Below, one piece after another: positions 1-33,253 of a stretch of DNA of 33,253 nt. This stretch comes from an uncultured Pelagibacteraceae bacterium (lineage in GTDB: Bacteria; Pseudomonadota; Alphaproteobacteria; Pelagibacterales; Pelagibacteraceae), in contig CACHJL010000014.1 in NCBI GenBank assembly GCA_902580135.1, positions 1 to 33,253 on the forward strand, in the 5' to 3' direction. The stretch's first letter is position 1; every line of letters begins with the position of its first letter. The notes under the pieces were generated by a model. It was not told the DNA's origin. It saw nothing but the letters and a program-made list of their open reading frames with translations, and searched no databases. Made by a program: the position numbers and the translations under genes.

Positions 1-66
1 AACCCCAAAAGCCCAAAATATTTACAAACAATTAGAGGAGAGGGTTATGTTTTATGGATTGAATAA
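1..66 (+). CDS. 3' end of an OmpR-family response regulator (partial)
   Basis: Frame 1 is open from the window edge to TAA at 64-66 and reads NPKSPKYLQTIRGEGYVLWI plus a final Glu. This matches the end of the winged-helix DNA-binding domain of OmpR/PhoB regulators, where a conserved '(R)Y(I/L)xTxRGxGYxL' stretch forms the last beta hairpin. Only 21 codons lie in the window, so the receiver domain is not seen. The last 20 bases overlap the start of the histidine kinase gene at 47, the usual arrangement for a translationally coupled two-component pair. The assignment rests on the short conserved tail plus the kinase directly downstream. Confidence 0.8.
   Translation, partial: NPKSPKYLQTIRGEGYVLWIE
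35..44 (+). promoter_or_regulatory. Shine-Dalgarno of the histidine kinase gene
   Basis: GAGGAGAGGG ends two bases before ATG 47, with the GAGGAG part six bases upstream. It lies inside the coding region of the preceding response regulator and supports ATG 47 as the kinase start. Strong ribosome sites are uncommon in this window. Confidence 0.6.
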
Positions 67-1363
67 ATTTGTAAAAAATTTACTTCCAAAAAGATTATTT
101 TATAGAGGTCTTCTTATTGTAGCCATACCAATGCTAGTGCTTCAAGTGACTATAACTTTAGTATTTTTTGACAGTTTGTGGATAAAAACAAGCAAAGGTA
201 TGACTAAGTCTTTGGTAAGCGAGATAGTTACAATTATTGATATTTACAATAATGAAAGTGAATATAACAAAAAAATTGTAACCGACTTATACAATAAAAA
301 TTTTAGTTTTTCAGTTAGATTTTTGAAAAATGAAAAACTTCCAGATATAAAAGTAGAAAGATGGTTTAGTCCAATGGATAGAACTTTAAGAAGGGAGCTG
401 AAACCTAAAATTAATGAGTATTGGTTTAATACAATTGCTTATCAAGAGGTCGTCGATTTAAGAATCAAATTTAGAAATGGTGTTTTACAAATTTTTTTTC
501 CAAAGGAGAGAATACAAGCCTCATCGATACGAATTTTTGCATTATGGATTACATTGCCTGCAATTTTAATGATCGCAATTGCAATTATTTTTCTTAAAAA
601 TCAAACAAGACCAATTATAAAACTTGCAGAAGCATCAGAAAAATTTGGTCGTGGTGAAAATATTGAAGAATTTAGACCTTCAGGAGCACTGGAGATAAGG
701 AAGGCAGGCTTAGAATTTGACAAAATGAGACAACGAATTATGAGACATTTAAACCAAAGATCTGAGATGCTGTCAGGTATTAGTCATGATTTAAGAACAC
801 CATTAACAAGAATAAAACTACAATTAGCAATGATTAAAGATCAAAATTTATCAAAAAAACTATCCGACGATGTGGATGAAATGGAAAAAATGTTAAATGA
901 ATATCTGCAATTTGCAAGTACTGGTGCGTCAGATAAAACCGAAACTTTTGATTTGTCTGAACTTTTAAATATTATAATTCAAAAATACGAAAATCCAAAC
1001 ATAATAAAAGACTTTAATAAAAAAATTTATTTTAATGGAAGAAAAAATTTAATTCAGAGATGTATTAATAACTTAATAGATAACTCGTTAAAATATGGAA
1101 AAGAAATAAAAATAATAATTTACAAGCAATTATCTAATATAATTATATCAATAGAAGATGATGGGCCTGGTATACCAAAATCTGAGTACGAAAATGTTGT
1201 TAAACCATTTTACAAGATTGATAAAAGCAGATCAGAAACAAAATCAAGTGTCGGATTGGGTTTGTCAATTTCATCAGATATAGCAAAGTCTCATGGAGGA
1301 GATATTAGTTTTGAAAAATCAAATTTAGGTGGATTAAAGGTAAATATTACCTTGCCCGTTTAG
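47..1363 (+). CDS. EnvZ-like sensor histidine kinase
   Basis: Inner-membrane sensor kinase of a two-component system; it autophosphorylates on His and passes the phosphate to the OmpR-type regulator whose 3' end overlaps its start. Visible layout over 438 residues: a first membrane segment near 20-42, a periplasmic sensor stretch of about 120 residues, a second membrane segment near 165-185, a HAMP linker, a HisKA motif (SHDLRTP) with the phospho-acceptor His at about 247, then a HATPase_c domain with N box (NNLIDNS), G1 box (EDDGPGIP) and G2 box (GLGLSIS). ATG 47 is preceded by GAGGAG. The layout matches EnvZ-type kinases, but the stimulus cannot be read from sequence, so the symbol is withheld. 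The stop codon overlaps the convergent gene by 17 bases. Confidence 0.9.
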   Translation: MFYGLNKFVKNLLPKRLFYRGLLIVAIPMLVLQVTITLVFFDSLWIKTSKGMTKSLVSEIVTIIDIYNNESEYNKKIVTDLYNKNFSFSVRFLKNEKLPDIKVERWFSPMDRTLRRELKPKINEYWFNTIAYQEVVDLRIKFRNGVLQIFFPKERIQASSIRIFALWITLPAILMIAIAIIFLKNQTRPIIKLAEASEKFGRGENIEEFRPSGALEIRKAGLEFDKMRQRIMRHLNQRSEMLSGISHDLRTPLTRIKLQLAMIKDQNLSKKLSDDVDEMEKMLNEYLQFASTGASDKTETFDLSELLNIIIQKYENPNIIKDFNKKIYFNGRKNLIQRCINNLIDNSLKYGKEIKIIIYKQLSNIIISIEDDGPGIPKSEYENVVKPFYKIDKSRSETKSSVGLGLSISSDIAKSHGGDISFEKSNLGGLKVNITLPV

Positions 1364-1595
1364 TTTTTTTTGGAGATTTAATTTTTTTTAATTGGTCTAT
1401 TTTTTTTTCTAGAGATGCAACTCTTTTATTTAATATTTCAAATTCTTCTTTGCTAGTTAACCTCATTCTAAAAATTATTTCGTCTCTTTTGGATTTTAAT
1501 ATATTAATTACCTCATCACTAAGATCTTTATAACTTAATAATCCCTGTTCTATTAATTTTGCGAATTTATCTAGGACAAATCTTGATTTTGACAT
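1347..1595 (-). CDS. BMFP/YqiC-family (UbiK-like) coiled-coil protein
   Basis: Small protein of 82 residues: an amphipathic N-terminal half (about 1-50), then a coiled coil (LNKRVASLEKKIDQL, about 54-68) and a very basic tail (SPKKTKRAR). This is the architecture of the BMFP family (formerly DUF526, e.g. YqiC/UbiK), membrane-associated trimers linked to membrane fusogenic activity and, in enterobacteria, to ubiquinone synthesis. The length is close to the family's. It is divergent from lgt (46-base gap) and tail-to-tail with the kinase. The family call is from overall pattern; the biochemical role here is inferred. Confidence 0.65.
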   Translation of the reverse strand: MSKSRFVLDKFAKLIEQGLLSYKDLSDEVINILKSKRDEIIFRMRLTSKEEFEILNKRVASLEKKIDQLKKIKSPKKTKRAR

Positions 1596-1618
1596 AATAG
1601 TTAATTACCAAATAAATA
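1589..1618 (+). promoter_or_regulatory. possible sigma70-type promoter for lgt
   Basis: TTGACA (1589-1594, perfect -35) is followed after 18 bases by TAAATA (1613-1618, weak -10) in the divergent gap before lgt. A better TATAAT exists at 1625-1630 but is 30 bases from TTGACA, too far to pair with it. In such AT-rich DNA -10 boxes arise by chance, so this is tentative. Confidence 0.3.
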
Positions 1619-1641
1619 AATGCTTATAATAAATTTAATTA

Positions 1642-2418
1642 ATGTTTATCAATAATTTTGATCCTGTTGCATTTCAAGTGTTTTCTTTAGAAATAAGATG
1701 GTATTCTTTAGCTTATATATTTGGTCTTATTTTTGGATGGATATATTGCAATAAAATTCTGATACACGACCAAAATAAAAAAAATCAATTTGACGATTAT
1801 ATTGCTTATATAATAATTGGTATAATTATTGGGGGGAGATTGGGTTATGTCCTAATTTACAATCCCATGTATTATTTGGAAAATTTAATTGAGATACCAA
1901 TGATTTGGAATGGGGGCATGTCATTTCATGGTGCGGTAATTGGTGTTATATTTTCAACTTACCTGTTCTCTAAAAAAAATAATGAAAGTATTTTTTACTA
2001 TTTAGATTTAGTTGCTTTAACTTCACCTATCGGAATATTTTTAGGAAGGATTGCTAATTTCATTAATTCTGAACTTTATGGAAGAGAGACTGACTTAATA
2101 TGGTCAGTAAAATTTATTCAAGTCGATAGTTTGAATAGACATCCTTCTCAAATTTATGAAGCGATATTTGAAGGAATAATTTTATTTGTACTCTTGAATT
2201 TTTTGTATAACAGACTCTTAAAAAAAAATGGATTGATTTCTTCTTTATTTATTATTTTTTATTCTTTATTTAGATTTTTAATTGAATTTACTCGTGAACC
2301 AGATGTTCATCTAGGATTAATTTTTCTTAATATAAGTTTGGGCCAAATATTAAGTATTATATTCTTTGTTTCAGGTATCATTTTATTTTATAAAAATTAT
2401 GTTTTTAAAAAAAAATAG
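1642..2418 (+). CDS. lgt: prolipoprotein diacylglyceryl transferase
   Basis: Integral inner-membrane enzyme that moves diacylglycerol from phosphatidylglycerol to the lipobox Cys of prelipoproteins, the first step of lipoprotein maturation. The 258-residue protein is highly hydrophobic with about seven membrane segments. It carries the Lgt hallmarks: GGRLGYVL with the essential Arg, the HGA motif (FHGAVIG), and the signature around residues 135-153 (GRIANFINSELYGRE). RHPSQIYEA follows. Length is in the family's normal range. It starts a seven-gene plus-strand run, and its 3' end overlaps the next gene by 20 bases, which suggests translational coupling. Confidence 0.95.
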   Translation: MFINNFDPVAFQVFSLEIRWYSLAYIFGLIFGWIYCNKILIHDQNKKNQFDDYIAYIIIGIIIGGRLGYVLIYNPMYYLENLIEIPMIWNGGMSFHGAVIGVIFSTYLFSKKNNESIFYYLDLVALTSPIGIFLGRIANFINSELYGRETDLIWSVKFIQVDSLNRHPSQIYEAIFEGIILFVLLNFLYNRLLKKNGLISSLFIIFYSLFRFLIEFTREPDVHLGLIFLNISLGQILSIIFFVSGIILFYKNYVFKKK

Positions 2419-3442
2419 CAAAGTCCCACTAGACAAATTTATCAACAGAGTTTTGTATGACAAAACTAAAGGTTATTACATGAATAAAAACCCCATAGGA
2501 AATAAAGGTGATTTTATAACTTCTCCAAATATTTCAATTATGTTTTCTGAGATGATAGCAGTTTGGTTAATATCATTTTGGGAAAAAATTGGATGTCCAA
2601 AAATTTTAAATATTATTGAGCTTGGAGCGGGTAATGGCGAAATGATGTTTCAAATTTTAAAAACTACCGAAAAGTTTAATAAATTCAAATCAAGTTCTAA
2701 TTTTATTATTTATGAGAAAAGTCCACATCTAAAAAAAATACAAAAGAGTAAGATTAAATTTAGTAATATCAGATGGATTAATAATTTAAAAAAAATAAAT
2801 AACTATCCGTCAATATTTATTGCGAATGAATTTTTTGACGCTCTGCCTATTAAACAATTTATAAAAAAAAAAAGTAGTTGGTCAGAAAGGTATATAAAAA
2901 ATAACAATGAGAATTTAGAGTTTTATGAAAAAAAAACAAAAAAAGAATTTATAGAAAGATTAATAAAACAAAGGATAAATAAGAGTCAAAATTTTATAGA
3001 ATATTCACCTTTGGCAAATAAAAAGTTAACAATAATTTCAAAAATTATTAAAAAAAATAATGGAGGCTTACTAGTAATTGATTATGGTTATAATGATAAA
3101 AAAATGTTTGATACATTACAAAGTGTAAAAAAACACAAAAAAAATAGTGTTTTAAAAAATATTTATAACGCAGATATAACTCATTTAATTAATTTTTATT
3201 TTTTAAAAAAAAAAATTTCAGCTTTAAAATTAGATTCTGTAAATTTAACAACTCAACGAGAATTTTTGATAAAAATAGGAATATTAGAAAGAGCTGAAAT
3301 TATAAGTAAAAATATGCCTTTCTCAAAAAAATCAGATATTTATTTCAGACTAGATAGATTAATTGGAAAAAAACAAATGGGAGATTTATTTAAAGTTTTA
3401 TTCGCAACAAAAAAAATAAATAAATTTAATTTAGGATTTTAA
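2399..3442 (+). CDS. MidA/NDUFAF7-type SAM-dependent methyltransferase (DUF185)
   Basis: Putative class I SAM-dependent protein-arginine methyltransferase of the COG1565/DUF185 family; the mitochondrial relative NDUFAF7/MidA methylates a complex I subunit during assembly. Visible motifs: an N-terminal VPLDKFINRVLYDKTKGYY (family 'dY' region), the SAM-binding loop ELGAGNGEMM, ANEFFDALPIKQF, an EYSP element and VIDYGYND. The frame is open from ATG 2366, but ATG 2399 gives the usual N-terminus (MFLKKN..., 347 residues) and a modest 20-base overlap with lgt, so it is preferred. The gene holds two runs of eleven A (2863-2873, 3205-3215). The substrate is not known from sequence. Confidence 0.85.
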   Translation: MFLKKNSKVPLDKFINRVLYDKTKGYYMNKNPIGNKGDFITSPNISIMFSEMIAVWLISFWEKIGCPKILNIIELGAGNGEMMFQILKTTEKFNKFKSSSNFIIYEKSPHLKKIQKSKIKFSNIRWINNLKKINNYPSIFIANEFFDALPIKQFIKKKSSWSERYIKNNNENLEFYEKKTKKEFIERLIKQRINKSQNFIEYSPLANKKLTIISKIIKKNNGGLLVIDYGYNDKKMFDTLQSVKKHKKNSVLKNIYNADITHLINFYFLKKKISALKLDSVNLTTQREFLIKIGILERAEIISKNMPFSKKSDIYFRLDRLIGKKQMGDLFKVLFATKKINKFNLGF

Positions 3443-3443
3443 A

Positions 3444-4196
3444 ATGATTAAATCTAAACTTTTAAGTAAATATAAAAAAATATCTCATGGTTTTTTTAAT
3501 AAATCGGGTGGATATTCTAAGGGAATTTATAAAAGTTTAAACTGCGGACCAGGGTCTAATGATAGCAAAAAAAATATTAACAAAAACTTAAAAAAAGTTT
3601 GTAAAAAAATAGGCTGTACTAGAAATAAATTGATATTATTAAACCAATTTCATAGCAATAGAGTTTTTTTTATAAATAAAATTCCAAAAACAAAACCTAT
3701 GGGCGACTCAATGGTTACTAATAAAAATAAATTCGCTTTAGGAATTTTAACTGCAGATTGCGCTCCTATATTTATTTTTGATCCTATAAAAAATATAATT
3801 GCAGCAGTACATGCGGGATGGAAAGGCGCATATAAAAAAATTATTTTCAAAACTCTTTCTATTTTAAAAAAAAAAGGAAGCAAAATTAAAGATTTAATTG
3901 TAATTATTGGACCGTGTATATCTAAACATAATTATGAGGTAAAAAAAGATTTTTTAATTAAATTCCTTAAACAAAATAAAATAAATAGGCGTTTTTTTAC
4001 TTTTAAAAAAAAAAAAATATTTTTTAGTTTAAATAAATTTATAAGTGCTCAGCTTAAAGATATTGGGATTAAGAATATAGAAATTATTAATAAAGACACA
4101 TATTTAAAGAAAAATAATTTTTTTAGTTCTAGAAGATCTTTAAAAAATAAATACAATGATTATGGTAGAAATATTTCAGTAATTATGATTAAATAA
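3444..4196 (+). CDS. pgeF: peptidoglycan editing factor PgeF (laccase-domain, YfiH family)
   Basis: Member of the YfiH/PgeF (Cu-oxidase_4, formerly 'polyphenol oxidase') family. In E. coli PgeF removes wrongly incorporated L-Ser from muropeptide stems. Seen over 250 residues: a His in NQFHSNRV, the metal-site Cys at about 106 in LTADCAPI, the His at about 123 in VHAGWKGA, and GPCISKHNYEV. Together these form the conserved Cys/His site. It starts one base after the methyltransferase stop and reads toward prs. Codons in the C-terminal third include a run of thirteen A (4005-4017, encoding Lys), a slippage-prone tract. Family membership is clear; the exact substrate is by analogy. Confidence 0.88.
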   Translation: MIKSKLLSKYKKISHGFFNKSGGYSKGIYKSLNCGPGSNDSKKNINKNLKKVCKKIGCTRNKLILLNQFHSNRVFFINKIPKTKPMGDSMVTNKNKFALGILTADCAPIFIFDPIKNIIAAVHAGWKGAYKKIIFKTLSILKKKGSKIKDLIVIIGPCISKHNYEVKKDFLIKFLKQNKINRRFFTFKKKKIFFSLNKFISAQLKDIGIKNIEIINKDTYLKKNNFFSSRRSLKNKYNDYGRNISVIMIK

Positions 4197-4210
4197 ATTA
4201 TTCAAATAAT

Positions 4211-5143
4211 ATGAAAATTCTCACAGGAAATAGCAATAAAAAATTAAGTGGAAAAATATCTAAATATCTTAAAAATAAACTGGTTAATTCTAGTATTAGA
4301 AAATTTTCTGATGGTGAAATTTATATAGAAATAAATGAAAATATTAGAGGTAACAGTATATTTATAATTCAAGGAATATCATCGCCAGCCAATGATAATT
4401 TGATGGAACTTTTATTATGTATAGATGCACTAAAAAGATCATCAGCTAAAAATATAACTGCTGTAATTCCATATTTTGGATATGCTAGGCAAGATCGTAA
4501 GGTTGTTCCAAGAACCTCTATATCAGCAAAACTCGTTTCAAATCTGATCACAAAAGCTGGAGCTGATAGAATTGTGACAGTAGACTTGCATGCAGGACAA
4601 ATACAAGGTTTTTTTGATATTCCTGTTGATAACTTGTTTGCTACCCCAATTTTTTCTAGACACATTAAAAGAAAAATAAAAAGTAAAAATTTGATTTGTG
4701 TGGCGCCTGATGTTGGTGGAGTTGAGAGAGCAAGAGCGTTAGGAAGAAAATTAGATATAGGTTTAGCAATAATTGATAAAAGAAGACCTTCTCCAGGTAA
4801 ATCACAAGTCATGAATGTTATTGGAAATGTCAAAGGAAAAACTTGTATTATAGTTGATGATATCATTGACTCGGGAGGAACGATCGTAAATGCTGCAGAT
4901 GCCCTTTTAAAAAGAGGAGCTAAAGAAGTTCATGTATATATTACTCATGGAGTTTTAAGTGGTGAAGCTGTACGAAAAATTACAAAATCTAGAATAAAAA
5001 ATCTAGTAGTTACTGATACAATAGACAACTCCGATAAAGTAAAAAAATCAAGAAATATAGAGGTATTATCCATATCAAATTTATTAGCAGAGGCTATGAG
5101 AAGGATTTCCAATTCAACTTCTGTATCTGATCTATTCAAATAA
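4211..5143 (+). CDS. prs: ribose-phosphate pyrophosphokinase
   Basis: Cytosolic enzyme making PRPP from ribose-5-phosphate and ATP, feeding purine, pyrimidine, NAD, His and Trp synthesis. The 310-residue class I enzyme shows the N-terminal FSDGEIYIEI, the ATP-binding PYFGYARQDRK, the divalent-metal site TVDLHAGQIQGFF, the catalytic loop region (APDVGGVERARALG) and the PRPP-binding signature IIVDDIIDSGGT. Length agrees with bacterial Prs (about 310-315). It sits 14 bases after pgeF and 42 before rplY. In many alphaproteobacteria prs, rplY, pth and ychF lie together in this order, as here. Confidence 0.97.
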   Translation: MKILTGNSNKKLSGKISKYLKNKLVNSSIRKFSDGEIYIEINENIRGNSIFIIQGISSPANDNLMELLLCIDALKRSSAKNITAVIPYFGYARQDRKVVPRTSISAKLVSNLITKAGADRIVTVDLHAGQIQGFFDIPVDNLFATPIFSRHIKRKIKSKNLICVAPDVGGVERARALGRKLDIGLAIIDKRRPSPGKSQVMNVIGNVKGKTCIIVDDIIDSGGTIVNAADALLKRGAKEVHVYITHGVLSGEAVRKITKSRIKNLVVTDTIDNSDKVKKSRNIEVLSISNLLAEAMRRISNSTSVSDLFK

Positions 5144-5185
5144 TTCTTGTAAAATAAAGATTCATCAGTTAAAAACCTGCTCTTT

Positions 5186-5899
5186 ATGAGTTTAATTCAA
5201 GCTACAATTAGAAATACAAAAACTAGGGGCGAACTTAACGCTCTAAGAAAAAATGGAGAAGTTCCTGGTATAATTTATGGAGGAGAGAATGCAAACGAAA
5301 AAATTTCTCTTTCTAAAAAAGAAGTTAACAACTTAATAAATAAAGAAAATTTTTTATCTAATGTAATTTCAATTAAACTTGACGATAAAGAGCAAAAAGT
5401 TTTACCTAGAGAAATAACTTTCGATACGATTTCGGACGAGCCAAAACATATAGATTTTTTGAGAGTTGTAAAAGGGGCTAAAATAATTTTAGAAATACCT
5501 GTAAGATTTATAAATAACGAATTGTCTCCTGGATTAAAAAGAGGAGGTGTTTTAAATATAGTTAGACGTAAAGTAGAGTTAAAGTGTCCTACTGAAAATA
5601 TACCAACTGAATTAGTTGTTGATCTAGAAGGATTAGATATAGGAACAAGTATAAAAATTTCATCAATTAAATTACCTGAAAATGTTACGCCAACAATTCA
5701 AGGAAGAGACTTTGTAATAGCAACAGTTGCAGCTCCTACAATTGTCAAAGAACCTGAGAAACCTGCAGAAGCTGAAGGTGAAGATTCTGTTGCTGCCGAA
5801 GGTTCAGAAGCGGCGGTGGCGGCCGAAGGTGAAAATAAAACTGCAGAAACAGATGATAAAAAATCAGAAAATGAAAAAACTGTAGCAGAAAAAAAATAA
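5186..5899 (+). CDS. rplY: 50S ribosomal protein L25/Ctc, long form
   Basis: 5S rRNA-binding ribosomal protein, here the two-domain CTC form (237 residues; the short E. coli form is about 94). The N-terminal L25 domain (about 1-92) begins with IQATIRNTKTRGELNALRKNGEVPGIIYGG; the TL5/CTC C-terminal beta domain covers about 93-183. The last 50 or so residues are a low-complexity Ala/Glu/Lys tail (AEAEGEDSVAAEGSEAAVAA). The DNA for this tail has a GC-rich patch near 5806-5830, unlike the AT-rich surroundings. It lies in the order prs-rplY-pth-ychF common in alphaproteobacteria. Confidence 0.95.
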   Translation: MSLIQATIRNTKTRGELNALRKNGEVPGIIYGGENANEKISLSKKEVNNLINKENFLSNVISIKLDDKEQKVLPREITFDTISDEPKHIDFLRVVKGAKIILEIPVRFINNELSPGLKRGGVLNIVRRKVELKCPTENIPTELVVDLEGLDIGTSIKISSIKLPENVTPTIQGRDFVIATVAAPTIVKEPEKPAEAEGEDSVAAEGSEAAVAAEGENKTAETDDKKSENEKTVAEKK

Positions 5900-5935
5900 A
5901 ATATAACTTTGAATATTTTTCCAGAATAAAATTAT

Positions 5936-6496
5936 ATGCTGTTATTTGTAGGTTTAGGAAACCCAACTCCCAATAGTCAAAATAATAGACACAACATTGG
6001 ATTTAAAATAATTGATGCTATAAATCAAGAGTTTGGCCTTTCAAAACAAAAGCCAAAATTCAAAGGGCTTTTAACAACAGGAAATATTAAAGAAAAAAAA
6101 ATATATGCAATAAAACCTTTGACGTTTATGAATAATTCAGGGATTTGTATAAGAGAATTGTTAGAATATTTTAAAATTGATGCAGAAGATGTAATTGTTT
6201 TTCATGATGATTTAGATGTTGATTTTGGAAAAGTAAAAGCAAAATTTGGTGGATCTAACGCAGGTCATAATGGAGTAGCGTCAATAGATAAGTTTATAGG
6301 AAAAGATTATTCAAGAGTGAGGATAGGAATTGGAAAACCTAAAGAAAAAATAACAGTGTCTGACTATGTGCTAAATGATTTTAGTGAAGAAGAAAAAGAA
6401 AATTTAGAACAAATAAAAAAAAGAATCATTGATTCAATATCAATATTAATTGACAAAAAATTAGATTTATTCTCCAGCACAATAAATAATAATTAG
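5936..6496 (+). CDS. pth: peptidyl-tRNA hydrolase
   Basis: Releases tRNA from peptidyl-tRNA that drops off the ribosome, recycling tRNA; essential in bacteria. The 186-residue protein has the N-terminal signature GLGNPTPNSQNNRHNIGF containing the catalytic His, KPLTFMNNSG, VFHDDLDV with the catalytic Asp, and GGSNAGHNGVASI followed by YSRVRIGIGKP. Length matches the family (about 190). Start ATG 5936 lies directly upstream of LLFVGLGNP. The stop codon abuts the ychF start with no spacer, so the two are probably cotranslated. Confidence 0.97.
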   Translation: MLLFVGLGNPTPNSQNNRHNIGFKIIDAINQEFGLSKQKPKFKGLLTTGNIKEKKIYAIKPLTFMNNSGICIRELLEYFKIDAEDVIVFHDDLDVDFGKVKAKFGGSNAGHNGVASIDKFIGKDYSRVRIGIGKPKEKITVSDYVLNDFSEEEKENLEQIKKRIIDSISILIDKKLDLFSSTINNN

Positions 6497-7573
6497 ATGG
6501 GTTTTAAATGTGGAATAGTTGGATTACCAAATGTTGGTAAATCTACATTATTCAATGCGTTAACAAATTCTAGTAAAGCTCAAGCAGAAAATTTTCCTTT
6601 TTGTACAATAGATCCAAATATAGGAGTTGTACCAGTTCCAGATAAAAGGCTAGACGAACTAGTTTCTATTTCTAATTCAAAAAAAAAGGTTCATACTACT
6701 ATTTCGTTTGTTGATATAGCTGGATTGGTAAAAGGTGCCTCTAAAGGAGAAGGTTTGGGAAATAAATTTTTATCACATATAAGAGAAGTTGATGCAATAA
6801 TTCATATGATCAGATGTTTTGACTCCAGTGATATTCAAAATGTTAATCCAAATGTGGACCCTGTTAGAGACCTTGAAATTATTGAAACTGAAATGAAATT
6901 AGCAGATTTAGATTCGATTGAAAAAAGACTTGATAAAAAAAATAGAAAAAATCTAGATGAAAAGTTATTCAATATTTTAGAAAAAGCTAGAGATTTAATA
7001 AATAACGACCAAGATTTAGAAATTCTAAATTTAGAGTATGAAAAAAAAGAACTAAAACAATCTGCTTTATTATCTACAAAACCTAAGCTTTATATATGCA
7101 ATGTTGACGAACAAAGTATTGAAATTGGAAATGAATATACTGAAAAATTTATATCCAAGTTTGGTGAAAAAAGTACAATAATAATATCTGCAGAAATTGA
7201 AAATCAAATAAATCAACTTGGAGATAAGATCGAAAAAGAAAATTATATGAAAATGATTAATATGAAAGAAACTGGATTAAATAATTTAATTAAAAAAGGT
7301 TATGATTTATTATCACTTGAAACTTTTTTTACATCAGGTCCTGAAGAATCAAGAGCCTGGACTATTACAAAAAATTGTACTGCTCCGAAGGCCGCTGGTG
7401 AAATCCATACAGATTTCGAAAAAGGATTTATTAGAGCTGAAACTGTTTCCTATAAAGATTTTGTTGAAAATGCAGGTTGGCTTAAATCGAGAGAATCTGG
7501 AAAAATGAGACTAGAGGGTAAGGATTATATTGTTAGTGATGGAGATATTTTAAATTTTAGATTCAATACGTGA
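6497..7573 (+). CDS. ychF: redox-regulated ATPase YchF (OLA1/Obg family)
   Basis: Translation-associated P-loop NTPase of the Obg superfamily; YchF/Ola1 prefers ATP over GTP and binds the ribosome. Seen over 358 residues: Walker A GLPNVGKST near residue 8, G3 region FVDIAGLVKGASKGEGLGN, a helical coiled-coil insert (about 120-200), NVDE at the G4 position where GTPases have NKxD, and a C-terminal TGS domain (FFTSGPEESRAWTI onward). The altered G4 motif is the normal family feature. It is the last gene of the first plus-strand run and overlaps the convergent petC by 24 bases. Confidence 0.97.
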   Translation: MGFKCGIVGLPNVGKSTLFNALTNSSKAQAENFPFCTIDPNIGVVPVPDKRLDELVSISNSKKKVHTTISFVDIAGLVKGASKGEGLGNKFLSHIREVDAIIHMIRCFDSSDIQNVNPNVDPVRDLEIIETEMKLADLDSIEKRLDKKNRKNLDEKLFNILEKARDLINNDQDLEILNLEYEKKELKQSALLSTKPKLYICNVDEQSIEIGNEYTEKFISKFGEKSTIIISAEIENQINQLGDKIEKENYMKMINMKETGLNNLIKKGYDLLSLETFFTSGPEESRAWTITKNCTAPKAAGEIHTDFEKGFIRAETVSYKDFVENAGWLKSRESGKMRLEGKDYIVSDGDILNFRFNT

Positions 7574-8332
7574 CCAAATTTTTTTCATACTAAAGTAAAC
7601 TAATATACTTATAATTACTAAATATATAATTACTCTAAATCCAAATTTATGCCTTTGTTCTAAATGTGGCTCTGCAGCCCACATTAAAAAAGTTACAACA
7701 TCTTTTGACATTTGCTCAGTTGTAGCCTTGGTTCCATCTGAATACTCAAGTAGATCATCTGATAACGGTGAAGACATTTTTATTTTATTCCCATACATAT
7801 ATTTATTGTAATAAACTCCATCATCTAGTTTTATATCTGCTGGAGGGTCATCATACCCAAGTAATAGAGAATAAATATAATCTGCTCCACCTTTTCTAGC
7901 CTTAACTAGTACAGACATATCTGGCGGATACGCTCCTCCATTCGCAGCCTTTGCCTCTTGATCGTTTGCATATGGTGAAACAAACTTATCAGAAAGCCTT
8001 GCTGGTCTTGTAAACATTTCACCAGTGCTATCAGGGCCATCTATTACCTCAAAATTAGAGGCTATTGCTTTAGCTTCCTCCTCAGAAAACTCCGGACCAC
8101 CTTTTTCTGCTAGATTTCTGTAGCTTAAATACTTGACCGAATGACAAGATGCACATACTTCATTATATACCTGGTATCCTCTTTGCAGCGAGGCTCTATC
8201 AAATTTTCCAAAAAAACTTTTAAAACTCCAATCAACTTTTAAAAGTTCTGCTGAACTTTCTGCAAAAACTTTTACATAATTTAAATTTGATATTAGAGAT
8301 ATAAATAATAAAATTTTTAAGAATTTTTTCAC
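7550..8332 (-). CDS. petC: cytochrome c1 of the bc1 complex
   Basis: Haem c subunit of ubiquinol:cytochrome c reductase; it takes electrons from the Rieske protein and passes them to cytochrome c. The 260-residue precursor has a cleavable signal peptide (about 1-24, hydrophobic, ending VFA), a single c-type haem site CASCH (Cys60, Cys63, His64), the Met-containing PPDMSVL segment expected to hold the axial Met, and a C-terminal membrane anchor (about 234-252) with a basic cytoplasmic end. The start overlaps the petB stop by four bases. It is the last gene of the petA-petB-petC operon. The 3' end overlaps ychF. Confidence 0.96.
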
Positions 8333-9597
8333 AATTTTTCTTTGATATTTTGATTGTTTTTAGTTGTAGCTTGATTTGGATATCCTCCTAGAACAGGCTC
8401 CGTTATACTTAAAGGAATGTCTAATGTTTTTTCTTTTCTTCCTAATACTGGAAGGATTACTAAAAAATGAAGAAAATAATATACTGTTGCCACTCTAGCT
8501 ATAATTAAATATGTACCTTCTGCGGGCATTGCACCCATGTAACCTAATATCAAAACATCGGCTACAAGAAACCAATAAAACTGTTTGTAAATTGGTCTAA
8601 ATATTGCAGATCTAACTTTTGATGTATCTAGCCATGGTAAAATAACTAATACAAATATAGATGCAAACATTGCGATGACTCCTAATAATTTATCAGGAAC
8701 TGATCTTAAAATTGCATAGAATGGTAATAAATACCACTCTGGCACTATATGAGCTGGGGTAACTAAAGGATCTGCTTCAATATAATTATCCGCATGTCCC
8801 AAAATATTTGGTGAATAAAATACAAAAAAGGCAAAAACAATTAAAAATAATAACAATGCAAATAAATCTTTAATTACAATATAAGGATGAAAAGGGACTG
8901 TATCTTTCGAAGGCTTTTTAATGTCTATTCCAATTGGATTATTATTACCAGGAACATGTAGTGCCCAAATATGAAGTATTACTAATCCCAAGATTAAAAA
9001 AGGTAGAAGGTAATGAAGACTAAAAAATCTTGTAAGAGTTGGGTTATCAACAGAATAACCTCCCCATAACCAATTTGTAACGCTTTCACCTATAAAAGGA
9101 ATTGCGCTAAACAAATTTGTAATAACTGTTGCTCCCCAAAAACTCATCTGTCCCCATGGAAGCACATATCCCATAAAAGCTGTTGCCATCATTAGAAAAT
9201 AAATAATCATTCCTATAATCCATATTACTTCTCTAGGTGATTTATAAGATCCATAATATAATGACCTAAAAATGTGAATATACACAGCAAGAAAAAACAT
9301 TGATGCACCATTTGCATGAACATATCGAATTAGCCATCCATAGTTAACATCACGCATTATGTGTTCAACACTTTCGAATGCTAAGTCAGCATGCGCTATA
9401 TAATGCATTCCTAAAATTATACCTGTAACTATCTGGGTAATAAGACAAAAAGTTAATATTCCTCCAAATGTCCACCAATAATTTAAATTTTTAGGAGTTG
9501 GATATTCCTGTAAATGATTTGAAAGAGTTAATAAAGGTAAACGGTCATTAAACCATTTTCCTAATTTCGAACTCGGTTGATAATCATGATCACTCAT
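8329..9597 (-). CDS. petB: cytochrome b of the bc1 complex
   Basis: Membrane core of complex III, holding haems bL and bH and both quinone sites. The 422-residue protein spans the full mitochondrial/proteobacterial cytochrome b with eight expected helices. Haem-ligand His pairs lie in helix B ([21 protein letters not shown]) and helix D ([21 protein letters not shown]). The Qo-site PEWY motif is present ([13 protein letters not shown]), as is [19 protein letters not shown]. It is not split into b6 and subunit IV. Eight bases separate it from petA and it overlaps petC by four, consistent with one operon. Confidence 0.97.
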
Positions 9598-9605
9598 TAT
9601 TATTT

Positions 9606-10124
9606 TTATCCTATTTTAATAGTTGAACTATTAATAAATACGTATTTTGGAACTTCCATATTTGTTGGTGCAGGACCTTTTCTTATTCTTCCTGAAGTGT
9701 CATAGTGAGATCCATGACAAGGACAAAACCATGCATTATAATCACCTTTATCTGTCAAAGGCACACAGCCTAAATGAGTACAAACTCCAAGCATAACTAG
9801 CCACTCAGGATCTTTTGCTCTATCTTCATCTTTTTCTGGATGTTTTAAATCTTTTAAATCTACTGATCTTGCACTATCTATTTCTGCTTTAGTTCTTCTT
9901 TTTATAAATACTGGTTTACCTCTCCATAAAACTGTTATTGACTGACCAGGTTCGACTCCACTTATATCCACTTCAGTACTAGCCAAAGCTTTGACGGAAG
10001 CATCAGGATTCATTTGGTCAATTAAAGGCCAAGCTGCAGCTCCCACACCCACTGCTCCTGCTGCAGTAGTAGCAGTTAAAATAAAATCCCTTCTATTTGG
10101 CTTTTTTTTATCTGATTCTGACAT
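9606..10124 (-). CDS. petA: Rieske iron-sulfur protein of the bc1 complex
   Basis: 2Fe-2S subunit of complex III, oxidising ubiquinol at the Qo site and reducing cytochrome c1. From ATG 10124 it is 172 residues: an N-terminal twin-arginine-like sequence (NRRDFILT, Arg11-Arg12) before a hydrophobic segment that is usually kept as a membrane anchor, then the soluble domain with CTHLGC (Cys115, His117, Cys120) and CPCHGSHYD (Cys134, Cys136, His137). The frame stays open to a TTG at 10137-10139, five codons further up, but that codon is one base from the AGGAG at 10141-10145, too close to use it. AGGAG is 16 bases from ATG 10124, longer than ideal, so the exact start is unsettled. Confidence 0.94.
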
Positions 10125-10140
10125 CTTTATTATTTTCAAT

Positions 10141-10147
10141 CTCCTTT
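10141..10147 (-). promoter_or_regulatory. AAAGGAG motif upstream of petA
   Basis: On the minus strand the sequence reads AAAGGAG then ATTGAAAATAATAAAG before ATG 10124. It is one base from the alternative TTG (10139), 7 bases from an ATA codon and 16 from the ATG. A real Shine-Dalgarno is likely, but which codon it serves is unclear. Confidence 0.45.
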
Positions 10148-10193
10148 AATATATGTTTTCATATAAGAAAAGAGATATTTTTCTATAGCAACA

Positions 10194-10676
10194 ATGACAC
10201 ACAAAACATCGATTTCAGTACCTAAAATTGCACTTTATGAGCCTGATATCCCCCAAAATACAGCCGCTATAATTAGAACATGTTCCTGCTTAGGAGCTAT
10301 TCTAGAAATAATTGAACCTTGTGGATTTTTATTCAGTGACAAAAGGTTTAAAAGAGTTGTTATGGATTATTTGGATGAAAGTATGATTAAAATTTATAAT
10401 AGTTCAGAAGAATTTTTTGATAATAAAAAAAATGAAAGAATAATATTAATGACAACTAAAGCAAAAAAAAAATATACTAAATTTAAATTTAAAAAAAATG
10501 ATACTTTGTTATTTGGTAGAGAAAGTTCAGGTGTTCCTGAGTCAGTACATAAGAAAGTTAAAAATAAAATAAAAATACCAATGATTGAAAAAAAAAGATC
10601 TTTAAACTTAGCTACCTCTGTTGCAATAGTATTAGCTGAAAATTTAAGACAGACAGATTATATATGGACCAAATAA
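10194..10676 (+). CDS. trmL: tRNA (cytidine/uridine-34 2'-O)-methyltransferase TrmL
   Basis: SPOUT-fold (trefoil-knot) methyltransferase that 2'-O-methylates the wobble nucleotide of tRNA-Leu isoacceptors. The 160-residue protein is the short, single-domain SpoU type typical of TrmL (about 155). Motif 1 is YEPDIPQNTAAIIRTC, motif 2 is LLFGRESSGVPESV and motif 3 is IPMIEKKRSLNLATSVAIVLAE, which together form the knot and SAM site. It is divergent from petA and overlaps hemF by 13 bases, so it is probably coupled to it. Confidence 0.93.
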   Translation: MTHKTSISVPKIALYEPDIPQNTAAIIRTCSCLGAILEIIEPCGFLFSDKRFKRVVMDYLDESMIKIYNSSEEFFDNKKNERIILMTTKAKKKYTKFKFKKNDTLLFGRESSGVPESVHKKVKNKIKIPMIEKKRSLNLATSVAIVLAENLRQTDYIWTK

Positions 10677-11491
10677 TTAAGAAAAAATTAGCAAGAAATT
10701 GGTTCAAAACATTACAAGAAGTTTTATGTAAAGAAATAGAGGAAATAGAAGGTGGTATAAAACTTTTTAAATATAAAAATTGGGAAAGAGGAAAAAAATC
10801 AAATGAAGGTGGGGGTCAATCAAGAATTTATGAAAATGGAAAAATATTTGATAAAGTTGGTATAAATTTCTCAGAAGTTTACGGAAAATTTTCTAAACAA
10901 TTTAAAAATAAAATCCCAGGTGCAAATAAGAATCCTAAATTTTGGGCATCAGGCATTTCTGTAGTTATGCATATGAAAAACCCTCATATTCCAGCAATGC
11001 ATTTTAACACAAGATATGTTTATACATCTCATGGATGGTTTGGTGGAGGAATGGATGTAACTCCTTGCTTTAAAGATAAAAAATTAGAAAAATGGTTTCA
11101 TTCTGAATTAAAAAAATCCTGTGATAAACATAATAAAAATTATTACAAAAAATATAAAAAATGGTGTGATGAATATTTTTATTTACCTCATCGAAATGAA
11201 CCAAGAGGTATTGGTGGTATTTTTTTTGACTATAAAAAAAATAATTGGGAAAAAGATTTTTCATTTGTAAGAGAAGTTGGAATAAGCTTTAAAAATATAG
11301 TTAGAGAAATAATATTAAAAAAAAATAAAAAAAAATGGACAAAAAAAGATAAAGAAATTCAGTATGAAAAAAGAGGAAGATATGTCGAATTTAATTTGCT
11401 ATATGATAGAGGAACAAAATTTGGTTTACAAACTGGTGGGAATGTTGATGCTATATTAATGTCTTTGCCTCCATTGGCAAAGTGGAAATAA
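10664..11491 (+). CDS. hemF: oxygen-dependent coproporphyrinogen III oxidase
   Basis: Haem biosynthesis enzyme that uses O2 to decarboxylate two propionates of coproporphyrinogen III to give protoporphyrinogen IX. The 275-residue protein shows family blocks GGGQSRIYENGKIFDKVGINFS, GISVVMHMKNPHIPAMHFNTRY, GGGMDVTPCF, PHRNEPRGIGGIFFDY and EFNLLYDRGTKFGLQTGG. It is slightly shorter than E. coli HemF (about 299) without loss of the core motifs. It lies between trmL (13-base overlap) and greA (4-base gap). Its presence fits an aerobic organism with haem-containing bc1. Confidence 0.96.
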   Translation: MDQIIKKKLARNWFKTLQEVLCKEIEEIEGGIKLFKYKNWERGKKSNEGGGQSRIYENGKIFDKVGINFSEVYGKFSKQFKNKIPGANKNPKFWASGISVVMHMKNPHIPAMHFNTRYVYTSHGWFGGGMDVTPCFKDKKLEKWFHSELKKSCDKHNKNYYKKYKKWCDEYFYLPHRNEPRGIGGIFFDYKKNNWEKDFSFVREVGISFKNIVREIILKKNKKKWTKKDKEIQYEKRGRYVEFNLLYDRGTKFGLQTGGNVDAILMSLPPLAKWK

Positions 11492-11495
11492 AATT

Positions 11496-11972
11496 ATGGA
11501 TAAAGAACCAATTACAATTAATGGATTAGAAAAAATTAAAGATGAACTTGTTTTTTTAAAAGAAAAAAAAAGACCAGAAATAGTTGCTGCAATTTCAGAA
11601 GCTAGATCACATGGTGATTTAAAAGAAAATGCCGAATATCACGCTGCTAAAGAACAACAATCTCATAATGAAGGAAGAATTCAAGAAATAGAAAGTATAA
11701 TTTCAAGAGCAAATGTGATTGATGTAACTAAGATTAATAACGACGGTAAGGTTATTTTTGGTTCAACAGTTTTTTTACAAAATTTAGATAATAATGAAAA
11801 AATAGATTATAAGATTGTTGGAAAAGATGAGGCGGATTTAAAACAAAAACTTCTATTTTTTAAATCTCCTATTGGAAAAGGCTTAATTGGAAAAAATAAA
11901 GGTGATTTAGTTGAAGTTTCTACTCCTGCAGGTGTTAAAAATTTTGAAATAATAGATGTGAAATATATTTAA
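11496..11972 (+). CDS. greA: transcription elongation factor GreA
   Basis: Binds the RNA polymerase secondary channel and stimulates cleavage of backtracked RNA. The 158 residues equal the usual GreA length: an N-terminal antiparallel coiled coil (about 1-75) with the conserved tip region EARSHGDLKENAEYHAAKEQQ holding the acidic Asp/Glu pair, and a C-terminal FKBP-like domain (FGSTVFLQN, SPIGKGLIGKNKGDLVEV). It is the last gene of the trmL-hemF-greA run. Its stop overlaps the convergent nucleotidyltransferase by four bases. Confidence 0.96.
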   Translation: MDKEPITINGLEKIKDELVFLKEKKRPEIVAAISEARSHGDLKENAEYHAAKEQQSHNEGRIQEIESIISRANVIDVTKINNDGKVIFGSTVFLQNLDNNEKIDYKIVGKDEADLKQKLLFFKSPIGKGLIGKNKGDLVEVSTPAGVKNFEIIDVKYI

Positions 11973-13243
11973 TTTAAAAAAGTGTTTTCAACTTCTTTTT
12001 CTGAAATATTAAAATTGTTCTCAACCCATAAGTTTTCTAGAGATTTAAGTTTTTGACCCAGTTCTTTACCTTCTTGCAAATTATATTTTTCCATTATGAT
12101 TTTAGCTTTTATTGGAAATTTTGGTTTTTCTAAATTTTCAAAATATTTTTTCAATTCTATTAATTTATTATTTCTTTGATTAGATCTAAATAGTTGAAAA
12201 TCTAGAACATCTAATAAATAATTCTTGCCATGGTAATAAAATATTTTTTGCAAATTTTTTTTAGAAAAAAAATGTTTATCATTAGATTGGTTATATATTT
12301 CTTTTAAAAAATTTATTCTCAATTTAGCTTCATTGGACATATTGAATTTGTATAGGAAAAATTCAGAATTATCAGTTTCGTCGATTATCATTAACGACAG
12401 TATAAATATAAAATCTTTTTTAAGTATTTCAATTTTATAGTTTTTTTTTATTTTTTTAAAAATATTTATATTTTTTAATTGCGGAAAAATTAGTAATATT
12501 ATATCTTTGCAAAATTCGTCATCACAGATATTAATAAATCCATCAGATACTACTAATTTTTTTAATTCATCTATTAATCTTTCCTTTGATAATTTGGCAA
12601 TTCCACTTATGTTTTGTTTAATTATTTTCTTTACATTTAATTTATGTTCTTGCCTGCTATAGTTAAGAAAAAATCTAACATATCTTAGAATTCTTAAATA
12701 ATCTTCTGTAATTCTTTTTTCGGGATCTCCAATAAATTCAATTTTACCATTTTCTAAATCTTTAACACCATCATTTGGATCAAACAAATTTCCTTCTTTG
12801 TCAGCATAAATTGAATTAATGGTAAAATCTCTACGCAAAGCGTCTTCAGTCCATTCTTTAGTAAATTCAACAACAGCATGCCTTCCATCTGTTGAAATAT
12901 CTTTTCTAAGTGAAGTTATTTCAAAGTTTTTTTTGTCTATATGCGCTGTTATTGTTCCATGTTCTATCCCAGTCTCAAAAAAATTTATATTATTTCTGGT
13001 TAAACTTTCTTTCACCTCATTAGGCTTAAGGTTTGTAGCTAAATCTATGTCATCAAATTTTTCATTATTTAAAATTTTTCTAACACATCCTCCAACATAT
13101 CTGATTTCACTTAATTCGTTGTAATTAGAAATAACTCTAAAAAGTTCAGAAATTTTAGTTGTTTTTGTAATTTCTAAAAAAGATTTCTCTTTAAAATTTA
13201 AATTACTTTTTGAACTAAAAATTTTAGTTAAAATATTTTTCAT
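11969..13243 (-). CDS. CCA-adding enzyme / poly(A) polymerase family tRNA nucleotidyltransferase
   Basis: Class II nucleotidyltransferase-superfamily enzyme that adds or repairs the 3' CCA of tRNA, or adds poly(A). Over 424 residues: the NT-fold GG and catalytic DxD motifs (YVGGCVRKILNNEKFDDIDLAT), the RRDFTINSIYAD motif, the PNDGVKDLENG/EKRITEDYLRILRYVRF region that recognises the nucleotide, then a poorly conserved helical C-terminal half. PcnB and Cca cannot be separated safely by motif alone, so no symbol is given. The gene is directly downstream of tRNA-Gln on the same strand (three-base gap), so the tRNA and the enzyme may share a transcript. Confidence 0.9.
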   Translation of the reverse strand: MKNILTKIFSSKSNLNFKEKSFLEITKTTKISELFRVISNYNELSEIRYVGGCVRKILNNEKFDDIDLATNLKPNEVKESLTRNNINFFETGIEHGTITAHIDKKNFEITSLRKDISTDGRHAVVEFTKEWTEDALRRDFTINSIYADKEGNLFDPNDGVKDLENGKIEFIGDPEKRITEDYLRILRYVRFFLNYSRQEHKLNVKKIIKQNISGIAKLSKERLIDELKKLVVSDGFINICDDEFCKDIILLIFPQLKNINIFKKIKKNYKIEILKKDFIFILSLMIIDETDNSEFFLYKFNMSNEAKLRINFLKEIYNQSNDKHFFSKKNLQKIFYYHGKNYLLDVLDFQLFRSNQRNNKLIELKKYFENLEKPKFPIKAKIIMEKYNLQEGKELGQKLKSLENLWVENNFNISEKEVENTFLN

Positions 13244-13246
13244 AAT

Positions 13247-13320
13247 TGGCTGGGGTGCTAGGATTCGAACCTAGGATGGCGGTACCAAAAACCGCTGCCT
13301 TACCACTTGGCTACACCCCA
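13247..13320 (-). tRNA. tRNA-Gln (anticodon UUG), CCA encoded
   Basis: On the minus strand the sequence folds as a full cloverleaf: acceptor TGGGGTG pairs with CACCCCA, anticodon stem GCGGT/ACCGC with loop TTTTGGT giving anticodon TTG, and a T arm with GGTTCGAATCC. The discriminator is G and the terminal CCA is encoded (13247-13249 on plus as TGG). The U-rich anticodon loop and weak T1-A72 first pair are typical of tRNA-Gln. It lies three bases upstream of the nucleotidyltransferase gene. Confidence 0.97.
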
Positions 13321-13330
13321 AAATTAATTT

Positions 13331-13339
13331 CGTATAGCA
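13331..13339 (-). promoter_or_regulatory. possible extended -10 promoter of tRNA-Gln
   Basis: The minus strand reads TGCTATACG, an extended -10 pattern (TGn then TATACG), ending 10 bases before the mature tRNA 5' end. A transcription start 6-7 bases on would leave a leader of only a few bases. No convincing -35 is seen. It lies in the short gap after ispE. Confidence 0.35.
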
Positions 13340-13352
13340 CAAAAAAAAAGCT

Positions 13353-14195
13353 TTATATAGTTTTAGATAAAATACACCAATAGTTTTTGTATTTTTTATT
13401 TAATTTTTTTTTTGCATCTAATGCTGCCTTTTTTGAATTAAAATATCCAACAATAGTAGATCCTGAGCCTGTCATATTAACGAATAAAATTTCGTCTAAT
13501 TTTTCCATGAATATCTTAAGTTTTTTTAGTTTTGGATATATTCTAAATGCTGGCTCTTCTAGATTATTTTTTAGATTTGATAGAAATTTATGATTTATAA
13601 TTCTTCTGCTATTTAATTTAAAAACTGGCTTAGAAAAGAACTTAACTTTTCTATAAATGGCTCTTGTTGAACATCCAAAATTTGGTCTAACTAAAAGAAT
13701 ATATAAGCTTATTTTATTATTTAAATTTTTTAAATTTCCATTTCCATATAAAATTGATGCTTTATTTTGCATTCCAATAGCTACATCAGATCCAATGTTT
13801 GAAGAAATCTTATAAATATCTCTAGAGCTAAGATTTAATTTTTGATTTCTAATGAAAAATTTTAGTAAAGAAGAAGCATTCATAGACCCTCCTCCCATTC
13901 CAGATTTTGATGGAATTTTTTTATTAACTTTAATTAAATATTTTTGGCTACAAAGTTTTTTTTCTAATAATTTTAATAATTTTAAAATTGTGTTATTTTT
14001 AGAAATTCCTTTTGAAAATTTACCGTAAAATATCACTTTATGATTTTTATTAATAATTTTTTTTACATAGATTTCATCATGTAAATTAATAAATGAAAAT
14101 ATAGTTTCTATTTTATGAAATTTAGATTTAAGCTTTCCTAGAACGCCAAGAGAAATATTTATTTTTGCATGAGATTTTATTTTATAAAATTTCAT
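13353..14195 (-). CDS. ispE: 4-diphosphocytidyl-2-C-methyl-D-erythritol kinase
   Basis: GHMP kinase of the MEP isoprenoid pathway; it phosphorylates CDP-methylerythritol. The 280-residue protein has the N-terminal AKINISLGVLGK with catalytic Lys, the glycine-rich ATP loop PSKSGMGGGSMNASSLL near residues 94-110, SNIGSDVAIGM with the expected catalytic Asp, and the C-terminal GHMP motif MTGSGSTIVGYF. Length agrees with IspE (about 283). It lies three bases downstream of the TPR gene. Together with ispH in this window it feeds precursors to the carotenoid/retinal genes. Confidence 0.95.
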   Translation of the reverse strand: MKFYKIKSHAKINISLGVLGKLKSKFHKIETIFSFINLHDEIYVKKIINKNHKVIFYGKFSKGISKNNTILKLLKLLEKKLCSQKYLIKVNKKIPSKSGMGGGSMNASSLLKFFIRNQKLNLSSRDIYKISSNIGSDVAIGMQNKASILYGNGNLKNLNNKISLYILLVRPNFGCSTRAIYRKVKFFSKPVFKLNSRRIINHKFLSNLKNNLEEPAFRIYPKLKKLKIFMEKLDEILFVNMTGSGSTIVGYFNSKKAALDAKKKLNKKYKNYWCILSKTI

Positions 14196-14198
14196 AAA

Positions 14199-15869
14199 TT
14201 AAATTTTATTTGGCCCATTTATAAGTTTATTCAAAATATCTTTTTTCATTTTATCCTCTGTATCTTCAAATTCTAAAACATTTTTCCAAAAATAATGAGC
14301 TTGCACCTTTCTATTTAACTTCCATAGCACATCTCCATAATGATCGTTAACTATTGGATCATATGGCATTAATTCAACTGCTCTTCTTAAATACTTTTCT
14401 GCATTATGATAATCTCCTATTAAATAATAACCCCAACCAACAGAGTCAGTAATATATGGATCGTCTTCTTTTGCATTGTATGCTTGTTGTAACATTTCCA
14501 TTGCTTCCTCTATTTTGTGATTTCTTTCAAGCCAACTGTAGGCTAAATAATTTAACGTATAAGGTTCGTCTGGTCTTATTTGTAATGATTTTAGTAAATC
14601 AATGTCTGCATTTTCATAGTTATTAACTCTTTCATACGCACCTCCTCTTCTATAAAGAATATCAGCAAAAATTGATGAATTGTTATTAATTTTAGATAAA
14701 ACTTTAGAATAATATTCTATTGCTTTTTCATATTTTTGAAATTTTTTATAAATATTTGCAATGTCATATAAAATTTTATTTGAAGGATTTTTAAATTTAT
14801 TTATATTTTTTTCTATATAAGCTAATGCCATTTCATCATTTTTTTGCTCTGTTAAAAATTGTGTATTTTTTTTTATTTTGTACCAATGGTAAACTTCATC
14901 TTCATTTTTAAATTTTTTTAAAATTTTTTTTGCTAAAAAAAAATTATCTTTTAAATGATAATTTTCTACAAGTAATGACAAATTAAAATAAAATTTAGGA
15001 TTTAAATAATTAGATATATACAAATAGAAATTTGACTGTTTAAATAGATCTTGTGAAGAATATAGATTTGAGATTAGAAAAAAAAATTCAGATAATAGAT
15101 CAGCTTCTGTTTTACACGAAAAATAATCATTAAATTTTTTATAATCATTATTTTCGATCCACTTACTGGCTTGCGCAATCAACAAGCCACTTTTTAATGG
15201 ATCAATTGTTTTTGATATTTCATTAGCTGTTTCATAGTCTTGATTCTCAATAACATTTCCCAAATAAAAAAATAAATACCTTGAGTAATCATTTTCTTGG
15301 AAGTTTATTATATTTAAAAAAGATGGATTTGTTTTACTTGAGTTTAAATAGCAATTCTGAAAAGCATCAGATATCAAATCTATTCTTCCTAAATTTCCAT
15401 CTTTTTTTTTAATTTTCTTGTAAAGAAATGAATAGTTGTAGCTTTCTAAAGATTTAAGAATCACAAATTCGTAAGTATTATCGTTTTCAGAACTTAAGAG
15501 TTCATTAATTATATTTTCTGCTTCTTCATATTTTTTTTTTGTTAAATAATCTAAAATTATTAAAAGTTTAGCTTCGAAAAAATTTGCTTCTTTTGAATTT
15601 TTTATTTGATTTATAGCTCTTTTTACCTGTCCGTCTAAAATTAAAGAAAATACATATTTCTCTAAAAAATTATCATGTTTTTTTATTAAGAATTTAGATG
15701 AGTTAAAAAATTTAATTGCTTCATCATTTTTTTGATTATTGGATGAAACTAGAGCTGAAAAATAATTTGATAAATACTTCTGGTTGAAATCATTTTTTCC
15801 ATTTACTTTTGTATATGCAGCATTCTGGTATAATAGTAAAAATATGAAAACTAATAATTTTATGTACAT
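14199..15869 (-). CDS. secreted or membrane-associated TPR-repeat protein
   Basis: Protein of 556 residues with an N-terminal signal sequence (LLVFIFLLLYQNAAY, about 5-19) followed by helical repeats throughout. Clear TPR units are in the C-terminal half, for example YEKAIEYYSKVLSKI, YENADIDLLKSLQIRPDEPYTLNYLAYSW, IEEAMEMLQQAYNAKEDDPYITDSVGWGYYLIGDYHNAE, then RRAVELMPYDPIVNDHYGDVLWK. The N-terminal half holds diverged repeats. It is a likely periplasmic scaffold; similar TPR proteins next to ispE are common in alphaproteobacteria. No enzymatic motif is seen. The start is only 10 bases from the divergent udg start, so its promoter must overlap udg coding sequence. Confidence 0.8.
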   Translation of the reverse strand: MYIKLLVFIFLLLYQNAAYTKVNGKNDFNQKYLSNYFSALVSSNNQKNDEAIKFFNSSKFLIKKHDNFLEKYVFSLILDGQVKRAINQIKNSKEANFFEAKLLIILDYLTKKKYEEAENIINELLSSENDNTYEFVILKSLESYNYSFLYKKIKKKDGNLGRIDLISDAFQNCYLNSSKTNPSFLNIINFQENDYSRYLFFYLGNVIENQDYETANEISKTIDPLKSGLLIAQASKWIENNDYKKFNDYFSCKTEADLLSEFFFLISNLYSSQDLFKQSNFYLYISNYLNPKFYFNLSLLVENYHLKDNFFLAKKILKKFKNEDEVYHWYKIKKNTQFLTEQKNDEMALAYIEKNINKFKNPSNKILYDIANIYKKFQKYEKAIEYYSKVLSKINNNSSIFADILYRRGGAYERVNNYENADIDLLKSLQIRPDEPYTLNYLAYSWLERNHKIEEAMEMLQQAYNAKEDDPYITDSVGWGYYLIGDYHNAEKYLRRAVELMPYDPIVNDHYGDVLWKLNRKVQAHYFWKNVLEFEDTEDKMKKDILNKLINGPNKI

Positions 15870-15879
15870 ATAATATTTT

Positions 15880-16581
15880 ATGGCCTTAGGAGAAAAAAAT
15901 CAAAGTGACATCATAAATTCTGAGATAAATTTAAATTATAACAAGTATATATTTACAAATAAGCCAATAAATAGATTTAAAACTAAACCAGCAGTAGAAG
16001 ATGTATCATCAAAATTAGATGAATTAAGGAATGATATTGAAAAAATAGAAAACTGTGAATTGAAGAAAAATGCTTCAAGAATAGTTTTTAGTGATGGAAA
16101 CAATAGAAGCAAAGTGATGATAGTTGGTGAAGGTCCTGGTCAAAAAGAAGATGAGGCTGGAAAACCTTTTGTTGGTGATGCCGGTATACTTTTAAACAAA
16201 ATGTTAAAATCAATTAATATTGAAAGACAAAATGTTTATATTACAAATGTAGTAAATTATAGACCACCAAATAATAGAAAACCTGAACCTATCGAAATAA
16301 CAAAATATTCAAATTTTTTAAGAAAACACATTTCAATTATTGATCCAAAGATATTAATATTAATGGGAAGCACAGCAATGGAATCTCTATTTGGTTCAAA
16401 TATAAAAATTACAAAAGAAAGAGGATCATGGAAAGACATAATTATTAATAACAAAACCTACCTTTGCATGATTACTTTTCATCCTGCTTATCTATTAAGG
16501 CAACCTGAAAATAAAAAATACTCTTGGACAGATTTAAAAGAAATAAGAAAAAAAATTGATCAATTAAATATAATATTATAA
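15880..16581 (+). CDS. uracil-DNA glycosylase, family 4-like (apparently without Fe-S cluster)
   Basis: Base-excision repair enzyme that removes uracil from DNA. Over 233 residues: a poorly conserved extension (about 1-50), motif A GEGPGQKEDE (83-92), GKPFVGDAG, ITNVVNYRPPNNRKP (121-135) and motif B HPAYLLR (201-207), all family 4/5 hallmarks. In Fe-S family 4 enzymes four Cys bind the cluster: CxxC near the N-terminus, Cys in the CRPP motif and a Cys about 16 residues later. Here only Cys59 remains of the first pair (Lys62 replaces the second), and Tyr127 and Tyr143 stand at the other two positions. Only two Cys (59, 196) exist in the whole protein. The start is divergent from the TPR gene. 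Confidence 0.87.
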   Translation: MALGEKNQSDIINSEINLNYNKYIFTNKPINRFKTKPAVEDVSSKLDELRNDIEKIENCELKKNASRIVFSDGNNRSKVMIVGEGPGQKEDEAGKPFVGDAGILLNKMLKSINIERQNVYITNVVNYRPPNNRKPEPIEITKYSNFLRKHISIIDPKILILMGSTAMESLFGSNIKITKERGSWKDIIINNKTYLCMITFHPAYLLRQPENKKYSWTDLKEIRKKIDQLNIIL

Positions 16582-16589
16582 ATAATTAA

Positions 16590-16724
16590 ATGATTGAATT
16601 GCATAAAAAATATATAAATTGGTGGAAAGAAAAGCTTAATCTTTCAGATTACGGAATATTATGGATATCTTTTATCAAGGGATTAATAATCGGCTTGCTA
16701 ATTTATCATTTCTTCATAATTTAA
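16590..16724 (+). CDS. 44-residue single-pass membrane peptide, unknown function
   Basis: ATG 16590 opens a 44-codon frame ending in TAA 16722-16724. It reads MIELHKKYINWWKEKLNLSD, then a hydrophobic segment (about 22-44, YGILWISFIKGLIIGLLIY and on to the end). The pattern is a basic, Trp-rich cytoplasmic start plus one membrane helix reaching the C-terminus. It fills the gap between udg and rnhB almost exactly: eight bases after the former's stop and four before the latter's start, in a window where gaps are otherwise short. I do not recognise a family. Supporting translation is inference from context and composition, not proof. Confidence 0.65.
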   Translation: MIELHKKYINWWKEKLNLSDYGILWISFIKGLIIGLLIYHFFII

Positions 16725-16728
16725 TTTA

Positions 16729-17304
16729 ATGAAAAGAATCATTGCAGGAGTAGACGAAGTAGGGAGAGGAAGTTTAATTGGTCCAGTTTATGCTGCGGCA
16801 GTTATTCTTAACAGTAATATAAATAAAAAAGAACTTAAAGATTCAAAAAAGTTAAATAAAATAAAAAGAGAAGTTTTAGCAAAATATATAAAAAAAAATT
16901 CTACATGGGCTATTGGATCTGCTTCTTTAAAAGAAATTGAACAAATTAACATTTTAAATGCAAGTTTGCTTGCAATGAAAAGAGCTATTAAGAAATTAAA
17001 AACAAAACCTACATTAGTATTAATTGATGGAAACAAAATTCCTTTAATGGAAAATTATAAACTTAAAAGTATAATTAAAGGAGATCAAAAAATTTCAGAA
17101 ATTTCTGCTGCCTCAATAATAGCAAAAGTTTTTAGGGATCGTCTGGTTACAAATCTATCAAAAAAATTTAAAAAATATAGTTGGTCAAAAAATGTGGGCT
17201 ATGGAACCAAAGATCATATAGTTGCGATCAAAAAATACGGGGTAACTAAATTTCATAGAAAAACCTTTAAACCTATACACAATATATTGAGTCTTAAAAA
17301 ATAA
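16729..17304 (+). CDS. rnhB: ribonuclease HII
   Basis: Cuts the RNA strand of RNA-DNA hybrids and initiates removal of single ribonucleotides from DNA. The 191-residue protein has the DEDD active site: GVDEVGRGSLIGPV with Asp9 and Glu10, LIDGNK with Asp100, and an Asp in the AKVFRDR segment (about 131). SIIKGDQKISEISAASIIAKV and the C-terminal GYGTKDH and HRKTFKPI blocks are typical. Length is normal (about 190-210). It lies four bases after the small membrane peptide and upstream of the ccrM promoter. Confidence 0.96.
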   Translation: MKRIIAGVDEVGRGSLIGPVYAAAVILNSNINKKELKDSKKLNKIKREVLAKYIKKNSTWAIGSASLKEIEQINILNASLLAMKRAIKKLKTKPTLVLIDGNKIPLMENYKLKSIIKGDQKISEISAASIIAKVFRDRLVTNLSKKFKKYSWSKNVGYGTKDHIVAIKKYGVTKFHRKTFKPIHNILSLKK

Positions 17305-17340
17305 GAGCAACAAGAAGATTCAAATTAATTCAATCACAGG

Positions 17341-17369
17341 TTGACTGGGACTCTGACCTAGAGTCTAAT
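17341..17369 (+). promoter_or_regulatory. ccrM promoter with GANTC inverted repeat in the spacer
   Basis: TTGACT (17341-17346) and TCTAAT (17364-17369) are -35 and -10 boxes, each one mismatch from consensus, with an optimal 17-base spacer. The spacer and the first two bases of the -10 hold a perfect inverted repeat, GACTCT-GACCT-AGAGTC (17349-17365), whose arms contain GACTC (17349-17353) and GAGTC (17361-17365), both GANTC sites recognised by CcrM-type enzymes. A start near 17376 would leave a leader of about seven bases. Two more GANTC sites lie at 17289-17293 and 17317-17321. The layout suggests control of ccrM by its own methylation. The repeat could instead act as a weak terminator for rnhB, since T-rich DNA follows. 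Confidence 0.6.
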
Positions 17370-17382
17370 TGTTTTTTATAAA

Positions 17383-18456
17383 ATGATTAACTCAAAACTT
17401 ACAAACAAAATTATCAACGGTGATAGTCTCAAAGAATTAAAAAAAATTCCAACCGAAAGTTTTGATTTAATTTTTGCAGACCCGCCCTACAATTTACAAT
17501 TAAAAAAATTATTAAATAGACCTGATTCATCTAAAGTGGATGCAGTTAACGATGAATGGGATAAGTTTGAAAATTTTAATAGTTATGATGAGTTTACATT
17601 AAAATGGCTTAATGAATGTAAAAGAATTTTAAAAAAAGATGGAACTATTTGGGTAATAGGTAGTTATCATAATATATTTAGAGTTGGTAGTAAAATACAG
17701 GATCTTGGATTTTGGATATTAAATGATGTTATTTGGAACAAAAATAATCCAATGCCAAATTTTAGAGGAACAAGATTTACAAATGCTCATGAAACAATAA
17801 TTTGGGCTGCTAAAAGTGAAAAGTCAAAATATACTTTCAATTACCAATCACTTAAATGCTTAAATGATGATCTTCAAATGCGATCTACATGGAATTTGCC
17901 AATTTGTAATGGAAATGAAAGACTAAAAAATAATGGAAAAAAAGTTCATTCAACACAAAAACCTGAATCTCTGCTTCATAGAATTATTCTAGCATCTACA
18001 AACAAAAAAGATTTAGTATTAGATCCATTTTTAGGCTCAGGAACTACAGCTGTAGTATCAAAAAAACTAGGCAGAAATTATCTTGGAATAGAAAAGGAAA
18101 AAAAATACTTTGAAGCGGCAAGCAAAAGAATTCAAAATGCAAAAGTTATAAATGATGAGTTTTTAGACACTTTGCAAAATAACAAAACAAAACCAAGAAT
18201 ACCTTTTGGATCACTGGTTGAAATGGGAGTAATAAAACCTGGTACCGAAATTTATGATCAAAAGAAAAAAGTAAATGCAAAAATCATGGTTGATGGAAGT
18301 ATAAAACATCAAGAATATGAAGGGTCGATTCACCAAATTGCAGCTAAAATTATAGGTACTGAGAGTTGCAATGGCTGGACATATTGGCATTACCAGTCTG
18401 GAAATTTATTAAAGCCAATTGATGAATTAAGACAAAGATTAAGGTCTTCTAATTAA
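17383..18456 (+). CDS. ccrM: cell-cycle DNA adenine methyltransferase (GANTC-specific, CcrM family)
   Basis: Solitary beta-class N6-adenine methyltransferase; CcrM enzymes methylate GANTC and couple methylation state to the cell cycle in alphaproteobacteria. The 357 residues match Caulobacter CcrM (358). The catalytic DPPY (33-36, in FADPPYN) comes before the SAM-binding LDPFLGSGTTA (213-223), as in beta-class enzymes. The C-terminal extension (about 270-357; IPFGSLVEMGVIKPG, NGWTYWHY) is the CcrM-specific domain needed for DNA recognition. No restriction endonuclease is adjacent. It ends tail-to-tail with the monooxygenase, overlapping by four bases. Confidence 0.95.
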   Translation: MINSKLTNKIINGDSLKELKKIPTESFDLIFADPPYNLQLKKLLNRPDSSKVDAVNDEWDKFENFNSYDEFTLKWLNECKRILKKDGTIWVIGSYHNIFRVGSKIQDLGFWILNDVIWNKNNPMPNFRGTRFTNAHETIIWAAKSEKSKYTFNYQSLKCLNDDLQMRSTWNLPICNGNERLKNNGKKVHSTQKPESLLHRIILASTNKKDLVLDPFLGSGTTAVVSKKLGRNYLGIEKEKKYFEAASKRIQNAKVINDEFLDTLQNNKTKPRIPFGSLVEMGVIKPGTEIYDQKKKVNAKIMVDGSIKHQEYEGSIHQIAAKIIGTESCNGWTYWHYQSGNLLKPIDELRQRLRSSN

Positions 18457-19589
18457 TTCCTATAAATTTTACCAAGATAACTTTCTAAAAATTTTTCATT
18501 TTTTGTTAGATATTTTAGACAAATATTTCTCATAAAGATAGATAAAGGATTTTTAAGATGAAAAGCAAAATGATTTATTTTTGATCTCCTATTTATTGAG
18601 TTAATTTTATTTATTCGCTCCTTATAAAATTGATCATTGTTATTTTTTATATTTTCAAATAATTCATATGAAGTTTCTATAGATTGTGAGGCTCCTTGTG
18701 CAAATGAAGGTGGAAAAGCAAATAAAGCATCCCCAGCAAAGAATATATTTTTTTTATTTATAGTTTCTAATTTTTCACTCACAAAAATTGGAAAAGCTTT
18801 AATGTTTTCTAAATTACTTCCTAAATCTAAAATTGAATTTTGATTAATGATACCAATAAGTGATTGTAAAAAATCACTATTTTCAAACAATTTTCCATCT
18901 AAAAGTTGTTCTTTTGATAAATTTTTCCTAATTATAGAAATGAAATTATATTCTTTATTCTGATTAACTGGATAAATTACAAAGTGAAAATTGGAACCCA
19001 TAAATATAGAGATATCAGAATTATCATAGTGTTTTATATTCCCTCTTAATGCAACAGATTTAAAAAACTTTGGAGCTACAATTTTATTAGAAATAATAGA
19101 CTTTGATTTTGAGAAAACGCCATCAGAGACAATTATATAATCAAAATTTTCATTTTCATTATTGGAGAAAAGAACATTCAATTTTTCTCCATTATATTCA
19201 ACTTTTTTTAACTCAATATTATGATTTATTTTATTATCTGGTACCGCATCTAACAAAAAACTTAATAAAGTTGATCTCTTTAAAGTTGTGTAATAGTTAG
19301 CTTCATCATTAAACTTTCTGATATCAATATCACAAATTTTATTATTATTTCTAGCATCTATAAAATTTACTTTTTTTGGATATGATAGATCGTGCGCAGA
19401 TAAATTCTTAAAACCTATTTTATTTAGAAGTTTAATACTATTTACTGAAAGTTGAATTCCATAACCTTCTTCTAAATTAAATTTTGAACGTTTTTCATAA
19501 ATTTTATATTCAAAATCTGGATATTTTTCTAATAAATTCGCAAGGTATAAACCTGAAATACCCCCTCCAATGATAGCTATCTTTTTCAT
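18453..19589 (-). CDS. FAD-dependent aromatic-type monooxygenase, substrate unknown
   Basis: Class A flavoprotein monooxygenase fold (PF01494/UbiH-like), 378 residues. The N-terminal Rossmann motif IIGGGISGLYLANLLE (about 5-20) binds FAD ADP; YGIQLSVNSIKLLNKIG follows; the second FAD signature FFAGDALFAFPPSFAQGASQSIE binds the ribityl/phosphate part. These enzymes hydroxylate aromatic or quinone-type substrates with NAD(P)H and O2; ubiquinone hydroxylases are one possibility, but nothing in the sequence fixes the substrate. It overlaps the mutY stop by one base (TAATG), so both are probably expressed together, though a functional link to DNA repair is not evident. Confidence 0.8.
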   Translation of the reverse strand: MKKIAIIGGGISGLYLANLLEKYPDFEYKIYEKRSKFNLEEGYGIQLSVNSIKLLNKIGFKNLSAHDLSYPKKVNFIDARNNNKICDIDIRKFNDEANYYTTLKRSTLLSFLLDAVPDNKINHNIELKKVEYNGEKLNVLFSNNENENFDYIIVSDGVFSKSKSIISNKIVAPKFFKSVALRGNIKHYDNSDISIFMGSNFHFVIYPVNQNKEYNFISIIRKNLSKEQLLDGKLFENSDFLQSLIGIINQNSILDLGSNLENIKAFPIFVSEKLETINKKNIFFAGDALFAFPPSFAQGASQSIETSYELFENIKNNNDQFYKERINKINSINRRSKINHFAFHLKNPLSIFMRNICLKYLTKNEKFLESYLGKIYRN

Positions 19590-20578
19590 TAAATTTTTGA
19601 GATAGAGCTAAATATTTTTTTTGTAAATGAAGGCAAAATTATTGATTTAGTTTTAGTACGATCAAGTAAAATTTTATTTTTTATATTTGGCAATCTATAA
19701 ATTTTATTTAATATTATTTTCATATCCATATTTGATAGTTTAATATTAATTTTTTTACTATTTGAATATTTATATTTTTTTTTCTCGACTTCGTTCATTG
19801 GAAAAATTGGCATATTTTTTAAAAAATTAAATTTATCATTTCTTACTAATAAATATTTGTCATTATTTTGGTAAATTTGTGCTTCAAAATATTTTATCTT
19901 ATTAAATTTGTTTTTTGTTTTAATTGTAAAATCATTTTTTTCGAATGAAATACAATTTAATGAGATTGGGCACTTAATACATAAAGGGTTATTTGGTTTA
20001 CAAACTAAAGCGCCGAACTCCATTATGGCTTGAGCATAATCGCTTGCTCTGTTAGATAAATCAAAAAAATGAATTTTACTATTTAAATATTCTTTAGAAA
20101 TTTCTTCTTCTTTTCTTAAATATAAAACTCTTTTTAGTATTCTCTCAACATTTCCATCTAATGGTATAATTTTTTTGTTGAAAGCAATAGCCATTATTGC
20201 CCTTGAAGTATAATCTCCAATGCCTGGCAATTTTTTTAAATCTTCAACATTGCTCGGTAGCCTTCCATTATATTCTTTTAATATTTTAATAGCAGTCTTT
20301 TTTAAATTTTTAGCTCTTGAATAATATCCTAAGCCCTCCCAGGATCTCATTAAAGTTTGATTTTTTACTTTAGATAGACCCTTTAGACTGGGAATTTTTT
20401 TTATAAAATTGATAAAATAAGGAATTACAGTTTTCACTTGTGTTTGCTGGAGCATAAACTCGCTAACCAAAGTAAAATATTCTCTTTGTTTCTTGGAAAC
20501 TTTTTTTCTCCAAGGCAAAACCCTTTTATTATTATCGTACCAATAAAGAATTTTTTTTGATATGTTTTTACCATTCAT
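19589..20578 (-). CDS. mutY: A/G-specific adenine DNA glycosylase
   Basis: Removes adenine mispaired with 8-oxoguanine. From ATG 20578 it is 329 residues: catalytic Glu40 in SEFMLQQTQV, helix-hairpin-helix LPGIGDYT (about 117-124), catalytic Asp141 in PLDGNVERILKR, and the Fe-S loop Cys193-Cys200-Cys203-Cys209 (spacing C-X6-C-X2-C-X5-C), all intact. A diverged C-terminal NUDIX-like domain (about 225-329) recognises 8-oxoG. The frame continues 15 codons upstream (to 20623), but that stretch is antisense to the divergent gene and the conserved block starts with KILYWYDNNKRVLPWR, so ATG 20578 is preferred. Its start codon abuts that of the divergent gene. Confidence 0.94.
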   Translation of the reverse strand: MNGKNISKKILYWYDNNKRVLPWRKKVSKKQREYFTLVSEFMLQQTQVKTVIPYFINFIKKIPSLKGLSKVKNQTLMRSWEGLGYYSRAKNLKKTAIKILKEYNGRLPSNVEDLKKLPGIGDYTSRAIMAIAFNKKIIPLDGNVERILKRVLYLRKEEEISKEYLNSKIHFFDLSNRASDYAQAIMEFGALVCKPNNPLCIKCPISLNCISFEKNDFTIKTKNKFNKIKYFEAQIYQNNDKYLLVRNDKFNFLKNMPIFPMNEVEKKKYKYSNSKKINIKLSNMDMKIILNKIYRLPNIKNKILLDRTKTKSIILPSFTKKIFSSISKI

Positions 20579-21061
20579 ATGAGTCCCAAATATAATACTA
20601 AGCAGAGATATAAATCCATTCAAGGATTAAGATCTTTTAAAAATACTTTACCCACAAAAGTAAAAAGAATAATAGATAAAAAAGGTCATATGTACTCACA
20701 GACTCTAGATAATTGGAAATATATTGTCGGAGAGGAATTATTTAAAGTGTGCTATCCAAAATCTTTTAAAAGCTCTAATAAAATAAGGGGGAGTTGTTTA
20801 AACATTATGGTTAAAAGAGGCAGTGAGATAGATCTTGAATACTCAAAAAAAAAAATAATGAATAAAATAAATGCCTACTTTGGCTATGAAGCTGTAAAAA
20901 ATGTAAAACTTAATACTTTTGAAGGCGAAAGTGAAAAAAATAAAGAAAAAAAAATCTATAATGCGACAAAAAGAGAACATATAAAAAAGATAGATAATAT
21001 AAAAAATGATAAAATTAAAAAATCTTTATTAAAATTAAGTAAAATATTTAAACCAAAATGA
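20579..21061 (+). CDS. DciA-like DUF721 protein
   Basis: 160-residue basic protein with the DUF721/DciA pattern: a helix-rich N-terminal region, WKYIVGEELFKVCYPKSFK (about 46-64), a short strand GSCLNIMVKRGSEIDLEYSKKKIMNKINAYFGYEAVKNVKL, then a Lys/Asn-rich tail. DciA proteins help load the DnaB helicase in bacteria that lack DnaC. The same place in many alphaproteobacteria (mutY, DUF721, DsbA-like, smc) is occupied by this family, which supports the call. It overlaps the DsbA-like gene by four bases (ATGA). The role here is by family and context. Confidence 0.75.
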   Translation: MSPKYNTKQRYKSIQGLRSFKNTLPTKVKRIIDKKGHMYSQTLDNWKYIVGEELFKVCYPKSFKSSNKIRGSCLNIMVKRGSEIDLEYSKKKIMNKINAYFGYEAVKNVKLNTFEGESEKNKEKKIYNATKREHIKKIDNIKNDKIKKSLLKLSKIFKPK

Positions 21062-21639
21062 AAAAAATAATAATTACAACTTTATTCATTGCATTTTATT
21101 TTTTGCCAATAAATTTAAATGCTGAAATAAAAAAAATTTCTGAAGGTAATGTTGATGCAAAAATTAAAATTATAGTTTTTGAATCTCTGACATGTAGTCA
21201 TTGTGCTAATTTTCATAAAAATGTTTATCCAGGTTTAAAAGAAAATTTTATTGATCGGGGCTATGTTTATATTGAATTTAGAAATTTTCCTCTAGATATG
21301 GCTGCTATGAATGCGTCGAAAATTGCACATTGTAGAAATGATGGAAATTCAGAAATACTTCACTACCTATTTAATAATCAAGATCAATGGGTAAAAGGAA
21401 AGTCAATTGAGGAACTAAATGAGAATATAAAAAAATATATTAAAAAATCAGAGTTCAAAATAGATGTTGAAAAATGTCTGGCTAGCAAAGAAGCTGAAGA
21501 CCATATTTTAGAAGACCGAATCGAAGGTGCTAAAAAATTTAAAATAGATTCAACTCCTACATTAATAATTAATGGTGAAAAGTTCGATAATCCAACAAAC
21601 TATAAAAAATTGAAAAAATTTATAGAAAAAATGATATAA
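21058..21639 (+). CDS. DsbA-family periplasmic thioredoxin-fold protein
   Basis: 193 residues with a signal peptide (about 1-22, ending NLNA) and a thioredoxin fold. The active site is Cys46-Ser-His-Cys49 in ESLTCSHCANFH, a CxxC like that of DsbA-type oxidoreductases (DsbA has CPHC). The cis-Pro loop is IDSTPTLIINGEKF. A helical insertion between the two carries two more Cys in a non-CxxC setting. Probable role is thiol oxidation or isomerisation in the periplasm; the DSBA/ScsC-like clade cannot be settled by eye. Its location between DUF721 and smc is conserved in alphaproteobacteria. Confidence 0.88.
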   Translation: MKKIIITTLFIAFYFLPINLNAEIKKISEGNVDAKIKIIVFESLTCSHCANFHKNVYPGLKENFIDRGYVYIEFRNFPLDMAAMNASKIAHCRNDGNSEILHYLFNNQDQWVKGKSIEELNENIKKYIKKSEFKIDVEKCLASKEAEDHILEDRIEGAKKFKIDSTPTLIINGEKFDNPTNYKKLKKFIEKMI

Positions 21640-21647
21640 GTCATGGA

Positions 21648-24221
21648 ATGGAGTTTAAAAAAATCTCTTTAAACGGATTTAAGTCATTTGCAGAAAAAAC
21701 AAATTTTCTGATTGAAGAAGGATTAACAGGAATAGTAGGTCCAAATGGATGTGGTAAATCAAATATAGTTGAGTCATTAAGGTGGTGTATGGGAGAAACC
21801 TCTGCAAAAAGTATGAGGGGCTCTGGTATGGAGGATGTAATTTTTTCAGGAACTTCAAACAAACCTTCAAAAAATATTGCCGAAGTATCAATTAACTTAT
21901 CAAATGATAACAAAGATGGACCCCATCAATATAACGAATTAGAAGAGATTGAAATAAGAAGAAAAATTGAAAAAGATAAAGGTTCAAAATTTTATATAAA
22001 CAATAAAGAAGTTAGAGCAAAAGATGCTCAAATGTTTTTTGCTGACCTATCAACGGGAGCACATTCACCTTCAATTATAAGCCAAGGAAGAATAGGAGCA
22101 TTAGTAACTGCAAAACCTTCGGACAGAAGAGCAATTCTTGAAGAAGCAGCAGGTATTTCAGGACTGCATGTTAGAAGGCATGAAGCTGAACTAAGATTGG
22201 GAGCTGCTGAAAACAATTTAAAAAGAGCAGATGAATTAAGAAGACAGCAAGAAAAACAACTAGCGAATTTACAAAAACAAGCTGAAGAAGCAGCAAAATA
22301 TAAATCTATATCTGAGGAAATACGTAAAGTTGAATCAGGACTATATTTTTTAAAATTAAAAGAGATTGATCATGAAATAAAATTAGAAAATGAAATAAAC
22401 TTAGAAGCAGATGAAAAAGTAAAAGATTTTAATAGTAAATTAGATGAATTAGAAAAAGCAATAAAAATTGAAGTAGATAAAGTAACACCTGTTAGGGAAA
22501 AAAATATAGAAAACATTTCAAAAATTCAAAGATTAAACTTGGAATTAAAAGGGTTAGATGAGGAAAATGAGAGAATAAAAGAAGAAATAGATACGATTAA
22601 GAATGCTTTAAAATTAATAGATGAAGATATTGATAGAGAGAAAAGTATTGTTATTGATGCAAATTCTAATGAGAAAAGACTTAAAGAAGAAAAAAATCAA
22701 TTAATTCAAATAGATTCAAAATACTATGAAACTGAAAAACTGTCTAATGAAGATCTAGAACTAGCAAAATCAAATCTTAAAAATGAGCAAAATAGAATGG
22801 ATGCCTTGCTAGAAACTTTAAATTTAGAATTTTTACAAAATAATATTGAAAGTTTTAGTTCGATGATAGAAAATTTAGATAAAGCAAAAACTCTACTTTC
22901 TGAAAGTAAAGTGGAAGAAGCAACAAATATATTAGATGAGTGCAAGACAAACTTGACTTTAATAAGTATGAAAATGAAAGATATGCAAAATGATAATTTA
23001 ATTTCAAATTTAAGTTCAAAAAATGAGATAATAAAAAAAATGCAAGATGGCTATGCCGAAACTTACAGCAAAAATCAAAATATAAAAAAAGAGTCTGTTA
23101 AAAGAAATGAAAGAATAAAAATAATTGATCAAGAAATAGAGAGTTGGAAAAATTTGTTAAATAATTCAGAAAAAATGTCTGTAGAATTAAATGAGAGAAA
23201 AAATAAACAAAATTTGAAATTAAATGAATTAGAAAAACAACCGCAGACTCAAGCAGAAAAAAAAGGTCAGATTTCAGAAAATCTTAGAATTTCTGAAAAA
23301 GAAAAAAATGAAAATGAAATTTTAATTGAGGAAATTGATAAAAAAATTATAGATTTAAGAAAAGAACTTAATATTACTAAAGATAATTCGATTGAAATAA
23401 GAGAAAGAAAAGCGAGTTCAGGAGCAACAATCGATGGATTAAATAAAAGAAGAAATGATCTGTTAGACAGAGTTATGACCGAACTCAATTTGAACGAAGA
23501 TAATTTACTGGAATTTTCTAATCTTGAAAAAGAAGAAGAGTTTCCAGATACAGTTGCACAAGAAGAGCTTTTGGATAAAAAAAAAAGAGAAAGAGAAAAG
23601 TTGGGTTCTGTTAACTTAATCGCAGACGAAGAAACTACGAAATATGAAGATGAAATAAAAAAAATGGAAAAAGATAGGCAAGACCTCGTGACTGCAATAA
23701 TGAAACTAAAGGAGAGTATTACTGAATTAAATCAAAAAGGAAGGGAAAGACTCTTAGAAGCTTTTGAAAAGGTGAATAGAAAGTTTAATGAAGTCTACAC
23801 AAAACTTTTCAATGGAGGAAATGCTAGGTTAGAATTAGTTGACTCTGATGATCCCTTGGATGCGGGTTTAGAAATGTTGGTCAGCCCTCCAGGAAAAAGA
23901 CTTCAATCTATAACTCTTCTATCAGGAGGTGAACAAGCTTTAACAGCCTTATCTCTAATATTTGCTGTCTTTTTAACAAATCCTGCGCCTATATGTGTAT
24001 TGGATGAAGTTGATGCTCCATTGGACGATGCAAACGTTACAAGATTTTGTAATCTTTTATTTGAACTTACAAAAATTACTTCAACAAGATTTATTATTGT
24101 TACACATCACGCTTTAACAATGTCAAAAATGGATAGATTATACGGCGTAACAATGCCTGAGAAAGGCATCAGCCAGCTAGTAGCAGTTGATCTTCAAAAA
24201 GCTGAAAGTATGGTTGCATAA
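21648..24221 (+). CDS. smc: chromosome condensation ATPase SMC, short form without recognisable hinge
   Basis: SMC ATPase that organises the chromosome. The 857-residue protein is far shorter than usual (about 1150-1190). The head is complete: Walker A GPNGCGKSN (31-39), Q-loop region SIISQGRIGALVTAKPSDRR, the arginine-rich EEAAGISG, then LSGGE (758-762) and Walker B ICVLDEVDAPLDD (about 782-794). Between them is one long Glu/Lys-rich stretch (about 175-690) with strong coiled-coil character. I cannot find the Gly-rich hinge dimerisation domain of about 150 residues expected mid-molecule. The reading frame is uninterrupted, so this is not a fresh frameshift. scpA and scpB are not in the window. 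Confidence 0.93.
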   Translation: MEFKKISLNGFKSFAEKTNFLIEEGLTGIVGPNGCGKSNIVESLRWCMGETSAKSMRGSGMEDVIFSGTSNKPSKNIAEVSINLSNDNKDGPHQYNELEEIEIRRKIEKDKGSKFYINNKEVRAKDAQMFFADLSTGAHSPSIISQGRIGALVTAKPSDRRAILEEAAGISGLHVRRHEAELRLGAAENNLKRADELRRQQEKQLANLQKQAEEAAKYKSISEEIRKVESGLYFLKLKEIDHEIKLENEINLEADEKVKDFNSKLDELEKAIKIEVDKVTPVREKNIENISKIQRLNLELKGLDEENERIKEEIDTIKNALKLIDEDIDREKSIVIDANSNEKRLKEEKNQLIQIDSKYYETEKLSNEDLELAKSNLKNEQNRMDALLETLNLEFLQNNIESFSSMIENLDKAKTLLSESKVEEATNILDECKTNLTLISMKMKDMQNDNLISNLSSKNEIIKKMQDGYAETYSKNQNIKKESVKRNERIKIIDQEIESWKNLLNNSEKMSVELNERKNKQNLKLNELEKQPQTQAEKKGQISENLRISEKEKNENEILIEEIDKKIIDLRKELNITKDNSIEIRERKASSGATIDGLNKRRNDLLDRVMTELNLNEDNLLEFSNLEKEEEFPDTVAQEELLDKKKREREKLGSVNLIADEETTKYEDEIKKMEKDRQDLVTAIMKLKESITELNQKGRERLLEAFEKVNRKFNEVYTKLFNGGNARLELVDSDDPLDAGLEMLVSPPGKRLQSITLLSGGEQALTALSLIFAVFLTNPAPICVLDEVDAPLDDANVTRFCNLLFELTKITSTRFIIVTHHALTMSKMDRLYGVTMPEKGISQLVAVDLQKAESMVA

Positions 24222-24228
24222 TTAATTA

Positions 24229-24504
24229 ATGTCAGATGATAAGTTCAAAACTCGCTTAAAAATTGCAAAAAATAAATTAAAATCTAGAAAATCCTCAAAA
24301 AATGGAGAATCTTCTGCAGGAATTGGGGTTGCTTTTAAAATGAGTACAGAATTAGTGTCTGCTGTTGCAGTTGGGACAATTATTGGGTTTATTTTAGACA
24401 ATTGGTTTGGTACTAAGCCTTGGTTAATTTTAATATTTTTTTTTGTAGGCGTAATTGCTGGGATAATGAATGTAGTTAAATCCGCAAAAAAAATGCAAAA
24501 ATAG
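24229..24504 (+). CDS. atpI: ATP synthase protein I
   Basis: 91-residue accessory membrane protein encoded at the head of F0 operons, thought to help c-ring assembly. A basic N-terminal part (about 1-30) is followed by two membrane segments (about 38-56 and 64-82). The second segment begins near FGTKPWLILIFFFVGVIAGIMNVVK, a sequence close to other AtpI/'AtpZ' proteins (DNWFGTKPWL-like). Twelve bases separate it from atpB. It opens atpI-atpB-atpE-atpF'-atpF. Confidence 0.88.
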   Translation: MSDDKFKTRLKIAKNKLKSRKSSKNGESSAGIGVAFKMSTELVSAVAVGTIIGFILDNWFGTKPWLILIFFFVGVIAGIMNVVKSAKKMQK

Positions 24505-24516
24505 TAAAGATTTTAA

Positions 24517-25251
24517 ATGGCAGCAAACCCAATGTACCAATTCAATGTTTATAGAATTGGACCAGAAATAAAGTTAGGATCAGTAGATATTTCATTTACA
24601 AACGCAAGTCTATTTATGGTAATTAGTACTTTAGCAGTTCTAATTATTTTTAATTTAGGTGCTAAAAAAAAATCCTTAATACCTGACAAAATTCAATTAT
24701 TAGCAGAACTTAGTTATTCCTTTGTGTCAAAAATGATTAGTGATACAGCGGGGTCAAAGGCTAAACCTTATTTTTCATTTATATTTTCATTATTTATGTT
24801 CGTATTATTCTGCAATATGTTTGGCATGATACCTTATTCATTTACAGTAACAAGTCATATAATTGTTACATTTACACTTGCAGCATTTATTTTTATTGGG
24901 GTGACGGTTATTGGTTTTATTAAGCATGGTTTTGGATATTTAAAACTTTTTGTACCTAGTGGTGTTCCAATAATTTTACTTCCATTAATAGTAGTAATTG
25001 AAATAATTTCTTATCTGAGTAGACCAGTTAGTCTGTCTGTTCGATTGTTTGCAAACATGATGGCAGGTCATACAATGATGAAGGTATTCGGAGGTTTTGT
25101 AATAAGCCTTGGAATTATTGGTGGATGGCTTCCACTTAGTTTTTCGGTTGCTTTAACAGGTTTGGAGATATTAGTTGCTTTTCTTCAAGCGTATGTTTTT
25201 GCAATTTTAACCTGCATCTATTTAAATGATGCATTAAATTTACACCATTAA
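24517..25251 (+). CDS. atpB: F0F1 ATP synthase subunit a
   Basis: Stator subunit holding the two proton half-channels. The 244-residue protein has an N-terminal segment (YQFNVYRIGPEIKLGSVDISFTN) followed by about five membrane helices. The essential Arg (about 176) sits in the conserved helix SVRLFANMMAGHTMMKV. ETGL-type helix 'LTGLEILVAFLQAYVFAILTCIYLNDALNLHH' closes the protein; I give it in parts as GLEILVAFLQAYVFAILTC. Length is normal for alphaproteobacteria (about 245-250). No Shine-Dalgarno is seen, unlike the next gene. Confidence 0.96.
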   Translation: MAANPMYQFNVYRIGPEIKLGSVDISFTNASLFMVISTLAVLIIFNLGAKKKSLIPDKIQLLAELSYSFVSKMISDTAGSKAKPYFSFIFSLFMFVLFCNMFGMIPYSFTVTSHIIVTFTLAAFIFIGVTVIGFIKHGFGYLKLFVPSGVPIILLPLIVVIEIISYLSRPVSLSVRLFANMMAGHTMMKVFGGFVISLGIIGGWLPLSFSVALTGLEILVAFLQAYVFAILTCIYLNDALNLHH

Positions 25252-25260
25252 CAACATACA

Positions 25261-25267
25261 AAGGAGG
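25261..25267 (+). promoter_or_regulatory. strong Shine-Dalgarno of atpE
   Basis: AAGGAGG ends five bases before ATG 25273. It is a full match to the anti-Shine-Dalgarno core and stands out, as most genes in the window have little or none. It fits the need for many c subunits per ATP synthase. Confidence 0.75.
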
Positions 25268-25272
25268 AAATA

Positions 25273-25500
25273 ATGGAATTAGAAGCAGCAAAAATGATAG
25301 GAGCAGGACTTGCAGCAATAGCTTTAGCAGGTGCTGGTGTCGGAATTGGTATAATCTTTGGTAATTACCTTTCTGGTGCAATGAGAAATCCTTCTGCAGC
25401 GCAGAAACAATTCCCTAATTTGCTATTAGGATTTGCTTTAGCAGAAGCAACTGGACTATTTGGTCTAGTAGTTGCATTGATAATTTTATTTGCATTTTAG
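25273..25500 (+). CDS. atpE: F0F1 ATP synthase subunit c
   Basis: 75-residue c-ring protein, two membrane helices joined by a polar loop (about 36-48, SGAMRNPSAAQKQFPN). Helix 1 has the glycine motif LAGAGVGIGIIFG; helix 2 carries the ion-binding Glu58 in ALAEATGLFGLVV. The Glu neighbours do not show the Gln/Glu-Ser/Thr set typical of Na+-type c subunits, which favours H+ coupling. Length is typical of alphaproteobacteria. Four bases separate it from atpF'. Confidence 0.97.
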   Translation: MELEAAKMIGAGLAAIALAGAGVGIGIIFGNYLSGAMRNPSAAQKQFPNLLLGFALAEATGLFGLVVALIILFAF

Positions 25501-25503
25501 TTA

Positions 25504-26094
25504 ATGCTCAAAAAAATAATTATTCAGATATTCACTTTATACTTTGTGCTAGCGACACATGCACAAAGTGGGGAAAGTGGAGGTATGCCACAACTTAACC
25601 CGGAATTTTGGGTATCTCAAATAGTGTGGTTGGTTTTAACTTTCGGTCTACTCTATATAATTTTATCAAAATTAATTTTGCCAAAAATTAGTAATAATTT
25701 AGAAACTAGAAAATCACAAATTTTAGAAAATATAGAAACAGCAGAAAAACAAAGAGAAGAAAGTGATAAAAAACTTAAAGAATTTGAAAAAATTATTTTG
25801 GAAAGTAAACTTGAAGCAAAAAATTATTTTAATGAAGCTAGGCAAAAAATACAAGAAGATATCACTAATAAAAGAAATGCATTAGATAAAGATATTGATG
25901 ATGAGATAAGAGCTGCAGAACAAGAAATAAAAAACTTAAATACTGCTTCAAGAGAAAAAATTAAAAATATAGCAGTTGAAACTTCATCTGAACTAATAAA
26001 ACAGTTAATTGGAGAAGAGACAAATAATAGCAGTATATCTGCGATAGTTGAAGAACAGTCTAAAAAGAATAAGGAGGAACAGCATGGTATTTGA
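25504..26094 (+). CDS. F0F1 ATP synthase subunit b' (atpF2-type)
   Basis: 196-residue peripheral-stalk subunit. It has an N-terminal segment that may be a signal or first helix (about 4-18), the alphaproteobacterial b' signature GGMPQLNPEFWVSQIVWLVLTFGLLYII (given here in two parts: GGMPQLNPEFWVSQI and WLVLTFGLLYII), one membrane helix, then a long charged coiled coil (about 65-180). It resembles the longer, less conserved b' of phototrophs and alphaproteobacteria, in which b and b' form a heterodimer. Its 3' end overlaps atpF by 11 bases. Confidence 0.93.
   Translation: MLKKIIIQIFTLYFVLATHAQSGESGGMPQLNPEFWVSQIVWLVLTFGLLYIILSKLILPKISNNLETRKSQILENIETAEKQREESDKKLKEFEKIILESKLEAKNYFNEARQKIQEDITNKRNALDKDIDDEIRAAEQEIKNLNTASREKIKNIAVETSSELIKQLIGEETNNSSISAIVEEQSKKNKEEQHGI
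26071..26077 (+). promoter_or_regulatory. Shine-Dalgarno deciding the atpF start
   Basis: AAGGAGG lies inside the atpF' coding region, six bases before ATG 26084. It fixes MVFDATFWVAV as the atpF start. A longer open frame back to 26048 has no such signal. Confidence 0.75.
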
Positions 26095-26581
26095 TGCAAC
26101 ATTCTGGGTAGCAGTTTCTTTTGTTATTTTTGTTGGAGTTTTAATTTATTTTAAAATTCCTCAAAATGTTAATAACTTGTTAAGTAAAATGATAGTAGAT
26201 ATAAAAAACGAAATTGATGAAAGTGAAAAATTAAGAAAAGAGTCAAAAAAACTTTTAGATAATGCTCAGAGTAAACTAAATTCTGTAAGTGTGGAAACAA
26301 AAAAAATATTAGACCAAGCAAAAAGTGAAGCTGATAGACTTGTAATTGATATGAATGATAAATTTCATAAATCAGCTGAAATTAAGAAAAATCTTTCAAA
26401 AATCAAAATTTCTCAAATGAAAGAAACTGCAATTAAAGAAATAAAAGATAATTCAATTAGAATAGCCATAAACTCTGTTAAAAAAATTATAACTACTTCT
26501 GTGGATAAGTCAAAGTTAGATAATTTATTTAAAAAAAATCTAGAAGAGACAAAATCTGAACTTAAAAAGATTAACTCATAG
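26084..26581 (+). CDS. atpF: F0F1 ATP synthase subunit b
   Basis: 165-residue stator b subunit from ATG 26084. It has one N-terminal membrane helix (FDATFWVAVSFVIFVGVLIYF, about 3-23; given as FWVAVSFVIFVGVLIYF) then a hydrophilic coiled coil to the C-terminus. The VFDATFWVAV entry is typical of alphaproteobacterial atpF. It is encoded after atpF' with an 11-base overlap and forms the last gene of the F0 operon. F1 genes (atpHAGDC) are not in the window, in keeping with the split F0/F1 operons of alphaproteobacteria. Confidence 0.92.
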   Translation: MVFDATFWVAVSFVIFVGVLIYFKIPQNVNNLLSKMIVDIKNEIDESEKLRKESKKLLDNAQSKLNSVSVETKKILDQAKSEADRLVIDMNDKFHKSAEIKKNLSKIKISQMKETAIKEIKDNSIRIAINSVKKIITTSVDKSKLDNLFKKNLEETKSELKKINS

Positions 26582-26587
26582 TTTTCC

Positions 26588-26624
26588 AAGATATCTTCGT
26601 TACTTTTCTTTAAAATAATATAAA
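26588..26624 (+). promoter_or_regulatory. possible promoter/operator of the crt-blh operon
   Basis: The 51-base gap between atpF and crtI contains a perfect 10-base palindrome AAGATATCTT (26588-26597) and a TATAAA (26619-26624) about nine bases before ATG 26633. The candidate -35 (TTCGTT) is poor. The palindrome could be an operator or chance in AT-rich DNA. Confidence 0.25.
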
Positions 26625-26632
26625 ATTCAAAT

Positions 26633-28090
26633 ATGAATTCAATTGTAATTGGCTCAGGGTTTGGTGGTATTGCAGCAGCTTTGAGATTAAAAGCAAAAAA
26701 ACACAAAGTAACTCTTATAGAAAAACATAAAGATTTAGGTGGAAGAGCACGAGTATTTAAAAAAAATGGATTTATATTTGATGGTGGACCAACTGTTATA
26801 ACTGCGCCATATCTTATTAATGAACTTTTTGAACTATTTAATAAAAACCCAGAGGATTATATTAAAATTAGACCACTAGATACTTGGTATAGATTTATTT
26901 TTGAAGATGGATTTAAATTTGATTATTCAGGCAATGAAGAAAAAATGAAAGAACAAATAGAAAAAATAAATAAGGATGATTTATCGGGGTATGAAAACTT
27001 AGTAAATTTTACAAAAAAAATTTTTGACAAAGGTTTTACAGAACTTTCCGATGTTCCATTTGATAAACCTTCATTTATGATAAAACAAATTCCATCTTTA
27101 TTAAACTTGAAAAGTTATAAATCAGTTTATAGTTTAGTATCTTCGTTTGTTAAAAATGATAAATTAAGAAGATTATTAAGTATGCATCCATTATTGGTTG
27201 GTGGAAATCCATTTACAACAACATCAATATATGGATTAATTTTATATTTAGAAAAGAAATGGGGCATTCACTATTCAATGGGTGGAACCGGTCAAATTAT
27301 TAATGGAATGGAAAAGTTAATGATAGAGGAAAATATTGAAATTATAAAAGGCCAGGAAGTAACAAAAATTATATCAAAAAATAATAAAATTGTTGGAGTA
27401 AAATTGAATAATAACAAAGAAATAAATACTGATAATGTTATTTGTAATGCGGATCCACCAGCTGTTTATTCTAAATTGACAGTTCCAAAAACTACGAGTT
27501 CAATATTCAATTGGAAGATGAAAAGAATGCAATATTCTATGGGCTTGTTTGTATATTATTTTGGAACCAAGAAGGTATATGATCAAGTAGAGCACCATAC
27601 GATAAAGTTCGGAAATAAATATAAAGAACACCTTGATGATATTTTTAACAAAAAAATATTGAATAAGGATATAAGTTATTATCTTCACAGGCCTTCGGCT
27701 ACTGATAAATCAATGGCTCCTGAGGGCCATGATTGCTTTTACGTACTTGTTCCTGTACCAAATAATCAGTCAGGCATAAATTGGTCTGTTGAAGGAGAAA
27801 AGATAAAAAATCTTGTAATAGATAAAATGGAAAAGGATTTATTACCAAATTTAAAAGAAAATATAGTAGAAGAATTTTATTTAACTCCTGATTATTTTGA
27901 AAAAGAACTTAATACTAAATATGGGTCTGGTTTCTCAATCCAGCCTAAATTTTCACAATCCGCTTATTTTAGATTTCACAATAAATCTGAAATATATGAT
28001 GGTTTATATTTTGTTGGTGCTGGAACACATCCTGGAGCGGGCGTTCCGGGTGTACTATCATCTGCAAAAGTCCTAGATAAAATTTTATAA
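26633..28090 (+). CDS. crtI: phytoene desaturase (CrtI type)
   Basis: FAD-dependent desaturase taking phytoene to lycopene. The 485 residues match CrtI (about 490-510). The N-terminal dinucleotide motif IGSGFGGIAAALRLKAKKHKVTLIEK (Gly7, Gly9, Gly12; given in short form GSGFGGIAAALRL), followed by LGGRARVFKKNGFIFDGGPT, and the C-terminal FAD signature YFVGAGTHPGAGVPGVLSSAK are clear CrtI features. It begins the crtI-crtB-crtY-blh run and overlaps crtB by one base (TAATG). In SAR11 this cassette makes beta-carotene for retinal, the proteorhodopsin chromophore. Confidence 0.96.
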   Translation: MNSIVIGSGFGGIAAALRLKAKKHKVTLIEKHKDLGGRARVFKKNGFIFDGGPTVITAPYLINELFELFNKNPEDYIKIRPLDTWYRFIFEDGFKFDYSGNEEKMKEQIEKINKDDLSGYENLVNFTKKIFDKGFTELSDVPFDKPSFMIKQIPSLLNLKSYKSVYSLVSSFVKNDKLRRLLSMHPLLVGGNPFTTTSIYGLILYLEKKWGIHYSMGGTGQIINGMEKLMIEENIEIIKGQEVTKIISKNNKIVGVKLNNNKEINTDNVICNADPPAVYSKLTVPKTTSSIFNWKMKRMQYSMGLFVYYFGTKKVYDQVEHHTIKFGNKYKEHLDDIFNKKILNKDISYYLHRPSATDKSMAPEGHDCFYVLVPVPNNQSGINWSVEGEKIKNLVIDKMEKDLLPNLKENIVEEFYLTPDYFEKELNTKYGSGFSIQPKFSQSAYFRFHNKSEIYDGLYFVGAGTHPGAGVPGVLSSAKVLDKIL

Positions 28091-28941
28091 TGGCCAATAA
28101 CAGCTATCTATCTATATATGCAAAATCTTTTAATTGGGCTGGATATTTTTTGCCAAAAGAAATTTATTTAAAGTGCTCAAATTTATATGATTTTTGTAGA
28201 ACAGTAGACAATATTGCTGATGATATTGGTGAAATTAGCGTAAAAAAAAATACCCTTTTAGAATTTAAAAATAACTTTATCAATCAAAATTATAATAATC
28301 CTGTAATTAAAAACATGTGGTCTTTAATAACAGAATATGGAATTTCAACAAAAGTAATTAACGACTTATTTGATGGAGCTGAGTATGATTTAAAACACAA
28401 AGTACAAATTAATTCAAAAAAAGAGTTATTGATATATTCTTATAGAGTTGCTGGCTCTGTTGGTTTAATGATGGCAAAAATATTAAATGTTAAAAACAGA
28501 AATTCTTTAAAATCAGCGATTGATTTAGGTATTGCTATGCAACTTACAAATATATCGAGAGATGTTATAGAAGATTCAAAAAATAATAGGTTTTATATAT
28601 CTAATAATTTTGAAACAATAGTAGAAACTTTGAAAACTGCTGATCTATTTTATGAAAGTTCTTTTGCTTCTATAAAAGAAATTCCATTCAGTTTTCGTTT
28701 TTCTATATTAGTAGCAAGAAGAATTTATAGAGCAATTGGACATAATATTATAAAAAAAAAAAATTTGGAAGATTATAAAAGTTCAGGTAAAATTTATGTA
28801 AGCAAAATTGGAAAAATTATTCAAACATTCTTATCTGTGTATGACTTAATAAGACTATTATTGATTAAACATGGTGATCACTCAAGATTTAAAGAGCATA
28901 AGATAATAAATGAAGAAATAAATTTAAATGAAAGATTTTGA
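28090..28941 (+). CDS. crtB: phytoene synthase
   Basis: Condenses two GGPP to phytoene, the first committed carotenoid step. The 283-residue protein has the two Mg-binding Asp motifs: DNIAD (40-44) in FCRTVDNIADDIG and DVIED (158-162) in QLTNISRDVIEDSKNNRFYI, plus YSYRVAGSVGLMM. It lacks an identifiable GGPP synthase fusion, so CrtE must be encoded elsewhere. A run of twelve A (28752-28763) lies in its C-terminal third. The 3' end overlaps crtY by 14 bases. Confidence 0.95.
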   Translation: MANNSYLSIYAKSFNWAGYFLPKEIYLKCSNLYDFCRTVDNIADDIGEISVKKNTLLEFKNNFINQNYNNPVIKNMWSLITEYGISTKVINDLFDGAEYDLKHKVQINSKKELLIYSYRVAGSVGLMMAKILNVKNRNSLKSAIDLGIAMQLTNISRDVIEDSKNNRFYISNNFETIVETLKTADLFYESSFASIKEIPFSFRFSILVARRIYRAIGHNIIKKKNLEDYKSSGKIYVSKIGKIIQTFLSVYDLIRLLLIKHGDHSRFKEHKIINEEINLNERF

Positions 28942-29998
28942 TTATATAATTATTGGTGGAGGATGTGCAGGTTTATCTTTAGCTTACGAATTAGAAATTC
29001 ATAAAAAGTTAGAAGATAAAACTTTAGCAATTATAGAGCCTAGAAAAGAATATTATAAAGATAAAACTTGGTCTTTTTGGAAAACAACTCCACATAATTA
29101 TGATGATTGTGTAAAAAAAAGCTGGAAAAATTTTTCTATAAACCTGCCAAATAAAACAAAATTTTTGGAATGTGGTAAATATCCATATCAAAGTATTGAT
29201 AGCGGATTATTTTATGAAAAAATTAATAAAAAATTAAAGTTAAATAAAAACATTTATTTTTATAAAAATATTAATGAAATAAGCTCAGAAAATTCATTTA
29301 TATTTAACAGCGTTCCTAATCTCAATAGAAATGAAAATAATCTTTGGCAGCATTTTTGTGGTGTTGAAATAGAGACTAATAATAACTTTTTTGATGATGA
29401 AATTATTAATTTAATGGATTTTGATTGTAATCAAAGAAATAGCGTACATTTTTTTTATACACTTCCATATACAAAAAATAAAGCACTGGTTGAAACTACT
29501 TGGCTCTCAAAAATGAATGATAATTCACAAAAAGATTATGATGAACAAATTAGAGAATATATTGAAAATCACTTAAATCTTAAAGATTATAAGATTACAT
29601 ATAAAGAAGAAGGGGCTATTCCACTTTTTCATACATCTTACCCAAGAGAAAAAAATAAAATAAATATTGGAACAGCAGGTGGTATGACAAGATTAAGCAC
29701 AGGATATACTTTCCTTAATATTCAAGAACATTGTAAATTCATAAGAGAAAATATTGAAAATATTACTGAAGTTAAATTATTTGAAATTGAAAAAAAATAT
29801 CAATTTTTAGATAAAATATTCTTAAAAGTTATTGAAAAAAACCCTGAAAAAATGCCAAATATATTTTTTAAAATGTTCGACGGTTCTTCCAATACAGTTG
29901 TAAAATTTCTATCTAATAAAAGTAATATTTTAGAGGATTTTTCAATAATTTTAAACATGCCTAAATGGATATTTATAAAAGAGTTATTTAGAAACTAA
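28928..29998 (+). CDS. crtY: lycopene beta-cyclase (CrtY type)
   Basis: Flavoprotein that closes both beta rings of lycopene to give beta-carotene. Over 356 residues: N-terminal GGGCAGLSLA (10-19) dinucleotide motif, DKTWSFW (an element common to CrtY), NSVHFFYTLPYTKNKALVETTWLS, then the INIGTAGGMTRLSTGYTFLNIQ block near the C-terminus that matches CrtY proteins. Length is slightly below other bacterial CrtY (about 380). It is placed between crtB and blh, where a beta-carotene maker is expected. Confidence 0.93.
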   Translation: MKDFDYIIIGGGCAGLSLAYELEIHKKLEDKTLAIIEPRKEYYKDKTWSFWKTTPHNYDDCVKKSWKNFSINLPNKTKFLECGKYPYQSIDSGLFYEKINKKLKLNKNIYFYKNINEISSENSFIFNSVPNLNRNENNLWQHFCGVEIETNNNFFDDEIINLMDFDCNQRNSVHFFYTLPYTKNKALVETTWLSKMNDNSQKDYDEQIREYIENHLNLKDYKITYKEEGAIPLFHTSYPREKNKINIGTAGGMTRLSTGYTFLNIQEHCKFIRENIENITEVKLFEIEKKYQFLDKIFLKVIEKNPEKMPNIFFKMFDGSSNTVVKFLSNKSNILEDFSIILNMPKWIFIKELFRN

Positions 29999-29999
29999 T

Positions 30000-30893
30000 A
30001 TGATTAAATTAAATTTTTATCACTCATTAATTTTTTTTAATTTAACTATATTTTTGTCTGCTTTAGAATATTTAAGAAGTAATAATTTATTGATATTTTG
30101 TTTATTCTTGATTTTAAGTATTGGAATATCACATGGGTCACTTGATCATATAAAGGGAAAAAAACTTTTAAAAATTTTTAAGATTAAATCGATAAACATT
30201 TTTTATTTTGGTTATATTGCAATTGGATTAGTAACTATTTTAATATGGTATTTATTTCCAAAACTCTTGTTGCTTTTATTTTTAATAATTGCAGCATTTC
30301 ATTTTGGAAAAGAAGATTCAGAATTTATAAATAAAAAAAAAAATTTTGAATTGATTTATTTTTTTAAAGGTTCTTTAATTATAGTTGCACCTCTACTTTT
30401 TCATAAAAATGAAACAATGTTGATTTTTGAAAGTTTGAACTTTGATATTTCAGGTAATTTTTTAATAAATGATATAACTTTATATTTTTTTGTTTTATTT
30501 AGTTTTGTTTCAACATTGATTTTAACATTAAAAAAAAGTTTTGATTCTAAATCACTTTTATTAATGGATTTTTTGTCTATCATAATCCTGAATTATTTCT
30601 TGAATCCAATCTTAGCATTTACAATTTACTTCTGTTTTTTACATTCAATTAGGCATTCTATTTCATTGATATTTGAAATAGATAATAATATTAGGATAGG
30701 TTTGCCAATTTTTTTAAAAAGAGCATTGCCTCTTACTATCATTACTATTTTTATCTATTTGTTTTCACTATATTTTTTAAATAATTACAATGATTTTAAT
30801 GAATCTATACATAAAATAATTTTTATTGGTTTGGCGTCATTAACTTTTCCTCATATATTGCTCGAATATCTTTTAGAAAAAAATGGAAAATAA
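30000..30893 (+). CDS. blh: beta-carotene 15,15'-dioxygenase, Blh family
   Basis: Membrane, iron-dependent enzyme that cleaves beta-carotene into two retinal molecules. The 297-residue protein has about seven hydrophobic segments. Its His residues match Blh iron ligands: SHGSLDH (45-50), AAFHFG with His101, and LHSIRH with His215 and His219 (four residues apart), with another His at about 285 in FPHILLEY. It ends the crt run, one base after crtY, and overlaps ispH by 11 bases. The opsin is not in the window. Retinal production is therefore inferred from the family and pathway, not from a nearby opsin. Confidence 0.94.
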   Translation: MIKLNFYHSLIFFNLTIFLSALEYLRSNNLLIFCLFLILSIGISHGSLDHIKGKKLLKIFKIKSINIFYFGYIAIGLVTILIWYLFPKLLLLLFLIIAAFHFGKEDSEFINKKKNFELIYFFKGSLIIVAPLLFHKNETMLIFESLNFDISGNFLINDITLYFFVLFSFVSTLILTLKKSFDSKSLLLMDFLSIIILNYFLNPILAFTIYFCFLHSIRHSISLIFEIDNNIRIGLPIFLKRALPLTIITIFIYLFSLYFLNNYNDFNESIHKIIFIGLASLTFPHILLEYLLEKNGK

Positions 30894-31827
30894 AAATTTA
30901 AAAATTTTATTAGCTGCTCCTCGGGGTTTCTGCGCTGGCGTTGACCGTGCAATAGAAATTGTAAAAAAAAGTATAGATAAGTATGGTTCTCCAGTTTATG
31001 TAAGACATGAGATTGTTCATAATAAACATGTTGTAGATGGTTTAAAAAAAATTGGAGCAATATTTGTAGAAGAATTAGAAGAAATTGAAGATAAAACAAG
31101 ACCAGTAATTTTTTCTGCTCATGGTGTGCCAAAAACAGTTCCTAAAGAAGCTTCAAATTTAAACATGACATTCGTTGATGCTACGTGTCCATTGGTTTCT
31201 AAAGTTCATAGAGAAGCTGAAAATTTGCACAAAAAAGGCGCACATATATTACTTATCGGACACAAAAATCATCCCGAAGTAGTTGGTACTATGGGACAGT
31301 TGCCAAGAAATAGCATTGAACTTATTGAAAGTGTTGAAGATGCAGAAAATTATTTTAATAAAAATAATAATAAATTAGCATATATAACTCAAACAACTTT
31401 ATCTGTTGACGACACAAAAGATATAATTAATGCATTAAAAAAAAAATTTCCAAATATTTACGAGCCTAAAAAAGAAGATATTTGTTACGCTACCACTAAT
31501 AGACAATCAGCCGTAAAAAAAATTGCTAAAAGTTGTGATATGTTTTTTATAATAGGAAGTAGAAACTCTTCAAATTCAGTTAGGCTAGTTGAAGTTGCAA
31601 GAAATAACGGGTGTAAAAATTCCGAGCTAATTCATTCTGAAAGCAACGTGCCATTTGAAAAAATTGCTAATTGTAAAACTATCGGTATTTCCTCAGGAGC
31701 CTCTGCTCCGGAAGTTTTAGTTGAAGAATTTATCAATTCTCTAAAAAAAGAGTTTAATGTAGAAATAGAAGAAGTAGAAATAGTGAAAGAAAATATAATA
31801 TTTAAAATTCCTGGAAAATTAAACTAG
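30883..31827 (+). CDS. ispH: 4-hydroxy-3-methylbut-2-enyl diphosphate reductase
   Basis: Last step of the MEP pathway, giving IPP and DMAPP with a 4Fe-4S (or 3Fe-4S plus Fe) centre. The 314-residue protein has three conserved Cys: PRGFCAGVDRA (Cys17), DATCPLVSKVH and EDICYATTNRQSAVKKIA. SAHGVPKTVP and IIGSRNSSNSVRLVEVA complete the signature. Length is normal. It overlaps blh by 11 bases and thrB by one. ispH-thrB-rnhA is a common alphaproteobacterial order; the crt-blh genes precede it here, linking carotenoid synthesis to precursor supply. Confidence 0.96.
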   Translation: MENKNLKILLAAPRGFCAGVDRAIEIVKKSIDKYGSPVYVRHEIVHNKHVVDGLKKIGAIFVEELEEIEDKTRPVIFSAHGVPKTVPKEASNLNMTFVDATCPLVSKVHREAENLHKKGAHILLIGHKNHPEVVGTMGQLPRNSIELIESVEDAENYFNKNNNKLAYITQTTLSVDDTKDIINALKKKFPNIYEPKKEDICYATTNRQSAVKKIAKSCDMFFIIGSRNSSNSVRLVEVARNNGCKNSELIHSESNVPFEKIANCKTIGISSGASAPEVLVEEFINSLKKEFNVEIEEVEIVKENIIFKIPGKLN

Positions 31828-32795
31828 TGGCTGTATATACTAAAATTAATTCGAGAGAAGTAAGCTATATTGAAAAAAATTATAGCATAGGAAAAATTAT
31901 TAAATTTACTGGTATTAAAAAAGGAATCGAAAATACAAATTATCTTTTAAAAACAAAAAATAGAAAATTTATACTGACTCTTTTTGAAAAAAGAGTTCAA
32001 AAAAAAGATTTACCTTTCTTTATGAATTTAATGGACAAGTTAAATAAATATAAAATTAATTGTCCAGAACCTCAAAGAAATAAAAAAGGAAGTTTTTTAA
32101 TAAAAATTAAAAATAAAACTGCGTCTATTGTTTCCTTTGTTGAAGGAAAAGATAAGTTAAAATTAAACCCAAAAAACTGTTATGAAATTGGTAAGAACAT
32201 AGCTAAACTTCACAGAGCATCAAAAAAAATTAAGCTTTATAGAAAAAATTCTTTATCTTTAAAAGATTGGCCAAAACTATTAAATAAAATTGGAAATAAA
32301 TCAAAGATTATAAGCCCAAATTTAAATAGTTTGATGAAAAATAGTTTCTTAGAAATAAAAAAAAAATGGCCGAAAAATTTACCTTATGGAACTATTCATG
32401 CTGATTTATTCATAGATAATATTTTTTTTAAAAAAAATAAGTTTCATGGATATATAGACTTCTATTTTGCGTGTAATGATTTTTTGATGTACGAAATTGC
32501 CATTTGTATTAATGCATTATGTTTTGATAAAAAAAATAATAAATTTGTATTTAACAAGAAAAAATCAACAAATCTTATTAAGGGTTATTCAAAAATAAGA
32601 AGATTTTCAGACAGAGAGAAAAAATCTTTAAATATCTTATGTAGAGGTGCGGCTCTTAGATATTTGCTAACAAGAACTTATGATTATTTAAATACGCCAA
32701 AGAGTGCTGTTATAAAAATTAAAAATCCCAGGGAATATATTCAAAAACTTAATGTGCATAATAAATTTAACAATTTTAAAAATTATTATATTTAA
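31827..32795 (+). CDS. thrB: homoserine kinase, APH-like (ThrB2) type
   Basis: Phosphorylates homoserine in threonine synthesis. It belongs to the aminoglycoside-phosphotransferase-like kinases used for this step in alphaproteobacteria, not the GHMP-type ThrB of E. coli. The catalytic loop is TIHADLFIDNIFF with His191 and Asp193, followed by GYIDFYFACNDFLMYEIAICINALCF. It starts at a GTG (31827) whose first base is the last base of the ispH stop TAG. Length 322 is typical. rnhA starts directly after its stop. Confidence 0.92.
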   Translation: MAVYTKINSREVSYIEKNYSIGKIIKFTGIKKGIENTNYLLKTKNRKFILTLFEKRVQKKDLPFFMNLMDKLNKYKINCPEPQRNKKGSFLIKIKNKTASIVSFVEGKDKLKLNPKNCYEIGKNIAKLHRASKKIKLYRKNSLSLKDWPKLLNKIGNKSKIISPNLNSLMKNSFLEIKKKWPKNLPYGTIHADLFIDNIFFKKNKFHGYIDFYFACNDFLMYEIAICINALCFDKKNNKFVFNKKKSTNLIKGYSKIRRFSDREKKSLNILCRGAALRYLLTRTYDYLNTPKSAVIKIKNPREYIQKLNVHNKFNNFKNYYI

Positions 32796-33218
32796 ATGAT
32801 TAAAATTTACACTGATGGCTCCTGTTTAGAAAATCCAGGAGATGGTGGATGGGCAGCTATAATTATCGATGGTGGGAAAAAAACTCAAATAAAGGGAAGT
32901 AAAAAAAATACTACAAATAATCAAATGGAGCTACTTGCCCCAATTCAAGCTTTAAAAAAAATTCCCAAAGGTAGTAAAGTTCAAATTTTTACAGACTCTA
33001 AATATGTAAAGTCAGGAATAACAGAGTGGATCCATAATTGGAAAAAAAATGGATGGAAAACTGCAAACAAACAAAAAGTTAAAAATAAAGAACTTTGGGA
33101 AGAATTAGATCTTTTAGCTAATGAATTTGAAATAATTTGGAACTGGGTAAAAGCACATTCAACTGATGAGTTAAATAACGAAGTTGATTTAATTGCTAGA
33201 GAAGCTGCAAATTTATAA
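32796..33218 (+). CDS. rnhA: ribonuclease HI
   Basis: Cuts the RNA strand of RNA-DNA hybrids, including R-loops. The 140-residue enzyme shows IYTDGSCLENPGDGGWA with Asp7, NQMELLAPIQAL with Glu45, FTDSKYV with Asp67 and EVDLIAREAA with Asp131: the complete DEDD set. WVKAHSTDELNNEVD keeps the catalytic-loop His. It is the last gene of the ispH-thrB-rnhA run, directly after thrB (no gap). The window thus encodes both RNases H, of types I and II. Confidence 0.96.
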   Translation: MIKIYTDGSCLENPGDGGWAAIIIDGGKKTQIKGSKKNTTNNQMELLAPIQALKKIPKGSKVQIFTDSKYVKSGITEWIHNWKKNGWKTANKQKVKNKELWEELDLLANEFEIIWNWVKAHSTDELNNEVDLIAREAANL

Positions 33219-33253
33219 TCGATACACCTGGCAACAGAACGCCCCTTAAAAAA
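33219..33253. other. 35-base end of the window, higher in G+C
   Basis: The last 35 bases are about 46% G+C by count, well above the surroundings. No start codon, stop-bounded frame or hairpin is clear on either strand. It could be the edge of a gene continuing outside the window. No function is assigned. Confidence 0.3.

Follow-up and report, generated by a model that had tools for sequence, protein, structure and literature searches.

The rnhB-ccrM locus

The window (the whole stretch of DNA analysed, 33,253 bp) carries the ribonuclease HII gene rnhB and, after a gap of 78 bp on the same strand, a gene for a GANTC adenine methyltransferase (Table 1). The best solved structure for the product of the latter is Caulobacter CcrMI (6pbd, E 2.8e-136, residues 9-355 aligned), and this nearly full-length match, together with the N6_N4_Mtase and C-terminal RAMA domains, gives it the make-up of the CcrM type. 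The identification as ccrM in a first-pass annotation of this DNA is borne out by PF01555, PF18755 and the 6pbd match, and on sequence grounds the product is CcrM, a predicted GANTC methylase. Among the best 80 named matches listed, the nearest relatives of the gene are from Pelagibacteraceae, and on this ground the window is assigned to SAR11.

Table 1. Genes and predicted promoter elements at the rnhB-ccrM locus (window positions)
Feature	Position	Strand	Basis or remark
rnhB (ribonuclease HII)	16729..17304	+	ORF; PF01351, E 7.6e-42; same-strand upstream neighbour of ccrM
GAGTC in rnhB coding end	17289..17293	+	Direct reading; excluded from promoter
Third GANTC site, 24 bp 5' of TTGAC	17317..17321	+	GANTC at that offset in 70/107 SAR11 loci
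TTCAATC block beside -35	17329..17335	+	6/7 columns invariant, remaining one with 3 changes (107 loci)
Predicted -35, TTGACT	17341..17346	+	Direct reading; alignment anchor, invariance partly by construction
Distal GANTC (GACTC), predicted -27 to -23	17349..17353	+	Kept in 99/107 loci, N variable
Proximal GANTC (GAGTC), predicted -15 to -11, overlaps -10	17361..17365	+	Intact in 106/107, 0-1 changes per column
Predicted -10, TCTAAT, C at -11	17364..17369	+	C-11 and T-7 in 107/107 loci
Predicted transcription start, leader ~7 nt	17376	+	Inferred from -10 position
ccrM (GANTC adenine methyltransferase)	17383..18456	+	PF01555, E 1.3e-69; RAMA PF18755, E 1.1e-16

Direct reading confirmed the promoter elements that had been placed before ccrM, namely TTGACT (17341-17346), a 17-bp spacer and TCTAAT (17364-17369), as well as the inverted repeat GACTCT-GACCT-AGAGTC at 17349-17365 and GANTC sites at 17289, 17317, 17349 and 17361. 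The sites at 17317, 17349 and 17361 lie inside the gap, and the fourth, at 17289, which had been grouped with them, sits in the last codons of rnhB. The claim that four GANTC sites in 77 bases exceed chance stands, with its figures of 28% G+C and 0.2 sites expected corrected to 26.5% and 0.17. The window as a whole is depleted in GANTC (57 sites against 82.4 from dinucleotide shuffles), the four-site stretch is unique among 33,176 sliding 77-bp stretches, and the rate-based expectation for such a stretch is 0.13 sites, giving a Poisson P of ~1e-5 for four.

The predicted core has the -35 box, the 17-bp spacer and the T at -7 of a sigma70 promoter, and lacks the A at -11. This A is the most critical base of the -10 box of sigma70 promoters. 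In all 107 SAR11 loci compared (see below) position -11 is instead C, the last base of the proximal GANTC. Since A at -11 is incompatible with GANTC, the methylation site has apparently been kept at the cost of promoter consensus, and in SAR11 generally retention of the site appears, from the alignment, to have prevailed over that consensus. The earlier description of a good sigma70-type promoter was therefore overstated; a consensus scan, which requires A at -11, does not list the window promoter, with its C. In 105 of the 107 SAR11 loci, 12-13 nt separate the predicted -10 and the first ATG (17370-17382 in the window), and a nearly leaderless ccrM mRNA is thus predicted.

Conservation of the promoter core in SAR11

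Of the 61 genomes of the order, 51 gave a ccrM match, among them that of the window; the matches in G020 and G029 are partial; the SAR11 loci from named records were the best 80 listed. From the resulting loci (L001-L110) we compared 107 after removing L030, which belongs to another family, and two exact duplicates; near-duplicates between the two SAR11 collections may remain among the 107. The loci were anchored on TTGAC with all other columns free, and the distal site was counted at either of two offsets from TTGAC, 8 or 9. Because TTGAC served as the anchor, its invariance and that of the preceding G are partly by construction.

The 29-nt promoter core aligns without a gap in all 107 loci. 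L079, with AAGTC, is the one locus in which the proximal GAGTC is broken, and G is the middle base of all 106 intact sites. A distal GANTC is found in 99 loci, 65 of them with offset 8 and 34 with offset 9; its middle base is C in 47, A in 44, T in 5 and G in 3; the distal site is thus absent in eight loci and the proximal one in a single locus. On the ccrM tree the columns of the proximal site and of TAAT each require 0-1 parsimony changes, compared with a mean of 21.2 and a minimum of 12 for 42 four-fold degenerate sites, used as a neutral yardstick. The length of the promoter core and its site columns are therefore conserved far beyond neutral DNA, and the GANTC pair, to judge from the pattern of substitution, is kept as methylation sites and not as a fixed word.

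The arms of the inverted repeat are complementary over five bases in 47 of the 107 loci and over six bases in 19. Pairing is limited in this way since the middle base of the proximal site is always G and that of the distal site varies. An alignment across SAR11 had been proposed as the test of the first-pass annotation; the GANTC pair and the core length come through it, and the inverted repeat, with six-base arms in 19/107, does not. We therefore reject the repeat as a functional unit, and its perfect form in the window is a local accident. The further suggestion, that GANTC sites in the promoter spacer fit regulation in cis by methylation state, agrees with the conservation of the site pair.

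Three other features of these loci were noted. TTCAATC is conserved to about the same degree as the proximal site across the 107 loci; it may be a decayed third site TTGATTCAA of the class promoters (see below) or the site of an unknown factor. Locus L131 (genome G143), from another genus of the same family, keeps TTGAC, and its spacer contains TTTAGTC without a GANTC, an apparent loss of both sites. Locus L033 (NYYU01000038.1), one of the 110 from which the 107 were drawn, is titled Parcubacteria group bacterium and has a SAR11-like ccrM locus with a protein 91% identical; it is probably a misbinned contig.

The layout in the order and the class

In another family of the order the proximal site lies at offset 19 from TTGAC in 19 of 19 loci and both sites are present in 17, many of these cores being identical and six distinct; the -10 box there reads CATATT or CATTAT. 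For the class we drew 144 alphaproteobacterial genomes evenly, the window's own included, of which 121 gave a ccrM match. The 100 upstreams analysed (hits with E up to 4e-110) comprise 29 loci and 71 of 72 further stretches, after exclusion of one stretch whose contig ended after 48 bp and of the G110 gene, which has an inner stop.

These 100 upstreams hold 103 TTGAC words, for which 1.16 GANTC sites are expected per offset. The observed number is 43 at offset 19, and 8, 22, 14 and 11 at offsets 7 to 10; a third site peaks at offset -15, with 18. All 43 sites at offset 19 are followed by both A-11 and T-7. The pattern TTGAC-N2-5-GANTC-N5-8-GANTC occurs in 31 of the 100 upstreams; 100 shuffles gave 0.01 on average and never more than 1. 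TTGAC with a proximal site at offsets 18-21 was found in 47 upstreams, from 39 of 84 families, and both sites in 39 upstreams, from 32 families. A like layout thus precedes ccrM in many alphaproteobacterial families, with a nearly rigid proximal site and a distal one that floats. The SAR11 proximal site is shifted by one base relative to the class form, and the window's genome for this reason has no match to the two-site pattern with A-11.

The layout of TTGAC and proximal GANTC was not found in the other 53 of the 100 upstreams, and 11 of these have no GANTC within the 320 bp examined. Base composition differs among the upstreams: G+C is at least 0.45 in 44 of the 47 bearers, 44 of the 75 upstreams of such composition bear the layout, and one of the 15 with G+C below 0.40 does so. 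CtrA-like sites (TTAA-N6/7-TTAA, TTAACCAT) were considered as replacements for the layout in non-bearers, with 9/53 against 3/47 (P 0.13), a weak difference that is not significant.

Specificity for ccrM

The two-site box with A-11 and T-7 gave 32 hits in 30 of the 144 genomes, 29 of them directly before ccrM, with 2 hits for the reversed control. One of the non-ccrM matches sits in G169; the other two are in G185, where one box precedes an ftsK-like ORF by ~20 nt and another lies ~260 bp upstream of a ribonucleotide reductase ORF (L273:948-976, L272:930-958; ORFs by Pfam). A looser two-site pattern in the 61 genomes of the order gave 50 hits, 43 at ccrM, against 5 in the reversed control. The two-site form is therefore nearly specific to ccrM. 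The pattern with only the proximal site is not, giving 117 hits in 81 of the 144 genomes (hand count), of which 43 are at ccrM, and 34 in the reversed control.

All 28 matches to TTGAC-N15-GANTCTAAT in the order, one in each of 28 of the 61 genomes, adjoin ccrM (reversed control 10), and we therefore reject the idea that identical boxes form a regulon in SAR11. By itself, GANTCTAAT shows no enrichment in the window's genome, with 34 occurrences and 40 for the reversed control. A class-type two-site box also occurs at G051:C1:115992-116015, in a genome of the order where no ccrM was found, and is possibly foreign or contaminant DNA.

Alternative explanations and the possible role of GcrA

The inverted repeat followed by a run of T could be the hairpin of a rho-independent terminator of rnhB, and a scan for terminator-like sites does return 17348-17366 as the sole one in 16500-18700, where 0.7 are expected. 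Pairing of the arms is, however, restricted to the 47 of 107 SAR11 loci given above, and the T-rich tail varies whereas the spacing from -35 to -10 is fixed, so that we regard a terminator as very improbable and reject the intrinsic type. The conserved block might alternatively be the site of another regulator in whose motif GANTC is incidental. The invariance of TTCAATC in SAR11 lends itself to this explanation, and an unknown factor may act as well, but GA and TC are retained at the distal GANTC although its middle base varies and it occurs at two offsets, and the GANTC pair recurs across the class at fixed offsets from TTGAC; incidental GANTC sites are hence distinctly improbable. A different mechanism would have CcrM itself as the putative occupant of un- or hemimethylated GANTC in the core, blocking RNA polymerase until the sites are methylated. 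Protein on either site would exclude polymerase, the near-specificity of the two-site form for ccrM suits such a role, and GcrA would not be required. CcrM occupancy would nevertheless repress in the hemimethylated state, the opposite of the behaviour reported for ctrA P1 (PMC4287350), and we consider it improbable.

The remaining alternative turns on GcrA, for which 54 of the 61 genomes of the order have a PF07750 match over the family cut-off. The window's genome is one of them; its gcrA (G000:C16:6252-6686, E 2.3e-34) is an ORF of 165 aa whose product aligns with Caulobacter GcrA (7ye1) in its DNA-binding and sigma-binding parts; no GANTC was seen by eye in the 313 bp upstream of it. The window promoter resembles GcrA-type promoters in having GANTC between -35 and -10 (17349, and 17361 entering the -10) in a genome with gcrA. 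GcrA with sigma70 could recognise methylated GANTC and activate a weak ccrM promoter, so that the methylated state would sustain itself by positive feedback. A weak -10 with C at -11 suits an activator-dependent promoter, and GcrA is reported to stimulate open complexes at methylated promoters (PMC7403470). The motif YGAKTCK, reported for Caulobacter GcrA though with no such preference in Brevundimonas (PMC7987155), is somewhat commoner at class distal sites (17/39) than at other GANTC (74/278), with 12/39 at proximal sites; neither window site fits it, GGACTCT and AGAGTCT failing on both strands. Across the class survey GcrA is not associated with the layout: 35 of the 47 bearers have it, as do 45 of the 53 non-bearers (Fisher P 0.22), and the PF07750 model also rings in the Sulfolobus control, so that some of these presences could be false. 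In a relaxed search of 10 of the 12 bearers without GcrA none rose over the cut-off of 26.9; the highest score, 23.2 bits, came from a C-terminal match in G061. Bearers without GcrA and the absence of co-occurrence make GcrA unlikely as the only reader of the layout, unless divergent copies were missed, and co-occurrence does not support it as a necessary one. Positive feedback through GcrA is accordingly a possible but doubtful explanation.

A proposed self-sensing ccrM promoter

We read the layout as an ancient self-sensing promoter, in view of the conserved site pair in SAR11, its recurrence before ccrM in the class and the near-specificity of the two-site form. In the account that we favour, with confidence that is roughly even, the ccrM promoter fires when hemimethylated and is shut by full methylation through CcrM, which would constitute negative feedback. 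A passing fork would leave both promoter GANTC sites hemimethylated; RNA polymerase, alone or with GcrA, would then start a nearly leaderless ccrM mRNA, and CcrM would re-methylate the chromosome together with its own promoter. Addition of m6A to the second strand might lower open-complex formation or let GcrA coat the promoter, and transcription would fall. On the template strand the added m6A would face -12 in SAR11, and in the class outside SAR11 it would face -13. In the window organism the predicted core would be a working promoter that is methylated and responds to methylation, and we infer both the negative sign of the control and the identity of the reader.

GANTC methylation has been measured in Pelagibacter, where 3477 of 3482 sites were fully methylated in one cultured strain (PMC9516812), and it is also reported for Pelagibacter genomes in PMC12570018. 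At the 99.86% full methylation measured in culture, the self-sensing promoter would spend most of its time switched off, which counts against the favoured reading; nor does the available part of PMC9516812 list ccrM with the unmethylated sites. The 53 class upstreams in which the layout was not found, locus L131, the SAR11 loci that lack one of the sites and the low specificity of the proximal-only pattern also weigh against it. Hemimethylation is described as the activating state for Caulobacter ctrA P1, and the cell-cycle promoters of that organism that carry GANTC between -10 and -35 are active during a defined window (PMC4287350). GcrA covers ctrA P1 from -35 to -10 once this promoter is fully methylated, and may thereby hinder polymerase (PMC3667746). 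Methylation can also activate Caulobacter ftsZ, with GANTC between -35 and -10, and mipZ (PMC3708114), and promoters activated in the manner of ftsZ would give the opposite sign, again an argument against negative feedback.

A bolder version, which we put forward tentatively and think somewhat unlikely, is that the ccrM promoter is an ancestral alphaproteobacterial self-sensing device in which polymerase alone would read the two core CcrM sites without GcrA or CtrA, counting replication events to set the methylase level, and that SAR11 keeps its bare form. CtrA drives ccrM in Caulobacter and rhizobia, the main known cases of control over methylase level and timing (PMC2877005, PMC4433202), and Pelagibacter is reported to be without ctrA (PMC2877005). 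Occurrence of the layout from SAR11 to dozens of other families points to an older form of control, with the CcrM target within the core promoter of its own gene. If true, this control would amount to a minimal replication-coupled feedback loop, testable with one promoter, one enzyme and one polymerase, and would hint at a way of timing methylation in ocean bacteria for which CtrA is reported to be absent.

Relation to known systems

In Caulobacter the GANTC sites of ccrM reportedly lie in the leader and CtrA is the activator. The SAR11 gene is of the same family as that of Caulobacter crescentus, where methylation state is likewise thought to act on ccrM itself (PMC3973325), but the SAR11 sites are placed in the -35/-10 core, in a group for which, as noted, ctrA is reported to be missing (PMC2877005). 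A closer likeness is to the GcrA/CcrM sigma70 promoters ctrA P1, ftsZ, mipZ and podJ P2, which have GANTC between or near -35, -10 or the start (PMC4287350, PMC3708114), and GcrA is present in the window's genome. The SAR11 ccrM promoter differs from these in its pair of sites, of which the proximal overlaps the -10 and keeps a nearly fixed distance, and in that the two-site box is nearly ccrM-specific and has bearers without GcrA over the cut-off.

No report of the two-site layout in the ccrM core was found in the open literature searched, of which coverage was partial. The nearest report gives GANTC counts per 500-bp promoter and, in the part available, draws no conclusion on control (PMC2877005); term searches turned up nothing about the ccrM promoter in PMC5172544 and only an unrelated word in PMC11514494. 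That methylation controls ccrM and other promoters is already known, as are methylases that influence themselves. A two-site core promoter, nearly ccrM-specific and spread across a bacterial class, does not appear in the literature searched.

In the promoter of the IS10 transposase a Dam site overlaps the -10 and ties its activity to the hemimethylated phase that follows replication. That case involves Dam and GATC and a transposon gene, and there is no self-control of a methylase in it. The methylases of the CfrBI and LlaDII restriction-modification systems reportedly influence their own expression; the CcrM of the window differs from them in being without a known restriction partner, and its promoter layout recurs across a bacterial class.
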